Positions 1 to 64,000 of a stretch of 64,000 nucleotides of DNA are shown one piece after another (the first letter of the stretch is position 1; every line of letters starts with the position of its first letter). Under the pieces are notes generated by a model. That model saw only the letters and a list, made by a program, of their open reading frames with translations. It was not told where the DNA came from and ran no database searches. The translations under genes were made by a program, and so were the position numbers. This DNA is from Candidatus Rokuibacteriota bacterium (GTDB lineage: Bacteria > Methylomirabilota > Methylomirabilia > Rokubacteriales > CSP1-6). The stretch covers positions 1 to 64,000 of the forward strand of contig QHSX01000060.1 of the NCBI GenBank assembly GCA_003221695.1, given 5' to 3'.

Positions 1-686
1 CGCGGCCGGGGCGCGCCCACCTGCTCGGCACGGACAACGTGGGGCGCGACGTGATGTCGCGCGTCATCTGGGGCACGCGCGTCTCGCTCGTGGCCGGCTT
101 CGCGTCGGTCGCGATCGCGACCCTGGTGGGCAGTCTGCTCGGCATGCTGGCGGGCTACGCGGGCGGGCGCGCCGACGGGCTGGTGATGCGGGCGATGGAC
201 GCGGTGCTCTCGTTTCCCCCGCTGGTCCTGGCGCTGGCGCTCGGCGCCGTGCTCGGCGCAGGCCTGACCGGAGTGCTCATCGCGCTGGGCGTCGTCTACA
301 CGCCGACGTTCGCCCGCCTGATGCGCGGCCAGGTGCTCGCCATCGCGCTGCGCGAGTACGTGGACGCCGCCCGCGCCCTCGGCGCGCCCGGCTGGCGGAT
401 CGCCTGGCACCATGTCCTGCCGAACGCCGCCCCGCCGATCGTCGTCCAGGCCTCGCTCAGCGTCGCCTTCGCCATTCTCGCCGAGGCATCGTTGTCGTTC
501 CTGGGCCTCGGCATCCAGCCGCCCGGCGCCTCCTGGGGCAGCATGATCAACGCCGGCCGCGGTTACCTCCAGCAGGCGCCATGGATCGTCTTCGGGCCAG
601 GCGCCGCCCTGTTCGTCACCGTGGTGGGGCTGAACTTCGTCGGCGACGCCATCCGCGATGCGCTCGACCCGCGACTGCGCGGGTGA
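1..686 (+). CDS. ABC transporter permease, DppC/OppC family (5' end outside window)
   Basis: Inner-membrane permease of a dipeptide/oligopeptide (or nickel) type ABC importer. The reading frame is open from base 3, and the visible protein begins just before the family motif HLLGTDNVGRDVMSR, so the N-terminus lies upstream of the window. About 227 residues are visible. They contain several hydrophobic segments, the cytoplasmic EAA loop (DAARALGAPGWRIAWHHVLP) that contacts the ATPase, and the usual ending GDAIRDALDPRLRG. Substrate cannot be read from the permease. The gene converges on the next one across 35 bases. Partner permease and ATPase genes are presumably upstream. Confidence 0.9.
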   Translation, partial: RPGRAHLLGTDNVGRDVMSRVIWGTRVSLVAGFASVAIATLVGSLLGMLAGYAGGRADGLVMRAMDAVLSFPPLVLALALGAVLGAGLTGVLIALGVVYTPTFARLMRGQVLAIALREYVDAARALGAPGWRIAWHHVLPNAAPPIVVQASLSVAFAILAEASLSFLGLGIQPPGASWGSMINAGRGYLQQAPWIVFGPGAALFVTVVGLNFVGDAIRDALDPRLRG

Positions 687-721
687 CGGCAGATGGTGGA
701 CCTCTGAGAGCAGCTCTCCGC

Positions 722-1207
722 CTACCGATACCGCGGATGCCACTCCTGGCCCGTCCACGTGCGCCAGCGCTCGGGAACCACGCGCACGAGCATGCGCGGG
801 CGCTGGGCCGTGCGCGCGGCATATGCGGGGCCAGCGGGTCCGAGGTAGCGGAGCGACAGCCGGTCGGTCAGCTCGTGGAGCCGGGGACTCGCCGCCGGCG
901 CGACGGGGCCCTCGACGAGCTCGGCGTGCCCCTGGACGAGCACGCGGGTGTGCTGGGCGTGGAGGTCGTCGGCCACGTGGAGCGCGACGCGGGGCGCCTC
1001 GCGGATGTGCCGCACCCACTCGGCCCCCTCGCGGCCGACGACGAGGAACGCGCGGCGCTCGGCTTCGAACTCGTACCAGACCGGGGTCAGATAGGGCCAG
1101 CCGCCCGGCCCGACGGTGGCGATGCGCGCGTTCCACGGCTCGGCCAGGAAGCGGCGGAGCTCGCCCTCGCTGAGGCCGCCGATCTTGTCGCTCGGCTCAA
1201 AGGCCAC
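722..1207 (-). CDS. Pyridoxamine 5'-phosphate oxidase-like flavin/F420-binding protein
   Basis: About 161 residues with the split-barrel fold of the PPOX family, which binds FMN or F420. The family signature is RIATVGPGGWPYLTPVWY near the N-terminus, followed by the FLVVGR and WVRHIREAPRVALHV strands typical of these proteins. I chose GTG at 1207 because it lies just after the stop of the upstream gene (TGA at 1224-1222) and gives a normal family length; a longer frame continues upstream inside that gene but is its shadow. Likely a small cytoplasmic oxidoreductase of unknown substrate. It sits last in a minus-strand run with the MetE-like, acyl-CoA dehydrogenase and ligase genes. Confidence 0.75.
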   Translation of the reverse strand: MAFEPSDKIGGLSEGELRRFLAEPWNARIATVGPGGWPYLTPVWYEFEAERRAFLVVGREGAEWVRHIREAPRVALHVADDLHAQHTRVLVQGHAELVEGPVAPAASPRLHELTDRLSLRYLGPAGPAYAARTAQRPRMLVRVVPERWRTWTGQEWHPRYR

Positions 1208-1221
1208 GTCGAGGGCGCCAG

Positions 1222-2259
1222 TCAGGAGAGCCCGAGCTGCTCTCTGGCGAGCTTCGTCCCGGCGACGAGGCGCTTGAGCTTCTCGAACGCGACCCAGCGC
1301 GGCACTGGAAAGAAGCCGCAGTCCGGGACCGCCGAGAGACGCTCGACGGGAATGTGCTTGGCGCAGAGCGCGAGACGCTCGGCAACGTCCTCCGCCGTCT
1401 CCATGTAGAACGACTTCACGTCCACGACGCCGCACGCGACCTCGCGGTCGACGCCGATCTCCTTCCAGTGCTCGATCTCGGCCATCTCGCGGTTCGCATA
1501 CTCGAAGACGAACTGCTGACACCTGGCGTCCAGCAGCGCGGGGAACATCCACCGGTACGACCGCTTGCCGCGCGGGCGTGAGAGAAGGTTGCCGAAGCAG
1601 ACGTGGTAGGCGATCTTGGCCCGCACGCCCTCCACGCACGCGTTGAACATCTTCACGTACTCGTCGATCTGTCCCGGCACGATCGCCGCCGACGGCTCGT
1701 CGATCTGGACGTAGTCGGCGCCGGCCGCGACCAGCGCCTTGAGCTCCGCGTTCACCACCGGAGCCAGGTCCCAGCAGAGCGCCAGCCGGTCATTGTCGTA
1801 GGGGTCGCCGGGGCGCAGCTGCACGTGGATCGAGAGCGTCACCGGGCCGGGGCACGTGGCCTTCACGGGCTTGTCGGTCTGGGTCTTGAGGTACCGGAAC
1901 TCATCGACGACGCCGAGACCCTTCGGCACGGTGATGCGCTGGCGAGGACGGTAGCGCGGCGTGGAATCGTAGGCGTAGAGTCCGGTCTTGCGGAGGGGCT
2001 CGATCGGCTCGAGCCCCTCCATCTTCCCGTAAAACGTCTGGACGAAGAAGAATCGGCGCATCTCACCGTCGCAGACGATGTCGACCCCGGCGCGCTCCTG
2101 GTCCCGGATGGCCAGCTGGGTCGCGTCGTCGAAGGTCTCCCTCACGTCGGTCTGGCCGTACTCGCCCCCCTTGATCTTGTCGAGGGCCGTCCAGAACCAG
2201 CCGGGAAAGCCGTGGCTTCCGATAACATGCGTCGGGATGAGCGGCAGGGTGGCGGGCAT
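1222..2259 (-). CDS. Cobalamin-independent methionine synthase (MetE C-terminal domain) family protein
   Basis: 345 residues, the size of stand-alone MetE C-terminal-domain proteins and half of true MetE. The zinc site is complete: H219 and C221 (AYHVCFGN), E253 (FEYANREM) and C314 (VPDCGFF). The substrate-site Asp-Glu of VQIDEPS is at 188-189. Such proteins move a methyl group to a thiol. The homocysteine partner is likely but unproven, since the N-terminal folate-binding half is absent; some relatives in catabolic clusters act on other methylated substrates. ATG at 2259 follows the acyl-CoA dehydrogenase stop by 9 bases, suggesting co-transcription. Confidence 0.85.
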   Translation of the reverse strand: MPATLPLIPTHVIGSHGFPGWFWTALDKIKGGEYGQTDVRETFDDATQLAIRDQERAGVDIVCDGEMRRFFFVQTFYGKMEGLEPIEPLRKTGLYAYDSTPRYRPRQRITVPKGLGVVDEFRYLKTQTDKPVKATCPGPVTLSIHVQLRPGDPYDNDRLALCWDLAPVVNAELKALVAAGADYVQIDEPSAAIVPGQIDEYVKMFNACVEGVRAKIAYHVCFGNLLSRPRGKRSYRWMFPALLDARCQQFVFEYANREMAEIEHWKEIGVDREVACGVVDVKSFYMETAEDVAERLALCAKHIPVERLSAVPDCGFFPVPRWVAFEKLKRLVAGTKLAREQLGLS

Positions 2260-2268
2260 CGAGGCTCC

Positions 2269-3420
2269 TTAGAGTAAACGCTTGGTGATGATCTCGCGCA
2301 TGACTTCCGAGGTGCCGGAGGCGATGGTCCAGAGACGGACGTCGCGAAAGAAGCCTTCGACCGGGAACTCGCGCATGTAGCCGTAGCCGCCGTGCATCTG
2401 CACCGCGTCGTACGCCACGTGGTTGGCGACCTCCGTGGCGAAAAGCTTGGCCATGGAGACCTCGGTGACGCATTCTTCACCCGCGGCGTAGAGCGTCGCG
2501 GCGCGGTAGACGAGCTGGCGCGCGGCCTCGAGCTCGGTCGCCAGGTCCGCCACGCGGTGGCGCAGCGCCTGCCGGGCCGCCAGCGGCTCGCCGAACGCCG
2601 TGCGCTCCCGCAGGTAGGCGATCGTGTCCTCCAGGGCTTGCGCGGCCCCGGAGAGCGCGAGCACGGCCGCCATGAGGCGTTCGCGCTGTAAGCCCTCGGC
2701 GAGCTGCTGGAAGCCTCGCCCTTCGGTCCCGAGCAGGTTCGCCGCGGGGACCGGGCACTCCACGAAGGCGAGCTCCGCCGTGTCCGAGGCCCGCATGCCC
2801 ATCTTGTCGAGCTTGCGGCTCACCGTGAAGCCCGGGAGTCCGCGCTCGACGAGAAACATCGAGAGTCCGTCGTGACGGCGCTCGGGGCTGCCGGGGCCTG
2901 TGCGCGCCGCGACGAAGTAGAGATCACCGTAAACGCCGTTGGTGATGAACATCTTGCTCCCGGTGAGCACGTAGTCGTCGCTGCGACGCTCGGCGCGCGT
3001 CGCGAGCGCCGCCATGTCCGAGCCGGTGCCGGGCTCGGTGATCGCGAGCGCGCAGACACTCTCGCCGCTGATGATCCGCGGCAGGTATTTGCGCTTCTGC
3101 GCGTCCGTGCCGAAGCGGGTGAGCCACGGTGAGGACATGTCCGTATGGACGAGCACGCTGAAGGCGACCCCGCCCGAGCGGCAGCGCGCCATCTCCTCTC
3201 CCAGGACGACGCTCGAGAGGAAGTCGCCGCCGCCGCCGCCGTACTCCGTCGGGAACTCGAGGCCGAGGAAGCCGAGCGCGCCGAGGCGCCGCCAGAACGT
3301 GCGGGGGATCTGGCCGGCGTCCTCCCACGCGCGGACGTGGGGCGCCACCTCCTTTTCGACGAAGACACGGATGCTCTTGCGGAGCATGGCGTGCTCGTCC
3401 GAGAAGATGCCCGCTGTCAT
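2269..3420 (-). CDS. Acyl-CoA dehydrogenase, isovaleryl/long-chain type
   Basis: 383 residues with the standard three-part acyl-CoA dehydrogenase fold: helical N-terminus, central barrel with the FAD motif ITEPGTGSDMAAL (127-139), and helical C-terminus with MHGGYGYMREFPVE (342-355). The residue before GTSE near 370 is Ser rather than the usual catalytic Glu. A Glu is present at 247 in LQRERLMAA, the position of the catalytic base in isovaleryl-CoA and long-chain dehydrogenases, so the enzyme is probably active and of that type. It oxidises an acyl-CoA to the 2-enoyl-CoA. It starts 4 bases after the acyl-CoA ligase, so the two probably work in sequence. Confidence 0.92.
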   Translation of the reverse strand: MTAGIFSDEHAMLRKSIRVFVEKEVAPHVRAWEDAGQIPRTFWRRLGALGFLGLEFPTEYGGGGGDFLSSVVLGEEMARCRSGGVAFSVLVHTDMSSPWLTRFGTDAQKRKYLPRIISGESVCALAITEPGTGSDMAALATRAERRSDDYVLTGSKMFITNGVYGDLYFVAARTGPGSPERRHDGLSMFLVERGLPGFTVSRKLDKMGMRASDTAELAFVECPVPAANLLGTEGRGFQQLAEGLQRERLMAAVLALSGAAQALEDTIAYLRERTAFGEPLAARQALRHRVADLATELEAARQLVYRAATLYAAGEECVTEVSMAKLFATEVANHVAYDAVQMHGGYGYMREFPVEGFFRDVRLWTIASGTSEVMREIITKRLL

Positions 3421-3424
3421 GCGG

Positions 3425-5062
3425 CTAACCCCTCTTCATCTTCGCGCGCTCCAGCTGACGGAGCTCTGTGCGCCGGATCTTGCCGGAAATCGTCTTCGGC
3501 AGATCGGCGACGAACTCGATCTCGCGCGGGTATTTGTAGGGGGCGGTGACGGTCTTGACGTGCTCTTGCAGGTCGATGACGAGGGCGGCGCTCGGCGTGT
3601 GGCCGGGCGCCAGGACGACGAACGCCTTGACGATCTCGCCGCGGAGCGCATCGGGCTTGCCGATGACGGCCGCCTCCTGCACCGCCGGGTGCTCGACGAG
3701 CGCCGACTCTACCTCGAACGGGCCGATACGGTAGGACGCGCTGTTGATGACGTCGTCGGCCCGGCCCACGAACCAGAGGTAGCCCTCCTCGTCCATCGAG
3801 GCGCGATCGCCCGTGACGTACCAGTCGCCCCGGTGGCACTTCGCGGTCGCGTCCGGGTTTTTCCAGTACTCCTTGAACATCCCCACGGGGCGCTCGGGTG
3901 CCACGCGGACCGCGATGTCGCCCTCCGCCCCGCGGTCCACCTCTCGCCCCTCGTCGTCCACGATGGCGACCGTGTGGCCGGGAGCGGCCGGTCCCATCGA
4001 GCCGGGCTTCCAGGGAGTCGCGGGAAACGTCGCCGCCAGCAGGACTGTCTCGGTCTGGCCGTAGCCCTCGTAGATGTGGTGGCCCGTCCCGTCCCGCCAC
4101 GCCTCGATGACCTCGGGATTGACGGCCTCGCCCGCACCGAGGCAGTGGCGGAGCATCGGGAACCGGTACTTCTTCAGCGGCTCCTGGACCAGCATGCGGT
4201 ACGCCGTCGGCGGGGCGAAGAACGTCGTGATCGGAAAGCGCTCGAACATGGAGAGCGTCTCCCCCGGCTCGAACTTCTTGCCGCGCGCGTCCCAGACGAA
4301 GAGTGCGGCGCCCATGTTCCACGGCGCGAAGCAGCACGTCCACGCGGCCTGGGCCCAGCCGGTGTCGGAGATCGTCCAGTGGAGATCGTCGGGCGTGTTG
4401 TCGAGCCAGAACTTCCCGGTGATGACGTGACCGATCGGGTAGGAGGCGTGCGTGTGGAGCACCATCTTCGGGTAGCCGGTCGTGCCCGACGTGAAGTAGA
4501 TCATCATCGGATCGGCGCTCGCGTTCTGCGGGTGCGTCATCGACGCCGACGCCTGCCGGAGCAGGTCCTCGTACTCGTGCCACCCGCCGCCACGCCCGAC
4601 GACGATCCGGCGCTTCACCGTGGGGCACTGGGGGAGGACACGCTCGAGCTTCTCCTGATTGTCCTCGTCCGTGATGACGACCGACGCTTCGGCGAGGTTG
4701 AGCCGGTACTCGATGTCCTTGGGCGTCAGGAGCGTGGTGCCCGGCACGGAGACGACGCGCGCCCGGATGCACCCGAGGATGATCTCCCACCACTGGTAGA
4801 CGCGCGGCAGCATGACGAAGACGCGCTCGCCGGCGGTGACGCCGAGTGCGCCGAGGGCGTTGGCGAAGCGGCGAGACCGCTCGCCAAGCTCCGCGTACGT
4901 GAAGCGCCGGGGTTGGCCGTCAGCCGCGACCCACAGGAGGGCCAGCTTGGCCGGGTCTCGCGCCCACCGATCGAACGTGTCGAACGCCCAGTTGAAGCGC
5001 CCGGGCACCTGGAGCTGGAAGCTTTGGCGGGTCGCCATGTAGTCCGTCATGTTGGGCGCCAT
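3425..5062 (-). CDS. AMP-forming acyl-CoA ligase (medium-chain ACSM-like)
   Basis: 545 residues. Adenylating-enzyme motifs appear in order: MIYFTSGTTGYPKM (187-200), YEGYGQTE (331-338), TGDRASMDEEGY with the ATP-ribose Asp at 419, RADDVINSASYRIGPFEVE (434-452), and the catalytic Lys 528 in TISGKIRRTE. The WTISDTGWA and PGTT regions match medium-chain/aromatic acyl-CoA synthetases. It activates a carboxylic acid to its CoA thioester using ATP. It is the first gene of the run ligase, dehydrogenase, MetE-like, PPOX-like, probably a small acid-degradation operon. The exact substrate is unknown. Confidence 0.92.
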   Translation of the reverse strand: MAPNMTDYMATRQSFQLQVPGRFNWAFDTFDRWARDPAKLALLWVAADGQPRRFTYAELGERSRRFANALGALGVTAGERVFVMLPRVYQWWEIILGCIRARVVSVPGTTLLTPKDIEYRLNLAEASVVITDEDNQEKLERVLPQCPTVKRRIVVGRGGGWHEYEDLLRQASASMTHPQNASADPMMIYFTSGTTGYPKMVLHTHASYPIGHVITGKFWLDNTPDDLHWTISDTGWAQAAWTCCFAPWNMGAALFVWDARGKKFEPGETLSMFERFPITTFFAPPTAYRMLVQEPLKKYRFPMLRHCLGAGEAVNPEVIEAWRDGTGHHIYEGYGQTETVLLAATFPATPWKPGSMGPAAPGHTVAIVDDEGREVDRGAEGDIAVRVAPERPVGMFKEYWKNPDATAKCHRGDWYVTGDRASMDEEGYLWFVGRADDVINSASYRIGPFEVESALVEHPAVQEAAVIGKPDALRGEIVKAFVVLAPGHTPSAALVIDLQEHVKTVTAPYKYPREIEFVADLPKTISGKIRRTELRQLERAKMKRG

Positions 5063-5438
5063 GGGCTTCGACGTTACCTCACCTTCGTTGGCTGGGCTTC
5101 ATGGACGCTGCCGCCCCCGTCCTCGAGGATCGTCTGGCCCGTGATGAAGTCGCTCCCATCCGAGGCCAGGAAGAGTCGCATGGCTCCCTCCCCGCTTCAC
5201 GTCGTGGGACTCCAAGACCATACAACAAGAGCCGGATCAGGGCACGGTCGCCGCCCCGGGAGGAGACTCGGCGCCGCCTGGAGCGCCTCGAGCAGGAGTA
5301 CCACGTGAACGCCAGGATCGAAGACCTCGAGCGACGCCTCCGGTCCGCGTCGCAGCCGGCGAAGCCCTACTGGTCGCGGCACACGCGGCGACGCTATCGT
5401 CTGGACCGCCGGGACCGACGCGCGTACAATCCGGCGCC
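5063..5438. other. Intergenic region between divergent operons, with an SDR remnant
   Basis: 376 bases between the acyl-CoA ligase (minus) and the PLP enzyme (plus). I see no intact gene. On the minus strand 5074-5181 encodes the C-terminal end of a short-chain dehydrogenase (listed separately). On the plus strand around 5270-5430 an Arg- and Glu-rich open frame could encode a short coiled coil, but it has no clear ribosome site and runs into the PLP gene in another frame, so I do not call it. Promoters for both flanking operons should lie here; I could not pick convincing -35/-10 pairs. Confidence 0.6.
5074..5181 (-). pseudogene. Remnant of an SDR gene (C-terminal ~35 codons)
   Basis: Read on the minus strand from 5181, the frame gives RLFLASDGSDFITGQTILED followed by GGGSVHEA and a TAA stop at 5076-5074. 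The FLASD..FITGQT..DGG pattern is the conserved C-terminal end of classical short-chain dehydrogenases. No Rossmann motif or catalytic tetrad precedes it, so the rest of the gene has been lost. It lies directly upstream of the ligase operon, suggesting that a dehydrogenase was once part of this pathway cluster. A chance match is possible but unlikely given the length and order of conserved residues. Confidence 0.65.
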
Positions 5439-6485
5439 ATGCCGATCCGCTGGGACGCATCCCGCACTGCGCTGGCGTCGATCGCGGAGGCGGTCGGGCG
5501 CACGCCGCTCATCCGATTGAACCGCGCGACCGCCGAGGTCCGTCCAGAGGTCTTCCTGAAGCTCGAGTGGTACGGCCCCACGGGGAGCCTCAAGGACCGG
5601 ATCTACCTCTACATGTTCGAGCGCGCGGAGGCGCGCGGTGAGCTCGTCCGCGGCATGCGGGTCCTCGAGTGCTCGACCGGCAACGCCGGAATCGCGTGCG
5701 CCTTCGTCGCGGCGGTCAAGGGCTACGCGTGCACGATCGTGATGCCCGAGGGGATGAGCGACGAACGGAAGAAGATCATGCGCGCCTACGGCGCCGACCT
5801 CGTGTTCACACCCGGCGGGGAGAGCGACGTGGACCTCGCCCTCGCCCGCCTCGACGCGATCCGCGCGGGCGACCCCGCGGGCTACTGGGTGCCCGGCCAG
5901 TTCGACAACGCCGACAACGTGGAGGCGCACTACCGCACGACCGGCCCCGAGATCTGGGAGCAGTGCGGCGGGCGCGTGGGGGCGTTCGTCGCCGCGCAGG
6001 GCAGCGGCGGAACGCTGACCGGCGTCGGCCGCTTCCTCCGCGAGCGCGACGCGCGGGTGCGGCTCTACGCGGTGGAGCCCGACGAGTGCGCGCTCCTGGC
6101 GCGGCGCGAGTGGGGGCCCCACGGGATCGAGGGCATCGGCGACGGGTTCGTGCCCGAGAACCTCGACGTCTCACTCCTCTCCGGCGTGATCACGACGACC
6201 ACCGACGAGAGCGTCTCGATGGCGCGGCGGCTCGCCGCCGCGGAGGGGATCTTCTGCGGCATCTCGACCGGATGCAACGTCGCGGCGGCGCTGACCCTCG
6301 CGCGCCGCCACCCGGAGCTCGCGCCGATCGTGACGATGGCGAACGACACCGGGCAGCGATACTTCACCACGGTGCTGTGCGGCGAGGCCAAGCGCGTCGA
6401 CGTCCCCGCGCGTGACCACCCGATGGACCCGCGGACCCGCGAGGCGCTCGACCGGTACCAGGCAGGCTGGGAGCTCCTCCCCTGA
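5439..6485 (+). CDS. PLP-dependent cysteine synthase-family protein
   Basis: 348 residues, fold-type II PLP enzyme. The Schiff-base lysine is K52 in PTGSLKDRI; the phosphate/carboxylate loop is ECSTGNAGIA (78-87), which differs from the TSGNTG of true cysteine synthase; QGSGGTLTGVG supplies the phosphate-binding glycines; CGISTGCNVAAAL is present near the C-terminus. The family includes O-acetylserine sulfhydrylases, cystathionine beta-synthases and several lyases, so the reaction cannot be fixed. Its stop overlaps the start of the next CoA-transferase gene (CTGA), which points to translational coupling and a role in the same catabolic route rather than in cysteine biosynthesis. Confidence 0.88.
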   Translation: MPIRWDASRTALASIAEAVGRTPLIRLNRATAEVRPEVFLKLEWYGPTGSLKDRIYLYMFERAEARGELVRGMRVLECSTGNAGIACAFVAAVKGYACTIVMPEGMSDERKKIMRAYGADLVFTPGGESDVDLALARLDAIRAGDPAGYWVPGQFDNADNVEAHYRTTGPEIWEQCGGRVGAFVAAQGSGGTLTGVGRFLRERDARVRLYAVEPDECALLARREWGPHGIEGIGDGFVPENLDVSLLSGVITTTTDESVSMARRLAAAEGIFCGISTGCNVAAALTLARRHPELAPIVTMANDTGQRYFTTVLCGEAKRVDVPARDHPMDPRTREALDRYQAGWELLP

Positions 6486-7441
6486 TCCCCAGCGAGTACG
6501 ACTTCGTCGCCGCGCGGCGGCGGCTCGAGGACAAGCCGAAGTCGGCGGGCGAAAAGCTCACGTCGCTCGACGACGCCGTCGCCCGGATCAAGGACGGTGA
6601 CCGGGTGGCTGTCGGCGGGTGCCTCTTCTCGCGCACCCCGATGGCGCTCGTGCGCGAGCTCCTCCGGCAGCGCCGCCGCGGGCTCACCCTCGCGCGCAAC
6701 CTCACGTGCACCGAGGGCGAGTTCCTCATGGTGGCCGGCGCGGTCGAGCGGATCGTGACCGCATGGATGTCGATCGGGCTGCCGTGGGGCGTCTCGAAGA
6801 TCCTCCGTCACTTCGTCGAGTCCGGTCGGGTGGCGCTCGAGGAGTGGAGCCACCTCGCCCTTGGCCTGCGCTTCCGCGCGGCGGCGATGGGCGTCCCGTT
6901 CCTGCCGACGCTGACGATGCTCGGCTCCGACCTGATCGCGGTCGGTGGAACGAAGACGCTGCAAGATCCGTACACCGGGGCGACGCTCGCCGCCGTCCCC
7001 GCGCTGTTCCCCGACGTGGCGCTGCTGCACGTGCACCGCGCGGACCGCTTCGGTAACTGCCAGATCGACGGCTATCCCCACATGGACGCCGACATCGCGC
7101 AGGCAGCGACGACGGTGCTCGTCACGACCGAGGAGATCGTCTCCGAGGAGGAGACTCGCCGCCATCCCGAGCGCACCGTGCTCCCCGGCTTCGCCGTCGA
7201 CGCCCTCGTGCTGGCGCCGTTCGGCGCATTCCCCCACGAGTGCTACGGCCTCTACGAGGCGGACTTCGACCACTTCGCGGAGTACACGCGGGCGATCGAC
7301 GCGCGCGGGCCGACCGCCGTGGCCGACTACCTCGAGCGTTACGTCTACGCGCCCCCCACGTGGGGTGACTATCTCGACCTCTTCGGCGGCGAGCGCCTCG
7401 CGCTCCAGCAACGCCGGGCGCGCGAGCTCGTGGGCGCATGA
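6482..7441 (+). CDS. CoA-transferase family I, subunit A (glutaconate CoA-transferase-like)
   Basis: About 319 residues. The first ATG/GTG/TTG in frame is GTG 6605, but the frame encodes a normal family N-terminus before it (SAGEKLTSLDDAVARIKDGD leading into RVAVGGCLFSRTP). The only start-like codon upstream is CTG 6482, which overlaps the previous stop as CTGA; I use it, with GTG 6605 as the alternative. Family features include the glycine-rich VAVGG loop, LTCTEGEFLM and the HVHRADRFGNCQIDG segment. With subunit B it would swap CoA between an acyl-CoA and a free acid. It overlaps subunit B as ATGA. Confidence 0.82.
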   Translation: MIPSEYDFVAARRRLEDKPKSAGEKLTSLDDAVARIKDGDRVAVGGCLFSRTPMALVRELLRQRRRGLTLARNLTCTEGEFLMVAGAVERIVTAWMSIGLPWGVSKILRHFVESGRVALEEWSHLALGLRFRAAAMGVPFLPTLTMLGSDLIAVGGTKTLQDPYTGATLAAVPALFPDVALLHVHRADRFGNCQIDGYPHMDADIAQAATTVLVTTEEIVSEEETRRHPERTVLPGFAVDALVLAPFGAFPHECYGLYEADFDHFAEYTRAIDARGPTAVADYLERYVYAPPTWGDYLDLFGGERLALQQRRARELVGA

Positions 7442-8196
7442 CCGCGGCCGAGCTGCTCGCCGTCGTCGCCGCGCGCGAGCTCCGCGACGACACGACGGTC
7501 TTCGCCGGCGTCGGCGTGCCGCTCCTCGCCGCCGCCCTCGCCCGAGCGCGCCATGCCCCGCGGCTCACCCTGGTCATCGAAGGCGGCATCATCGGCCCCG
7601 AGATCGCGCCGGGTCGGCTACCGATCTCGACCAACGAGATGCGCGCGGGCCGCCGGGCGACGATGCTCCCCGGGATCACCGACGCCTTCCTCTTCGCCCA
7701 GCGCGGCTTCGTCGACGTCGGCTTCATGGGCGGCGCGCAGATCGACCGCTATGGGAACATCAACACCAGCGTGCTGGGCACGGACTATTGGAACCCGAAG
7801 GTACGGCTGCCGGGAACAGGCGGCGCCAACGACATCGCGTCATTGTGCCGCGAGGTCATCATCGTCACGCCGCACGAGCGGCGCCGCTTCGTCGAACGCG
7901 TCGACTTCGTGACGAGCCCGGCGTGGCTCCGCGGCGACGGCTCGCGGCGTGCCGCCGGGCTCCTCTTCGGCGGTGTCTCCCGCGTCGTCACGACGCTCGG
8001 GATTCTCGGCTTCGATCCGGACTCGCGGCGCATGCGGATCGAGGCCGTCCACCCCGGCGTCTCGGTGGCGACGGTCCGTGCGCACACGGGCTTCGAGCTC
8101 GTCGAGGCAGCGCACGTGGCCGTCACCGCCCCGCCGTCCGAGGAGGAGCTCGAAGCGCTCCGCGCGCTCGACCCCGAGCGGCGGTTCCTCGGCTGA
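7438..8196 (+). CDS. CoA-transferase family I, subunit B
   Basis: 252 residues. The likely catalytic glutamate is in LTLVIEGGIIGPEI, matching the Glu of glutaconate CoA-transferase beta subunits that forms the covalent CoA thioester. FVDVGFMGGAQIDRYGNINT is the conserved oxyanion/CoA-binding segment. The ATG overlaps the TGA of subunit A, as usual for heteromeric enzymes with equal subunits. Acts in the cytoplasm on an unknown acyl pair. It is followed after 7 bases by the luciferase-like oxidoreductase, so PLP enzyme, both subunits and oxidoreductase appear to form one operon. Confidence 0.9.
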   Translation: MTAAELLAVVAARELRDDTTVFAGVGVPLLAAALARARHAPRLTLVIEGGIIGPEIAPGRLPISTNEMRAGRRATMLPGITDAFLFAQRGFVDVGFMGGAQIDRYGNINTSVLGTDYWNPKVRLPGTGGANDIASLCREVIIVTPHERRRFVERVDFVTSPAWLRGDGSRRAAGLLFGGVSRVVTTLGILGFDPDSRRMRIEAVHPGVSVATVRAHTGFELVEAAHVAVTAPPSEEELEALRALDPERRFLG

Positions 8197-8203
8197 GCCC
8201 GCG

Positions 8204-9136
8204 ATGCACTGGGGGCTCGCGCTCCGGAACTTCGTCGGCCCGCGCGATACCCCCGACGTGGACGCCCTCTACACCTACGCCGAACGTGCCGAGGCGCTCG
8301 GCTTCGAGTCGGTCTGGGCCTGGGACCACGTGATCCTCGGCGTCGAGCCGGCGTTTCCGATCCTCGACGCGATCGGCATCCTCACGGCGATCGCCGCGCG
8401 CACACACCGCATCAAGCTCGGGACGGGGGTGCTCGTCCTTCCGCTCCGGAACCCGACCGTCGCGGCCAAGGCCCTCGCCACGCTCGATGCGATCTCCCAT
8501 GGCCGGCTCATCCTGGGCGTCGCCGCCGGCTGGTACGCTCGCGAGTTCGACGCCGTGGGCGTGGACTTCAAGCAGCGCGGGCGCCTCTTCGAGCGGAACC
8601 TCGCGATCCTGACCCGCCTGTGGACCGAGGAGCGCGTGACCCTCCGTGTGGACGAGTTCAACCTGCGCGAAGCGGCCATGCGGCCCCCCACCATCCAGCG
8701 GCCGCGCCCGCCCATCCTGATCGGCGGCTACGTGGACGCGGTCCTCCGCCGGGTCGCCCGGATGGGCGACGGCTGGCTCACCTACTTCTACACGCCGGAG
8801 AGCTACCGGAGGTCGTGGGAGAAGATCGTGGGCTTCGCCCGCGACGCGGGCCGCGACCCCGCGACCCTCACGGGGACCAACCAGCTCGCGATCTACGTCG
8901 GCGGCTCCCGCGAGGAGACCGAGACACCGATGCGGCGGTGGCTCGAGACGGAGTGGGACGTCGCCGCGTGGAGCGAGTCGACGCTCGAGCACGCGATCCG
9001 CGGGAGCGCCGCGGAGTGCGCCGCCCAGCTCCGCGCGCACGTCGCGTCGGGGGTGGACCGGATCGTCCTGATCCCGTACCGCTACGAGCCCGAGCAGGTC
9101 GAGCGCGTCGCGCACGAGGTCCTCCCGCTCCTTTAG
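8204..9136 (+). CDS. LLM-class (luciferase-like) flavin/F420-dependent oxidoreductase
   Basis: 310 residues with the bacterial luciferase-like TIM barrel. Visible signatures are LGFESVWAWDHVIL near the N-terminus, the cofactor-binding strand IKLGTGVLVLPLRNP, SHGRLILGVAAGWYAREF, and PPILIGGYVDAVLRRVAR further on. Members oxidise or reduce substrates with FMN or F420; which is used here cannot be read from sequence. ATG 8204 is 7 bases after the CoA-transferase stop. The last five codons and stop form the beginning of a 59-bp tandem repeat that follows. Confidence 0.88.
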   Translation: MHWGLALRNFVGPRDTPDVDALYTYAERAEALGFESVWAWDHVILGVEPAFPILDAIGILTAIAARTHRIKLGTGVLVLPLRNPTVAAKALATLDAISHGRLILGVAAGWYAREFDAVGVDFKQRGRLFERNLAILTRLWTEERVTLRVDEFNLREAAMRPPTIQRPRPPILIGGYVDAVLRRVARMGDGWLTYFYTPESYRRSWEKIVGFARDAGRDPATLTGTNQLAIYVGGSREETETPMRRWLETEWDVAAWSESTLEHAIRGSAAECAAQLRAHVASGVDRIVLIPYRYEPEQVERVAHEVLPLL

Positions 9137-9364
9137 CAGGCCACCCACGGGAGCGCCGGCCGAGCGCTCCGAGGAATGTCCTCCCGCTCCTTTAGCAGGC
9201 CACCCACGGGAGCGCCGGCCGAGCGCTCCGAGGAATGTCCTCCCGCTCCTTTAGCAGGCCACCCACGAGAGCGCCAGCCGAGCGCTCCGAGGAATGTCCT
9301 CCCGCTCCTTTAGCAGGCCACCCACGGGAGCGCCAGCCGAGCGCTCCGAGGAATGTCCTCCCGC
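9121..9364. repeat. 59-bp tandem direct repeat, four full copies plus 8 bp
   Basis: Copies start at 9121, 9180, 9239 and 9298, with a partial copy at 9357-9364. Copies 1 and 2 are identical; copies 3 and 4 differ by one or two substitutions. Each begins CCTCCCGCTCCTTTAG, so copy 1 includes the last codons and stop of the oxidoreductase gene. Each carries an inverted repeat GGAGCGC-N7-GCGCTCC (outer pair broken in copy 3). Because 59 is not a multiple of three, successive copies place TAG in all three forward frames. No T-tract follows the hairpins. It fills the space before the DapA-like gene. Confidence 0.95.
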
Positions 9365-9384
9365 GGCTCTGATATCATCTGGCC

Positions 9385-10326
9385 ATGCGCGAGCCCCCTC
9401 GCTTCTCAGGCATCATGCCCGCGAACCTTCTGCCGTTCACGGCCGATCTGGCGATCGACGAGCCCGCCTACCGCACGCACCTTCGCTGGCTGGCCGACAC
9501 CCGGGGGGTCACCGGGATCGTCGCCAACGGCCACGCCGCCGAGGTCTCCTCGCTCTCCCGCGAGGAGCGCCGGCGTGCCCTCGGGATCGCGCTCGACGAG
9601 GTCGGCCCGCGGTGCCCCGTCGTCGCGGGCGTTTACGCCGACGGCACGCACGAGGCGGTCGAGCTGGCGAAGGACGCCCGGGCCGAGGGCGCGGCGGGCG
9701 TCCTCGTCTTCCCGCCGACCCTCTTCATGTGGGGCGCCCGGGAGAAGCCCGAGATGGCGCTCCGCCACTTCTCCGAGATCGCCGCGCAGGCCGACCTGCC
9801 GATCGTCGTCTTCGAGTACCCGCCGGCCTCCGGCATCGGCTACAGCCCCGAGACCCTCGCGAGTCTCGCCGCGATCCCTCAGGTCTCGGCGGTCAAGGAT
9901 TGGTCGAACGACATCGTCGCCTTCGAGGCGAACCTCCGCGCGTTGCGAGCGACCGGGCGCCCCGTCGCGATGCTCTCCGCCTTCACGCTGTCGCTCATGG
10001 CGACCTTCCTGCTCGGCGCCGACGGGGCGATCTCGGGGATGGGCAGCGTCGTCGCCGACCTCCAGGTCGAGCTCTTCGAGGCGTGTCAGAAGGGGGACAT
10101 GGACGGCGCGCGGCGGATCCACGACCGTCTCGACCCTCTGGTTCACGTCTTCTACGCGCCACCGTTCGTGGACATGCACAACCGCATGAAAGAGGCGCTC
10201 GTTCTGCTGGGCCGCATCCCCGCCGCGCACGTGCGCCCGCCGCTCACCCCCGTGAGCGCCACAGAGCGCGAGGCCATCGGGAAAGCGCTCGCGGCCTCGG
10301 GCCTCGCCGCGGCGCGGCGCGCCTGA
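9385..10326 (+). CDS. Dihydrodipicolinate synthase/N-acetylneuraminate lyase family protein
   Basis: 313 residues, (beta/alpha)8 class I aldolase family. The Schiff-base lysine is present in VSAVKDWSND and the catalytic Tyr in VVFEYPPASGI. The usual GTTGE loop reads NGHAAEVSSL, so this is unlikely to be true DapA and more likely a lyase or dehydratase for another 2-keto acid. ATG 9385 sits 20 bases beyond the 59-bp repeat array. The SDR gene begins 33 bases downstream, and the pair probably form a short operon. Cytoplasmic; substrate unknown. Confidence 0.88.
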   Translation: MREPPRFSGIMPANLLPFTADLAIDEPAYRTHLRWLADTRGVTGIVANGHAAEVSSLSREERRRALGIALDEVGPRCPVVAGVYADGTHEAVELAKDARAEGAAGVLVFPPTLFMWGAREKPEMALRHFSEIAAQADLPIVVFEYPPASGIGYSPETLASLAAIPQVSAVKDWSNDIVAFEANLRALRATGRPVAMLSAFTLSLMATFLLGADGAISGMGSVVADLQVELFEACQKGDMDGARRIHDRLDPLVHVFYAPPFVDMHNRMKEALVLLGRIPAAHVRPPLTPVSATEREAIGKALAASGLAAARRA

Positions 10327-10359
10327 GCCCACACGACCGGAACCCATAGAGGAGACGCG

Positions 10360-11139
10360 ATGGATCTCGGAATCCGGGGCCGCAACGCGATCGTCTGCGC
10401 CTCGAGCCGTGGGCTGGGAAAGGCGTGTGCCCTGGCGCTCGCCCTCGAGGGTGTCAACATCACGATGATGGCGCGCACGAAGGACGTGCTCGAGGCGGCC
10501 GCGAACGAGATCCGTGAGGCCTCGGGCGTCCGCGTGACCGCCGTCGCCGGCGATGTCACGACGGAGGCCGGGCGCGCGGCGCTGCTCGCCGCGTGCCCCG
10601 CGCCCGATATCCTCGTCAACAACGCGGGCGGCCCCCCGCCCGGCGACTTCCGGGAGTGGGACCGCGACACGTGGGTCCGGGCGCTCGACGCGAACATGAT
10701 CACGCCGATCCTCCTGATCAAGGCGACCGTGGACGGCATGATCGCCCGTCGCTTCGGCCGTATCGTCAACATCACGTCGAGCGCCGTGAAGCATCCCATC
10801 GACATCCTGGGCCTCTCGAACGGGGCGCGCACCGGGCTCACGGGCTTCGTCGCGGGGCTCGCGCGCAAGACCGTCGCCGACAACGTCACGATCAATAACC
10901 TCCTCCCCGGCCCCTTCGACACCGACCGGTTACGCTCGACGATCGCCATCCAGGCGAAGACGAGCGGCCGGACCGCCGAGGAGGTCGTGCGTGACCGCCA
11001 CCGGGCCACCCCCGCGGGCCGCTTCGGCAGCCCGGCGGAGTTCGGCGGGCTCTGTGCGTTCGTCTGCAGCGCGCACACGGGCTTCATCACGGGCCAGAAC
11101 TTCCTGATCGACGGCGGGACCTACCCGGGCACGCTCTGA
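10360..11139 (+). CDS. SDR-family protein lacking the catalytic Tyr and Lys
   Basis: 259 residues with a good Rossmann NAD(P) site (CASSRGLGKA, 13-22), the LVNNAGG strand (85-91), catalytic-position serines at 140-141 (NITSS) and the C-terminal FITGQNFLIDGG. Where classical enzymes have YxxxK, this protein reads LGLSNGARTGL, giving Ser 153 and Arg 157 in place of Tyr and Lys. Annotated relatives with the same NGAR sequence exist, as far as I recall, so this may be a subfamily rather than decay. Reductase activity should not be assumed. A good ribosome site (GAGGAG) precedes ATG 10360. Confidence 0.88.
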   Translation: MDLGIRGRNAIVCASSRGLGKACALALALEGVNITMMARTKDVLEAAANEIREASGVRVTAVAGDVTTEAGRAALLAACPAPDILVNNAGGPPPGDFREWDRDTWVRALDANMITPILLIKATVDGMIARRFGRIVNITSSAVKHPIDILGLSNGARTGLTGFVAGLARKTVADNVTINNLLPGPFDTDRLRSTIAIQAKTSGRTAEEVVRDRHRATPAGRFGSPAEFGGLCAFVCSAHTGFITGQNFLIDGGTYPGTL

Positions 11140-11151
11140 GCCCAGGGCCTC

Positions 11152-11180
11152 TTGCACGGTCCGACCGGTTAGTGTAGTAA
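11152..11180 (+). promoter_or_regulatory. Putative sigma70 promoter of the liv operon
   Basis: TTGCAC (11152-11157), a 17-base spacer and TAGTAA (11175-11180), lying 60 bases upstream of the substrate-binding protein start and just after the SDR stop. Hexamer match is moderate, spacing is ideal. Confidence 0.4.
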
Positions 11181-11239
11181 GAGGCAACCCTTTCCCGAAA
11201 CTCTCCGCCCACGCCGTGGGCTTCCGAAGGAGGCTGGCG

Positions 11240-12550
11240 ATGGCCGAACGTTGGCAGGAGGAACCCTGGGCGAAGGACATCTGGTGGAGCGGCAAGACCA
11301 CGCGGCGGCGCTTCCTCGGATTCTCGGCCGCGACCGCAGGCGCGCTCGGCGCAACGGTGCTGGTTCCGGCCCCGTGGCGCGAGGCGTTCGGTCAGACGAA
11401 GCCCTACAAGGTCGGAATCATGCAGCCGCTCACCGGCGTGGCCGCGGCCGGCGGGAAGACGGCCCTGGTGGGCTCGCTGATGGCCATCGACCGGGTCAAC
11501 AAGACGGGCGGCGTCAACGGCCGGCCGCTCGAGGCGGTCGTGGCCGACTACGAGTCCAAGCCGGACGTCGGCCGCCGCAAGGTCGAGAAGCTCCTCGTGG
11601 AGGACCAGGTCGACGTGGCCGAGGGCGGGTACCTCTCCAACGTCTGCCTGGCCTGTATGCCGGTCTTCGACGAGCACCGGACCGTGTTCATGGTCGGCGT
11701 CTGTCTCGACACCACCATCACGACGACGAAGTGCAGCCGGTACGTGTTCCGGCCGTTCGACTACGCGCCCGCCCAGGCGGTCGCCTTCGCGCCTTACCTC
11801 ATCAGCAAGCTGGGGAAGAAGTGGCACATCGCCTACCTCGACTACGCCTGGGGTCAGTCGACCCGCGACGCCTACGCCGCCGAGATCAAGAAGCTCGGCG
11901 GCGAAGTCGTCGGCACGACGGGGATTCCGCTGGGCACGGCCGACATGACCTCGTTTCTCTCGAAGATCAGCGGCAACTTCGACGGGTTCTTCGGGATCTT
12001 CTTCGGCGCCAACGCCGTCGTCCTGGCCACGCAGGCCTACGACCTCGGCCTCACCAAGAAGTACAGGTTCGCGGGCGACGGCGCCGTCGCCGAGTCGACC
12101 CACCTGCCCACCCTCGGCCAAAAGGTCGAAGGTTTCACCGGCATCAACCGGTACATTCCTGTCCTCGACCCGCCGCTGGACACGCCCTATCACAAGAGGT
12201 TCTACGAGGACGCCCGCGCGCGGCTCAAGCAGATCGACCCCTCGGGGCCGGACCCTGACCGTTACGTGCAGTCGAACTTCGAGGCGATGAACTTCCTCAA
12301 GCTCGGGATACAACGGTCGGGCTTCCGGGGGCGTGAGGACACCCTGAAGCTCATCGAGGCGCTCGAGGGCATGGAGGTGAAGGAGGGCGACGATTTTCCG
12401 CAGGGCGCCAAGACCCTGCGCAAGGAGGACCACCAGGCGTTCATCCGGGAGTTTATCTTCGACATCAAGAACAACAAGCACAGGCTCCTGGAGGTCGTCC
12501 CGAAAGAGAAGACGTTCGTCCCGCCCGCCTGCTCGTTCCAGAAGGCGTGA
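11240..12550 (+). CDS. Branched-chain amino acid-type ABC transporter substrate-binding protein (Tat-exported)
   Basis: 436 residues, type I periplasmic binding fold (LivK/amide-binding family). ATG 11240 is chosen over an upstream GTG because AAGGAGG lies 6 bases before it. The N-terminus has a twin-arginine signal, TTRRRFLGFSAATAGALG, so the protein is probably exported folded through Tat. YKVGIMQPLTGVAAAGG begins the mature domain, and the hinge/ligand lobes follow with YLDYAWGQSTRDAY. It delivers a branched-chain amino acid, amide or similar small acid to the LivHMGF complex encoded by the next four genes. Its stop overlaps the next GTG as GTGA. Confidence 0.92.
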   Translation: MAERWQEEPWAKDIWWSGKTTRRRFLGFSAATAGALGATVLVPAPWREAFGQTKPYKVGIMQPLTGVAAAGGKTALVGSLMAIDRVNKTGGVNGRPLEAVVADYESKPDVGRRKVEKLLVEDQVDVAEGGYLSNVCLACMPVFDEHRTVFMVGVCLDTTITTTKCSRYVFRPFDYAPAQAVAFAPYLISKLGKKWHIAYLDYAWGQSTRDAYAAEIKKLGGEVVGTTGIPLGTADMTSFLSKISGNFDGFFGIFFGANAVVLATQAYDLGLTKKYRFAGDGAVAESTHLPTLGQKVEGFTGINRYIPVLDPPLDTPYHKRFYEDARARLKQIDPSGPDPDRYVQSNFEAMNFLKLGIQRSGFRGREDTLKLIEALEGMEVKEGDDFPQGAKTLRKEDHQAFIREFIFDIKNNKHRLLEVVPKEKTFVPPACSFQKA

Positions 12551-13343
12551 CCCGGCTTCGTTCGGCGGAGGCGGCGTCCCCGGCCCGCACCGGCGGGGGC
12601 GCCGCCCCGCCCGTGATGCTCCGCACGGAGCGCCTCTCCATGCGGTTCGGAGGGCTCAACGCCCTCAACAACGTCGACGTCGCGATCCAGTCCGGCGAGA
12701 TCCGCGCCATCATCGGCCCCAACGGCGCTGGCAAGTCCACGCTCTTCAACTGCATCACGGGCGTGCTCCGCCCGACGAGTGGCCGCATCCTGTTCGCCGG
12801 CGAGGACATCACGGGGCTTCCCCCGCACCGTATCTCGCGGAAGGCCATCGCCCGCTCGTACCAGATCACCAACATCCTGCCCGGCGCCACGGTGCGCGAG
12901 AACGTCCGGATCGCCACCCAGTCGCGTCACCATGCGTGGAGCCTGCTCCGCCATCACCGGTCGTACACCGATATCATCGATCGGGCGCGCGACGTCCTCG
13001 CCGCCGTGGGCCTCGCCGAGAAGGAGGACGACCTCGCGGCCAACCTCTCCCACGGCGAGCAGCGGAACCTCGAGATCGGCATCGCGCTCGCGACGGAGCC
13101 CAGGCTCCTCTGCCTGGACGAGCCGACGGCGGGCATGAGCGTGACCGAGACGCATGCCATCGTCGCGCTGATCCGACGCATCGCTGCCGACCTCACCATC
13201 CTGATCGTCGAGCACGACATGGAAGTGGTCATGGGGCTCGCGCGGACGATCACGGTCCTCCACTACGGCGAGGTGATCGCCGAGGGCACCCCCGCCCAGA
13301 TCCAGGCCGATCCGCGCGTCCAGGAGGTGTACCTCAAGACGTG

Positions 13344-13344
<1 letters not shown>
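12547..13344 (+). CDS. livG: Branched-chain-type ABC transporter ATPase LivG
   Basis: 265 residues. Walker A GPNGAGKST, signature LSHGEQRNLEIG, Walker B LLCLDEPTAGM, and the LivG-type C-terminal ending FAEGTP-like segment reading VIAEGTPAQIQADPRVQEVYL. Powers import together with LivF at the inner membrane. The first 24 residues are a Pro/Ala/Gly-rich extension before MLRTERLSMRFGG, so an internal ATG at 12616 is an alternative start. GTG 12547 overlaps the preceding stop. Confidence 0.92.
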
Positions 13345-14053
<709 letters not shown>

Positions 14054-14057
<4 letters not shown>

Positions 14058-14923
14058 TTCCCTTCGATCAGCTCCTCGTCCAGGCCATCAACGGTATCGT
14101 GACCGGAATGATCCTCGCCCTCGTCGCCTCGGGACTCACGCTCATCTTCGGGATCATGGACGTCGTCAACTTCGCCCACGGCGAGCTGTTCATGCTGGGC
14201 GCCTATGTGGGCACGACGATCTTCGTCACCACCGGCAGCTTCTGGGTCGCCCTTCTCGGCGCCTGCCTGACGCTGGCGGCGCTGGGCGCCGCGCTCCAGA
14301 TCACCACGCTCCGCCCGCTGCTCGGCCGCGATCCCCTTACCACGATCCTGGCCACCTTCGGGATCTCGCTCGTCCTCCAGAACTACGCCCTCTGGCAATA
14401 CGGGCCGGTGCCGCGCAAGATCACGGAGCCCATCACCGGGCACTTCCAGCTCTTCCATATCGAGTACCCGTGGTACCGGTTGCTGATCGCCCTGCTGTCC
14501 GCGTTGATCATCGGCGGGCTCTGGCTCTTCATGAAGTACGGAACGTACGGGATCTGGATCCGGGCCACCACCCAGGACCGGCTCATGGCCTCTGCCATGG
14601 GCATCCCGGTGCCGTGGGTGCACACGGGGGTGTTCGCCATCGGGGCGGCCATGGCCGCGGCGAGTGGCGTCCTCTTCGGCCCCCTCGTCGGCGTCAACCA
14701 CGCCATGGGCTTCGACTTCACCCTCAGGGCCTTCGTGGTGGTCGTGGTCGGCGGAATGGGGAACCTGGGGGGCTCTATCCTCGCGTCCATCTTCCTGAGC
14801 CTGCTCGAGGCGTTCGCCTCACTCTGGGTGAGCCCGGCCCAGGCTGTCATCGTGTCGTTCGTCGTGCTTATCCTCACGCTGCTCTTCCGGCCGACCGGCC
14901 TTTTCGTGCCGACCCCCAAATGA
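14054..14923 (+). CDS. livH: Branched-chain-type ABC transporter permease LivH
   Basis: 289 residues, about eight membrane segments. Signature sequences are NGIVTGMILALVASGLTLIF and VNFAHGELFMLGAYVG near the N-terminus and a VVVVGGMGNLGGSILAS loop near the C-terminus. GTG 14054 overlaps the LivF stop as GTGA. With LivM it forms the transmembrane channel. Confidence 0.92.
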
Positions 14924-15011
14924 CGGCGAAACGGGCAGTGGCTAGACCGAGCCACGCCGTGCCCACGGCACGCCACCCTCGGCGTGCACCGGCCTCGCGG
15001 CCCCCGCTCCA

Positions 15012-15974
15012 ATGACGCGACGGGGATTGGCCGGCCCCGCGGGGTACTGGGTCGGGTTCGTCGTCGTCCTCGGCCTCCTGACGGTCGCGCCGCTCGTGCT
15101 GCCGGAGTTCTGGCGGCGCTTCGTGACCGAGATCCTGATCTGGGGCCTGCTCGCGATGTCTTCCGACCTCCTCATCGGCTATACGGGGATGGTGTCCTTC
15201 GGGCATTCCGTGTTCTTCGGGCTCGGCATGTACGGGACGGCGGCGGCCCTGCTCGCCCTCGGTCCGCCCAACCTCTGGCTGGCGCTCGCGTCCGGCCTCG
15301 TCAGCGCGGCCGTGGTCGCGGCCTTCGTCGCGTACTTCGCGACACGCCTCCGCGACATCTACTTCGCGATCACGACCCTCGTGTTCTCGCAGATCTTCTA
15401 CGTGATCATCTTCACGTGGACCGACGTGACCGGCGGCGAGAACGGCCTCACCTTCAGCCAGCCGCCGTTCTCCCTGCCTGGCCTCTGGTCGGGACGCTTC
15501 ACGCCGGTGACCCTTCACTGGTTCGTGCTGGCGGTGGTGACGCTCTCCTATCTCGGCCTTCGCCGCATCACGCAGTCGCCCTTCGGGATGGTGCTGCAGT
15601 CCATCCGCGAGAACGAGGCCCGCACGCGCGCCATCGGTTACCACGTCGAGCGCTACAAGATCGTCGCGGTCATGCTGTCGGGGCTCTTCGCGGGTCTCGC
15701 CGGCGTTCTCTACGCGATCCAGAACAAGTTCGCGGCGCCGGACTTCGTCCTGTTCCTCGTCTCCGGCGAAGCGGTGATCTTCAACGTGATGGGCGGGATG
15801 GGAACGCTCGTGGGGCCGGTGGCGGGCGCGGCCTTCTTCCTCGTGCTCCGTGAGGCGTTTTCGCGCTTCTTCCCCGAGTACTACCTGATTCCGGTCGGCG
15901 TCATCTTCACGCTGATGGTCGTCTTCCTCCCGCAGGGGCTGCTCGGCTTTCTCCGCCGACGGCTGAACGCGTAA
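15012..15974 (+). CDS. livM: Branched-chain-type ABC transporter permease LivM
   Basis: 320 residues, multi-spanning. Family signatures are SSDLLIGYTGMVSFGHSVFF, the cytoplasmic RITQSPFGMVLQSIRENEAR, RYKIVAVMLSGLFAGLAGVL and GGMGTLVGPVAGAAF. It is separated from LivH by 88 bases without a gene, the only gap in an otherwise overlapping operon. It converges on the sensor kinase gene across 79 bases; I see no clear terminator hairpin there. Confidence 0.92.
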   Translation: MTRRGLAGPAGYWVGFVVVLGLLTVAPLVLPEFWRRFVTEILIWGLLAMSSDLLIGYTGMVSFGHSVFFGLGMYGTAAALLALGPPNLWLALASGLVSAAVVAAFVAYFATRLRDIYFAITTLVFSQIFYVIIFTWTDVTGGENGLTFSQPPFSLPGLWSGRFTPVTLHWFVLAVVTLSYLGLRRITQSPFGMVLQSIRENEARTRAIGYHVERYKIVAVMLSGLFAGLAGVLYAIQNKFAAPDFVLFLVSGEAVIFNVMGGMGTLVGPVAGAAFFLVLREAFSRFFPEYYLIPVGVIFTLMVVFLPQGLLGFLRRRLNA

Positions 15975-16053
15975 CCGGCCTCACGCGGCGCCGTTCAACA
16001 CCGCACGCACCGTCTGTCGCGCTGGTCCTCGACTGACGGGCTCTCGGGGGCGA

Positions 16054-17958
16054 TCACCGCCCGGCCTCGCCCACGGGGCCGGGGTCCACCGGCACCTCGG
16101 CGACCAGCGGGAGGACGACCGTGAAGACGGTGCCGCCCGCGCGCCCGCTCCGGAAGACGATCGTCCCTCCGTGCTCCTCGACGATCTTGTGCGCCAGCGC
16201 GAGGCCGATCCCTGTGCCGCCCTCCTTCGTCGTGTAGAAGGGAGTGAAGATCCGGTCGCCCGCGGAGGGGGGAATACCCGGTCCGGTGTCCTCGACCTCG
16301 AGCTTCACGCGGCGGTCGGGCGGCCGCCGGCGGGACGGCAGAAGCGGATCACGGCTCTCGCTCCACCAGACACGGAGCGTGAGCCGGCCTCCGCCCTCCA
16401 TCGCGTCGAGCGCGTTCGCGACGAGATTGACGGCGACCCGATAGAGCGCCTCCGCGTCCGCCTGGACGGGCGGCACGTCCCGCGCGTACTCGCGGACCAC
16501 GACGACCTGCCGCGCCTCGATCTGATTGGCGTACAGCTCGACCACGCGGTCGAGCAGGGCGGGCAGCCGCACGAGCGTCAGGCTCATCCGCGCGGGACGC
16601 GCCAGCTCGAGGAGCCGCTCCACGATCCCGTTGATCCGCTCGAGCTCGCGGGGCACCACGCTGTGGAACTTCTCACGGAAGTGCGGGTCGTCGAACCGCC
16701 GCTCGAGATGGCGGGTGAACGTGAGGAGCGAGGTCAGCGGGTTCTTGATCTCGTGGGCCAACCCCGCGGCGAGCGTGCCGAGCGCCGCGAGCTGGTCTGA
16801 GCGCCGGAGGTCGTGCTCGAGCTGCCGCACGAGCGTGAGGTCGCGGAAGACTCCGATGACGCCCAGGTCCTTGCCCTCGCCGCCCTTGAGCGGCGCCGTG
16901 CTCAGTTCGATCGGGACGGTGGACCCGTTCCGACGACGGAGCGTCAGCGGCACGTTCGGGATCGCTGTGCGGCTGACGAGCGTCTCCATGAGGATGTCGC
17001 TCAGCTCCGGGGTGTGCGCGAAGGCCTCGCTGCAGTAACGCCCCGCCACCTCGCCCTTGAAGAAGCCCGTGAGCAGCTCGGCGACCGGGTTGAGGGTCAC
17101 CACCCGCCCGTCCAGGTCCACCGACACGATGCCGTTCGTGAGTGACGCCAGGATGTTGTCGGTGTACGACTTGAGATCGACCAGCTCGACAACGTGCCGC
17201 TGGAGCTCGGCATTCGCGTCCTCGAGCGCCCCGCGCTGCTGAACGAGCTGCACGGCCATGTGGTTGAACGCCGCGGCGAGCCCCCCGATCTCGTCGGCGG
17301 TCGTCGGCTCGATGCGCTGCGCCAACTCGCCTCGCGAGATGGCCGCCGCGCCCTCGGCGAGCCGCTGTACCGGGCGCGCGATGCGTCGGGCCACGAGCGC
17401 CGCCGCGAGGCCGCCCAGCAAGAGCACGACGAGCGTGAGCGCGCCGAGCTCGAGCCGGGTCCTGCCGATCTCCGCCTCCATCCGCTGCTTGGAGAGCCCG
17501 ACGCGGATCGTGCCCCACTTCCGCCCTTCCACCTGCACCGGAACGGCGAAGTCGTAGATCGCCTCGCCCCGCGACGTCACGGTCTCCTGGACCAGGAGCT
17601 CGCTCGCCAGGGCCGCCCGCCGGTGGACGAGCCCTTCCAGCACGGCGCCGACGCGCTCGGGGTCCCGGCTGTGGGCGGCCACCCTGCCGTCGGCGTCCAG
17701 CACGAGGGCATAGACCACGTCGGCCTCGCCCGCGACCCGGGCGACGTTCTGCTCGAGCGCGGTGTAGTTGTAGAGAAGCAGTGGCCCGTAGGAGATCGCC
17801 GCGAGGTTACGCGCGATGACCTCGCCGCGCCGCTGCACCTCCGCGATGATCGCGGCGCGCTGCCGGTGATCGACCACGACCATGACGGCCGTCATGACGA
17901 ACGCGATCACGAGCAGCGTGCCCAAGAGGAGCTTGGTGCGGAGTGAGCGGAGCTTCAT
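16054..17958 (-). CDS. Membrane sensor histidine kinase with HAMP and PAS domains
   Basis: 634 residues. TM1 at 8-28, a periplasmic sensor region about 30-170 with a single-Cache-like look ([14 protein letters not shown]), TM2 at 172-192, HAMP about 190-243, a coiled coil, PAS about 262-375, HisKA with the phospho-acceptor H402 in [15 protein letters not shown], and an ATPase domain ending with [19 protein letters not shown]. The ATG overlaps the stop of the peptide-type binding protein (ATGA), so the two are translated together and the binding protein may present a ligand to this kinase. The likely partner is the sigma54 regulator at 20018-21376. Last gene of the minus-strand cluster. Confidence 0.92.
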
Positions 17959-19619
17959 CGCCGTGGCTCGAGCCAGACTTTCCGCAACGGGATGTACGGG
18001 TCGCCGAGGCCGTTCACCTCGACGCTCCGCACGTACGGCTGGAAGAGCCGTTCGTAGGTGTGGTGCATCATCGGGATGAGCGGCGCGTCGTCCAGCACGA
18101 GCTGCTCGACACGCCGGTACAGCTCGACCCGCCGCTGGATGTCCGGCGCGTTCCGCGCGGCCACGAGCACGTCGTCGACCACCGGATTCGAGTACCGGAA
18201 GAAGTTGCGCGCGCTCTTCGAGTAGAAGAGCTTGAACAGGAAGTTGTCGGGGTCGGGAACGTCCGCGTACCAGGCGTACGCGAAAACGGGGAGCTTGCCC
18301 TCGTCGAGCATCCTCGCGAACGCCGGCCAGTCGGTAAGGTAGTGGACCTCGGCCTGGACCCCGACGGCCGCCAGCGCCCTCTTGATCTGCTCCTGCTCGC
18401 GGACCAGGTCCTCGCGCTTCGCGCCCGACCAGATCGCGATCGGAGGAAGGCCGCGTCCCTCGGGATAGCCCGCCTCAGCGAGCAGCTCGCGCGCCCGCCG
18501 GGGATCATAGGGATAGCCGGTGAGCCCCGGGTTGAAGCCCTGGGTGCCGGGCGGCAGGACGCCGCGCGCCGGGACGTAACGTCCGAGGAAGACCTCCTCG
18601 ACGATGGCCTCACGATTGATCGCATAGACCAGCGCCTGGCGGACCCGTCGATCGTCGAGCGGCTTCAGGCGCGTATTGATCCCGTAGAACCTCACGCCGA
18701 TCATCGGCCGCTTGACGTAGATGTGGCCACCGCTCGAGACGACCCGCCGATAATCTCTGGACGGGACCGGGGCGTCCTCGAGATTCCCCCGCTGGAACTC
18801 CTCGTAGACTGCCTCCCAGCGCTCGCCGGCGAAGATACGGTAGACGACACGCGAGAGATGCGGAGAACCCCCGAAGTAATCAGCGTTCGCGGCGAGCACG
18901 ATCTCCTTGCCCCGTTCCCAGCGCTCGAACTTGAACGGCCCCGTGCCGACCGGCTGGGAGCCAAACGCGTCGCCGAGCTGCTCGACGACGTCCTTTGGCA
19001 CGATCTTGGCGTGGCCGACCGCCAGCACCGCGACGAACGGGGCCGCCGCCTCCTCGAGCGTGACCTGTACGGTATAGCGGTCCTGAGCGACGAGCCCGGC
19101 GACGCTCTTGGCGCGGCCCTCGCGGAATTCGCGTCCGCCCCTCACGTTGCTGAAAAGATCGGCCGCGCCAGACCGGGTCTTGGGATCGAGGAGCCGCGCC
19201 AGCGAGTACACGACGTCCTCGGCGGTCATTTCGCGGCCGTTGTGGAAGCGCACGCCCTTCCTGAGCGTGAACGTCCACGTGAGCCCGTCACGCGACGCCC
19301 TCCAGAACTCGGCAAGCGCCGGTGCCACGGTCAGCGTCTGGTCGAACTGGACGAGCCCGTCGAAGATCTGCTGGGACACCGAGCGGCTGTAGATGTCGGT
19401 GATCCGCGCCGGGTCGAGGGTTTCCGGGTCGTGGCCGAGCGGGCGGCGATAGATCCCGCCCGTGGCGATGACTTGTTTTTTTTGCTCCTGCGCGGCGACC
19501 AGCGCAGGCTCGACGGCCGAGTGCGCGAGCAGGAGGACGGCGAGGAGGAAGAGGGGAAGAACTCCCCTCTTCCCCCTGCCGCGTCGCAGGCAGCCGTGTC
19601 GCAGGCGGCTGGTCTGCAA
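17955..19619 (-). CDS. Peptide-type (SBP_bac_5) extracellular solute-binding protein
   Basis: About 554 residues. After an export signal (basic stretch, then VLPLFLLAVLLLAHSA, cleavage expected near LVAAQ) come the DppA/OppA-family landmarks: PETLDPARITDIYS, QQIFDGLVQFD, LRKGVRFHNGREMTAEDVVYS, GTGPFKFERWERG and AWYADVPDPDNFLFKLFYS. The start is uncertain: no ATG or GTG suits, and TTG 19619 gives a normal signal peptide; the longer frame upstream overlaps the microprotein gene. A run of eight A (19483-19476, mRNA sense) lies after the signal. No permease or ATPase genes are adjacent, so it may serve as a ligand receptor for the overlapping kinase gene rather than for transport. Confidence 0.85.
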   Translation of the reverse strand: MQTSRLRHGCLRRGRGKRGVLPLFLLAVLLLAHSAVEPALVAAQEQKKQVIATGGIYRRPLGHDPETLDPARITDIYSRSVSQQIFDGLVQFDQTLTVAPALAEFWRASRDGLTWTFTLRKGVRFHNGREMTAEDVVYSLARLLDPKTRSGAADLFSNVRGGREFREGRAKSVAGLVAQDRYTVQVTLEEAAAPFVAVLAVGHAKIVPKDVVEQLGDAFGSQPVGTGPFKFERWERGKEIVLAANADYFGGSPHLSRVVYRIFAGERWEAVYEEFQRGNLEDAPVPSRDYRRVVSSGGHIYVKRPMIGVRFYGINTRLKPLDDRRVRQALVYAINREAIVEEVFLGRYVPARGVLPPGTQGFNPGLTGYPYDPRRARELLAEAGYPEGRGLPPIAIWSGAKREDLVREQEQIKRALAAVGVQAEVHYLTDWPAFARMLDEGKLPVFAYAWYADVPDPDNFLFKLFYSKSARNFFRYSNPVVDDVLVAARNAPDIQRRVELYRRVEQLVLDDAPLIPMMHHTYERLFQPYVRSVEVNGLGDPYIPLRKVWLEPRR

Positions 19620-19660
19620 CTTCGAACGCCTCAGGGGAAAGGACGAGACAGCGCTCGCTC

Positions 19661-19792
19661 CTAGGACGCCCCGCCGTCGGCGGTACCAATCGCCTGGAAG
19701 AACTGAGTCGAACCCGACGTCCCGGACTCGATCACCGGAGCCACCAGCAGGAACGATACGATCGCCGCGAGAACCGCCAAGACCTTCGTCAT
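19661..19792 (-). CDS. 43-residue exported/hydrophobic microprotein under sigma54 control
   Basis: Frame from ATG 19792 to TAG 19663-19661, with a strong ribosome site GGAGGGAG ending 3 bases before the ATG. The N-terminal half (MTKVLAVLAAIVSFLLVAPV) looks like a signal peptide or single membrane segment; the tail IESGTSGSTQFFQAIGTADG ends GAS. No Cys. It is the first gene after a sigma54 promoter and is followed after 41 bases by the peptide-type binding protein and kinase. I do not recognise a family. It could be a secreted peptide signal, a RiPP precursor for the nearby YcaO/TfuA, or a small membrane regulator of the kinase; a leader peptide is the dull alternative. Confidence 0.7.
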   Translation of the reverse strand: MTKVLAVLAAIVSFLLVAPVIESGTSGSTQFFQAIGTADGGAS

Positions 19793-19821
19793 GACTCCCT
19801 CCTCGAATTGCTCGAGTTGCG

Positions 19822-19844
19822 GAAACCCTCCCCATGAGGGTTTC
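19822..19844. promoter_or_regulatory. Perfect 9-bp hairpin in the microprotein leader
   Basis: GAAACCCTC, a 5-base loop and GAGGGTTTC form a perfect stem between the predicted sigma54 start site (about 19854) and the microprotein ATG at 19792. It has no T-tract on the transcribed strand, so it looks more like an mRNA-stability or translation-control structure than a terminator. A terminator for read-through from the upstream response-regulator operon is the alternative. Confidence 0.6.
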
Positions 19845-19864
19845 GCCGAAGCCCACGGCACACG

Positions 19865-19880
19865 AGCAAATCGCTCGCCA
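19865..19880 (-). promoter_or_regulatory. Sigma54 (-24/-12) promoter driving the microprotein-SBP-kinase genes
   Basis: On the minus strand the sequence is TGGCGAGCGATTTGCT, matching TGGCacG-N4-TTGCa with the invariant GG and GC exactly 10 bases apart. It lies about 73 bases upstream of the microprotein ATG and just downstream of a gene for a sigma54 activator, with palindromic sites 100-120 bp upstream. Confidence 0.8.
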
Positions 19881-19958
19881 GGTGAGCGTGAGGAGGGAAA
19901 CCTCCAGAACGATGAGCAGTTCCGAGTAACGCTGGCGCACGTCGTCTCTGCACCCGGC

Positions 19959-19995
19959 TGCACCATAGCGGTGCACTTGCACCAATGTGGTGCAA
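19959..19995. promoter_or_regulatory. Tandem palindromes, probable activator (UAS) sites
   Basis: TGCACC-N5-GGTGCA (19959-19975) and TTGCACC-N5-GGTGCAA (19977-19995) are two copies of one palindrome, centred 19 bp apart. They sit 101 and 120 bp upstream of the -12 element, the usual place for sigma54 activator binding. A further TGCACC half-site precedes them at 19949-19954. The adjacent response regulator is the natural candidate to bind them. Confidence 0.75.
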
Positions 19996-20017
19996 CGGAG
20001 CCACGTTTTCGAATCCC

Positions 20018-21376
20018 CTACGAGGACTTCCATCGCGCGAGCATCCGCTTGAGCGAGTTCCGATGGACTCCGAGGATCCTCGCGGCCTCACTCTGGTTGC
20101 CCTTGACGCGCTCCATGATGCGCAGCACGACCTGACGCTCGAACTGCTCCGAGGCCTGCTTCAGGGGCAGTCGCTCGGCCCGGCGGACCTTGAGACGGTG
20201 CTCGGGCAGGAGGACGTCGAGGGGCAGGTCGTTGAGCTCCACGAGTGGGTCTTCCGCCAAGACCACGCAGCGCTCGATCACGTTCTGGAGCTCACGGACG
20301 TTGCCGGGCCACCGGTATTCCTTCAGCGCGGTCAGCGCCTCGTGGGACAACCCGTCGACCCGCTTGTTGAACTCGCGGGTGTAGCGCCGGACGAAGTGGT
20401 CCACGAGCAGCGGGACGTCCGTGAACCGCTCCGACAGCGGGGGCACCTCGATTGGCACGACGTTCAGCCGGTAGTAGAGGTCTTCGCGGAAGCTCCCGGC
20501 CCGCATCGCTTCCTTGAGGTCCACGTTCGTCGCCGCGACGACGCGGACGTCGATCTTGATGGACCGCGTGCCGCCGACACGCTCGATCTCGCGCTCTTGG
20601 AGCACGCGCAGCAGCTTCGCCTGGAGCTCGGCCTTGAGGGTGCCGATCTCGTCGAGGAAGAGCGTGCCCCCCTGCGCGAGCTCAAACTTCCCGAGCTTGC
20701 GCGCGTGGGCGCCCGTGAACGCGCCCCGCTCGTGGCCGAACAGCTCCGACTCGATGAGCGACTCGACGATGGCCGCGGGGTTGACGGCGACGAAGGGCTT
20801 GTCGCGGCGCGGCCCCTGGGCGTGGATCGCGCGTGCGATGAGCTCCTTACCGGTGCCGCTCTGCCCCGAGACCAACACCGTCGCGGTCGTCGGCGCGACC
20901 TGCGCGATCATCCGACGAAGCTTCTGCATCGCCGGGTGCTGGCCCACGATCTCCTCGGACGCCATGGTGCGCGCCAGCTCGGCGCGCAGGAAGGCCACCT
21001 CGCGCTCCAGCGCGCGCTTCTCGAGCGCGCGACGGACGAGCTGGAGGAGCTCGTCCTCCTCGAAGGGCTTCGTCAGATAGTCGAACGCCCCGAGCTTCAT
21101 CGCGGCCACCGCGGTGCGCACCGTCTTCACCGCCGTGACCAGGATCACCTCGACGCCGTCGTCGATCGTCTTGATCCGTTCGAGGACCTCGATGCCGTCC
21201 ATCTCGGGCAAACGGATGTCCAGCAGCACGAGGTCGACCTGGGAGGCGCGCACGGTCTCGAGGGCCTGCGGACCGTCGGGGACGTCGAGCACGTCGTAGT
21301 GGTCTTCGAGGATCAGCCGGAACGATTCCCTGACACCCGGATCGTCGTCAACGACCAGGATCACTGGCCGAGGCAT
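20018..21376 (-). CDS. NtrC-family sigma54-dependent response regulator
   Basis: 452 residues. Receiver domain with acidic pocket DDDPG and phospho-acceptor D53 (LLDIRLPEMDG), conserved Lys in YLTKPF; AAA+ domain with Walker A GQSGTGKE, the sigma54-contacting GAFTGA loop and Walker B GTLFLDEIGTL; C-terminal Fis-type helix-turn-helix NQSEAARILGVHRNSLKRML. When phosphorylated it should activate sigma54 polymerase. It starts 18 bases after the TfuA-like stop, so it appears co-transcribed with YcaO and TfuA. The sigma54 promoter and palindromes immediately downstream make the microprotein, binding-protein and kinase genes its likely targets, with the kinase as cognate sensor. Confidence 0.93.
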   Translation of the reverse strand: MPRPVILVVDDDPGVRESFRLILEDHYDVLDVPDGPQALETVRASQVDLVLLDIRLPEMDGIEVLERIKTIDDGVEVILVTAVKTVRTAVAAMKLGAFDYLTKPFEEDELLQLVRRALEKRALEREVAFLRAELARTMASEEIVGQHPAMQKLRRMIAQVAPTTATVLVSGQSGTGKELIARAIHAQGPRRDKPFVAVNPAAIVESLIESELFGHERGAFTGAHARKLGKFELAQGGTLFLDEIGTLKAELQAKLLRVLQEREIERVGGTRSIKIDVRVVAATNVDLKEAMRAGSFREDLYYRLNVVPIEVPPLSERFTDVPLLVDHFVRRYTREFNKRVDGLSHEALTALKEYRWPGNVRELQNVIERCVVLAEDPLVELNDLPLDVLLPEHRLKVRRAERLPLKQASEQFERQVVLRIMERVKGNQSEAARILGVHRNSLKRMLARWKSS

Positions 21377-21394
21377 CGTCCATGAACTCTAACA

Positions 21395-22645
21395 CTATCG
21401 AAGCGTTTCCGGCACGTGGCGGCCGAGGAACGCGAGCATCTTATCCAGCGCGTCCTTCACCGGCCGATGTCCGTCACCATCCTTCCAGAGGATGGACGAG
21501 GGACTGAACCACGCCTCACGCATGCGTTTCGCCCGAGCGAGACGCTCCCGCGCTGACGCGATCTGTGCGGCGAACTGCCGACCGCGCGGCGAAACCCGGA
21601 GACGGTTCCAACTCGGGAAGCCATGGTTCGTCGCGATCTCGTCCTGAGCCAGCCGCCGGTCGCGCTCTCTCGGGGCCAGCCCGGCATCGTCCGCCGCCCG
21701 TGACGCCCGCTCGACGGCCTGCAGCCGCATCAGCTCGGCGTCGAGTTGGTGCGCCTGCTCGAGATCCCGCCAGGTCGAGCGCGTGAACGAATCGAGATCC
21801 CGAACCAGCGCCTCGAGTGGCAACGACGAGCGGGGCAGATGTCGCAGGAGGCGCCCGCTGCCGATCAACCATTCGAGGAGCAGCCTCGGCAGGCGCTCGG
21901 GATCGACGCCGCCGGTCGCGTCATAGCCGCGCTCGCGGGTCGCTTCCGAGCGTGCGAATGGACCGTCGCGCCGCCGGCGATGACGGGAGGCGAGCGTACC
22001 CGCGTCGCGCAGCATCTCCCCAACCCAGGAAAGCGCTCGCTCGGCATCCGCGCGCTTGAGATCGAGTCGCGCACAATATTCCATGAGCTCCGGTCGCACT
22101 CCTCCGACCCTCCGCAGCACCTCGTGCCAGGTGCGCTCGGGGTAGTAGATCGCCGCTGCGGTGCTCACGATCTGCCGTGCGGTCGCGCGATCGAGCAGTC
22201 GACGCCGCACGGCCCGCGCGACCGCGTACCGCACGTTGACGAGGGGGAGCGACACCGCCGCGTCCGAACCGTCGGCACTGACCGTCACGGCCACGTCCTC
22301 GTCGCTCTCAAGAACGCCCATGCGATACAGCCGGTAGATCAGCCCGATGCCCTTCGCCCCTGCGGGCCAGCAATCGGCGGCGCGCAAGGCGCCCATGCTG
22401 GAGGCGCCCACGACCATCGCCCCGTCCTCGAGCACGTCGACAACCTCGCGTGGCGACACGGCATCCTCGTGCATGAAGACGCCATCGATGATGAGAAACC
22501 CCCACGCGCCGAGCTCGCGCTCGTGATAGAGATCGTTCCGGCGGATGGGCGGCCGCAGGTCGAGGCCGGGACACACGCGCCCGGCCTCCGCGCGGGAGAT
22601 CGACGGGCCCACGAACGCGAGCATCGGGCGGAGAGCGCCACTCAC
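21395..22645 (-). CDS. TfuA-like protein
   Basis: 416 residues from GTG 22645, which overlaps the YcaO stop as GTGA; ATG 22624 is an alternative. The first 140 residues form the TfuA core: LAFVGPSISRAEA, DLRPPIRRNDLYHERELGAW, FLIIDGVFMHEDAVSPREV, GASSMGALRAADCW. The remaining 270 residues are a charged helical extension I do not recognise. TfuA proteins partner YcaO enzymes to install backbone thioamides, in methyl-coenzyme M reductase in methanogens and in some peptides such as thiovarsolins; TfuA was named from trifolitoxin production. Methyl-CoM reductase is not expected in this genome, so a ribosomal peptide substrate is more likely here. Confidence 0.88.
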   Translation of the reverse strand: MSGALRPMLAFVGPSISRAEAGRVCPGLDLRPPIRRNDLYHERELGAWGFLIIDGVFMHEDAVSPREVVDVLEDGAMVVGASSMGALRAADCWPAGAKGIGLIYRLYRMGVLESDEDVAVTVSADGSDAAVSLPLVNVRYAVARAVRRRLLDRATARQIVSTAAAIYYPERTWHEVLRRVGGVRPELMEYCARLDLKRADAERALSWVGEMLRDAGTLASRHRRRRDGPFARSEATRERGYDATGGVDPERLPRLLLEWLIGSGRLLRHLPRSSLPLEALVRDLDSFTRSTWRDLEQAHQLDAELMRLQAVERASRAADDAGLAPRERDRRLAQDEIATNHGFPSWNRLRVSPRGRQFAAQIASARERLARAKRMREAWFSPSSILWKDGDGHRPVKDALDKMLAFLGRHVPETLR

Positions 22646-23901
22646 AAGAGGTGTCGAAAGCAGCGTGGCCCGGGCCGACGCATATTCACGCTGTAGGGCG
22701 ATAGATGTGGGATTCGCACACGCACCACCGGGATCGACCAGGAAGGGTGCGTCAAGTCCACCGCGACGCACTGCCGCACGCCGACCTTGGCCAGGCGCGC
22801 GAGCAGGAACTCGAGATCCTCGCGCAGGTCCGCCGACTTGAAGCCCCGGACGCCGGAGAAGCTCCGCCGCCGCAGCCGCACCGCGCCGGTGCTCCCCGTG
22901 GTCGGCGTCGGCGAACGAGGAGGGGTGCGTATCCGGTTGTACGAGTCGCGGGCCGCCTGGATCACGATCAGCCGCGACTGGATGGCCTCCGAGAGCGCGC
23001 GGAACACTGCCACATCGGGGTCGGGATGGGTGCCGGAGCCGAAGAACCGCCGCGGGCGACGGTCGCCTCCGGGCGCCGGGTAGTGGGGGTCCAGCAAGAG
23101 GGCATGGAACGTGGGGACACCGACGTCGGTGGTGATATCAAGGACGTCCAGCTGAAGCCCGGCGCGCGCAATCCGCTCCGCCCATTCGAGGGCCTGCGAG
23201 GGCAGCGTCCCCAGGTCGATGGGTACGAGGGCGCGAGCGTGCTTTTCATGGTCACCAAACGCCGCGATGAAGAGAATCTGACTGAACGCATCACGCTCGA
23301 TGACCTCGCAGATCGCGTGCGCGACGGCTTCGAGGTGGATGTTACCGGAAGCGACCCCATTGGTGTCGACGTCGCGCAGGATGCCCTCGACCGGCGGCGT
23401 GATGACGAGGTCGAGAGGGATCAGGACGTCGCGACCGGCGAGGAGCTCGCGCCCCTGCACCCACGTGAAGCGCGAGTCTGGACGAAAAGCGGTGTCCGCG
23501 GGCAGGTCGAAGGCGAGCGGGTCGACGGGCGGCAGCGGCCCGGCTCGCTCCAGCTCCTGATAGGAGCCGACGACAGTCGGCGCGAAGGTGTGCTCCGCCG
23601 ACACCCGCTCGACCGCCTCCATCATCGCGCTCACTCGAGCCGCCTCTCGCGTCGCCCCCTTCCCGTTATGGACTTTGAGGTCTCGCGCGAGCGGGGTGAC
23701 TGCGGAGTAGACGGGCAGCCGCAGCTCGTCGAGCGGCGCCAGGTCCACCACTCGTGATATCGGAACACGTCGCGCGATGCTCTCGACCCGCGCGCGGGTC
23801 TCGGCGACGACGACGCAACGCTCTCCGGCGTCGACCTTGAGCGTCGACGCAAACGCCCAGGGGCCCGCGCCGGGCTCAGGCTCAGGCACAGCGACGCTCA
23901 T
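22642..23901 (-). CDS. YcaO-domain ATP-dependent cyclodehydratase/thioamidase
   Basis: 419 residues from ATG 23901, preceded by AGGGGCG; the open frame extends further upstream but with shadow-like composition. YcaO signatures are HNGKGATREAARVSAMMEAVER (Glu residues of the ATP/Mg site lie in this stretch), the VVGSYQELER region, the second acidic site ICEVIERDAFSQ, and TFHALLLDPHYP. YcaO enzymes use ATP to activate a peptide backbone amide, giving azolines, thioamides or amidines depending on partner. The overlapping TfuA gene points to thioamidation. No peptide precursor is adjacent on the same side; the microprotein at 19661-19792 is the nearest candidate. Confidence 0.9.
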   Translation of the reverse strand: MSVAVPEPEPGAGPWAFASTLKVDAGERCVVVAETRARVESIARRVPISRVVDLAPLDELRLPVYSAVTPLARDLKVHNGKGATREAARVSAMMEAVERVSAEHTFAPTVVGSYQELERAGPLPPVDPLAFDLPADTAFRPDSRFTWVQGRELLAGRDVLIPLDLVITPPVEGILRDVDTNGVASGNIHLEAVAHAICEVIERDAFSQILFIAAFGDHEKHARALVPIDLGTLPSQALEWAERIARAGLQLDVLDITTDVGVPTFHALLLDPHYPAPGGDRRPRRFFGSGTHPDPDVAVFRALSEAIQSRLIVIQAARDSYNRIRTPPRSPTPTTGSTGAVRLRRRSFSGVRGFKSADLREDLEFLLARLAKVGVRQCVAVDLTHPSWSIPVVRVRIPHLSPYSVNMRRPGPRCFRHLL

Positions 23902-24030
23902 CGCCCCTGCCTCAAGCGAGGCGACTCGCGACCCGCGTCGCAGTGAACGCCACGTGCCCCGTCGCGGCCGGCATCTTCCATCGTCGCCCGGGCGGAACTC
24001 TAACACCGTTGTGGCAGGCGCCGCGAGGGG

Positions 24031-25245
24031 CTATCGCCGCTTCCAGATCGTGATGCTTCCGTCTCGTCCGCCGTGGAGGGTCACGATCTCGAAGAGCCCG
24101 TCGCGATCGAGGTCTGCCAGCGTGATGCTGTGGAGGAGCGACAACCCCTTGGTCGGCAGGCCGCTCTCCTGAACCAGACGCCACGCGCCCTTTCCATCGC
24201 CCCTGAACCAAAAGAGCCCGTAGCCATCCCGGACGTCCCCCGTGATGTTGCCGCCGGCGACGATATCGAGGTTCCCGTCTCCGTCGAGATCTCCGATCGC
24301 GGCCCCGGCCGAGCCAAATTTCAGCACTTTCAATCCGACGGACGAGGCCCTCCACCCACCGCGGCCGTCCCCCAGATAGACGTCGGGCCCGTTGGGCTGA
24401 CCGCGGCCGGCGACGGTTCCGTTGATCGCGAGATCGGGATGGCCGTCCTTGTTGACGTCACCGACGGCGAGCGACTGAAACTCCCGCGTCTCGGAGTAGA
24501 AATCCACGGGACCGCCGGTGAAGCCGCCCCGCCCATCGCCGTAATAGGTGTAGGCCCCCCGGCGTTGAAACGCCGCCACCAGATCGAGGTGACCGTCGTG
24601 ATTGAGATCCGCCACGACGAGGGCACGACCCGGCATGGTCTGTCCGGGTCGAGCCTCGGGAAGCGCGGCGTGGAATCTCCAGTTCCCTTTCCCATCGCCG
24701 AAATAGATTTCGACGGCGGCCTTCTGATACCCGAGCAGGACCAGATCCAGATAGCCGTCCCCGTTGAGATCGGCAAGCTCGGCCGCCACATACCCGTCCT
24801 CTCTGCGGAGAACCTTTTCGACGAAGCCTCCGCGGCCATCGCTCAGGAGGGTCTGCACCCGCCCGAAGTGGCTGGCCGCCACGATGTCCGGGAATCCGTC
24901 GCCGTTGATGTCGCCGGTGGCGAGGGCGGCGTAGCCGATGTCGGTCCAGGTGGGCGTGGTCGGGGTGAAGTTGCCCTTGCCGTCACCCAGCCATCGCTGG
25001 AGCGCGGGTTTCGCCAGGCGTGCCGTCGCCACGAGATCGAGGTGCCCGTCTCGGTTGAGATCGACCGCGAGCGGCCGAAAGCGCCACTCGGTACCCGATC
25101 CAATGGTGAGGGCCTTCGCGTAGGTGGGAGGGAGAGCCTCCGAGTCGGCCGGAGTGGGCGGCGTGGAGTGGAAGAGACCGGCGCAGCCAGCGACGAGTCC
25201 AACCGCGGTCACCGCCCCGAGCCATCTTTTCCCCGGGCCGAACAT
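24031..25245 (-). CDS. Lipoprotein with seven FG-GAP/VCBS calcium-binding repeats
   Basis: 404 residues. The signal ends in a lipobox (LVAGCAG), so it is probably anchored in the membrane by lipid. Seven DxNxDGxxD-type loops recur at near-regular spacing: DLNRDGHLDL, DINGDGFPDI, DLNGDGYLDL, DLNHDGHLDL, DVNKDGHPDL, DLDGDGNLDI and DLDRDGLFEI. Each is linked to a GDGKGNF-like strand. The pattern predicts a complete seven-bladed, integrin-like beta-propeller with Ca2+ in every blade and no extra domain. Role unknown; adhesion or ligand binding outside the cell is plausible. It lies 129 bases upstream of YcaO on the same strand and could share its transcript. Confidence 0.85.
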   Translation of the reverse strand: MFGPGKRWLGAVTAVGLVAGCAGLFHSTPPTPADSEALPPTYAKALTIGSGTEWRFRPLAVDLNRDGHLDLVATARLAKPALQRWLGDGKGNFTPTTPTWTDIGYAALATGDINGDGFPDIVAASHFGRVQTLLSDGRGGFVEKVLRREDGYVAAELADLNGDGYLDLVLLGYQKAAVEIYFGDGKGNWRFHAALPEARPGQTMPGRALVVADLNHDGHLDLVAAFQRRGAYTYYGDGRGGFTGGPVDFYSETREFQSLAVGDVNKDGHPDLAINGTVAGRGQPNGPDVYLGDGRGGWRASSVGLKVLKFGSAGAAIGDLDGDGNLDIVAGGNITGDVRDGYGLFWFRGDGKGAWRLVQESGLPTKGLSLLHSITLADLDRDGLFEIVTLHGGRDGSITIWKRR

Positions 25246-25279
25246 GGCTCTCCTCTCTCACAAACGGTCTCTGGCCGGA

Positions 25280-25318
25280 CAAAATACAACGGGGGCTAGG
25301 TTGACACCCAGCCCCCGT
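25280..25318 (-). terminator. Intrinsic terminator of the 25342-26538 gene
   Basis: ACGGGGGCT and AGCCCCCGT (25289-25297, 25310-25318) form a perfect 9-bp stem, followed on the minus strand by TGTATTTTG. It lies 24 bases past the stop codon of the exported protein gene. Confidence 0.8.
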
Positions 25319-25341
25319 GCCGCCACGCCGTGCTTGGCGAG

Positions 25342-26538
25342 TTAATCCGGCCCACCACCCCCGCCCGCCCCACTCGGGGCGAAGATCGTCGGGACCGATG
25401 TGCTGTCGTTATAGAGCGAGTACGCGTACTCCCGGACGAGAGGTACGCCGAGGAGCTGTTCGGGTGCCGTGACGGTGCATTTGATTCTCGTGTGTTCGTT
25501 CATGCCGATGCCGACCGTGCGCTGGACACAACCCGGTGGCAACGTCAGCTGGCTGGAATACGCGGGGGGCGGGAGGTTGATGATGATTGGATCCAGGGTC
25601 AGTGCCGGCGCCGTGACGGGCAGCTCGACGCCCTCAATCGTCTCGGCGATTGCGACCAGCGTCACGGGCCCCGTGTCCTGCGCCGCGGCGGCGGACTCGA
25701 CCAGCCCTTTATTGGCAAAGACCGTGGTCAGGTCCGGGTTGATGTCCGTCAGCCGGACCTGGCTCCAGCAGGTGAAGCTCGTGGACGCCGAGATCATCCG
25801 CTCGTCTTCACTGTAGAAGTTGAGGTCCACGAAGGTCGGATTGTTCGGACGGTTGGAAAGAACATCCAGCGTGAGGAGAGTCAGGGACGTCCGAACGTCG
25901 GGGGAGCTGCTCTCATACCGAACCGTCCCGAAGATCTTCCCCGTGATCGCCCGGTATTCATTCCCGTCGAAGGCAAGGGCGCCATCACCGTTCGCGTCGG
26001 TCGGGTCACCAGTCTGTAACCACTTGGCCGCCTGGATGGGGAGGGCGTTGTACGCGCGGGCCGAGGTCGGGGATTCTCGGATGACCGCGTCGCCGATCAG
26101 CCCGTCGAACTTGATCGCGTTGCCGGCATTGTCCACGACCCAGGCGATCAGATAGCCCCGGTCACAGAGGGGCGTCGTGGAGACGTCCTCAGGGCTGAAG
26201 ACGAGCGTTCCGTTGACCGTGGTTGCAAGGGTGAAGGCGGACTCTGCACAGCGGCTCGGGTCTGCCGGGTCGCTGCCGCCGGGGCAGACCCAGAGGGCTC
26301 TGAGCAAAACCTCCTGGCCGCTGGTCAAGCACGAGGAGCCCTTGGGGCAGGTCACGCTGATCTCGAACTGGGTCGTTGGGAGACAAGCCTGGTCGGGCGT
26401 CTCGACGACCCCACGGACGAACTTGGGGAACACGATCACGCTGCCCGGCGCCTCGGAGTCATTCGGCCCCCAGGCGCCGACCGGCGTCACTACTCCGAGG
26501 GTCAGAACCATGATGAACAAGACGCCTAGCCATTGCAT
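25342..26538 (-). CDS. Exported protein of unknown function
   Basis: 398 residues with a clear Sec signal (LGVLFIMVLTLGVVTPVGA, cleavage before WG) and a mature N-terminus APGSVIVFPKFVRGVVETP. About ten cysteines suggest disulfides. One Ca2+-binding-type loop DANGDGALAFDGNEY is present. The C-terminus is Gly-rich and ends GGGGGPD. I do not recognise a named family; similar VIVFPKF starts are, as far as I recall, common in uncharacterised secreted proteins. It stands alone on its transcript, with a strong terminator after it and a LuxR-type regulator gene 248 bases upstream on the same strand. Confidence 0.75.
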   Translation of the reverse strand: MQWLGVLFIMVLTLGVVTPVGAWGPNDSEAPGSVIVFPKFVRGVVETPDQACLPTTQFEISVTCPKGSSCLTSGQEVLLRALWVCPGGSDPADPSRCAESAFTLATTVNGTLVFSPEDVSTTPLCDRGYLIAWVVDNAGNAIKFDGLIGDAVIRESPTSARAYNALPIQAAKWLQTGDPTDANGDGALAFDGNEYRAITGKIFGTVRYESSSPDVRTSLTLLTLDVLSNRPNNPTFVDLNFYSEDERMISASTSFTCWSQVRLTDINPDLTTVFANKGLVESAAAAQDTGPVTLVAIAETIEGVELPVTAPALTLDPIIINLPPPAYSSQLTLPPGCVQRTVGIGMNEHTRIKCTVTAPEQLLGVPLVREYAYSLYNDSTSVPTIFAPSGAGGGGGPD

Positions 26539-26786
26539 GTTTGGTCGCCCCGTTTGGTCGAATCAGTGAGACAGCTTGTGAAACGGCCTTTGATACGACT
26601 GAGCGAGATCACCTCCAATCGAACCGAACTCCGTGACTGTCATCTTGAGGCTCGAATGACGCTTGTCTATTACCCAGGTAGGTGCATCCGAAGGGGTAGC
26701 CGTTCGAATTAACCCAGTGGACTAAGACCGCGGAGGAAGCCGGGCGCGTGGCCGAGGGGCGGGGGGCGGAGGACGATCGAGCCCGA

Positions 26787-27404
26787 CTACGGTCTGGTCA
26801 TCATGACTTTCCCCACAATTGCCGACCGGGACGACACTCCCATCTTGATCATGACGAGTCGCAGAAAGGCCTTCACCGTGTTGGGGCTGACGTTCATCCG
26901 AGTCGCGATCTCCTTGCTGCTCAGACCCTGCATCAAGTACTCCAACGCCCCTCGCTCGCGCTGCGTGAGATTGAATTGCTCCGAGACGTGCGACAAAGGA
27001 ATCAATCCAGAGGGGCCTCGCTCGAGCAGGACGGCGATGCTCGGGTGAGAAGGACCACTGGCATACCAGTCCACCAGGAAAGTCCGGCAAAGATACCGCC
27101 GCCTGCCTGACCGGAACTCCGTCACCAGAGGCGACTCACGCGAGGACGGCTGGCTGATCAGGCTCGAACGAATCTTCCCGGCGAGGAAGACGTCCGGGCG
27201 CCTGACGTCCGCGAGCTTGTCCGGGTAGCTGAGAACCTGGATCGCCTCGGCATTGAACGAGAGGGGGCGCAGCGAGGAGTCCAGCAGAAGGAATCCAACC
27301 GCCGACCGGGGCGAAGGCGCGGTCGTCCGAGCCCGATGTCCGTTGAAGCTCAGCTGCCTCACGATCGACAGCGACGCGCGGTCATTGTGCATCGTGGCTC
27401 TCAA
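26787..27404 (-). CDS. LuxR-type transcriptional regulator with PAS-like N-terminus
   Basis: 205 residues. The C-terminal quarter is a LuxR/GerE helix-turn-helix: FNLTQRERGALEYLMQGLSS, then KEIATRMNVSPNTVKAFLRL. The N-terminal part (VGFLLLDSSLRPLSFNAEAI) resembles a PAS sensor, as in other small LuxR-PAS regulators; no receiver Asp is seen. It may bind a small ligand and regulate the exported-protein gene downstream or itself. ATG 27404 is used; an internal ATG five codons on is possible. The 248 bases between this gene and 26538 hold no gene I can support. Confidence 0.82.
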   Translation of the reverse strand: MRATMHNDRASLSIVRQLSFNGHRARTTAPSPRSAVGFLLLDSSLRPLSFNAEAIQVLSYPDKLADVRRPDVFLAGKIRSSLISQPSSRESPLVTEFRSGRRRYLCRTFLVDWYASGPSHPSIAVLLERGPSGLIPLSHVSEQFNLTQRERGALEYLMQGLSSKEIATRMNVSPNTVKAFLRLVMIKMGVSSRSAIVGKVMMTRP

Positions 27405-27662
27405 TGAGGCCTCGCGCTCCCCTAAGAGACAATCCGTGGAACCCCCGAATCCACCCCGGCAGAGTTCCCGAGGGAACTATTGGGACAATACCTGACGACG
27501 CCGGCGCGTTCGTCACGAGGGGCGCCGCCAAACCTTCCGGGGACCCGAGCGAGAGCAAAAATCAGTTCCGGCAGCTGAGGCGGGATGGTGCGTCCGGCAC
27601 GCCGACCGGCGTCTACAACTCGCGACATTGACGGGCCACGCCGATGACCGAACAATCACGGC
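27405..27662. other. Intergenic region upstream of comM
   Basis: 258 bases between divergent genes (LuxR-type regulator on minus, comM start on plus). Short open frames occur on both strands, but none has a ribosome site or recognisable sequence. Promoters for both genes are expected here; I cannot choose reliable elements. Confidence 0.5.
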
Positions 27663-27763
27663 GTGATCGCGCGCGTGCTCTCGGCGGCACTCCTCGGAGT
27701 AGAGGCGGCGCTCGTGCGCGTCGAAGTAGACGTCACCGACGGGCTGCCAGCGTTCACGACGGT
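27663..27763 (+). pseudogene. comM: comM (Mg-chelatase-like ATPase), 5' fragment before element insertion
   Basis: GTG 27663 opens a frame reading [20 protein letters not shown] and then [15 protein letters not shown], the conserved N-terminus of ComM/YifB. It then runs into element sequence and stops at 27809. The continuation LPDSAVRESRERVR is found 9.7 kb away at 37441. Joining 27763 to 37437 restores the frame (GT + G = Val codon) and gives a protein of about 506 residues, the normal ComM length. ComM is a hexameric helicase that aids branch migration in natural transformation. Confidence 0.9.
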
Positions 27764-29265
27764 AGGCTCAATAACGATTGGTCCGTCTCCGTGGGGAGGA
27801 TGCCAGTGATCTTCAGCGACCGGTCGGCGCCCACGACGATCTCGTCGACGAGGTGCTGGAGGACCTTCTGGCGCCCGGCGGCGTCCAGGCGGTCGATCCC
27901 CCGCCGCGCCTTGGCCGCCCAGCGGTCGAGCGCGGCCAGGCGCCCGCCGTCGGCGTCGTGGGCGGCGACCTGAGCTTCTGCCCTTCCGAGGTCGCCCCGA
28001 AGACCCTCGCGCTCACGCGTCAGAGCGCGGAGGCGCGCGGCGACCTCGCCCTTGGCGATCCCGTCCTCGACGTAGAGGTCCAACAGCCTCTTCTCCTTCC
28101 CCTCGACGCCCCGGAGCTTGCGCGCGAGCGCCTCGACGCGCGCGCGGAGGTCGACGTCGTTGGCGCCGCGCTGGGCGGCCCACGCCTCGACGCCCGCCCG
28201 GAGGGTCGCCGGGTTTCGGAGCGCGTCGGCCACGGTCGTCCAGACCTCCGCCTCCGCGACGTTCGCCGAGATCATCGGCGCGCGGCACCCGGCCGTCAGG
28301 GCGAAGCGGTCGTGCCCGTGGCAGCGGTAGCACCGGCGCCCGTGCTGCGGGCAGCTCACGTACCTGGCGCCGCAGGCCCCGCAGCGGAGCAGGCCGCGGA
28401 GCATGTAGGTGAAGCGCGCGGGCCGCCCCACGTAGGCCGCCCGGTTTCGCGCGAGCACCGCCTTCGCGGCGGCGTGCGTCTCCTGCGTGACGATCGCGGG
28501 GATGGCGACCTCGATCCACTCCGTGGCCGGCCGCCGGCGCCGGCCGTGCGCGCCGATCGCGTCGCGGTTGTAGAACACGCGTCCGGTGTAGCGGTCTGAG
28601 CCGAGGATGCGGCGGACCTGCGTCGGCCCCCACCGACGCCCGGCGCGCGACGGGGGCACGCCGAGCCGCCGAAGCTCGTCGACGATCTTCCGCGTCGTCT
28701 TCCCTTCCTCGATCAGCCAGGCGTGGATCAACCTGACGACGCTCGCCTCCTCCTCGTGGACGACGAGCCGGCCGGGCGACGCCGGGTCGGGGCGGTAGCC
28801 GTAGGGGTAGCTCGCGACGACGAGGCCGCGCCGCGCCTTCTCTCGCTTGCCCCGCGTCGTCCGCTCGACGATCTTCAGGCGCTCGTACTCGGCGACGACC
28901 CCCTTGATGTTCAGCAGCAGGCCGCCCTCGGGCGTCGCCGCCCGCGTCGTCGTCAGGAACTCGACGCGCGACCTGGCCTCCAGCTCCTCGAGGAGCAGCA
29001 GCTGGTGCGCCAGCTTGCGGGAGAGCCGGTCGGGGTCGTGCGCCAGCACCACCTCGATCGCGCCCGCCCGCACGGCGTCGCGGAGCCGCGCGAGCGCCGG
29101 GCGATCGAGCGTGGCGCCGCTGTGCCCGTCGTCCAGGAACTCGTCCACGACGCGGTACCCCTTGGTGGCGGCGAGAGCGCGGAGCTCGTGCGCCTGTGCG
29201 GCGAGCCCGTACTTCTCGGCCTGCTCGTCGGTGCTGACTCGGGCGTAGACGGCGCAGGTGGTCAT
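27754..29265 (-). CDS. Large serine recombinase (integrase of the element)
   Basis: 503 residues. Resolvase domain with nucleophile S11 in [10 protein letters not shown] and the active-site Arg segment [10 protein letters not shown]; recombinase domain ([20 protein letters not shown] region to [12 protein letters not shown]); zinc ribbon with Cys at [18 protein letters not shown] and [10 protein letters not shown]; a coiled-coil region about 390-470; C-terminus [23 protein letters not shown] 29265 overlaps the upstream stop as ATGA. The 3' end crosses attL: the last two codons and the TGA at 27756-27754 are chromosomal comM sequence. It should catalyse attP x attB integration at comM. Confidence 0.93.
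27757..27768. other. attL junction of the integrated element
   Basis: CGACGGTAGGCT at the left comM/element junction matches CCACGGTGGGCT at the right junction (37430-37441) in 10 of 12 positions. The shared ACGGT (27759-27763) is the probable crossover core. The short imperfect core is typical of large serine recombinases. Confidence 0.75.
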
Positions 29266-29834
29266 GGGCGCTTCTCCTTGCGCTTGGGTTGGTAGCGCAG
29301 CCACGCCGCGGCCTGGGCGTGCCGGGCCGTGCAGTAGATCTGTCGTCGGGCGGCGAGGAAGATCGCCCCGCACGTGGTCCCGTTGGTCTTGAGCGGACAC
29401 GCGCGCAAGCGGTCCGCTTCGACGGCGTTGAGGTCGTTGACGAAGGCCACGACGATCGCCTCCGGCGTGACCGGGATCCCGCCAGGGCTGGTGTGGTCCG
29501 TCGTCATCGTGACGCGCCCCCCGCGACGGGCGCCCGGGCGACGTCGCCGGGCCGGCCAGATGGACCACGTGGTCTCGGGCATCCACACCACGTCGGGCAG
29601 CCCGTTCGCCAGGGCCTCGATCACCTGGCGGAGGGCCTGCTGGGCCTCGGGCACCTTGTCCCGCGCCGGGCGCGGCCCCTCAGCAGGCCGCCCCCGTTCC
29701 CAGGCGACGAGCATGGCCCACGCTCGGTGCCGGGCGCGTTCGGAGAGCTTGCTCAGGTCGAGCAGCCGGAACTTCAGCGCCCACTCGACCCGGGCCTCGG
29801 GCGTTCGCCCCAGGGCCCTCAGCGCTATAGCCAT
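29262..29834 (-). CDS. CGNR-zinc-finger-like protein of the element
   Basis: 190 residues. The C-terminal 50 residues (ADRLRACPLKTNGTTCGAIF followed by LAARRQIYCTARHAQAAAWL) resemble the CGNR zinc finger, with Cys/Cys/Cys/His ligands CPL, CGAIF, YCT, RHAQ. The N-terminal part is helical and unknown. CGNR proteins are thought to bind DNA. ATG 29834 has GGAG 7 bases upstream. It is co-transcribed with the recombinase (4-base overlap), so a role as recombination directionality factor or regulator of integration is plausible but unproven. Confidence 0.65.
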   Translation of the reverse strand: MAIALRALGRTPEARVEWALKFRLLDLSKLSERARHRAWAMLVAWERGRPAEGPRPARDKVPEAQQALRQVIEALANGLPDVVWMPETTWSIWPARRRRPGARRGGRVTMTTDHTSPGGIPVTPEAIVVAFVNDLNAVEADRLRACPLKTNGTTCGAIFLAARRQIYCTARHAQAAAWLRYQPKRKEKRP

Positions 29835-29910
29835 CGTCGTCTCCTCCGTCGATAGATATAGACCAAAGTATTTTACAAGTAAAGCGCAATGTTCTTACCT
29901 TATCTCCGAA
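29835..29910. promoter_or_regulatory. Divergent promoter/operator region of the element
   Basis: An AT-rich island between the recombinase operon (minus) and the regulator gene (plus). On the minus strand TTTACT, a 17-base spacer and TATATC form a plausible promoter for the CGNR-recombinase pair. The -35 overlaps TTTAC-AA-GTAAA (29872-29883), an inverted repeat that could be the operator for the ribbon-helix-helix protein encoded next door. Confidence 0.5.
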
Positions 29911-30099
29911 ATGGAGCGCAGAACAACGAAGCACGCGGCGCGGATGTGGAACGTCAGGCTCCATCGTCCCGATCGCGAGCTGCTCTTCCTGGCCGCGGAC
30001 CGCGAGGAGATCAGCCAGGCGGAGTTCGTGCGCCTGTCGATCCGCGAGCGGGCGCGCCGCGTGCTCCAGGGCGAAGACCGTGAACCCGAGCGCGCCTGA
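29911..30099 (+). CDS. Small ribbon-helix-helix-like DNA-binding protein
   Basis: 62 residues beginning MERRTTKHAARMWNVRLHRP. The strand followed by DREEISQAEFVRLSIRERAR matches the short beta-strand plus two-helix layout of Arc/DUF1778-type ribbon-helix-helix proteins. Divergent to the recombinase operon across a 76-base AT-rich gap, so probably the element's transcriptional regulator. An antitoxin-like origin is possible, but no toxin gene is adjacent. Confidence 0.6.
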   Translation: MERRTTKHAARMWNVRLHRPDRELLFLAADREEISQAEFVRLSIRERARRVLQGEDREPERA

Positions 30100-30220
30100 C
30101 CCCCGCACGCCCGCCGCGCGGTGGGCCGACGCGATCGCGCTCTTGCTGGCCGCCGCCGACCAGGATCAGGACCGGGATCTCCACCAGGACCTCGACGAGC
30201 AGAAGGACAACGCGCCGTGA
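30080..30220 (+). CDS. Small acidic hypothetical protein
   Basis: 46 residues from GTG 30080, overlapping the previous gene by 20 bases and the next by 4 (GTGA). The C-terminal half is Asp/Gln-rich (ADQDQDRDLHQDLDEQKDN). No family recognised. The chain of overlaps supports translation, but the start is uncertain. Confidence 0.45.
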   Translation: MNPSAPDPRTPAARWADAIALLLAAADQDQDRDLHQDLDEQKDNAP

Positions 30221-30351
30221 CCGCCGCGAAGCTCCGGCGCCTGACCGCCCGCGAAGCTCGCCGCGCCTTCGAGGCGGTGCTGGATCGCCCGTGGAATCGC
30301 CGCGCGTCGCTGTGGCTTGATGTGCTCGTCGTGATCGAGGAGGGGGCGTGA
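30217..30351 (+). CDS. Small hypothetical protein
   Basis: 44 residues from GTG 30217, overlapping the previous stop. Contains LRRLTAREARRAFEAVLDRP and ends VVIEEGA. Basic helical N-terminus, hydrophobic C-terminus. Function unknown; 7 bases before the prim-pol gene. Confidence 0.5.
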   Translation: MTAAKLRRLTAREARRAFEAVLDRPWNRRASLWLDVLVVIEEGA

Positions 30352-30358
30352 TCCGCGC

Positions 30359-30910
30359 ATGACGCCCGACGCCGAGCTGACCGTCGCCGCCGTGCGCGCC
30401 CGGGGCTGGGAGTGTGTGCGGCTGGCGCCGCGGGCGAAGAAGCCCGACGGGCCACGGTGGCAGATCACGAAGGACGCGGACCAGGTCGCCGAGTGGTTCG
30501 CCGCCGGCGCCAACGTTGGCCTCGTCTCTCACGAGCGCACCGGCGTCGCCGTGCTCGACCCCGACGAGCTGCTCGGCTGGGCCGACATGATCGACACGCT
30601 CGGGCAGCCCGCTCTCCCGTGGGTCATCACCGGCTCGGGCCGGCTGCACTACTACGTCCGGTGGCTCCCGGAGCTGCCGGCGAAGCTCACGTGGCGCGGC
30701 GAGCTCATCGGCGAGATCCAGCGCGGCCCGGGCCAGCAACAGGTCGTGCTCCCCGGCTCTGTCCATCCGAGCGGTGGCACGTACCGCTGGATCACGGAGC
30801 GCCTCGGCTTCCTCTGCGAGCCCATCGATCCCGTCAAGGGTCCGCTCCCGGAGCTGCCGGGTCTCTGGCGGGCCTATCTGTGCGGACAGAGCTATGCGCA
30901 CCGCCGCTGA
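30359..30910 (+). CDS. Bifunctional DNA primase/polymerase (prim-pol) domain protein
   Basis: 183 residues, a single prim-pol domain. Metal-site segment GVAVLDPDELLGW, the His motif ITGSGRLHYYVRW, and the C-terminal pattern EIQRGPGQQQVVLPGSVHPS followed by GGTYRW are characteristic. These domains make primers for phage and plasmid replication. In many relatives the domain is fused to a helicase; here the ATPase is a separate gene overlapping by 17 bases in another frame, so a split fusion or coupled pair is likely. Confidence 0.85.
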   Translation: MTPDAELTVAAVRARGWECVRLAPRAKKPDGPRWQITKDADQVAEWFAAGANVGLVSHERTGVAVLDPDELLGWADMIDTLGQPALPWVITGSGRLHYYVRWLPELPAKLTWRGELIGEIQRGPGQQQVVLPGSVHPSGGTYRWITERLGFLCEPIDPVKGPLPELPGLWRAYLCGQSYAHRR

Positions 30911-32096
30911 GGTCGAGCGTCTCCATGAGGCCGCGCTCCGCCAACCGGGCGCGACGCGGCGCGCCTTCGGCATCAAGTTCCAGTGCGCCGGCTGTGTGGA
31001 CGAGGGGCATGATCAGCACCGCGACAACGCCTGCGTGTTCGAGGACGGCACCTACGGGTGCGCCGTGAATCCGGCGCACCGGGAGGCGATCGGCCGCGCG
31101 CTCGGCGCGTTTCATCGGAACGGGTTCGGGCAGGCGCAGCCTGCGCCGGCCTCGACGGATGAGGGGCTCGGCCTCGTGCCGATCGGCGAGCTCCTCGGCG
31201 AATCGGACACCGGCCCAGCGTGGCTCGTGGACAAGCGGCTTCCGTCAGCGGGGCTTGGTCTGCTCGCGGCGAAGCCGAAAGGCGGGAAGTCGACGACCGC
31301 GCGCGTCCTGGCGCTCCGCGTCGCTCGGGGCGAGCCGTGGCTCGGCTTTGCCACGACGCGCGGCCCGGTGATCTACCTCGCGCTGGAAGAGAAGCGCTCC
31401 GAGGTGCGCGGGCATTTCAAGGCGCTCGGGGCGACGAGCGCCGAGCCGATCTTCATCCTCTGCGCGACGGCTCCGATCGACGCGCTCGCCCGGCTCCGCC
31501 GTGAGGCCGAACGCCGATGCCCGGCGCTGATCATCGTCGATACGTTGTTCAAGCTCATCCGCATCGACGACGGCAACGACTACGCGCTCGTGACCGCCGC
31601 CCTCGAGCCGCTCCTGACGCTCGCGCGCGAGACCGGGGCGCACGTGCTCGCGGTCCACCACCTCGGCAAGGGCGAGCGCGGGGACGGCGATGCCATCCTC
31701 GGCAGCACGGCGATCTTCGCCTCGGTCGACACGGTGCTCCTCCTCAAGCGTTCGGCCCGCTATCGGACCTTGTCGAGCATCCAGCGGTACGGCGACGACT
31801 TGGAGGAGATCACGCTCAGGCTGGATCCGGTGACGCGCGATGTCACGGCCGGCCCGCCGCGCGACGAGGCGGACCTGGCCGAAGCCTCGCGGCTGATCAT
31901 CGAAGCGCTGACGGCGGCCGCTGGGCCGATGACGGAGGCCGAGCTGGATGCTGCGGTCGAGTGCAGGACCGGCATCCGGAGGAAGGCGCTGCGCGGGCTC
32001 GTGGGAACAGAGATCGTTCGGACTGGGCGCGGAGGCAAGACGGACCCGTTCTTGTATTCATGTTCCCACCCTATACCTGGGAACACGGGAACATGA
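30894..32096 (+). CDS. RepA-like AAA ATPase/helicase of the element
   Basis: 400 residues from ATG 30894. An N-terminal Cys/His cluster (FQCAGCVDEGHDQHRDNAC) may bind zinc. The ATPase core has Walker A AAKPKGGKSTTARV, Walker B ALIIVDTLFKL and the sensor strand VLAVHHLGKG, as in RecA/RepA-type hexameric helicases (AAA_25 group). The C-terminus resembles a winged helix (MTEAELDAAVECRTGIRRKA). It probably unwinds the element's origin for the prim-pol protein. Repeats beginning inside its last codons form the putative origin. Confidence 0.85.
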   Translation: MRTAAEVERLHEAALRQPGATRRAFGIKFQCAGCVDEGHDQHRDNACVFEDGTYGCAVNPAHREAIGRALGAFHRNGFGQAQPAPASTDEGLGLVPIGELLGESDTGPAWLVDKRLPSAGLGLLAAKPKGGKSTTARVLALRVARGEPWLGFATTRGPVIYLALEEKRSEVRGHFKALGATSAEPIFILCATAPIDALARLRREAERRCPALIIVDTLFKLIRIDDGNDYALVTAALEPLLTLARETGAHVLAVHHLGKGERGDGDAILGSTAIFASVDTVLLLKRSARYRTLSSIQRYGDDLEEITLRLDPVTRDVTAGPPRDEADLAEASRLIIEALTAAAGPMTEAELDAAVECRTGIRRKALRGLVGTEIVRTGRGGKTDPFLYSCSHPIPGNTGT

Positions 32097-32190
32097 AGCC
32101 TGTTCCCGACCCTAAGTACGGAACCTATAAAGCAATGATTCTTGTTCCCATGTTCCGTATAGCGTTGTTGTTCCCAGAAGTCCCCGGAAC
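32062..32190. repeat. Cluster of GTTCC/GGAAC motifs (iteron-like origin region)
   Basis: Within about 130 bases there are GTTCC(C) at 32062, 32102, 32144, 32152 and 32170 and GGAAC at 32080, 32088, 32120 and 32186. Several form larger units: TGTTCCC-ACCCTATACCT-GGGAAC and TGTTCCCGACCCTAAGTACGGAAC are related, and CATGTTCCC pairs with GGGAACATG. Local AT content is raised. The cluster starts in the last codons of the RepA-like gene, the usual position for initiator-binding iterons. Confidence 0.65.
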
Positions 32191-32272
32191 CCCCAGAGAT
32201 CGCGCGAGCGCGAGGGCCGGCCGTGAGGAGCGGGAGGGGGGGGCAAATCTCAAACGAGGATTCACGTTTCAA

Positions 32273-32302
32273 GTCTGGTCGCTACGAGTCCAGACGCTTT
32301 TT
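32273..32302 (+). terminator. Intrinsic terminator after the replication genes
   Basis: GTCTGG (32273-32278) and CCAGAC (32290-32295) form a stem with an 11-base loop, followed by GCTTTTT. It would end the transcript running from the regulator through the RepA-like gene. Confidence 0.65.
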
Positions 32303-32346
32303 CGGGGGGGGAGGCACGTGCAAATCTCTACGGTTCTGGCGGGCAT

Positions 32347-32372
32347 AATCGCACGACAGTCGGAGTGCGATT
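32347..32372. repeat. Inverted repeat AATCGCAC-N10-GTGCGATT
   Basis: A perfect 8-bp stem with a 10-base loop, followed by TT. It may be a second terminator or a structural part of the origin region; the sequence alone does not decide. Confidence 0.6.
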
Positions 32373-32517
32373 TTCGCGGATTTTCCCAGCCCCCTATCTG
32401 TGTTATGGCCTCGATGCTGAGACTTGACTTGAGCAAGGTCGGGCCGGCGCGAAATTCCTACAGGCCCTTGGCGGGCGTTGCTGGCTCTGACCGCGGGGAC
32501 TTGGCGGGAGGTGGGCG

Positions 32518-32667
32518 CTGAAGTTCGATTTCTCCGATTTGCTGATCGTGGCGGGCGCCGCGCTCGTCGTCCTCGGCGTGGCGTGGCTGTCGCACTCGGC
32601 CGCCGCCATCGTCGCCGGGCTGTTGGTCGGCCTGATGGGCGTCGCGGTCGGGCGCAAGAAACCATGA
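32518..32667 (+). CDS. Small two-helix membrane protein (CTG start)
   Basis: 49 residues. The frame has no ATG/GTG at its beginning; CTG 32518 follows GGGAGG by 7 bases and gives MKFDFSDLLIVAGAALVVLG..., then a second hydrophobic stretch and GRKKP. Two membrane segments with a basic tail recall small phage holins or inner-membrane accessory proteins. Its stop overlaps the next ATG (ATGA). Confidence 0.5.
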   Translation: MKFDFSDLLIVAGAALVVLGVAWLSHSAAAIVAGLLVGLMGVAVGRKKP

Positions 32668-32777
32668 ACGAGGAGGACACCATGCCAGGGCAGCCAGCGG
32701 AAAAGCCACCGGCCACGAACCCGAAAACGCCGACGCCTCAGAGCCCGAAAACGGCCAGACCGGACCGCGGCCGATGA
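32664..32777 (+). CDS. Small Pro/Lys-rich hypothetical protein
   Basis: 37 residues, low complexity (KPPATNPKTPTPQSPKTARP). Overlaps both neighbours by 4 bases (ATGA at each end) in the chain of small genes from 32518 to 33591. The overlaps are the only evidence that it is translated. Function unknown. Confidence 0.45.
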   Translation: MNEEDTMPGQPAEKPPATNPKTPTPQSPKTARPDRGR

Positions 32778-33040
32778 AGCTGTTCGGCGAGCGGCGCGAG
32801 AGGGTGAAGATCCTTCGCCCCTTCGCGTCCGTCGACGTGACGGGCAACCTCGGCGACGTGCTCGAGGTGCCGGCGACGCGCGCGCGCGAGCTGATCGCCG
32901 CGGGCTGGGCGGAGGCCGCTCCGGACGCGCCGGTGGAGAACGCGCCGACGCCGTTCCGCGAAGTGGAATGCCGAGCGTGCTTCGGGCTGAACTCCGAGTA
33001 CGCGGGCCGATGCCAGCATTGCGGCGCGAGGCTCCTGTGA
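32774..33040 (+). CDS. Hypothetical protein with C-terminal zinc ribbon
   Basis: 88 residues. The first part (LRPFASVDVTGNLGDVLEVP ending in ARELIAAGWAE) looks like a small beta domain of the kind seen in phage neck or head-tail proteins. The C-terminus has CRACFGLNSEYAGRCQHCG, a CxxC-N10-CxxC zinc ribbon. ATG overlaps the previous stop; its own stop overlaps the next GTG. Confidence 0.6.
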   Translation: MKLFGERRERVKILRPFASVDVTGNLGDVLEVPATRARELIAAGWAEAAPDAPVENAPTPFREVECRACFGLNSEYAGRCQHCGARLL

Positions 33041-33591
33041 GCGACTGGACGCTCGTCGCGGAACCGATCAGGCCCCACGCGAGGCTCGAGGCGCTGGCCC
33101 GCCGCGTGTGGGACCGCGTGACGCACGGCCTGGCCTGGCCGTCGGGCTGGCGCGTCGTCTGGGGCGAGCTCCGCCCTGAGTGGTGGGGGCTCTGCGATTA
33201 CGGCGCCCGAACCATCATCGTTTCCGAGAAGACGGTCGCCCGCGAGGTCGGAAAGACGGTCGCCCACGAGGTCGCGCACGTCGCATCGCCGACCAGCGCC
33301 CACGGCGTCGCGTTCAAGGTCTTGGAGAAACGCGCGACCGACTCCCTGGAGGAGGACAGCATCATGATGGACCGAGACGAAATTGCGACGTTGCGCCGCG
33401 GCCCGAGCGGCTATCTCGCCGCGATGGAATCGCTGGAGGCGCATCGCCGCCGAGGCCGAGGCTCGCTCGACGCGGCGTGGGCGCGTCACCTGCGGGCCGG
33501 CATCGAGCTGGCCGCCGAGCTGGCCGGTCGTCCCGCGCTCGCGACGCTGCGGGCCCGGCTGGAGCGCGCGTGCGCCGATGATGCCGTTTGA
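33037..33591 (+). CDS. SprT-like/HExxH metallopeptidase-like protein
   Basis: 184 residues from GTG 33037 (GTGA overlap). The zinc-protease motif is VAHEVAHVASP; upstream TIIVSEKTV fits the SprT/WSS1-like fold in which a strand precedes the HExxH helix. The C-terminal 70 residues are helical and charged. Phages carry such proteins with unclear roles. The third metal ligand cannot be assigned with confidence. Confidence 0.65.
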   Translation: MSDWTLVAEPIRPHARLEALARRVWDRVTHGLAWPSGWRVVWGELRPEWWGLCDYGARTIIVSEKTVAREVGKTVAHEVAHVASPTSAHGVAFKVLEKRATDSLEEDSIMMDRDEIATLRRGPSGYLAAMESLEAHRRRGRGSLDAAWARHLRAGIELAAELAGRPALATLRARLERACADDAV

Positions 33592-33731
33592 GGAACGTCC
33601 CCGGCGCGGCGGGCGCCGTGACCTGCGATGCGGAGTGTCAGCGGCTGGGACGCGCGCTGGCCGGGGGGACTCGACCCTCGTTAGAGTGCTCTCGCGCGTG
33701 GGGCCCGCCACTTTCACGAAGGAGGAGTGAC

Positions 33732-34046
33732 ATGCGGCAGACGATCGTGGTTCCGGGCGTCGCGGGGCAGCCCCTGACAGGCAGGCTCGACGACTACGGC
33801 GCCGGCCAGGTGCTGTTCGACGCCTCGGCCAAGGTCAAAGCCTTCAAGGGGGCCGTGGTGGCGGTGAGGACGGAGGTGCCCGGCACCGTGAAGGAGTGCG
33901 AGGATTGGCAGGCGCGGCTGCGCCTGGACCACCCGTCGCGCGTCGTCGAATCCGCGAGGGGGTTGCAGGCGGACTTGATAGGCCTCCGTGACGAGGTGAA
34001 AGCCTTGCTCGACATGGTCGACGGACTCGTCAGGCGGAGCCGGTAG
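33732..34046 (+). CDS. Hypothetical phage protein
   Basis: 104 residues, start ATG 33732 with GGAGGAG 4 bases upstream. N-terminus MRQTIVVPGVAGQPLTGRLD is beta-rich; the C-terminal 40 residues form a helix (ESARGLQADLIGLRDEVKAL). It directly precedes the tape-measure gene, the place usually held by tail tube or tape-measure chaperone genes, but I cannot assign either. Confidence 0.6.
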   Translation: MRQTIVVPGVAGQPLTGRLDDYGAGQVLFDASAKVKAFKGAVVAVRTEVPGTVKECEDWQARLRLDHPSRVVESARGLQADLIGLRDEVKALLDMVDGLVRRSR

Positions 34047-35849
34047 TTGGCAACCCTCGGCGCGCTCATCGTCGAGCTGCGGGCAAACTCGCTCCAATTT
34101 CGGACGGAGCTGGAGGGCGCCAGACGCAGCCTCGGGGACGTGAGCCGCGCGCACACGGCGGCCGGCGGCGCCTTCCAGGGGACGGGCCGCCAGATCAACG
34201 AGGCGACGCGCCTGGTCCGCGTCTTCGCCGGCTCGATCCTGACGGAAATCAACCCAGCCCTGGGCCAGATGACCTCGGCGATGTCGGGGGCGGGGCGCGT
34301 CGCGGCCGGGCTGAATCCTGTCCTCGGCGTCGGCGTCGTCGTCCTGACGACCGCGGCCGCGACCCTCGCCCAATATGGGCGGACGCTCAATCAGGCGAGC
34401 GCGCGGCAAGCGGACTTCAATCTGGCGGTCCGTGCGCTCGACTTCGGGAGCATCGTGGCCCAGGTCGATGCCGCCTCGAAAGAGCTGGAACGCTTCAATG
34501 CCTCGCTTGGCGGGAAGTTCCTCGATGTCCTCCGGCAGATCGGCGCGGCTCCTGGCACGACCGGGGCGCCCAATCTTTTTGACCGACTCTTCGGCAAGAC
34601 GCCGTTGGAGGAGTTTCTCAAATCGTCCCGCGAATCCTCGGCGGCGGCCGCGTGGCCACAGATCCAGAAGGCGACGACGGAGGAGTATCTCAAGCAACTC
34701 TCGGCCGCGGAGCAGCTCCGGCACGTCGAGGCCGAGCGCGCCGAATCCCGCGGGGACTTCGTGGCGTGGCTCGATGTGCAGCGCAAGATCACCGATGATC
34801 TCTCCCGCCAGTTCACGGCCGAGCAGGTCCTCGTCGACCTCGAAGCTCGTCTGGCGACGCTGCGGGCGACGGCCCGACTCGGGGGGGCCCTGCCGGGCGA
34901 GCTGGAGCTGATCGAAGCGAGGCAAAAGCAGCAGACCGAGACGCTCGGGGCGCGCTTCCTCGCGGGCTTCGGTGCCATTGATCGCACGGTGGAGCAGGGC
35001 CGCCTGCGGGAGCTGATCGAGGCGCGAACGGTCGACCGCGACCGGCTCACCCTCCTGCGCGACACAGTTGGTCTGAGCGAGGCCGAGCTTGCGGCGCGCA
35101 GCCGCGAGGTCATCGAAGCGTCGAGACTCCTCGAGATTGCCCAGGCCAACGGCGACGCGCGGAAGGAGGATCTCGCCAATCCCCGCGCCGCACTGGCGAC
35201 CTCGGCCCTCGTCCGTCAGGAGCTGGAGCAGGGCCCGGTGGGAGCCGTCTTCGCCGGCGTCACGCGGAATGCCGCCTCGGCCCTCGAAGGGCTCCTCGAC
35301 CAGACGACGACGGTCGAGCAGGCGTTCCGGAGCATGACGATCTCGATCCGCAACTCGATCCTTGAGAACGTGGTCGACAAGGGCATCCGGGCGGCGCACG
35401 ACGCCTTGTTCAAGTGGCTCGCCGACCTCGCGGAGGCCGGGCTGCTCAGGGGGGTGCTCGGCGCGGTGCTGGGCGCGGGGTTCGGCGCCGGCGCTCCGAC
35501 GTCAGGCGTGGGCCCCGGCGTGGCCGGCCCGATCGGCCCGCCGACCCAGCACGGCGGGGTGTTCACGGCGCCGCAGTTCCGCCTGCTCGGCGAGGCCGGC
35601 CCTGAGGCGGTGATCCCCTTGCGCGGCGGCGCCGTCCCGGTCCGGATGCTGGGCGCGGGCGCGCCGGGCGTGATCGTCAACATCTTCCCGCCGAGCGGGA
35701 CGACCGTCGAGCAGCGGGACTCGGTCGGGCCCGGCGGCGAGGTCGTGAAGAACATCATCATGCGCACGATCCGCCAGGCGTCGCAGACCGGCGAGCTGGA
35801 CTCCGTCATGGGGACCTACGGCCTCCGCCGGCCGGGCCTGGCGAGGTAG
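34047..35849 (+). CDS. Phage tail tape-measure protein
   Basis: 600 residues from TTG 34047, immediately after the previous stop. Long helical N-terminus, hydrophobic stretch about 95-125 (VLGVGVVVLTTAAATLA), helical middle, Gly/Ala hydrophobic segment about 460-485, and the family C-terminal signature HGGVFTAPQFRLLGEAGPEA followed by VIPL. Tape-measure proteins set tail length and help DNA entry. At 600 residues it would specify a fairly short tail. It is the clearest structural phage gene in the element. Confidence 0.85.
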   Translation: MATLGALIVELRANSLQFRTELEGARRSLGDVSRAHTAAGGAFQGTGRQINEATRLVRVFAGSILTEINPALGQMTSAMSGAGRVAAGLNPVLGVGVVVLTTAAATLAQYGRTLNQASARQADFNLAVRALDFGSIVAQVDAASKELERFNASLGGKFLDVLRQIGAAPGTTGAPNLFDRLFGKTPLEEFLKSSRESSAAAAWPQIQKATTEEYLKQLSAAEQLRHVEAERAESRGDFVAWLDVQRKITDDLSRQFTAEQVLVDLEARLATLRATARLGGALPGELELIEARQKQQTETLGARFLAGFGAIDRTVEQGRLRELIEARTVDRDRLTLLRDTVGLSEAELAARSREVIEASRLLEIAQANGDARKEDLANPRAALATSALVRQELEQGPVGAVFAGVTRNAASALEGLLDQTTTVEQAFRSMTISIRNSILENVVDKGIRAAHDALFKWLADLAEAGLLRGVLGAVLGAGFGAGAPTSGVGPGVAGPIGPPTQHGGVFTAPQFRLLGEAGPEAVIPLRGGAVPVRMLGAGAPGVIVNIFPPSGTTVEQRDSVGPGGEVVKNIIMRTIRQASQTGELDSVMGTYGLRRPGLAR

Positions 35850-35852
35850 CCG

Positions 35853-36104
35853 ATGAGCGCGATGGACGGGACGCCGGCGATCTACGACCTTGGCGAGTTC
35901 GCGCTGCCATCAGGCACGTCCGTCAGCCTGTCCGCGCGGGTGCTCATCGACGTCACGGTCGTTCCGGAGCCTCCCCTCGACGAGCGCGGCTTCTACATCG
36001 AGACCATCGTGCCCCAGGCCATGGCGCGCCTCCGGGAGCGCCTGGGCCGCCTCCGGTACCGGGTCGGCGAGTGGCAGTCGATCGACCCCACGGAGGCCCC
36101 ATGA
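35853..36104 (+). CDS. Small hypothetical tail-region protein
   Basis: 83 residues, ATG 35853, 3 bases after the tape-measure stop and overlapping the next gene (ATGA). Beta-rich middle (SVSLSARVLIDVTVVPEPPL) and helical C-terminus. Position suggests a minor tail component; no family recognised. Confidence 0.6.
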   Translation: MSAMDGTPAIYDLGEFALPSGTSVSLSARVLIDVTVVPEPPLDERGFYIETIVPQAMARLRERLGRLRYRVGEWQSIDPTEAP

Positions 36105-36661
36105 GCGAGACCATCCACGTCACCGCCCTCGCGAAGCCGCTCTCGTTCGAGCGCCGGCTCGCCGAGTTCGACCCTGGCGTGACCATCGCCGACCTGATCA
36201 GGTTGGTCGGCGCGCCGCCCTGGAGCCGCGTCTACATCGAGGGCGAGCTCATCTACCCCGAGTACTACCACGTCGTGCGCCCGAAGCGTGGCGCTCACGT
36301 CGTGATCCGCGCGGTCCCGCGCGGCGGCGGCGGGCGCGGCGGCGACAAGAACGTCGGGATGATCGTGCTCGGCATCCTGCTCATCGTCGTCGGGATCGCC
36401 CTGGCGGGCTTTCCGGCGACCGCGCCGGCCGCGCCCTACGTGATCGGCCTCGGCGTCTCGTTGGTCCTGGGCGGCGTCATCAACCTGCTGATCCCGCCGC
36501 CGGTGCCGCCGCGGCTCCGGCCGTTGTCCGGTTTGAGCGGCCAGGACGCGGAGAGCCCGACGCTCTCGATCACCGGGCAGAAGAACTCGGTGCGCCCGTA
36601 CGGCGTGGTCCCGAGGATCCTGGGCCGGCACAAGCTCTTCCCGCCCGTGGCGCCCGCGTGA
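36101..36661 (+). CDS. Tail-tip protein J-like N-terminal domain, ends early
   Basis: 186 residues. MSETIHVTALAKPLSFERRL begins a small beta domain; then a hydrophobic region (VGMIVLGILLIVVGIALAGF and LGVSLVLGGVINLLIPPPVP); then SVRPYGVVPRILGRHKLFPP, the motif in lambda J-type proteins just before the main baseplate domains. J proteins normally exceed 1000 residues. Here the frame ends right after this motif, so either the gene is truncated or this is a separate tail-assembly protein of the lambda I/K region. The stop overlaps the next GTG. Confidence 0.65.
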   Translation: MSETIHVTALAKPLSFERRLAEFDPGVTIADLIRLVGAPPWSRVYIEGELIYPEYYHVVRPKRGAHVVIRAVPRGGGGRGGDKNVGMIVLGILLIVVGIALAGFPATAPAAPYVIGLGVSLVLGGVINLLIPPPVPPRLRPLSGLSGQDAESPTLSITGQKNSVRPYGVVPRILGRHKLFPPVAPA

Positions 36662-37248
36662 CCACGAGCGCTCCGCGCGTCGTGCTGCTCCGCCACGAGG
36701 GCGAGGTCTACACGCCGGTCATGGCGGGCGCGCGCGTGCTGGAGTTGGCCGAGCTGGCCGCGCTCGCGGCCGCGCCGGGCGATCGTCCGGACGTCGCGCG
36801 GTGGTTCTGCTGCGTCCTGCTCGACGAGATGGAGCTTGAGGGCGGCTGGCGGCACGACCTGGCGAGCCTGGCGACGTCGCGATGCCGCGTCACTCGCCTT
36901 CCGCTCGTCCTGGGCGACTCGGGCCTCCGCATCGGGGACGTGGAGACCATCGTGCGCCATCCCCCCGAGGCCGTCCCCGGCGTCGTGGGGAGCTGCCTGG
37001 TCGCGACGGGCCGGTTCGGCACCACGAAGCTCGCCGAGATCGCCTGGACGGCGGTGCAGGCCGGCATCCTGCGCGGTGTCTGCATCGAGCTGGACGCCGA
37101 GGAGACCGAGCCGGGGCTGCGGGCGCTGAGCACGCTTCGGGCCGTCCGCCTGGGGGACCTCGAGTCCGGCCACGTGCCCGGCGCGCGCGTCCTGGCGAGC
37201 TGGGAGGAGCCAGCCTTCGCCGAGGGCCGCGTGGCTAGGGGCGCCTAG
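36658..37248 (+). CDS. Hypothetical protein at the right end of the element
   Basis: 196 residues from GTG 36658 (GTGA overlap). Starts TTSAPRVVLLRHEGEVYTP and has a central FGTTKLAEIAWTAVQAGILR and GVCIELDAEE. The alpha/beta pattern faintly recalls HK97 prohead-protease-like domains, but the active-site His/Ser cannot be placed, so I leave it unassigned. Last gene of the element; 37249-37436 beyond it holds only a CCCGGAG-N10-CTCCGGG hairpin (37299-37322) and the att site. Confidence 0.6.
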   Translation: MTTSAPRVVLLRHEGEVYTPVMAGARVLELAELAALAAAPGDRPDVARWFCCVLLDEMELEGGWRHDLASLATSRCRVTRLPLVLGDSGLRIGDVETIVRHPPEAVPGVVGSCLVATGRFGTTKLAEIAWTAVQAGILRGVCIELDAEETEPGLRALSTLRAVRLGDLESGHVPGARVLASWEEPAFAEGRVARGA

Positions 37249-37298
37249 CAGGCGCTAGGACCCGTGATCCGCAGGGGGGGCGCTATGCCAGTATCCCC

Positions 37299-37322
37299 CC
37301 CGGAGGGCCTTTTCGCTCCGGG
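37299..37322. terminator. Hairpin at the element's right end
   Basis: CCCGGAG and CTCCGGG enclose a 10-base loop containing TTTT. There is no T-tract after it. It lies 51 bases past the last element gene and may end the tail transcript. Confidence 0.4.
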
Positions 37323-37429
37323 CCGGCGGGGTCGCGGAATTGGGTGTCCCCACTCGGGGGCCATCTTCACGCGACCGCCGACGCCGTCAGGACGTAGCGG
37401 GGCCCTTTCGAGAATTGGGCCCGCGGCCA

Positions 37430-37441
37430 CCACGGTGGGCT
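37430..37441. other. attR junction of the integrated element
   Basis: CCACGGTGGGCT, matching the left junction in 10 of 12 positions; ACGGT at 37432-37436 is the likely crossover core. To its right the comM reading frame resumes with GLPDSAVRES. Confidence 0.75.
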
Positions 37442-38856
37442 TGCCGGACTCCGCCGTTCGCGAGAGCCGTGAGCGCGTCCGCACCGCGATCCGCAACGCC
37501 GGCTTCGCCTTCCCCGTCGACCGGATCACCGTGAACCTGGCGCCCGCCGACATCCGCAAGGAGGGCGCCTCGTTCGATCTCCCGATCGCCCTCGGCATTC
37601 TCGCCGCCACCGGAGCCGTGAAGAACGGAGCCATCGGACCGTTCGCCGTCGTCGGCGAGCTCGCGCTCGACGGGCAAATCCAGCCGGTCCGCGGCACGCT
37701 CGCGGTGGGGCTCGCCTGCCGGCGCCACGGGATCGGCTCGCTCGTCGTGCCCGTGGCGAACGCCGTCGAGGCGCGCGCCGTCGACGGGCTCCAAGTCCTC
37801 GCGGCCCGGACGCTTGCCGACGCGGTCGGTCTGCTGAACGGCGACCGCGTCCCGGCGACCGTGCCTCTTGCACCGCCCGTCGAGAGAGCCATGATCGACG
37901 ACCTCGACCTCGCCGACCTTCGCGGTCAGGCGCACGCCAAGCGCGCACTCGAAATCGCCGCGGCCGGTGCCCACAATCTGCTCCTGGTCGGCCCGCCCGG
38001 CGGCGGCAAGACGATGCTCGCCCGACGCCTCGCCGCCATCCTGCCGCCTCTCTCGAGCGACGAGGTGCTCGAGGTCTCGGCGATCTGGAGCGTCGCGGGG
38101 CTCCTGCCGCGGCACGGCGGGCTCATGACGCGGCGTCCGTGCCGCGCCCCGCACCACACGATCTCCGTCTCGGGCCTGATCGGCGGCGGCAGCCCGCCCC
38201 ATCCGGGCGAGGTGACGTTCGCCCACCTCGGCGTGCTCTTCCTCGACGAGCTGCCGGAGTTCCAGCAGCACGTCCTCGAATCGCTCCGGCAGCCCCTCGA
38301 GGACGGGCGCGTGACAATCGCCCGGGCGAGCGGGGTGGGCGACTTCCCCGCCAGGTTCCAGCTCGTCGCCGCAGCCAACCCATGCCGGCGGGGCTGCCCG
38401 TCGCTCGAGCGCTGCCTCTGCACGCCGGCCGAGCGGCACCGCTATCTCGGCCGGATCTCGCGTCCGCTCCTCGACCGGATCGACCTCCACGTCGAGCTCC
38501 CGGCGCTCGGCCCCGTCGACCTCGAGCGCGGCGGGAGCGGGGACAGCACGGCGGTCGTTCGCGCGCGCGTGGCGCAAGCCCGTGAACGTCAGCGAGAACG
38601 TTTCCGCGCTTCCGAGACCCGCGTCAACGCCTCGATGACGCTACGACAGTTCCGGCGTCACTGTGCCCCCCCGCCCGAGGCCGAGCGGCTCCTCGCCGCC
38701 GCGATGAGCCGCCTCGGGCTGTCGGCGCGTGGTCACGACCGCGTGCTCAAGGTCGCGCTCACGATCGCCGACCTGGCGGGCAGCGATGCGATCGAGCCCG
38801 CGCACTGCGCCGAGGCGATCCAGTACCGCGGCCTCGACCGCGCGTGGCGCGCGTGA
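37437..38856 (+). pseudogene. comM: comM (Mg-chelatase-like ATPase), 3' fragment
   Basis: 472 codons carrying almost all of ComM/YifB: the Lon-like domain segment FAFPVDRITVNLAPADIRKE and GASFDLPIALGILAA, Walker A LVGPPGGGKTMLARR, Walker B VLFLDELPEF, the Cys-rich NPCRRGCPSLERCLCTP, and the C-terminal domain ending EAIQYRGLDRAWRA. The native start is on the far side of the element. A shorter product could be made from GTG 37264 inside the element or from internal codons, but it would lack the first 35 residues. All motifs are intact, so excision would restore a working gene. Confidence 0.9.
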
Positions 38857-38902
38857 GAAAGGGTTGCGGGCGCGTTTGTTGGAGTTGGTCTGGCGCCGCT
38901 GA

Positions 38903-39571
38903 CTAGCGGCGGCCGCGCGGCGGAATATTCGTGTAGGTGACGGTTCCCTCGACGTCGACCATGCGGTAGATGGTGGTCGACTCGGCCCCCTGCGACTCGC
39001 CGTCGAGGATTCTCAGGATACGCGTCACGTAGTCCCGTGTCTCCGGGTAGGGCGGGATTCCCCGGTACGCCGCGACGGCCTTCTCGCCCGCGTTGTACGC
39101 GGCGAGCGCCAGCGGCAGGTTGCTCCCGAACCGGTCGATGAGGTCACGCAGGTGCCGGACGCCGCCGTCGATGTTCTCGTATGGGTCGAACGTGTTTCGC
39201 ACTCCGAGGATGGACGCGGTCTCGGGCATGAGCTGCATCAGGCCACGCGCGCCCTTCGACGAGACGGCTCGCGGATTGAACGACGACTCGACGCGGATGA
39301 TCGCCGACACGAGCCGCGCGGGCACGCCGTAGCGATCGGCGGCGCCCCTGATCTCCTCCGTGTACCAGCGAGGGTCGGCGCCAGGCAACCGGAGCCATCC
39401 GGCTTCGGTGCCCGACGAGAAGCCAGGGATACGCTGGTATCGGGGGTCGGTCGGGGCGTTGGTGAAGTGAACGGTGCCGTCCGCCATGCTCAGCCGATAC
39501 GTCTCGGCGGTGACGGGGGCGGCGGCCGCCGTGGCAGCGAGGACGAGGGCGCTCGCGAGGATTCGGGTCAC
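38903..39571 (-). CDS. Lytic transglycosylase (SLT domain) flanked by DUF4124-like segments
   Basis: 222 residues with a signal peptide ([19 protein letters not shown]). The SLT goose-lysozyme-like domain has the catalytic Glu in [20 protein letters not shown], then [19 protein letters not shown] and [11 protein letters not shown]. Short segments resembling DUF4124 lie on both sides: [18 protein letters not shown] near the N-terminus and [18 protein letters not shown] at the C-terminus. It cleaves peptidoglycan glycan strands in the periplasm. Its gene converges on comM. Confidence 0.9.
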
Positions 39572-39640
39572 CCGGTTATCTTACCGGATTCCCCATGGAC
39601 CCTGTCAAGTGCGGCCGCTATGCCGATTTCGGAAAACCCC

Positions 39641-42034
<2,394 letters not shown>

Positions 42035-42062
42035 GCGTCACCTTTCTCCACCGAACGGAGGC

Positions 42063-42449
42063 CTAGAAGAGATCAACCGGCTTGAGCTGGCCGGCGGCGG
42101 CCCGAACGAGCGCCTCGCGTGGCGCCCGCGCGGCCTGGTCCGTCACCTCCGAGCCGTTCTCCCGGAGGTACGAGACCAGGTCTTCGATCTGCTTCTGCAT
42201 CTCGAGCATGCGGCGCCTCATTTTTAGGATGATCTCGATCCCGGCGAGATTCACCCCCAGATCGCGCGTCAGCCGGAGCAGGCGCGAGAGTTCCTCGACG
42301 TCCTCGGCGGAGTACATACGCGTGCGACCCACGGTGCGGCTCGGACGGACGAGCCCCTTCTTCTCGTAGAAGCGGAGCGTCTGGGGGTGGACGTTCAGCA
42401 TTTGGGCGACCACCCCGATCATGTACAGCGGCTTGCCGCGGTCTGTCAC
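42063..42449 (-). CDS. hspR: MerR-family heat-shock repressor HspR
   Basis: 128 residues. MerR helix-turn-helix at 8-75 (YMIGVVAQMLNVHPQTLRFY, then EKKGLVRPSRTVGRTRMYSA), followed by a coiled coil (ILKMRRRMLEMQKQIEDL). No Cys cluster, as expected for HspR rather than metal sensors. In known cases HspR with DnaK as co-repressor binds inverted repeats called HAIR and represses dnaK and lon/clp genes. GTG 42449 overlaps the dnaJ stop (GTGA). I found only half-site-like ACTCAA sequences near the hsp20 promoter, not a full HAIR element. Confidence 0.88.
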   Translation of the reverse strand: MTDRGKPLYMIGVVAQMLNVHPQTLRFYEKKGLVRPSRTVGRTRMYSAEDVEELSRLLRLTRDLGVNLAGIEIILKMRRRMLEMQKQIEDLVSYLRENGSEVTDQAARAPREALVRAAAGQLKPVDLF

Positions 42450-43333
42450 GCGGCCCCCCCTCGATATCGCTCGAGCGCGGTCCGCGGCGCGACCGGCGTC
42501 AATCGTTGGAGCTCCCGGACCAGCTCCTGGGTGCGCGCGTCGAGCCCGATCGGGATCTCGACGCGCACCGTCACGTACAGATCCCCCATCGCCGCGCCCG
42601 ACAACTTCGGCAGTCCCTGGCCGCGCAGGCGGAAGACCTGGCCCCCCGTGGTCCCCGGAGGGATCACAAGGATCGCCTCACCGGAGGGCGTCGGTACCCG
42701 GATCCGGGCGCCCAGGATCGCTTCCCACACGCTGATCGGCACCTCGCAGTGAACGCTGTCACCCTTCCGTGTGAAGAACGGATGCTCCTGAACCCGCGTG
42801 CTGACGATCAAGTCGCCGCGCGGGCCGCCGAACGGCCCCGCGCTCCCCTCGCCGGTGACACGGATCTGTGAGCCGGTGTCGACGCCGGCCGGGATCGTGA
42901 CCGGCACGGAGTCGACCGCACGCCGTACGCCGCGCCCGTCGCACGCACGGCACCGCGCGTCGCCGGCCACGCCCGAGCCACCGCAGGCGGTACACGACGA
43001 GAACCGCGCAACCTCGAGCTGGAGGCTCGTCCCCTGGACCACGTCCGCGAACGCGAGTTGCACGGCGACGTGCACGTCCTCGCCACGGCGGCCCGCGGCC
43101 AGCGCCTCGCCGTCACGGAGGGCGTGACCGAACCGGTCATACATCGCGCGGGCCGCGGGGTCGCTCAGCACGCGGTACGCCTCTTCGATCTCCCCGAAGA
43201 GGTCGCGCGCCTGGGCGTCCCAGAAGTTCACGTCGGGCGAGTACTGCCGGGCGAGGCGCCGGTACGCTTGGCGCACCTCGCGCAGCCCCGCGGTGGACGC
43301 GACCCCCAGCACTGCGTAGTAGTCGCGTCGCAT
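42446..43333 (-). CDS. dnaJ: DnaJ/CbpA-type co-chaperone with SPD instead of HPD
   Basis: 295 residues. J domain 1-70; the loop that normally reads HPD is SPD at 32-34 ([12 protein letters not shown]). A minimal zinc motif, CTACGGSG and CRACDGRG (C114, C117, C128, C131), replaces the four repeats of full DnaJ. The two C-terminal substrate-binding domains follow ([20 protein letters not shown] and [12 protein letters not shown]). HPD is needed to stimulate the DnaK ATPase in all well-studied cases, so either this protein contacts DnaK differently or another DnaJ does that job. It is 5 bases after dnaK. Confidence 0.9.
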
Positions 43334-43338
43334 GGCCG

Positions 43339-45249
<1,911 letters not shown>

Positions 45250-45320
45250 GGCCTGATCTCCTGTGGTGTCCGCGCGGCGGACCGGGCCGCCGTGGCCCGC
45301 TCCGCCGGCTCCGGACTGGA

Positions 45321-45791
45321 TTACAGAATGTCGATCTTGACTTCCTTCGGCTTGACCTCTTCCGCCTTTGGGAGCCGCACCTCGAGCACCCCATCTCGAT
45401 AGGTCGCCTTCACCCGATCCGCCTGGACGGGCAGCGGCAGCTGGACGATGCGCTCGAACTTCCCAAAGACGCGCTCCACGTGATAGGAGTTGTCGTCCTT
45501 AAGCTCCCGATCGAACGAGCGCTCGCCCTTGACTGTGAGCAGGTCGCCGGTGATCGAGAGCGACACGTCCTTGTCACGCACGCCCGGAAGCTCGAAGTTC
45601 ACAATGAGGTCTTCCTTCGTCTCGTACATGTCGAACGCCGGCATCCAGACCCGGCTTCCCATCCCCGTCGCGATGGCCGTCGGACGACCCGAGAAGCCGT
45701 CGAACAGTCGAGTCATCTCGCTCTGGATCTCTCGAAACGGATCCCAACGCTCCAGGGAAGTCGCAAACGGACGCCACAGCTCCATCGCCAT
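45321..45791 (-). CDS. Small heat-shock protein, Hsp20/alpha-crystallin family
   Basis: 156 residues. I use ATG 45791 (MAMELWRPF) because AGGAGG lies 9 bases upstream; ATG 45812 would add MRKEEPH, which is the ribosome site itself. The alpha-crystallin domain spans about 45-145 ([20 protein letters not shown] and [19 protein letters not shown]) and the C-terminal IDI is the oligomer-binding IxI motif. Holds unfolding proteins for DnaK. First gene of the heat-shock operon, behind a strong sigma70-type promoter. Confidence 0.93.
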
Positions 45792-45855
45792 ATGCGGCTC
45801 CTCCTTCCTCATTGGCTTAGCCAGTCTCAGCCAGCCAAGATTGAGTACACCATTT

Positions 45856-45884
45856 ATATATATGATGAGTGTGCTACTGTCAAA
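45856..45884 (-). promoter_or_regulatory. Sigma70-type promoter of the heat-shock operon
   Basis: On the minus strand: TTGACA (45884-45879), a 17-base spacer and TATATA (45861-45856). Near-consensus hexamers and ideal spacing, 65 bases before the hsp20 ATG. Such a strong housekeeping promoter fits a repressor-controlled (HspR) heat-shock operon better than a sigma32 one. Confidence 0.8.
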
Positions 45885-45957
45885 TCATTACCGTGGCGTT
45901 TCTTGAGTAAGTGTTTATCTGAAAAGGGATTTTGACGCGCCATGGTAGGTTGGCCGC

Positions 45958-46614
45958 GTGCGAGTTGGATGTCTGGGGTGTCTCACGCTGGTCCTGACCC
46001 TCGGCGGTATCTCAGAGCTTGGCTGGATCGGCCTCCAGGCCCTGAGAGAGCCGGAGTTTGAGCTACCAGCGACCGCACCGGGGGACGGCATCCGGGCGCA
46101 GCGGAAGGTCTACCAGATCGCTCAGGTGGCCCGCCGAGGGCCGGGACGGAGCGCGCCGGGGGGCGAACCGATCGTACTCACCCAGGGCGAGCTGAACGCG
46201 TTCCTCTCTCGCCACCTCGTCGAGGCCGCCGAACTACCGTTCGCGGACCTCGCGTTGCGGCTCACAGGCGACGCAGGCGTCGAGTTCCGAGGTCGGCTCC
46301 CGCTGGCTCAGCTCCTCACCGAGCCGCCGTTGTCAGGGCTCGGCCGCGTCCTGCCCGCGGCATTGCTCGAGCACCCCGTGTGGCTCCGAATACGCGCGCA
46401 CGCCCGCGTCGAGCCAAGCATCACACGACGGGAGCGGCGGTACCTCCGGCTGGACGTCCGCGAGTTCGCGGTGGGGCGGCAACGCCTTCCGGCCGTGCTG
46501 CTCCGGATCCTCCTCGACCCCCGGACGCTGGGCGTCCTTCGCTGGCCACTACCGGATTCGATCGAGGCCATCACGATCGAGCCTGGCCGGGTCGTGATCC
46601 GGCTCGCCTCGTAG
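45958..46614 (+). CDS. Membrane-anchored hypothetical protein
   Basis: 218 residues from GTG 45958. One N-terminal hydrophobic segment (CLGCLTLVLTLGGISELGWI) anchors or exports it; the rest is soluble. A LTQGELNAFLSRHLVEAAEL segment and the ending ITIEPGRVVIRLAS are seen in uncharacterised proteins only. Its last 44 bases overlap the oppositely oriented DUF1844 gene. Function unknown. Confidence 0.65.
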   Translation: MRVGCLGCLTLVLTLGGISELGWIGLQALREPEFELPATAPGDGIRAQRKVYQIAQVARRGPGRSAPGGEPIVLTQGELNAFLSRHLVEAAELPFADLALRLTGDAGVEFRGRLPLAQLLTEPPLSGLGRVLPAALLEHPVWLRIRAHARVEPSITRRERRYLRLDVREFAVGRQRLPAVLLRILLDPRTLGVLRWPLPDSIEAITIEPGRVVIRLAS

Positions 46615-46987
46615 CCTCGACGTAGCGGAGCTGGAGATCGTAGATCAGGCCCTCGAGAATCTGGGTTTCCGTCGCCGATCTGTGGCCCTCGGTCTTCTCG
46701 CGCAGGAGCACGAGCAGATCGATCGCCTCGGCGGCATGAGCGAGGTCGCGCTGTCGCTGGCCTGTCAGAGGGTCGGGCGCGTCGCCCATCGCAATAGCCG
46801 CCGAGCTCGCGAGCATCGCGAAGAGCCCCGTCAAGTCGCGCTCGGGCTCCCGCGCGGGTCCGGGTCGCTCCCGCTGGGCGTTCGGCGGGGCCAGGCTCGG
46901 GGGCGCGGCTGGGGCCGACTCGTCGTCCCGGGCCCGCCCGCGCCGGTCCGTGATCTTGAACGTTTCCTCTGGGTTTTCGGAAGCCAT
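46571..46987 (-). CDS. DUF1844 family protein
   Basis: 138 residues. The C-terminal half matches DUF1844: LFAMLASSAAIAMGDAPDPL, then TGQRQRDLAHAAEAIDLLVL, LREKTEGH and LEGLIYDLQLRYVE. The first 50 residues are charged and disordered. The family is common and uncharacterised. It is divergent from mazG and convergent with the previous gene. Confidence 0.82.
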   Translation of the reverse strand: MASENPEETFKITDRRGRARDDESAPAAPPSLAPPNAQRERPGPAREPERDLTGLFAMLASSAAIAMGDAPDPLTGQRQRDLAHAAEAIDLLVLLREKTEGHRSATETQILEGLIYDLQLRYVEATRRAGSRPGQARS

Positions 46988-47022
46988 CGGAGCGAGCCTA
47001 GCATACGCAAAAACCCCTGCTG

Positions 47023-47028
47023 TATAAT
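47023..47028 (+). promoter_or_regulatory. Putative -10 element upstream of mazG
   Basis: A perfect TATAAT, 22 bases before the mazG ATG at 47050, with CAGGAACGG as ribosome site. The -35 position (AGCATA) is weak. It may drive mazG, the macrodomain gene and the pil genes that follow closely. Confidence 0.5.
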
Positions 47029-47049
47029 CGCTTACCCTCAGGAACGGAC

Positions 47050-47859
47050 ATGACCGAGTCCCCCGGTGTTCTCTTCGAGCGACTCCTCGACGTCATGGCG
47101 CGGCTGCGCGGGCCCGCCGGCTGCCCCTGGGACCGTGAGCAGACGCGAGCCTCGCTGAAGCCCTACCTCATCGAGGAGGCGTACGAGGTCCTCGAGGCCA
47201 TCGAGATCGGACACCCCGCAGAGCTGCAGGAGGAGCTCGGCGATCTGCTCTTCCAGGTGGTCTTCCACACGCGTCTCGCCGAGGAGGTCAGCGAGTTTGC
47301 CATGCGCGACGTCCTGGAGCGTCTCATCACGAAGATGGTGGTCCGCCATCCGCACGTGTTCGGCGACGCGTCGGTCGCGACGCCGACGGAGGCTCTCGCG
47401 CAGTGGGAGTCGATCAAGCAACGCGAAGCCGAGCGGACGGGCCACCCACGCTCCGCGATCGACGGCGTCCCGCGCTCGCTGCCCTCGCTGCTGCGCGCTC
47501 AGCGCGTCCAGACCAAGGCGGCGCGCGTGCACTTCGACTGGCCCGACGCCAGGTCGGCGTGGGCCAAGGTGGAGGAGGAGGTCCGCGAAGCCGCCGCGGC
47601 GCTCGCGACGGGCGAGGTCGAGCGCGTGCGGGAGGAGCTCGGCGACGCGCTGTTCTCCCTCGTGAACGTGGCGCGGCTCTCCTCGATCGACGCCGAGGAG
47701 GCCCTGCAGGGCGCGATCGAGAAGTTCCGCCGACGCTTCGCCGGGATGGAGGCGGACCTCAGCGCGCAGGGCAAGTCGGTCGGCGCGGTCCCGCAAGACG
47801 AGATGGAGCGGTCGTGGGAGAGCACCAAGGCCCACGAGCGCCGCCGGGCCAAGCCATGA
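47050..47859 (+). CDS. mazG: Nucleoside triphosphate pyrophosphohydrolase MazG
   Basis: 269 residues, the usual tandem two-domain MazG. The N-terminal domain has CPWDREQTRASLKPYLIEEA and YEVLEAIE with the metal-binding Glu/Asp set, then QEELGDLLFQVVFHTRLAEE. The C-terminal domain repeats the pattern (VEEEVREAAAAL, REELGDALFSLVNVARL). Hydrolyses non-canonical or excess NTPs to NMP and PPi, protecting nucleotide pools. The stop overlaps the macrodomain gene (ATGA). Confidence 0.93.
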   Translation: MTESPGVLFERLLDVMARLRGPAGCPWDREQTRASLKPYLIEEAYEVLEAIEIGHPAELQEELGDLLFQVVFHTRLAEEVSEFAMRDVLERLITKMVVRHPHVFGDASVATPTEALAQWESIKQREAERTGHPRSAIDGVPRSLPSLLRAQRVQTKAARVHFDWPDARSAWAKVEEEVREAAAALATGEVERVREELGDALFSLVNVARLSSIDAEEALQGAIEKFRRRFAGMEADLSAQGKSVGAVPQDEMERSWESTKAHERRRAKP

Positions 47860-48392
47860 AGCTCAGGATCGGCGACTCCTCCGTGTCGATCGAGCGGGGC
47901 GACATCACCGACTGGGAGGTCGACGCGATCGTCAACGCTGCGAATTCGACACTCGCCATGGGCGCGGGCGTCGCGGGCGCCATCAAGCGGAAGGGCGGCG
48001 TCATCATCGAGGAGGAGGCGATGCGCCAGGGTCCGGTGGAGGTGGGCGAGGCCGTGCTGACCACGGGCGGCAATCTGGCGGCCACCCACGTCATCCACGC
48101 CGCGGTGATGGGACCCGACCTCCAGACGGACGCGGAGAAGATCACCGCCACGACGCGCGCGGTTTTGGCGCTCGCCGCAAAGCGGCGCATCACGTCCCTC
48201 GCGCTCCCGGCGCTCGGAACTGGCGTCGGCCACGTGCCGCCGGTCATCTCGGCCGAGGCCATGCTGAACGCGGTGATCAGCCACCTGAAGGCTGGCGGGA
48301 CCTCCCTCAAGCGCGTCACCTTCGTGCTCTACCAGGACGACGCCTACAAAGCCTTTACCGATACGCTGAAACGCCTGGGTGGGGTACAGTAA
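47856..48392 (+). CDS. Macrodomain (ADP-ribose-binding) protein
   Basis: 178 residues, a single macrodomain. Signatures: RGDITDWEVDAIVNAANSTL, GAGVAGAIKRKGG (the ADP-ribose diphosphate loop), and LALPALGTGVGHVPP. Such proteins bind ADP-ribose or remove it or O-acetyl-ADP-ribose from targets. Coupled by a 4-base overlap to mazG, so the two may act together in nucleotide clean-up. It is 6 bases upstream of pilB. Confidence 0.92.
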   Translation: MKLRIGDSSVSIERGDITDWEVDAIVNAANSTLAMGAGVAGAIKRKGGVIIEEEAMRQGPVEVGEAVLTTGGNLAATHVIHAAVMGPDLQTDAEKITATTRAVLALAAKRRITSLALPALGTGVGHVPPVISAEAMLNAVISHLKAGGTSLKRVTFVLYQDDAYKAFTDTLKRLGGVQ

Positions 48393-48398
48393 AAAGAT

Positions 48399-50141
48399 AT
48401 GGCCCAGGCGCAACAGAAGCTGGGGCAGCCGGTCAACCGGCGGCTCGGGGACCTGCTTGTCGCCGACGGGCTCCTGACCCCGGCGCAGCTCCAGAAGGCC
48501 CTCGGCGAGCAGCGGGGCTCCACCGAGAAGCTCGGCTCGATTCTCATCAAGCTCGGCTTCATCAACGAGGAACAGCTGATCGGGTTCCTCTCCCGCCAGT
48601 ACGGCGTGCCCTCGATCACCCTCGCGCAGCTCGAGATCGACCCCGCGGTCCTCCGCCTCGTGCCGGCGCCGATCGCGAAGAAATACGAAGTCATCCCGGT
48701 CCGGAAGATGGGTAACTCGCTGGCCCTGGCGATGGCCGACCCGACCAACGTGTTCGCCCTCGACGACATCGCCTTCATGACGAACCTCCAGGTGCTTCCG
48801 CTCGTCGCCTCGCAGACGGCGGTCAGGAAGGCGATCGACCGCAACTATGAGTCGAGGACCGAGGCGATGCAGACCGTCATGCAAGACATCTCCTCGGACC
48901 TCGAGAACGTCGAGGTCGTCGACGGCGAGGACGAGTCCGGTACCAAGGTCGACGTCTTCGAGCTGAAGGAGTCGGCCGACGAGGCGCCCGTCGTCAAGCT
49001 CGTGAACATGGTGCTCGTGGACGCGATCCAGAAGGGCGCCTCGGACATCCACTTCGAGACGTACGAGAAGGTGTTTCGGATTCGCTTCCGGATGGACGGC
49101 GTGCTCCACGAGATGCTTTCCCCCCCCAAGCGCCTCGAGTCGGCGATCCTGTCGCGTCTCAAGATCATGTCGAACCTCGACATCGCCGAGCGGCGCCTGC
49201 CGCAAGACGGCCGGATCAAGCTCAGGTACAACACCCGCGAGATCGACTTCCGGGTCTCGACCCTGCCGACGATCTTCGGCGAGAAGGCGGTCCTCCGCAT
49301 CCTCGACAAGGACGCGCTGCAGCTCGACCTCACCAAGCTCGGCTTCGACCCGTGGAGCCACGAGAAGTTCAGCTCCGTGATCCACCAGCCCTACGGGATG
49401 GTCCTCATCACGGGGCCCACCGGCTCGGGCAAGACGACGACCCTCTATTCGGCGATCCACACGATCAACTCGCCCGACGTGAACATCATGACCGCCGAGG
49501 ACCCGGTCGAGTACAACCTCAAGGGCGTCAATCAGGTGCAGATCAACGAGAGTGTGGGGCGGACCTTCGCCGCCGCGCTCCGCTCGTTCCTGCGCCAGGA
49601 CCCGGACGTGATCCTGGTCGGCGAGACGCGCGATCTCGAGACGGCGCAGATCTCGATCCGCGCCGCCCTCACCGGCCACCTCGTCTTCACGACGCTCCAC
49701 ACGAACGATTGCCCCTCGACGGTCGCGCGGCTCCTGGACATGGGAATCCCGCCGTTCCTCGTCTCGTCCTCGCTCTTGCTGATCCTCGCCCAGCGTCTCG
49801 GACGCAAGGTGTGCACCGCGTGCAAGGAGCCCTACGAGGTCGACGAACAGACGCTCGTCCCCTACGGCCACGCCCCGACCGGGCGCGGCAAGGTCACGCT
49901 CCACAAGGGCAAGGGCTGCCCGACGTGCAGTTTCACCGGCATGAAGGGGCGGGTCGCGATCTACGAGGTCATGCCGATCAGCGACGAACTCCGGGACGGG
50001 ATCCTCCGGAGCGTGACCACCGCGGAGCTCCGAGAGATCGCGCAGTCGCAGGGCATGAAGACCCTGCGGCAGTCCGGCCTCTTGAAGGTGCTCGATGGGA
50101 CGACGACCATCGAAGAGGTACTCCGAGTCACGCTCGCCTAG
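48399..50141 (+). CDS. pilB: Type IV pilus extension ATPase PilB
   Basis: 580 residues. N-terminal MshEN-type domain (GDLLVADGLLTPAQLQKALG), then the GspE ATPase core: Walker A ITGPTGSGKTTTLYSAIHTI, Asp box MTAEDPVEYNLKGVNQVQIN, Walker B PDVILVGETRDLETAQIS, His box TLHTND. A tetracysteine zinc motif follows (VCTACKE and GCPTCSF). Powers pilin assembly at the inner membrane through PilC. Starts the pil run B, T, C, S, R. Confidence 0.96.
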   Translation: MAQAQQKLGQPVNRRLGDLLVADGLLTPAQLQKALGEQRGSTEKLGSILIKLGFINEEQLIGFLSRQYGVPSITLAQLEIDPAVLRLVPAPIAKKYEVIPVRKMGNSLALAMADPTNVFALDDIAFMTNLQVLPLVASQTAVRKAIDRNYESRTEAMQTVMQDISSDLENVEVVDGEDESGTKVDVFELKESADEAPVVKLVNMVLVDAIQKGASDIHFETYEKVFRIRFRMDGVLHEMLSPPKRLESAILSRLKIMSNLDIAERRLPQDGRIKLRYNTREIDFRVSTLPTIFGEKAVLRILDKDALQLDLTKLGFDPWSHEKFSSVIHQPYGMVLITGPTGSGKTTTLYSAIHTINSPDVNIMTAEDPVEYNLKGVNQVQINESVGRTFAAALRSFLRQDPDVILVGETRDLETAQISIRAALTGHLVFTTLHTNDCPSTVARLLDMGIPPFLVSSSLLLILAQRLGRKVCTACKEPYEVDEQTLVPYGHAPTGRGKVTLHKGKGCPTCSFTGMKGRVAIYEVMPISDELRDGILRSVTTAELREIAQSQGMKTLRQSGLLKVLDGTTTIEEVLRVTLA

Positions 50142-50173
50142 CGGACGGGCGCCGGCGATCGAAGGGGGGAACA

Positions 50174-51289
50174 ATGGCAGCGAACATGGCCGATCTGCTG
50201 CAGATCCTGGTGGACCGGGGCGGGTCCGACCTCCACATCACGAGCGGGACGTACCCGCAGCTCCGGATCACCGGGCGTCTCACCCAGCTCACCCAGTTTG
50301 AGCAGCTGACGCCGCAGGACACGCAGCGGCTCGCGTATAGCATCCTCAACGAGACGCAGAAGCAGAAGTTCGAGGAGGAGAGTGAGCTCGACCTCTCGTT
50401 CGGGATCCAGGGGCTGGCTCGCTTCCGCTGCAACGTGTTCCGGCAGCGGGGCGCCGTGGGCGCGGCGATCCGCCTCATCCCCTACAAGATCCGCTCGTTC
50501 GACGAGCTCGGACTGCCCCCGATCGTCCAGCAGCTCGCCGAGCGACCGAAAGGGCTGATCCTCGTGACGGGCCCGACCGGCTCGGGAAAGTCCACGACGC
50601 TCGCGGCGCTGATCGACAAGGTCAATACCGAGCGCCACGAGCACATCGTGACGATCGAGGACCCGATCGAGTTCGTGCACCCGCACAAGTCGTGCCTCGT
50701 CAACCAGCGCGAGGTGTACTCGGACACGCAGTCGTTCCAGAGGGCGCTCAAGTCCATCCTGCGGCAGGACCCGGACGTCGTGCTGGTCGGCGAGATGCGC
50801 GACCTCGAGACGATTTCCGCCGCGCTGACGATCGCCGAGACCGGCCACCTCACATTCGCCACGCTGCACACCAACTCCTGCGCGCAGACGATGAACCGGA
50901 TCATCGACGTGTTCCCGACCAACCAGCAGGCGCAGGTCCGCGCCCAGCTCGCGCTCGTGCTCGAGGGGGTGCTCTCGCAAACCCTCATCCCCAAGCTCGG
51001 CGGTGGGCGCGTGATGTCGATGGAGATCATGGTGGCCACGCCGGCCATCCGGAACCTGATCCGCGAGGAGAAGATCCACCAGGTGTACTCGGCGATCGGG
51101 ACGGGGAGCAAATACGGCATGCAGACGATGAACCAATCGCTCGCCGAGCTCGTGAAGCGGAAGCAGATCACGCGCGAGGAGGCGCTGAACCGGTCGACGA
51201 TCGTCGAGGAGCTGCTCCAGCTCCTCGGCGCCGACGCTGGCGCCCCCGCGTCGCCGGCATCCGGCGCGTCGCCCTTTGCCAAGCGCTAG
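50174..51289 (+). CDS. pilT: Type IV pilus retraction ATPase PilT
   Basis: 371 residues, ATG 50174. Walker A TGPTGSGKSTTLAALIDKVN, Asp box TIEDPIEFVHPHKSCLVNQR, Walker B PDVVLVGEMRDLETI, His box TLHTNSCAQTMNRIID, and the PilT-specific AIRNLIREEKIHQ of the C-terminal domain. A Pro/Ala/Gly tail ends it. Disassembles the pilus for twitching motility or DNA uptake. Confidence 0.96.
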   Translation: MAANMADLLQILVDRGGSDLHITSGTYPQLRITGRLTQLTQFEQLTPQDTQRLAYSILNETQKQKFEEESELDLSFGIQGLARFRCNVFRQRGAVGAAIRLIPYKIRSFDELGLPPIVQQLAERPKGLILVTGPTGSGKSTTLAALIDKVNTERHEHIVTIEDPIEFVHPHKSCLVNQREVYSDTQSFQRALKSILRQDPDVVLVGEMRDLETISAALTIAETGHLTFATLHTNSCAQTMNRIIDVFPTNQQAQVRAQLALVLEGVLSQTLIPKLGGGRVMSMEIMVATPAIRNLIREEKIHQVYSAIGTGSKYGMQTMNQSLAELVKRKQITREEALNRSTIVEELLQLLGADAGAPASPASGASPFAKR

Positions 51290-51308
51290 CTCGCGTTAGG
51301 AGAGGACC

Positions 51309-52511
51309 ATGCCCGTCTTCGCGTATCGTGGCCGATCCGGAGGGGGAGTCGTCGTCGGCGAGATCGAGGCCGACGATCGGCCAGGGGCCGTCGCGCGGCT
51401 CCGGGCCAAAGGCGTCATCGCGACGTCGGTTCAAGAGCGGCAAGCCAAGGCCGCGGCCGTCAAGAAGGTCGGCGGCTCCGTCAAGGACAAGGACCTCGCG
51501 ATCTACACGCGCCAGTTCTCCACGATGGTCGACGCCGGCCTCCCGATCGCTCAGTGCCTGTCGATTCTGTCGGAGCAGAGCGACTCCAAGACCCTGCGCG
51601 CGGTGACGACCCGCATTACGAACGAAGTCCAGGGCGGCGCCACCCTCGCGGAGTCGTTCAAGAAGTATCCGAAGGTGTTCAACGATCTCTTCGTCAACAT
51701 GCTCGCCGTCGGTGAGTCCGGAGGTGTCCTCGACGTCGTCCTGCAGCGGCTGTCCGGCTACATCGAGAAGGCCGCCAAGTTGAAGAGCAAGGTCAAGGGC
51801 GCGATGGTCTACCCGGTCACGATCATCGGTGTCGCCGTCCTCGTGATCATCTTCATGATGATCTTCGTCATCCCGACCTTCGCCCAGATGTTCCAGGGCC
51901 TCGGCGCCGACCTCCCGCTGCCCACCCAGATCGTCATGTGGTTCTCCAATTTCACGCAGCGGTATATCGTCGTCATGGTGATCGTGGGCGCGGGGGCGAT
52001 CTACGCGCTCAAACGCTACTATGCGACCGACCAGGGCAGCAAGGTCATCGACGCGTTCCTCTTGAAGGTGCCGGTCATCGGTATGCTGATCCGCAAGGTC
52101 GCCGTTGCGCGGTTCACGCGCACGCTCGGCACGCTCATCTCGTCCGGCGTTCCGATCCTCGAGGGGCTGCTCATCACGGCGCGGTCGGCCGGCAACCGCG
52201 TCGTCGAGGCCACCGTGATGCAGGCGCGCGCGGCTGTCACCACGGGCCGCACGCTGTCGGAGCCGCTGAAGGGCAGCACCGTGTTTCCCCCGATGGTCGT
52301 GCACATGATCAGCGTGGGCGAGAACACGGGTGCCCTCGATCAGATGCTCCAGAAGATCGCCGACTTCTACGACGATGAGGTCGACACCGCGGTGACCGCA
52401 CTCACCTCGCTGCTCGAGCCGATCATGATCGTGTTCCTGGGCGTCGTCGTCGGTGGCCTCGTCGTGGCGATGTACCTGCCGATCTTCAAGCTGGTTACGT
52501 TGATGAAGTAG
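51309..52511 (+). CDS. pilC: Type IV pilus inner-membrane platform protein PilC
   Basis: 400 residues, GspF family. Two GspF domains, each with a helical bundle and membrane segment: YTRQFSTMVDAGLPIAQCLS in the first, FTRTLGTLISSGVPILEGLL in the second; three membrane helices at about 170-200, 215-240 and 370-398. Links PilB/PilT motion to the growing pilus. Good ribosome site (TAGGAGAGG) before ATG 51309. Confidence 0.95.
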   Translation: MPVFAYRGRSGGGVVVGEIEADDRPGAVARLRAKGVIATSVQERQAKAAAVKKVGGSVKDKDLAIYTRQFSTMVDAGLPIAQCLSILSEQSDSKTLRAVTTRITNEVQGGATLAESFKKYPKVFNDLFVNMLAVGESGGVLDVVLQRLSGYIEKAAKLKSKVKGAMVYPVTIIGVAVLVIIFMMIFVIPTFAQMFQGLGADLPLPTQIVMWFSNFTQRYIVVMVIVGAGAIYALKRYYATDQGSKVIDAFLLKVPVIGMLIRKVAVARFTRTLGTLISSGVPILEGLLITARSAGNRVVEATVMQARAAVTTGRTLSEPLKGSTVFPPMVVHMISVGENTGALDQMLQKIADFYDDEVDTAVTALTSLLEPIMIVFLGVVVGGLVVAMYLPIFKLVTLMK

Positions 52512-54136
52512 TGAAAGCGCTCAACGTCAACACGCTACTGCGCGGGTTCGCCTGGGCTCGCCTCGGGCTCGCCGTGGTGCTGCTCTCACTCGGGCCCGTC
52601 ATGCCATCCGTCCTCGTCGTCTCGGGCGAGCACCCGGTCGTCCTCGCGCTCGCGTTGCTCATCGCCGCCATCTCCTCGGGCGTCCTGCTCCTCTTCGGCC
52701 CCGGCGTGCAGCCGCGTCCCGTCGCATGGTTGTTCGGCCTGCTCGACATCGTGCTCATCACGGCCATCGTGGCCGCGACGGGCGGCGGGCGGTCCATCTT
52801 CAGCTTCCTCTACGTGCTGTCGGTCACCGGCGCGTGCGTGCTCCTGTCGCGCACCGGCGGTCTGGCGATGGCGGGCGTGGCGAGCGTGCTCTACACCGGG
52901 GTCGTCCTCGCCCGCACCGTGTTCCCGACCAATGTGTTCTTCGACGCGACGGAGGAGACCACCGCCCTGGAGCTCCTGTCCATGTTCCTCAACGCCGGGA
53001 CCTTCCTGACCGTTGCGATCGTCGCCGGCAGCCTGGCGGAGCAGTTCCGGGCGACGAGCCAGGAGCTCGAGACCCAGCGGAAGGATCTGGCCGACCTGCA
53101 GGCGTTCAAGGACCTCGTCTTCCAGTCCGTGGGCACGGGCCTGATCGCCCTTGACCGCAACCACCGGATCACCGCGTTCAACGGGGCCGCCGAGGAGATC
53201 ACGGGACGCCCGGCCGGCGAGACGATCGGTCGACCGTGGGCGGCGACCTTCGGCGACGCCGTGCCGCTGCTCGAGATCGAAGCGACGATTGAGGGCAACC
53301 CGCGCGCGTCCACCCGGCACGAGGCGCTGCTCCGCCGACCGGACGGGACCACGGTCCCCGTGCGGCTTACTTTCTCCGCGCTCCGCTCCGGCGAGGGCGC
53401 CCGGCTCGGGCTGATCGGCGCGTGCGACGACCTGTCGGCGATCCGCGCGATGGAGGCCCGGATGCGCCAGGCGGACCGTCTCGCGACGCTGGGCCGAATG
53501 GCCGCCAACATCGCCCACGAGATCCGCAACCCGCTCGCGTCGCTGACGGGCGCGATCGAGGTCCTCACGAGCTCCGCGGCCGCCAGCGACGCGCAAGAGC
53601 GCCTATCGCAGATCGTCCTGCGGGAGTCCGAACGGCTCAATCAGATCATCACGAACTTCCTCGAGTACGCCCGCCCCGCGCCGCTCGCCCTCGAGATGGT
53701 CGACGTCGCCGACGTGCTCGAGGGCGTTCTCTTCCTGCTCGAGCACCGCGCCGCCTCGGGCGGCCTCAAGATCGTCCGGGCGTTCTCCGCCCCCCTCGTC
53801 TGGCGGGTGGACCCGCAGCGGTTCCGGCAGGTGCTGTGGAACCTCTGCCTCAACGCGGTCGAAGCCATGCCCGAGGGGGGCGAGCTGCGCGTCGGGGCGA
53901 CCGCGGTCCCCGGCCACAAGCTGGAAGTGTCGGTGGCGGACAGCGGGCACGGCATCGCGCCCGACGACCTCGCCCACATCTTCGAGCCGTTCTTCTCCAC
54001 CAAGCCCGGGGGCACCGGGCTCGGCCTCTCGCTCGTCCACCGGTTCGTCCAGGAGCACGGCGGCGACGTGGACGTCCGCAGCACGCCCGGCCTCGGGACC
54101 ATGTTCACGGTGACGTTGCCGAATCGCCATGCCTGA
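52511..54136 (+). CDS. pilS: Sensor histidine kinase PilS
   Basis: 541 residues from GTG 52511, sharing one base with the pilC stop. Six N-terminal membrane helices (about 15-175), PAS at about 197-310, HisKA with H336 in NIAHEIRNPLASLTGAIEVL, ATPase domain with GGTGLGLSLVHRFVQEHGG. The six-helix layout and the position before pilR match PilS, which in Pseudomonas senses pilin level in the membrane. It overlaps pilR by 8 bases. Confidence 0.94.
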   Translation: MKALNVNTLLRGFAWARLGLAVVLLSLGPVMPSVLVVSGEHPVVLALALLIAAISSGVLLLFGPGVQPRPVAWLFGLLDIVLITAIVAATGGGRSIFSFLYVLSVTGACVLLSRTGGLAMAGVASVLYTGVVLARTVFPTNVFFDATEETTALELLSMFLNAGTFLTVAIVAGSLAEQFRATSQELETQRKDLADLQAFKDLVFQSVGTGLIALDRNHRITAFNGAAEEITGRPAGETIGRPWAATFGDAVPLLEIEATIEGNPRASTRHEALLRRPDGTTVPVRLTFSALRSGEGARLGLIGACDDLSAIRAMEARMRQADRLATLGRMAANIAHEIRNPLASLTGAIEVLTSSAAASDAQERLSQIVLRESERLNQIITNFLEYARPAPLALEMVDVADVLEGVLFLLEHRAASGGLKIVRAFSAPLVWRVDPQRFRQVLWNLCLNAVEAMPEGGELRVGATAVPGHKLEVSVADSGHGIAPDDLAHIFEPFFSTKPGGTGLGLSLVHRFVQEHGGDVDVRSTPGLGTMFTVTLPNRHA

Positions 54137-55511
54137 CACGCGCGTTCTGGTCGTCGACGACGAGCGCAGCATGCGCGAGTTGCTCGCGATCATGCTGAAG
54201 CAGGCCGGCCACGAGGTGACGGTCGCCGACGGCGGCGAGGCTGCGATCCAGGCGCTCAAGAGCGACACCTTCGACCTCGTCATCACCGACCTTCGAATGC
54301 GGCGGGTGGACGGCCTCGCGGTGCTGCGCGCCGCCAAGGAGCATTCGCCGCCGACGGTGGTCCTCGTGGTCACCGCGTTCGCGTCCACGGAGACGGCGGT
54401 CGAGGCGATGAAGCTCGGCGCCTACGACTACCTGACGAAGCCCTTCAAGCTCGACGAGATCAAGCTCACGATCGCCAACGCGCTCGAGCGGAAGCGGCTC
54501 CAGGACGAGAACCAGGCGCTCAAGCGCCAGCTCAGGCGCCAGCGCGGCTTCGAGAACTTCATCGGCAAGAGTCGGCAGATGCTCGACATCTTCGATACGA
54601 TCCGCAAGGCCGCCGAAGGTGTCTCGACCGTGCTGGTCACCGGCGAGAGCGGAACGGGCAAGGAACTGGTGGCACGCGCGATCCACGACGAAAGCCCGCG
54701 TCGCAACGGCCCGTTCGTGTCGGTCAACTGCGGCGCGATCCCCGAGACGCTCATGGAGTCCGAGCTCTTTGGCCACGCGAAAGGCGCCTTCACGGGAGCG
54801 GTGGCCGACACGGTCGGGCTCTTCTCGGCGGCGGCCGGCGGGACGCTCTTCCTCGACGAGATCACCGAGGTCCCGCCGTCGGTCCAGGTCAAGCTCTTGC
54901 GCGCGATCCAGGAGCGCGAGATCCGTCGCGTCGGCGACACGCGCGACCTCAAGGTCGACGTTCGGCTGATCGCCGCGTCGAACCGTGACGTCGCGAAGGC
55001 CGTCGCCGACGGAGCGCTCCGCGAGGATCTCTTTTACCGGCTGAACGTCATCCCCGTCCACCTTCCGCCGCTCCGCGAGCGGCGCGAGGACATCCCGCCC
55101 CTCGTCGGACACTTTCTGACGAGCCTCTCGGCAAAGCTCGGCCGGCCCGTGCGCGGTGTGACGCCGGAGGCGCTCACGGTGCTCGAGCACCATCACTGGC
55201 CGGGGAACGTCCGCGAGCTGGAGAACGTCATCGAGCGGGCGCTCGTTCTCGGCAGCGGCGACACGCTCGAGGCGAGCGCCCTGCCATCCGATCTCGGGCT
55301 GCCCCGAAACGTGCAGGAGAAGCCCGTGGAGATCCCCGAGGAGGGGCTCGATCTCGAGGCGACGCTGAGCCAGATCGAGCAGCGGTACATCCAGATTGCG
55401 CTTGCGCGCACGGGCGGCGTACAGACGCGGGCTGCAGAGCTGCTCCGGGTCAGCTTCCGCCAATTCAGGTACAAGCTCCAGAAGTACGCCCGACTCGCTG
55501 GACGAAGCTAA
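54129..55511 (+). CDS. pilR: Sigma54-dependent pilin regulator PilR
   Basis: 460 residues. Receiver with D54 (VITDLRMRRVDG) and YLTKPFK; AAA+ domain with Walker A GESGTGKELVARA, GAFTGA loop and GGTLFLDEITEVPP; Fis-type C-terminal helix-turn-helix (TRAAELLRVSFRQFRYKLQK). Activates pilA transcription with sigma54. Three sigma54 promoters with palindromic upstream sites lie immediately downstream, one before each pilA. Confidence 0.95.
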   Translation: MPDTRVLVVDDERSMRELLAIMLKQAGHEVTVADGGEAAIQALKSDTFDLVITDLRMRRVDGLAVLRAAKEHSPPTVVLVVTAFASTETAVEAMKLGAYDYLTKPFKLDEIKLTIANALERKRLQDENQALKRQLRRQRGFENFIGKSRQMLDIFDTIRKAAEGVSTVLVTGESGTGKELVARAIHDESPRRNGPFVSVNCGAIPETLMESELFGHAKGAFTGAVADTVGLFSAAAGGTLFLDEITEVPPSVQVKLLRAIQEREIRRVGDTRDLKVDVRLIAASNRDVAKAVADGALREDLFYRLNVIPVHLPPLRERREDIPPLVGHFLTSLSAKLGRPVRGVTPEALTVLEHHHWPGNVRELENVIERALVLGSGDTLEASALPSDLGLPRNVQEKPVEIPEEGLDLEATLSQIEQRYIQIALARTGGVQTRAAELLRVSFRQFRYKLQKYARLAGRS

Positions 55512-55555
55512 CGCTCCTCGAAGGCACGGGTGAGGCTCCTTTCCTTGGGCGTCCG

Positions 55556-55672
55556 GTGACGTTTCTCGTCACTCCGATTGCCACACAGGGCGGTCTCAGA
55601 GAATCGAGCGAATGTTAAGTACTCGATAAGACGCCGATTCTTCTTCCAGCCAACGCTGGCATGTTATACGCA
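55556..55672 (+). promoter_or_regulatory. pilA1 control region: palindrome plus sigma54 promoter
   Basis: GTGACG-N5-CGTCAC (55556-55572) is followed about 106 bp on by TGGCATGTTATACGCA (55657-55672), a -24/-12 promoter with GG and GC exactly 10 bases apart. The ATG of pilA1 is 60 bases further. The palindrome is the probable PilR site. Confidence 0.8.
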
Positions 55673-55731
55673 CCACGTCGCTAGCCGTTGTTGAAACGCG
55701 TGGCTCATTAACCCCTATAAGGAGGACTCAA

Positions 55732-56148
55732 ATGATTCGGTTCTGGAACAAGCGGCTCAAGATGGGGGGCCAGCGGGGCTTCACCCTCATCGAGCTGATG
55801 ATCGTCGTGGCGATCATCGGCATCCTGGCGGCCATCGCCATCCCGCTCTACGCCAACGTCCAGAGACGGGCCCGCATCGCCAAGGCCCAGGCTGACGCGC
55901 GCTCTATCGCGTCGGCGATCTCCATCTACTCGGCGCACATGGGCACGATCCCCGGCGCCCAGTCTCAGCTCACGATCCAGATCGCCAACGCTCAGAACGA
56001 GACGGCGGGGCCGTTCCTGGCCCGTATGCCGCTGCCTCCGGGTACCGCCGCGGGCTGGCCCGCGAACTACGTGATCGCCCTCGACAGCGTAGTCGGAACG
56101 TTCCAGATCTCGGCCGTCGGCGACAACGCCACCGTCGTCGTTCCGTAG
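55732..56148 (+). CDS. pilA: Type IV major pilin PilA, copy 1
   Basis: 138 residues. A 16-residue leader ([16 protein letters not shown]) is cut by PilD before F17; E21 is the conserved Glu5 of [20 protein letters not shown]. The mature pilin is about 122 residues, short, and has no Cys, so it lacks the usual C-terminal disulfide loop, as in short Geobacter-type pilins. AAGGAGG lies 9 bases before the ATG. Own sigma54 promoter; hairpin after the stop. Confidence 0.95.
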
Positions 56149-56168
56149 CGGCAGAACCCAGGCCTCGC

Positions 56169-56202
56169 GCGCCTGCGGGGGGGTCGCCCCTCTCGCAGGC
56201 GC
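56169..56202 (+). terminator. Hairpin after pilA1
   Basis: GCGCCTGCG and CGCAGGCGC form a perfect 9-bp stem with an inner GGGG/CCCC pairing, 20 bases past the stop. No T-tract, so it may stabilise the pilin mRNA as much as end it. The same sequence follows pilA2. Confidence 0.65.
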
Positions 56203-56303
56203 GTCGGACCACGCCCTCAGGACTCAACCCCCGCAACCTCCAGGCGCGGGCCCACCTCAATCTTATGACCGCCCGAACGCCGAGCCCCTGCTAACTGGCC
56301 CCG

Positions 56304-56432
56304 GTGACCTTTCTCGTCACTCCGATTGCCGCCCAGAGTTATTACCGGACGGTCTCCGACAATCTGGAGCATGTTAAGTAAGCGATAAGACGTCAATTCC
56401 TCCGCCAGCCAGCTGCTGGCATGTAACGCGCA
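56304..56432 (+). promoter_or_regulatory. pilA2 control region: palindrome plus sigma54 promoter
   Basis: GTGACC-N5-CGTCAC (56304-56320; one arm base changed from copy 1) and TGGCATGTAACGCGCA (56417-56432), GG-N10-GC spacing exact, 60 bases before the pilA2 ATG. The 343-base gap between pilA1 and pilA2 holds no gene. Confidence 0.8.
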
Positions 56433-56491
56433 TAAGGTCGCTAGTCGTTATTGAAACGCGTGGCTCATTAACCCCTATAAGGAGGACTCAA

Positions 56492-56908
56492 ATGATTCGG
56501 TTCTGGAACAAGCGGCTCAAGATGGGGGGCCAGCGGGGCTTCACCCTCATCGAGCTGATGATCGTCGTGGCGATCATCGGCATCCTGGCGGCCATCGCCA
56601 TCCCGCTCTACGCCAACGTCCAGAGACGGGCCCGCATCGCCAAGGCCCAGGCTGACGCGCGCTCTATCGCGTCGGCGATCTCCATCTACTCGGCGCACAT
56701 GGGCACGATCCCCGGCGCCCAGTCTCAGCTCACGATCCAGATCGCCAACGCTCAGAACGAGACGGCGGGGCCGTTCCTGGCCCGTATGCCGCTGCCTCCG
56801 GGTACCGCAGCGGGCTGGCCCGCGAACTACGTGATCGCCCTCGACAGCGTAGTCGGAACGTTCCAGATCTCGGCCGTCGGCGACAGCGCCACCGTCGTCG
56901 TTCCGTAG
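56492..56908 (+). CDS. pilA: Type IV major pilin PilA, copy 2
   Basis: 138 residues, differing from copy 1 by a single residue near the C-terminus (GDNATV becomes GDSATV). At DNA level the coding copies differ at only a couple of positions, which indicates recent duplication or gene conversion. Same leader, cleavage site and Glu5; same ribosome site. Confidence 0.95.
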
Positions 56909-56928
56909 CGGCAGAACCCAGGCCTCGC

Positions 56929-56962
56929 GCGCCTGCGGGGGGGTCGCCCCTCTCGCAGGCGC
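56929..56962 (+). terminator. Hairpin after pilA2
   Basis: Identical to the pilA1 hairpin: GCGCCTGCG and CGCAGGCGC with inner GGGG/CCCC, 20 bases past the stop, no T-tract. Confidence 0.65.
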
Positions 56963-57109
56963 GTCGGACCACGCCCTCAGGACTCAACCCCCGCAACGTC
57001 CAGGCGCGGGCCCGCCTCAACCTACAGCGCACACATAGGGGTCGCCCCGAGCGCACCAGGCGACTTCCTCTCTACCGTGACGAACTCCCAGGGGGGATGG
57101 CTGATCCCG

Positions 57110-57238
57110 GTGACGTTTCTCGTCACTCCGATTGCCGCGCAGAGTTATTCCCGGACGCTCTTAGAGAATCGATCGCATGTTAAGTAAGTGATAAGACGTC
57201 GATTCTCCCCCCCGACCAACCCTGGCATGTAAAGCGCA
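57110..57238 (+). promoter_or_regulatory. pilA3 control region: palindrome plus sigma54 promoter
   Basis: GTGACG-N5-CGTCAC (57110-57126) and TGGCATGTAAAGCGCA (57223-57238) with exact GG-N10-GC spacing, 57 bases before the pilA3 ATG. The 386-base gap between pilA2 and pilA3 holds no gene; about 57020-57105 is sequence not present in the other copies. Confidence 0.8.
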
Positions 57239-57294
57239 TAAAGCTGCTGGTCGTTATCGAAACGCGTGGCACATTAACCTAAAGGAGGACTCAA

Positions 57295-57711
57295 ATGATT
57301 CGGTTCTGGAACAAGCGGCTCAAGATGGGGGGCCAGCGGGGCTTCACCCTCATCGAGCTGATGATCGTCGTGGCGATCATCGGCATCCTGGCGGCCATCG
57401 CCATCCCGCTCTACGCCAACGTCCAGGCGCGGGCCCGCATCGCCAAGGCCCAGGCTGACGCGCGCTCTATCGCGTCGGCGATCTCCATCTACTCGGCGCA
57501 CATGGGCACGATCCCCGGCGCCCAGTCTCAGCTCACGATCCAGATCGCCAACGCTCAGGGTGAGACGGCGGGGCCGTTCCTGGCCCGTATGCCGCTGCCT
57601 CCGGGTACCGCCGCGGGCTGGCCCGCGAACTACGTGATCGCCCTCGACAGCGTAGTCGGAACGTTCCAGATCTCGGCCGTCGGCGACAACGCCACCGTCA
57701 TCGTGCCGTAG
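57295..57711 (+). CDS. pilA: Type IV major pilin PilA, copy 3
   Basis: 138 residues. Differs from copy 1 at three positions: VQRRAR becomes VQARAR, AQNETA becomes AQGETA, and VVVP becomes VIVP. The second change removes an NET sequon. Same leader and processing site. It is the most diverged copy and has its own promoter and a shorter hairpin. Confidence 0.95.
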
Positions 57712-57735
57712 CGGCAGAGAACCCAGCCCCCACGT

Positions 57736-57760
57736 CTGCGGGAGGTCGCACCTCTCGCAG
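57736..57760 (+). terminator. Hairpin after pilA3
   Basis: CTGCG-G-GAGGT-CGC-ACCTC-T-CGCAG forms a 10-bp stem with one internal G/T mismatch, 25 bases past the stop and 39 bases before the next gene. Related to but shorter than the copies after pilA1 and pilA2. Confidence 0.6.
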
Positions 57761-57798
57761 GCGCGTAGGGCACACGCCCTCAAGGCTCAATCGCGCCC

Positions 57799-59700
57799 AT
57801 GATACCCATGCCGGAGGCCCCCAACGCGGTGGCTGGCGTGCGTGACCAGGAGCTGACTGTGCGCGATCTCGCGCGGCGCGTCGGCGCGCGTGCGCTCGGC
57901 CAGTGGCTGATTCCATTCGCGGTCGCGCTCCTCACCTTCGTGGTCCTCTCGCCGGCGCTCCGGAACGGCTTCGTCGAGTGGGACGACCAGATCAACCTCA
58001 CCAACAATGAGGACTACCGCGGGCTCGGCTCGGCGCAGCTCAAGTACTTCTTCACCACGACGCTGATGGGTCACTACATCCCGCTGACATGGCTCACGTT
58101 CGGCCTGGATTACGTCCTGTGGGGCATGACCCCCATGGGTTACCACCTCACGAGCCTGATCATCTTCGCGGCGAATGCCGCGGTCCTGTACTTGGTGGCG
58201 CTTCATCTGCTCGCGAAAGCCGCGGCGCTCGCGGGCGTCCCGCTACGTGTGGCCGCGGTCGCCGCGACGCTCTTCTTTGCGCTCCATCCGCTCCGCGCCG
58301 AGTCCGTCGCATGGGCGACCGAACGTCGCGACGTCCTCTCGGGGCTCTTCTTCCTGCTGACCATCCTGACGTATCTGAGGATGTGCGAGGCGAGCGGGCG
58401 GCGCCGCGGCTGGCTCCTCGCCGGTGGCGCGGTGACATACCTCCTCGCGCTCGCGTCGAAGGGGAGCGTCATGGTGCTGCCGGCCGTGCTGATTCTCCTC
58501 GATGTCTACCCGTTACGGCACCGCAGCCGGCGCGTCCTCCTGGAAAAGATCCCGTTCGTCGTCCTCGGACTCGCGGGAGCTGCCGTGGCGTATTACGCCC
58601 AGAACGCCAACGCGTTCCTCACGCCGCTTCAGCACTACCCCCTGACCGCGCGAATCGGTATGGCGTTCTATAGTCTCTGGTTCTACGCCTCGAAGACCGT
58701 CGCGCCGCAGGCCCTCGGACCCCTCTACGAGCTCCCCGCGCGGGTGAATCCGCTGGACTGGCCCTTTCTCGGTCCGGCGCTCGCGGTGACCGTGCTCACC
58801 GCCGCGCTGGTCGCGCTGAGACGGCGGTGGCCCGCCGGGCTGGCGGTCTGGATGTACTATGCGATCGCTCTCGGCCCGGTCATCGGAATCGTTCACTCGG
58901 GGTACCAGCTGGCGAACGACCGGTACAGCTACCTTCCCGCGCTCGGGCTCGCGCTGATGTTCGGCGGGCTCGCGGGAGTCGCGGCACGCGAGGCGGCTGC
59001 CGCTCGGCTCCGGCCCATCATCGCGGGCGCAATCGGCGTGGCCGGCGTCGCGTGGCTCGGCGGGCTCGCGGTTTTGACCTTCAACCAGGTTCAGATCTGG
59101 CATGACTCGGACACGCTCTGGCGATTCGCTATCGACGGCGAACCCCGCTGTGTCGCATGTCATACTAATCTCGGGATCCAGCTCGTCGGCCGGGGGCTGA
59201 ATGATCTCGCCCGAGAGCATTTCGAGCGGGCGAGGACCCTCAGGCCGGACCTGGCGAAGACCCACTACCACATGGGGTTCATCAACGCGGTGTCCGGGAA
59301 TTTTCCCGCTGCCGTCGAGGCGTACAAGAGCTATCTGGCGCGCTACCCGAACGACGTCGACGCGCTCAACAATCTCTCGGCGGCGCTCTTGAGTATGCAC
59401 AGACCCGCGGAAGCCCTCGTGCAGATCGAGCGCGCCCTCAAGCTCAAGCCCAAGCATATCTTCCCGAACACCAATCTCGGGTACGTGCTCGCCGATCTCG
59501 ACCGGCGAGACGAGGCCCTCAAGCAGTTCCGACACGCGATCGAGCTGAAGTTCGACAATCCCCACGCCTGGTATGGGTTGATCCGAGTTTTTCTCGAGAC
59601 GGGCCGGCCCGACGCCGCGCGCACCGCGCACGGGATCCTCGGCATGTTCAGCCCCCAGATGGCGAAGCAAATCGGGCCCGTGCTGCTCACGACGTGGTGA
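57799..59700 (+). CDS. TMTC-like membrane protein with C-terminal TPR repeats
   Basis: 633 residues. About 9-11 membrane helices fill the first 430 residues, with GT-C glycosyltransferase-like landmarks: an acidic first loop NGFVEWDDQINLTNNEDY, YIPLTWLTFGLDY, and FALHPLRAESVAWATERRDV. The last 190 residues hold TPR repeats (CHTNLGIQLVGRGLNDLARE, KTHYHMGFINAVSGNFPAAV, ALNNLSAALLSMHRPAEALV). This matches bacterial relatives of TMTC/GT105 O-mannosyltransferases. Between pilA3 and pilD, it is a good candidate to glycosylate pilin, but that is inferred from position. The stop overlaps the pilD start region. Confidence 0.8.
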   Translation: MIPMPEAPNAVAGVRDQELTVRDLARRVGARALGQWLIPFAVALLTFVVLSPALRNGFVEWDDQINLTNNEDYRGLGSAQLKYFFTTTLMGHYIPLTWLTFGLDYVLWGMTPMGYHLTSLIIFAANAAVLYLVALHLLAKAAALAGVPLRVAAVAATLFFALHPLRAESVAWATERRDVLSGLFFLLTILTYLRMCEASGRRRGWLLAGGAVTYLLALASKGSVMVLPAVLILLDVYPLRHRSRRVLLEKIPFVVLGLAGAAVAYYAQNANAFLTPLQHYPLTARIGMAFYSLWFYASKTVAPQALGPLYELPARVNPLDWPFLGPALAVTVLTAALVALRRRWPAGLAVWMYYAIALGPVIGIVHSGYQLANDRYSYLPALGLALMFGGLAGVAAREAAAARLRPIIAGAIGVAGVAWLGGLAVLTFNQVQIWHDSDTLWRFAIDGEPRCVACHTNLGIQLVGRGLNDLAREHFERARTLRPDLAKTHYHMGFINAVSGNFPAAVEAYKSYLARYPNDVDALNNLSAALLSMHRPAEALVQIERALKLKPKHIFPNTNLGYVLADLDRRDEALKQFRHAIELKFDNPHAWYGLIRVFLETGRPDAARTAHGILGMFSPQMAKQIGPVLLTTW

Positions 59701-60509
59701 GTGGTGAGGTGATGCTTCGGGCCCTCGCGGAGGGGGCGCCCGCCGTCGCGCTCGCCGCCGTCTGCCTTTTCGGCCTCATGATCGGCAGCTTCCTGAATGT
59801 CGTGATCGTCCGCCTGCCCGAGCGCCGGAGCCTCTGGCGTCCCGCTTCGGCATGTCTCGGCTGCGGCGCGCCGATCGCGTGGTACGACAACCTGCCGCTC
59901 CTGTCCTTCGCGCTCCTCCGCGGCCGCTGCCGCGCCTGCGGGATGGCGATCTCCTGGCGGTATCCCCTCGTCGAGGCCGTGACGGGCGCGGCGTTCCTGT
60001 CCGCCTACGCCGCGTTCGGCCCGACGGCGCGCTTCGTCGTCGCGGCGGCCCTCCTCGCGGCGCTCATCGCGATCACCGCCATCGACCTCCAGCTCCAGAT
60101 CATTCCAAACGCGATCACGCTGCCCGGAATCGTGGCAGGGGTGCTCGCTAACCTGGGCACCGGCGCCGTGGCGTGGCGCGATGCCGTGATCGGCGCGGCC
60201 GGCGGCGGCGGGATATTCGTCGCCATCATGCTCGCCTACGCGCTCGTCTTCCGGGAAGAGGGCATGGGCCTCGGCGACGCGAAACTCGGTGCGATGCTAG
60301 GCGCTTTCCTCGGCTGGAAGGCGCTCCTCTTCTCGCTGTTCGTCGCCATCATCGTCGGCGGCGTTCTCGCGATCATGCTGCTCGCGACAGGGTTGCGCGG
60401 CCGCAAGGACCCGATCCCCTTTGGTCCCTTCCTTGCACTTGGTGGAGCCACCGGCCTTTTCTGGGGAGAGAAGGTGGTGGCATGGTATCTGAGCGGATTC
60501 GGGGCCTGA
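59694..60509 (+). CDS. pilD: Prepilin peptidase/methyltransferase PilD
   Basis: 271 residues (or 265 from ATG 59712, which may be the real start). N-terminal methyltransferase domain with two CxxC pairs (CLGCGAPIAWYDNLPLLSFA and RCRACGMAISWRYPLVEA); catalytic Asp residues in AITAIDLQLQIIPN and EEGMGLGDAKLGAML (GxGD). Cuts pilin leaders after Gly and methylates the new N-terminus; its substrates should be the three PilA copies and the minor pilins that follow. Confidence 0.95.
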   Translation: MVSGEVMLRALAEGAPAVALAAVCLFGLMIGSFLNVVIVRLPERRSLWRPASACLGCGAPIAWYDNLPLLSFALLRGRCRACGMAISWRYPLVEAVTGAAFLSAYAAFGPTARFVVAAALLAALIAITAIDLQLQIIPNAITLPGIVAGVLANLGTGAVAWRDAVIGAAGGGGIFVAIMLAYALVFREEGMGLGDAKLGAMLGAFLGWKALLFSLFVAIIVGGVLAIMLLATGLRGRKDPIPFGPFLALGGATGLFWGEKVVAWYLSGFGA

Positions 60510-60946
60510 GCGCGGCCGGCTTCGGCACGGCCGAGCTCACGGTCACGCTCGCGATCGGCGCGGTCCTCACCGCGGTCTCGGCGCCCTCGCTTCTCGCCTC
60601 CTGGCGCGCGGCGACGCTTCGCGCCGCAGCCGAGGAAGTGGCCGCCGCGGTCAACGTCGGCAGACAGCTCGCGATCGCGCGCAACGTGCTCGTCTGCGTC
60701 GCCGTCGCCGGTGCCGACATGCGGTTCGAGGGCGCTCACGCCGGCGCGTGCAGCGGGGTGGGGCTCCCCGGCGCCGCGCCGGTCCGTCTCGCGAGCGGTC
60801 TCGACGTACGCGCCGTGGGCGCCGGGGTCGTCTTCACCGGCCTGGGCGCGGCGACGCCCGCAGGCCGCTACGTCGTCGTCAACCCCGCCGACGGCCGGAC
60901 GCGGAGCGTGGTCGTCGCGGCCTCCGGCCGCGTGAGCATCCACTGA
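60482..60946 (+). CDS. Minor pilin, GspH/FimT family
   Basis: 154 residues from ATG 60482, overlapping pilD by 28 bases. Prepilin site is LSAAGFGTAELTVTLAIGAV, atypical (FGTAE instead of FTLIE) but with Glu at position 5. GspH features: LRAAAEEVAAAVNVGRQLAI then ARNVLVCVAV, and a C-terminal strand RSVVVAASGRVSIH. Two Cys may form a disulfide. Probably helps prime pilus assembly. Confidence 0.85.
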   Translation: MVSERIRGLSAAGFGTAELTVTLAIGAVLTAVSAPSLLASWRAATLRAAAEEVAAAVNVGRQLAIARNVLVCVAVAGADMRFEGAHAGACSGVGLPGAAPVRLASGLDVRAVGAGVVFTGLGAATPAGRYVVVNPADGRTRSVVVAASGRVSIH

Positions 60947-61380
60947 GCAGCGGGCGCGGCTTCACCCTGGTCGAGATCCTGGTCGCCACCCTGATCCTGT
61001 CGGTCGGGATCGTCGCCGTCGCAGCGGGCCTGCACTACGCCCTCGGCGGCGTCGAGGTCGGTCGCGGAGAGACGGCGGCCGTCTTTCTCGCCGAGCAGCG
61101 CCTCGAGCTCCTGAAGAGCGCGGCCCTCGAGGACTGGTCGAGCGCGCTCCTCGCGGCCGGCACCGTCGTGGAAACCTACGGCACGATCGCTAACGCGTCG
61201 CGCTACCGCCGCGAGACCGTCGTCACGGACCACGCCGGACGCGAGTGCGCGACCGGCGCGCCCTCGACGGTCGCGTGCAAGCAGGTCCGGGTGGCCGTGT
61301 CCTACAGACCGGTGTCGGGTGGCGGTCGAGGTCACGAGCGGCGGGTGGACCTGGTCACCGTCCTCGTCCGCCGGACGTGA
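60943..61380 (+). CDS. Minor pilin, PilV-like (CTG start)
   Basis: 145 residues. The only start-like codon before the prepilin motif is CTG 60943, overlapping the previous stop as CTGA and giving the short leader MSSGRG before FTLVEILVATLILSVGIVAV. Downstream AAVFLAEQRLELLKSAALED is typical of PilV/GspI-like minor pilins. Three later Cys or fewer. Works with the GspH-like and PilX-like proteins at the pilus tip. Confidence 0.82.
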   Translation: MSSGRGFTLVEILVATLILSVGIVAVAAGLHYALGGVEVGRGETAAVFLAEQRLELLKSAALEDWSSALLAAGTVVETYGTIANASRYRRETVVTDHAGRECATGAPSTVACKQVRVAVSYRPVSGGGRGHERRVDLVTVLVRRT

Positions 61381-61390
61381 GGCCGGCGTC

Positions 61391-61903
61391 GTGACACGTC
61401 CCGTCGCGCGCCTCGGTGACGAGCGCGGCGTCGCGCTGATCCTCGGGCTCGTGGTCCTCATGATTCTCAGCGCGCTCATGCTCGCATTCTTCGCGGTGAG
61501 CGCGCTCGAGCCGCGGATCTCGCGCAATCTCCATGACGCGTCGCGAGCGCGCTGGCTGGCCGAGGCCGGGATCGAGCTCGGCTACGGCCTGCTGGCGGCG
61601 ACCGTCGCCGCCGATGGCACCTGGAGCGCCCTCCTGGCGACGGCGACTGCTGACGCGCCGTGGGTCGCCCTGCCCTCGCTGGATCGAGCCGTCCTCTCCG
61701 GGCTCACGTCGGCCGAGGGAACCTGCACCGTGAGCATTCGGAACGACTCTCGGATCGCGGACGGCGTGATCGTGAGGTCGGTCGGCACCGTCAACGCCGC
61801 GACGCGGACGATCGAGGCTGCCGTCAGGCAAGTGACGGTGCGGTCGGAGTCGGGTCCGTCCGTCCGTGTCATTCAAGTTACCGGTGACTGGCGTGAGTTT
61901 TAG
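61391..61903 (+). CDS. Minor pilin-like protein, PilX family
   Basis: 170 residues from GTG 61391. The N-terminus ERGVALILGLVVLMILSALM followed by EPRISRNLHDASRARWLAEA and GIELGYGL is the PilX/GspK-type start, which lacks the strict FTLIE motif. No PilW or PilY1 gene follows, so the minor pilin set here is small. 166 bases follow before pilM, with a promoter. Confidence 0.82.
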   Translation: MTRPVARLGDERGVALILGLVVLMILSALMLAFFAVSALEPRISRNLHDASRARWLAEAGIELGYGLLAATVAADGTWSALLATATADAPWVALPSLDRAVLSGLTSAEGTCTVSIRNDSRIADGVIVRSVGTVNAATRTIEAAVRQVTVRSESGPSVRVIQVTGDWREF

Positions 61904-62011
61904 TGGCATCTGAGTTTTGGTGCCATCTACGATACACTCGCGCCGGCGCCCGGCATCGACGGGTGGGGGCCTGGGCAGGCCACGACGCCAAGTCTAGTAC
62001 GTGTGAAATTA

Positions 62012-62040
62012 TTGGCCCCCCGGGGCACGACGCCTATACT
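62012..62040 (+). promoter_or_regulatory. Sigma70-type promoter of pilMNO
   Basis: TTGGCC (62012-62017), a 17-base spacer and TATACT (62035-62040), 29 bases before the pilM ATG, with AGGGGAAAGG as ribosome site. This suggests that the alignment complex is transcribed separately from the sigma54-controlled pilins. Confidence 0.7.
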
Positions 62041-62069
62041 GTTTAGTCACCAGGGGAAAGGCGTTTAAT

Positions 62070-63119
62070 ATGGCGTTCTTCCGCAAGGGGGCGGACATTT
62101 TTGGGCTCGACATCGGGTCGAGCTCGGTGAAGGCCCTCCAGCTGCGCGAGGCCGGAGGGTCGTACCGGCTCTCCGCGCTCGGCACGGCCTCCTTGCCCCC
62201 CGACGCGATCGCCGACGGCTCGATCAAGGATGCGCCGACCGTCGTCGAGGCGATCAGGAGCTCGGTCTCCAAGTCGGGCATCAAATGCACGGAGACCGCG
62301 ATCGCGATCTCCGGCCGCGAGCTCATCATCAAGAAGGTACAGATTCCGGAAGTTCCCGCCAAGGAAGTGGGCGACGTCGTGCAGCTCGAAGCCGAGCATC
62401 ACATCCCGTTCGCGATCGACGAGGTCTTCCTCGACTACCACACCGTCGGCCAGCACGGCGGCGTGATGGATCTCATCCTGGTAGCCGTCAAGAAGTCCAA
62501 GGTGCTCGAGTACGCCTCCGTCGTCTCTGAGGCGGGGTTCACGCCGTCCATCGTGGATGTGGACGGCTTCGCGCTCGCCAACCAGTTCGAGCTCAATTTC
62601 CCGGAAGAGCGTGGTGAGGCCGTCGCCCTGATCGACATCGGGGCCTCGACCATGAAGACGAACGTCGTCCGGGGCGGCGCCACGATCTTCGCCCGCGACA
62701 TCCCCTTCGGGGGCAACAACTACACGCAAGCGATTGCCCAGCAGCTCAAGATCCCCTTCGAGCAGGCGGAGGCGGCCAAGCTCGGCCGCGACGTCGGCGT
62801 CCGGTGGGAGGCGGTCGTCCCGGCGCTCGAGGCGGTGTCGCGCGAGCTCTCGCTCGAGGTCCAGCGGACGTTCGACTATTTCGCCTCGACCGCGGAGTCC
62901 GAGCGCATCGGGAGGATCGTGCTCGCGGGCGGCTGCTCCCTGCTCCCCGGGCTGAACGACTACCTGGCGTCGAACTGGGGGATCCCTGTCGAGCTGGCAC
63001 GGCCGTTCGCGCGGGTCGAGATCGACCCTGCCTACGGCGACGAAGTCAACACCGCCGGGCCGGCGCTCGCCGTCGCGGTGGGACTCGGGCTCAGGCGCGT
63101 CGGAGACAAGGGCAAGTGA
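62070..63119 (+). CDS. pilM: Type IV pilus assembly protein PilM
   Basis: 349 residues, actin-like fold. FGLDIGSSSVKALQLREAGG is the phosphate-1 loop; VALIDIGASTMKTNVVRGGA the phosphate-2 loop; IVLAGGCSLLPGLNDYLASN the adenosine motif. Cytoplasmic; binds the short N-terminal tail of PilN (INLAPEAK here) to link the alignment complex to PilB/PilC. Stop overlaps pilN (GTGA). Confidence 0.95.
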   Translation: MAFFRKGADIFGLDIGSSSVKALQLREAGGSYRLSALGTASLPPDAIADGSIKDAPTVVEAIRSSVSKSGIKCTETAIAISGRELIIKKVQIPEVPAKEVGDVVQLEAEHHIPFAIDEVFLDYHTVGQHGGVMDLILVAVKKSKVLEYASVVSEAGFTPSIVDVDGFALANQFELNFPEERGEAVALIDIGASTMKTNVVRGGATIFARDIPFGGNNYTQAIAQQLKIPFEQAEAAKLGRDVGVRWEAVVPALEAVSRELSLEVQRTFDYFASTAESERIGRIVLAGGCSLLPGLNDYLASNWGIPVELARPFARVEIDPAYGDEVNTAGPALAVAVGLGLRRVGDKGK

Positions 63120-63691
63120 TCCGGATCAACCTCGCGCCCGAGGCGAAGCGGCGACGGGGGATCAGCCTCCCCAGCCTCTCGCTCTCGCTCTCGCTCCCGA
63201 GCCTCAACCTGGGCACGCTCTTCGGCGTCGTCTACGTCCTCACGATCGTCGGCATCGCCGGCTACTGGGTGATGCTCTCCACCGAGCGGACGAAGCTCAC
63301 CACCGAGATCGCCGCCGGCCAGGCGGAGCTCGCGCAACTCAAGGTGACGATCGGCCAGGTCAACCAGGTGAGGGCCCAGGCCCAAGATCTTCGGCGACGG
63401 CTGGCGGTCCTCGAGGAGCTGATGAAGGGCCAGGCGCGGCCGATCGCCCTGGTGGACGTCTTCGCCAACGTGATCCCGAAGGACCTGTGGATCACCGGGT
63501 TCGAGACGCGTGAGGATTTCAGGCTGAAGGTGAGCGGGTCCGCGTTCTCGACGACGGCGGTGTCGGACTTCATGCAGAATCTTCGGAGCTCGGGAAAGTT
63601 CCAAGACGTCGATATCGTGATTTCCCGGCGTGACCTCAGCAAGCCGGCCGGCCTGGTGACCTTCGAGGTCACCTGCCGCTTCGAGGGCTGA
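63116..63691 (+). CDS. pilN: Type IV pilus assembly protein PilN
   Basis: 191 residues from GTG 63116. N-terminal PilM-binding motif IRINLAPEAKRRR, then an unusual Ser/Leu repeat (LPSLSLSLSLPSLNLG) before the single membrane helix (FGVVYVLTIVGIAGYWVML), a coiled coil, and the periplasmic ferredoxin-like domain (LWITGFETREDFRLKVSGSA). The Ser/Leu repeat is not usual for PilN; it probably extends the cytoplasmic linker. Confidence 0.93.
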   Translation: MIRINLAPEAKRRRGISLPSLSLSLSLPSLNLGTLFGVVYVLTIVGIAGYWVMLSTERTKLTTEIAAGQAELAQLKVTIGQVNQVRAQAQDLRRRLAVLEELMKGQARPIALVDVFANVIPKDLWITGFETREDFRLKVSGSAFSTTAVSDFMQNLRSSGKFQDVDIVISRRDLSKPAGLVTFEVTCRFEG

Positions 63692-63692
63692 G

Positions 63693-64000
63693 ATGCCGCT
63701 CCCTCCGATCTTCGACCCGATCGTCAACGCCCCCAAGCCCCAGAAGATCGCGCTCGGAGTCGTCGGGCTCGCCATCATCGGCGCCGCGGCAAACTTCCTC
63801 GTCCTCTCCCCGCTGGGTGCCGAGGTCGCTCAGCTCAGGGCGCAAAACGAAGCGCTGCAGCGCGAGCTCATCCAGAGCCGGGCGATCGCCGCCGATCTTC
63901 CGCGCATCCGCCTCGAGGTCGCCCAGCTCGAGGTGAAGATCAACGTCCTGAAGGACAAGCTGCCGACCGAGCGCGAGATGCCGGCGTTCTACCGGTCGAT
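63693..64000 (+). CDS. pilO: Type IV pilus assembly protein PilO (3' end outside window)
   Basis: 102 residues visible from ATG 63693. Short cytoplasmic start MPLPPIFDPIVNAPKPQK, a membrane helix (IALGVVGLAIIGAAANFLVL), then a coiled coil (EVAQLRAQNEALQRELIQSR) and KLPTEREMPAFYRS, the conserved PilO segment before its ferredoxin-like domain. Pairs with PilN in the inner membrane. PilP and PilQ genes are expected next. Confidence 0.92.
   Translation, partial: MPLPPIFDPIVNAPKPQKIALGVVGLAIIGAAANFLVLSPLGAEVAQLRAQNEALQRELIQSRAIAADLPRIRLEVAQLEVKINVLKDKLPTEREMPAFYRS

Follow-up and report, generated by a model that had tools for sequence, protein, structure and literature searches.

What is a frame of 43 codons doing between the gene for a response regulator and the gene for a solute-binding protein, and is it a gene at all? 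The frame lies in the window, by which we mean the whole stretch of DNA analysed here: 64,000 nucleotides of contig QHSX01000060.1 (assembly GCA_003221695.1) from Candidatus Rokuibacteriota bacterium. The first-pass annotation took the frame for an unannotatable microprotein and offered three roles for its product: a signal, the substrate of a YcaO enzyme, or a regulator of a kinase. We argue that the frame is a real gene. With moderate confidence we also propose that it encodes a single-pass membrane protein, which would be the dedicated sigma54 output of a sensor made of a solute-binding protein (SBP), a histidine kinase and a regulator, and which would feed back on that sensor. Of the three earlier roles, the kinase regulator and the signal are both possible. 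The features that the argument uses are collected in Table 1.

Table 1. Features of the microprotein locus, in coordinates of the window
Feature	Position	Strand	Basis or remark
Histidine kinase: sCache_3_2, HAMP, PAS, HisKA, HATPase	16054..17958	-	start overlaps SBP stop
SBP_bac_5 peptide-type solute-binding protein	17955..19616	-	Pfam PF00496; start codon uncertain
Strong hairpin after the microprotein, over SBP signal-peptide codons	19539..19582	-	dG -34.6, z -4.6
Microprotein gene, 43 aa + stop	19661..19792	-	translation, homologues, purifying selection
Ribosome-binding site GAGGAGGGAG	19795..19804	-	read just 5' of ATG; relatives with purine-rich SD
5'UTR stem-loop, 9-bp stem, AUGGN loop	19822..19844	-	covariation; best match of its model in genome
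Sigma54 (-24/-12) promoter TGGCGAGCGATTTGCT	19865..19880	-	sequence match, also conserved in distant clades
Palindromic enhancer site TGCACC-N5-GGTGCA, proximal	19959..19975	.	predicted
Palindromic enhancer site TGCACC-N5-GGTGCA, distal, 19 bp from proximal	19978..19994	.	predicted
NtrC/ZraR-type response regulator: receiver, sigma54 activation domain with GAFTGA, Fis-type HTH	20018..21376	-	
TfuA and YcaO genes	21395..24006	-	accessory, 3/38 loci

The frame is a gene

The minus-strand translation of 19661-19792 is MTKVLAVLAAIVSFLLVAPVIESGTSGSTQFFQAIGTADGGAS*. Of the 57 genomes that share the window's family, 38 carry a single close homologue each (E values from 1e-9 to 2e-21, 55-100% identity), and no internal stop interrupts any of these frames. 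A 39th match in these genomes (E 0.94) was dismissed as chance. The first-pass annotation had proposed to compare synonymous and non-synonymous change in relatives, and the comparison reveals purifying selection: among 41 sequences pN is below pS in 816 of 820 pairs, with medians of 0.52 for pS and 0.20 for pN, and the nearest relative stands at dS 0.47 and dN 0.07. Constraint is stronger on the C-terminal part (pN 0.14) than on the hydrophobic part (pN 0.28). A frame broken by indels beside kept flanking genes had been named as the finding that would count against a gene. We found none, and the frame is intact wherever its neighbourhood is assembled. Because the homologues lack internal stops and nearly every pair is under constraint, chance is excluded and, judged by its sequence, the frame is a genuine gene. 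The strong ribosome site reported earlier is also there, directly before the ATG. The evidence for the microprotein is stronger than the first-pass annotation supposed.

The family reaches well beyond close relatives. A profile search matched 49 of 94 sampled Methylomirabilota genomes at E<=0.05. We count homologues in 47, leaving out G087 and G093, whose matches (E about 0.02) are chance-level. All the genomes surveyed are draft assemblies, and those with record titles are metagenome-assembled. The profiles extend the family to f2, f3, f5, f7 and f9, further families of the phylum, with distant members such as MKKLMVLVLVVLGLLAVMPAMEIDSSTQVFSRVGMAEGGGGD (L111) and MKRTILTLVAAAILAASALLVVPTFESESTPVVSGIGMADSGM (L185), and for the two matches in f7 (E about 1e-6) synteny gives further support. 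Weak matches of 12-13 residues in G038, G039 and G040 (L115-L117) fall in unrelated 48-aa frames and were taken as chance. Outside the phylum the survey is one pattern-limited scan of 84,980 species genomes, which returned Rokubacteria only and could therefore miss more distant relatives elsewhere. The label of unannotatable holds for the family libraries: scanning 37 members against Pfam and NCBIfam gave no convincing family, MgrB and ZraP-type families included. A PDB profile search with the microprotein gave no relative, and literature searches turned up nothing about the family, nor about small proteins of Rokubacteria.

A membrane anchor with a conserved tail

Aligned homologues begin with M-x-K, continue with a hydrophobic stretch that ends in FLLxAPVIES, and close with GTSGSTQxFQA[IV]GTA[DE]GGG. 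The small polar tail noticed at first pass is thus present and conserved; it is 22 residues long and carries the motif ESGTSGSTQxFQAxGTADGG. A Lys or Arg precedes the 18-residue hydrophobic stretch, and none follows it in 43 of 48 homologues. Since the Lys lies before the stretch and Lys or Arg is usually missing after it, we read the microprotein as a probable single-pass membrane peptide, anchored N-in/C-out. AF2 predicts a confident helix at residues 1-20 and a low-confidence tail. The N-terminus had been called signal-like. It is indeed hydrophobic, but it is better read as a membrane anchor, for by a simple rule (not SignalP) only 1 of 48 homologues has a cleavage motif of the A-x-A type close to where the stretch ends. 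Cys is absent from 47 of the 48, and metal-ligand motifs were not found in the microprotein.

Tail residues 33 and 37 switch jointly, FQAxGT versus FVAxGN, in several genera, and they also do so inside genera (G007 and G009 versus G008; G055 versus G054). When columns of the SBP, kinase and regulator are compared with this switch, many separate by divergence alone, and there are only 3-5 FVAxGN sequences.

The sensor module

The gene order around the microprotein is constant: NtrC-type response regulator, microprotein, family-5 SBP, histidine kinase. This synteny is common to families f1, f2, f3, f5 and f7; in f9 the contig stops at the microprotein, with the regulator adjoining. The kinase that a kinase regulator calls for is thus encoded in the same conserved module. 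Searches with the SBP, kinase and regulator find the module all-or-none across the 57 family genomes. The apparent exceptions (G011, G046, G052 and G053) each have a contig end beside the missing piece, and the whole module is absent from 15 genomes, two of them in the window's own genus. An orthologous regulator (at least 69% identity) occurs only in genomes that bear the module, and the regulator paralogues examined, at about 60% identity, have no adjoining microprotein. In 94 genomes the microprotein was never found away from the regulator-SBP-kinase module, beyond chance-level matches.

The nature of the partners is informative as well. At the loci examined there are no transporter or permease genes beside the SBP, so the SBP may be a sensor. 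Its gene is linked to those of both kinase and regulator, and judged by this arrangement the module would be of the three-component kind. The nearest solved relatives of the SBP are dipeptide-, heme- and oligopeptide-binding proteins, the pheromone receptor PrgZ among them, and ZraR is among those of the regulator. An AF2 model of the kinase made without an alignment reached a pLDDT of 41, too low to be of use.

Promoter and operators

The microprotein had been described as the first gene behind a sigma54 promoter, and we agree. The promoter starts 88 nt before the ATG and has the required GG-N10-GC spacing. Such a box is found at 37 of 38 close loci (at L057 by eye), typically 77-101 nt before the ATG. 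The only close locus without it is L061, where YcaO/TfuA is inserted with TfuA directly upstream. Among distant loci 9 of 10 have the box by filter, and the tenth has TGGCACAACCCATGCT. Between the regulator gene and the promoter lie the paired palindromes. The palindromes take the form CGCCCAG-N3-CTGGGCG in the clade whose regulator has the HTH VGWNLTEAGRIL..HRNSLRVKL, which shows operator and HTH varying in step. A -24/-12 promoter, enhancer sites and an adjoining gene for a GAFTGA activator are what mark a gene as a sigma54 output, and the microprotein has all three.

Perfect double palindromes occur only five times in the whole genome. The other four (L152 8499; L153 8468 (-); L154 7905 (-); L155 8062) each stand before a -24/-12-like sequence, and the genes after them encode an SBBP-repeat lipoprotein, a MASE1 hybrid kinase, a receiver-kinase hybrid and a receiver protein. 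These sites, by their likeness to the paired operator, may form a small regulon to which the same regulator would bind.

Hairpins on both sides of the microprotein gene

The 5'UTR hairpin was aligned in 29 sequences selected for showing it, so the 94.6% of cells that are paired leans upward; changes on both sides, seen at 8 of the 9 pairs, are harder to explain in this way. Its covariation score was reached by 0 of 500 shuffles, and sliding the partner by one column lowers pairing to about 62%. The covariance model has a single strong match in the window's genome, which is the microprotein locus, and in relatives with the module the best match is also there. In G002, the closest relative, there is a second AUGGN-loop hairpin (31 bits) away from the microprotein locus, at L172 (G002:C30:1900-1922). 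No known RNA family matched the hairpins at gathering threshold.

A second hairpin follows the stop codon, with a median z of -2.9 across loci and 30 of 44 below -2. In the Rokubacteria family it overlaps the signal-peptide codons of the SBP. In f5 and f7 it resembles, in most cases, an intrinsic terminator complete with U-tract, and several of these loci have a readable TTGACA promoter for the SBP gene. Terminators placed between microprotein and SBP argue for the microprotein as a dedicated output of the regulator itself; as the f5 and f7 sequences read, the sigma54 promoter would there drive only the microprotein.

Proposed function and its alternatives

We believe that feedback on the sensor, or an accessory sensor subunit, is the simplest reading, because the microprotein is a dedicated product of the regulator, its SBP and kinase partners are constant, and its exposed tail is near-invariant. 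The reading builds on what is visible when the sequences are compared: the gene and its conservation, the module linkage, the promoter, the covariation of operator and HTH, the 5' hairpin, and the terminators of distant clades. The mechanism would run as follows. Detection of a ligand by the SBP and kinase would lead to phosphorylation of the regulator, and the phosphorylated regulator, on its paired palindromes, would make the sigma54 promoter fire. The short mRNA with hairpins near both ends would then yield microprotein in abundance, and SBP and kinase in smaller amounts. The peptide would insert N-in/C-out, and its conserved tail would touch either the SBP or the periplasmic portion of the kinase, so that signalling is tuned. 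We infer the phosphorelay, the topology, the abundance, and both the tail contact and its sign.

The main rival, and the most interesting alternative to feedback, is a peptide autoinducer. The precursor would be exported and trimmed, the SBP would capture the fragment and signal through the kinase to the sigma54 promoter, and the result would be a self-amplifying loop of quorum or self-sensing. Several observations fit: the adjoining SBP belongs to the peptide-binding cluster, counts PrgZ among its solved relatives and, having no permease genes beside it, may be a sensor; the induced transcript opens with the gene for a small peptide whose exposed tail is very conserved; and the hairpin layout suggests peptide in excess over receptor. 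However, a conserved signal-peptidase site is absent (1/48), the module has no exporter or protease gene, and the tail is nearly invariant between species, unlike typical pheromones, which evolve in specificity. We therefore think an autoinducer unlikely.

Many small single-pass membrane proteins act without contact with a sensor, and the microprotein could be one of these: an independent membrane effector, associated with stress or transport and made on demand. In every clade the regulator has the microprotein as its conserved target, and in f5 and f7 the microprotein has its own terminator, as such an effector might. One would expect an effector to turn up in other settings too, however, and the strict confinement of the microprotein to its module (chance-level matches aside) makes us doubt this reading.

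The neighbourhood of the window's microprotein also includes the YcaO-TfuA pair. The called frames (TfuA 21395-22771, YcaO 22642-24006) overlap by about 130 bases, and the GTG start of TfuA is probably too early. Upstream of YcaO, at 24031-26538, are two genes, one for a 404-aa protein with FG-GAP repeats and the other for a protein of 398 aa that has no Pfam match. Neither is found at the microprotein loci of relatives. TfuA occurs in 5 of 94 genomes of the phylum. The pair stands at the microprotein locus in three genera (L046, L061, L135), in two arrangements and with 68-85% identity between genera. Of four genomes with a close TfuA, three have it at this locus; in the fourth (G041) it lies at the end of a contig, close to lon and dnaK. 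Such recurrence is more than chance would give. This and the Gly-rich tail, which is chemically possible as a target, favour a RiPP precursor or a thioamidation substrate of the pair, a role that we nonetheless largely reject as highly improbable and cannot see as the general function, since the pair is absent from 35 of 38 close loci, the peptide is equally conserved without it, the three loci that have it show no distinctive peptide residues, and Cys is almost entirely missing from the family.

Significance and comparison with known systems

The comparison adds an unnamed and deeply conserved microprotein family, which a sigma54 sensor module makes as its dedicated product. The family belongs to a mostly uncultured phylum of soil and groundwater bacteria. 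To our knowledge small protein regulators of kinases come from few lineages. The promoter, operators, hairpins and partners are defined by comparison, so the role is directly testable in a heterologous reporter strain. If a secreted signal were the true answer, this would be a rare peptide-signalling circuit outside the Gram-positives; as an autoinducer it would form a phylum-wide circuit in a Gram-negative-type lineage, with a regulator that amplifies the peptide gene.

The nearest analogy for an autoinducer is PrgZ, which captures cCF10 in enterococci (PMC7117660) and is likewise a family-5 SBP; the short peptide that it captures derives from a small precursor that is secreted. The PrgZ systems differ in being Gram-positive, with an intracellular receptor and no kinase or sigma54 loop. 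For the SBP as a co-sensor the parallel is CuaD, an SBP that binds its kinase (PMC10384115). In CuaD-CuaS-CuaR the SBP gene also lies beside a two-component system, but the SBP is a sugar-binding one, there is no microprotein, and both organism and regulator are different.

For the microprotein itself there are two models. MgrB, a protein of 47 aa, inhibits PhoQ (PMC8404706). The microprotein resembles it in size, in its one membrane helix after an N-terminal Lys and in its exposed C-terminal tail; by analogy, its expression would also be driven by the partner regulator and the sensor kinase would be its likely partner. It differs from MgrB in having no sequence match (Pfam), no conserved Cys, sigma54 control and an SBP-linked module. 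ZraP is reported to repress ZraSR (Appia-Ayme 2012, cited in PMC6737893; PMC10848872), and like ZraP the microprotein would be, to judge from its sequence, an extracytoplasmic accessory product; its gene likewise adjoins those of a kinase and of a regulator of the NtrC family. ZraP, however, is a soluble periplasmic chaperone linked to zinc, whereas the microprotein, with about 43 aa too short for that family, is by hydropathy a membrane peptide, with no metal-ligand motifs and with an SBP as partner. Our best reading of these analogies is that the microprotein would work like MgrB or ZraP and is a member of neither family.

Follow-up and report, generated by a model that had tools for sequence, protein, structure and literature searches.

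A putative iteron origin at the 3' end of a RepA-like helicase gene in an integrated, phage-derived element of Candidatus Rokuibacteriota

Short repeats crowded into the end of a replication gene raise the question of which protein reads them and what follows from the reading. The 64,000-base stretch of DNA analysed here (the window) carries such a cluster where the gene of a RepA-like helicase ends, and an earlier note on the sequence had suggested a replication origin after repA. The density of the repeats, their position at the gene end and their recurrence in relatives all speak for that suggestion, and we infer that the cluster is probably the iteron replication origin of an integrated, phage-derived element of 9.7 kb, read by the winged helix of the element's own helicase.

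The repeat cluster and the element that carries it

The cluster holds nine copies of GTTCC or GGAAC within 130 bases, exactly as the earlier note had counted, with starts at 32062, 32080, 32088, 32102, 32120, 32144, 32152, 32170 and 32186. The two words occur 147 times in the window; the 138 copies outside the cluster give an expectation of 0.27 for 32062-32190, and the chance of at least nine copies there is P ~2e-11, or ~1e-6 when corrected for 64000 starts. Counted across the whole window, comparable density is found nowhere else, the runner-up 150-base stretch holding four copies. The longer word TGTTCCC/GGGAACA occurs 15 times in the window, six times inside the cluster, and the only two TGTTCCC pairs within about 20 bases of each other both lie at the cluster, against none in 100 shuffles. 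No second copy of the cluster was found elsewhere in its own 4.6-Mb genome.

The larger repeated units that had been described are present as perfect inverted arms of 11 bp (32057-32067/32087-32097) and as inverted arms of 18 nt with an 89% match (32080-32097/32139-32156). The cluster does begin within the final codons of the helicase gene (the ATPase gene of the earlier note): its first three copies precede the stop at 32094-32096, and both the cluster and its gene-end position are established here. The AT-richer patch in GC-rich surroundings is equally real, with a minimum of 46% GC per 100 bases at the cluster against 71% for the element, the second rank for AT-richness in the element. The 36 bases between the two iteron sets (Table 1) are flanked by four and three TGTTCC copies and contain one GGAAC. 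As single-stranded DNA the cluster region folds better than its shuffles (z -4.5), forming several hairpins rather than one.

The cluster belongs to an integrated element (27764-37436, 9673 bases) that splits a gene we take to be comM, a competence-related ATPase gene. Joining the two halves of this gene at ACGGT restores a continuous protein that matches the unbroken comM of a genome of the same genus (G003). The integrase stop codon sits in comM sequence, past the left junction core (27754-27768), and integration therefore alters the tail of the enzyme; once the element is circular, the reading frame would continue beyond SLP and give a C-terminus about 20 residues longer. The most AT-rich 100 bases of the element (29826-29925, 42% GC) lie where the integrase-side genes and the replication genes diverge and are likely a control region, and the small plus-strand ORF right after them appears ribbon-helix-helix-like as judged by eye only. 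A search of plasmids gave no match at E 1e-8. The detrended cumulative GC skew of the element has its minimum at 31785, near the cluster, but the skew is confounded by gene orientation and is only weakly consistent with an origin there.

Downstream of the cluster, the expected 8-bp inverted repeat is exact. Of the terminator that the earlier note placed before it, the hairpin and its five T are present, but a terminator consensus scan of 29600-33000 found none and the RNA fold of the hairpin is no better than that of shuffles (z +1.06). G-rich direct repeats at 32227-32251 and 32304-32328, both ending in GCAAATCTC, lie on either side of this possible terminator. Two matches to known RNA families fell below the family thresholds and were treated as noise.

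Table 1. Features of the element and of the repeat cluster, in window coordinates
Feature	Position	Strand	Basis
Large serine recombinase (integrase)	27754..29265	-	Pfam Resolvase, Recombinase, Zn_ribbon_recom; PHROG 95 integrase E 1.8e-101
Left junction core ACGGT; comM 5' part on its left	27759..27763	.	comparison with G003
Prim-Pol primase, separate gene, 17-base overlap with helicase gene	30359..30910	+	PF09250 E 2.8e-20
RepA-like helicase (AAA_25) with C-terminal winged helix; 3' end within cluster	30894..32096	+	PF13481 E 1.8e-31
Winged-helix domain, candidate iteron reader	31860..32063 (model residues 230-297)	+	AlphaFold2 H-H-H-E-E, pLDDT blocks 89-94
Recognition helix of winged helix, predicted	31968-32000	+	
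Outlying tenth copy GGGAACA, within helicase gene	32003..32009	-	relatives' matrix rank 12
First iteron set, including inverted pair GTTCCC...GGGAAC around CTATAC	32060..32107	.	same pair in L025, L028, L032, L035
Iteron cluster, 9 GTTCC/GGAAC (6 TGTTCCC)	32062..32190	.	motif count; relatives' matrix ranks 1, 2, 4, 5, 13, 25
AT-richer stretch between two iteron sets, 39% GC; candidate melting site (putative function)	32108..32143	.	
Second iteron set, TTGTTCCCATGTTCC and TTGTTCCCA	32144..32175	+	window's top matrix match at 32144
Hairpin (6 bp) + T5, possible terminator, weak	32273..32302	+	by sequence; consensus scan and fold score negative
8-bp inverted repeat AATCGCAC/GTGCGATT	32347..32372 (arms 32347-32354/32365-32372)	.	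exact match; RNA fold z -1.76
ORF, weak SprT-like metalloprotease match	32968-33591		E 0.0029, under Pfam's cut-off
Tail tape-measure-like gene	34047..35849	+	PHROG 339 E 3.3e-9
Tail-assembly-like gene	36071..36661	+	PHROG 32 E 4.1e-12
Right junction core ACGGT; remaining comM runs to 38856	37432..37436	.	comparison with G003

A helicase fused to a predicted winged helix

The name repA is apt, since profile and predicted fold both point to the hexameric RepA helicase of RSF1010: the helicase core finds its best profile match there (1g8y, E 1.6e-11), as does the predicted fold in its top Foldseek match (1olo, E 1.3e-12, TMt 0.71). The AlphaFold2 model covers 298 residues of the helicase and was built from an 11-row alignment (mean pLDDT 87). 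The last 70 residues of the modelled part are predicted to fold as helix-helix-helix-strand-strand, a winged helix with a weak profile match to AdcR, of MarR type (E 0.0014). No separate RepC initiator gene was found among the element ORFs scanned, and the model establishes a helicase with the winged helix fused to it as the predicted architecture.

Recurrence of the gene-end array in relatives

Relatives were found via the helicase only, and the repeat motif was never part of the search. They occur in 15 of 148 related genomes, and in 13 of 95 within the phylum. The alignment query returned 11 loci in genome_contigs, among them L028, L032, L033, L034 and L035, already found by the genome search, and no locus in viral_contigs; peptide patterns from the window protein alone retrieved no close relative from viral_contigs or genome_contigs. 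GTTCC copies stand where the winged helix ends in seven loci of six genomes (L025, L026, L027, L028, L032, and L033 and L035 of a single genome), and the carriers of gene-end GTTCCC belong to Methylomirabilota/Rokubacteria, Myxococcota, Pseudomonadota and one unclassified MAG. The motif thus recurs at the end of the same helicase gene in sister elements, on whose conservation the earlier note had made its proposal depend.

A position matrix built solely from the gene ends of the relatives (27 copies, seven loci) has the consensus TTTCTnGTTCCC, with C three bases before G in 27/27 copies, T beside G in 23/27 and the third C in 25/27. Run over the whole window, this matrix places four of its five top matches in the cluster and seven of its top 25 in 32000-32200 (ranks 1, 2, 4, 5, 12, 13 and 25); the place of the array and its word are both conserved in the relatives. 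The arrays of L025, L028, L032 and L035 hold GTTCC and GGAAC 12-13 bases apart, and in three of the four the pair surrounds TATA-like bases, as it does in the window. Motif copies occur in all three reading frames, and an Armatimonadota locus (L034) carries a TTCCTATATATAGGAA palindrome past the stop of its helicase gene; the conserved thing is therefore a DNA motif and not a peptide, and conservation of the repeats at the protein level was rejected.

A k-mer shuffle test run per locus was clear for the window, L025, L030 and L031, partly positive for L026, L027, L028, L032 and L047, and not clear for L029, L033, L034, L035, L044, L046 and L048-L051. Two rokubacterial helicase relatives (L009 and L010, from G013 and G019) show, by eye, repeats of GATTC/GGAATC type near the gene end, which are not significant in the 37-locus scan described below (as L044 and L046). 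One MAG (G024) holds several helicase gene copies that are ~95% identical (L079 and L080, on contigs C107 and C99). The ends of C107 match only at ~95% and therefore represent divergent copies; a circular contig was rejected.

The primase upstream of the helicase varies among the relatives: it is a Prim-Pol in L026, NrS-1-type in L027 and L032, Toprim-like in L025, L030 and L031, CHC2/Toprim in L034, PriCT-1 in the cut locus L029 and unrecognised in L028. The integrases near the helicase gene in L081 (G084), L082 (G073) and L026 are of tyrosine type. Helicase, wing and array are retained while the types of primase and integrase change, and the primase is interchangeable between elements. Because the same word stands beside Prim-Pol, NrS-1-type and Toprim-like primases, GTTCCC follows the helicase with its wing and not the primase.

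Other relatives bear other words. CTCCACC stands nine times at the corresponding gene end of two Thermomicrobia loci (L030 and L031), and the gene-end words of a wider set, from helicase searches with matches in 3/339, 16/291 and 0/167 genomes, include CGAACAA, CGTCGGCA, CGAATACC, GTAATCA, CAGAACC, CGATTGAC and others. Helicase-core identity to the window is 53-68% for the GTTCC relatives and 55-56% for the CTCCACC pair. The predicted recognition helix ends in ALR in the GTTCC relatives, while the CTCCACC pair has ARAIR, a contrast that tracks the repeat word and is suggestive only, the CTCCACC loci being two related ones and the helicase-core tree giving no resolution.

The strongest short-repeat cluster of any word was located in each of 37 loci, with a target zone from -50 to +300 bases relative to the end of the wing. 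It falls at the 3' end of the helicase gene in 21 loci against 3.4 expected, with a binomial value of 4e-13 that overstates the certainty, since the loci are related to one another and some had served as seeds for the profile. With the near-duplicates L031, L035 and L060 removed, the proportion is 20/34, and four control zones yielded 2/35, 1/37, 2/34 and 3/36, each against 3.0-3.3 expected. The strongest cluster lies elsewhere than the gene end in 16/37 loci; little or nothing was seen at the gene end of L029, L033, L035, L044, L046, L058, L065, L067 and L068. The set takes in 12/13 genomes of one search, 3/3 (of 339) and 16/16 (of 291), G098 being L034. It leaves out the weak matches of the 148-genome search (L011-L017, L019, L022), duplicates or pieces (L001, L003-L007, L009, L010, L018, L020, L021, L023, L024, L039-L043, L052-L054, L057), L008/L045 (G036, contig edge) and the comM loci L036-L038. 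L002, a weak match in the window's own genome, was kept, and L002, L050 and L055 reach only partially into the model.

Six phage records yielded one clear array, in Salicola phage CGphi29, and a weak one in Cozz, the other four having none there. In CGphi29 (L074), a sequenced phage with a known host, the ATGTCCC array lies right past the stop of a RepA-type gene and is a candidate origin.

Proposed origin function, its alternatives and a possible family-wide reading

The sequence of events at such an origin can be outlined as follows. The serine integrase would excise the element, and copies of the RepA-like helicase would bind the TGTTCCC iterons via their own C-terminal winged helix. Assembled on both sets of iterons, the helicase would melt the AT-richer stretch that separates or adjoins them; the bound protein would load as a hexameric helicase, and the adjoining Prim-Pol would synthesise the first primers.

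MarR-type wings are usually regulators, and the resemblance of this wing to the MarR-type repressor AdcR admits the repeats as operators, by which the wing or another regulator of the element would control the replication operon or downstream genes, with no start of replication. The cluster would be suitably placed, lying between a replication gene and a possible terminator and upstream of the next genes. Such a role is nonetheless unlikely: a sigma-70 consensus scan of 29600-33000 found no promoter-like site, the cluster sits at the 3' end of its own operon and not ahead of the operon's promoter, and the array keeps its gene-end position in relatives whose neighbouring genes differ.

Plasmid iterons are often used for copy control, and the repeats might likewise be partition or copy-number (incompatibility) repeats, or else the remnant origin of a dead prophage. 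No capsid or terminase gene was matched among the element ORFs scanned; tail genes in such company suggest decay, and the element may be defective. No ParA/ParB-like gene was found among the same ORFs, however, and the integrase, prim-pol, helicase and junction cores are all uninterrupted, which leaves either role very unlikely. It is likewise very unlikely that the repeats are template start sites for the primase and not binding sites of the winged helix. The NrS-1 polymerase, a PrimPol, recognises a defined template motif, TTTGGTTA (excerpts of PMC8718748), and the SCCmec CCPol-MP primes preferentially at origin repeats (excerpts of PMC7581432), but the GTTCCC word occurs with Prim-Pol, NrS-1-type and Toprim-like primases alike.

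For an origin recognised by the wing, the best reading by analogy is a mode of action like that of two known systems, the Rep-ori module of PICI/SaPI islands and the origin of SCCmec Cch2. According to excerpts of the published accounts, the PICI origin lies immediately 3' of the initiator gene, with an AT-rich region enclosed by two sets of iterons (PMC6092414), and SaPI Rep recognises iterons right downstream of its own gene (PMC7581432). Islands and window element share the order of primase, initiator and iterons; the island iterons flank an AT-rich stretch (PMC6092414, PMC7581432), and the stretch between the two sets of the window has a GGAAC within it. Here the cluster overlaps the helicase stop itself. 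The window element differs from PICI/SaPI in its RSF1010-RepA-like helicase with a MarR-like wing, in its serine integrase and insertion in comM, and in an array that begins inside the coding end. PICI/SaPI satellites rely on the virion of a helper and are not known to have tail genes of their own, whereas the window element has tape-measure- and tail-assembly-like genes.

SCCmec Cch2 likewise binds repeats just downstream of its own helicase gene, and both helicase binding and preferred priming are reported for it (excerpts of PMC7581432). Its helicase and primase are of other kinds, and its repeats are three short direct ones against nine or ten in both orientations in the window element. 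The plasmid pRN1 (ORF904) combines primase, helicase and C-terminal wing and requires a stem-loop directly downstream of their gene (excerpts of PMC4234260). The inverted repeats of the window can also fold, yet as several hairpins; pRN1 has a long stem-loop and no iterons, and its Prim-Pol, winged helix and helicase, of the SF3 kind, form one protein, whereas in the window element the Prim-Pol and a RepA-like helicase are encoded by separate ORFs. RSF1010/IncQ shares the hexameric RepA-type helicase fold but has a separate RepC where the window element has its DNA-binding domain fused to the helicase. IncQ iterons are direct repeats of ~20 bp, whereas the window copies are short and in both orientations. 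Salicola phage CGphi29 carries ATGTCCC/GGGGACAT repeats immediately after the stop of its RepA-type gene; it differs in its repeat word and in being a whole phage, and no published origin data were found for it. Elsewhere, the RepA of PLE binds origin iterons (excerpts of PMC7145576), and winged helices for which a part in origin recognition has been proposed are found on primases of integrated elements (excerpts of PMC5862659).

A search of the open-licence literature found no description of origins of this helicase family. The mechanism is of a known kind, and what is found here is a variant of it by helicase type, by the start of the array in the coding end, by swapped primases and by private words. 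More novel, and worth following, is the family-wide rule of a common layout with private words. There is an even chance that it reflects a replicon cassette spanning phyla, of which the same literature search found no description either and in which an RSF1010-RepA-like helicase with a MarR-like wing would carry its own origin at the 3' end of its gene as a private iteron word. Helicase, wing and array would travel as one unit, primases (Prim-Pol, NrS-1-type, Toprim) and integrases (serine, tyrosine) would be exchanged, and the wing would have co-evolved with its word in each lineage.

If this is true, origin recognition in these elements would belong to the helicase and not to the primase, and the origins of many uncultured integrated elements could be read from the end of one gene. 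The set of private words would supply naturally matched wings and DNA sites, so that a recognition code might be derived from them, and the elements would offer small self-contained replicons for bacteria short of plasmid tools, such as Methylomirabilota.
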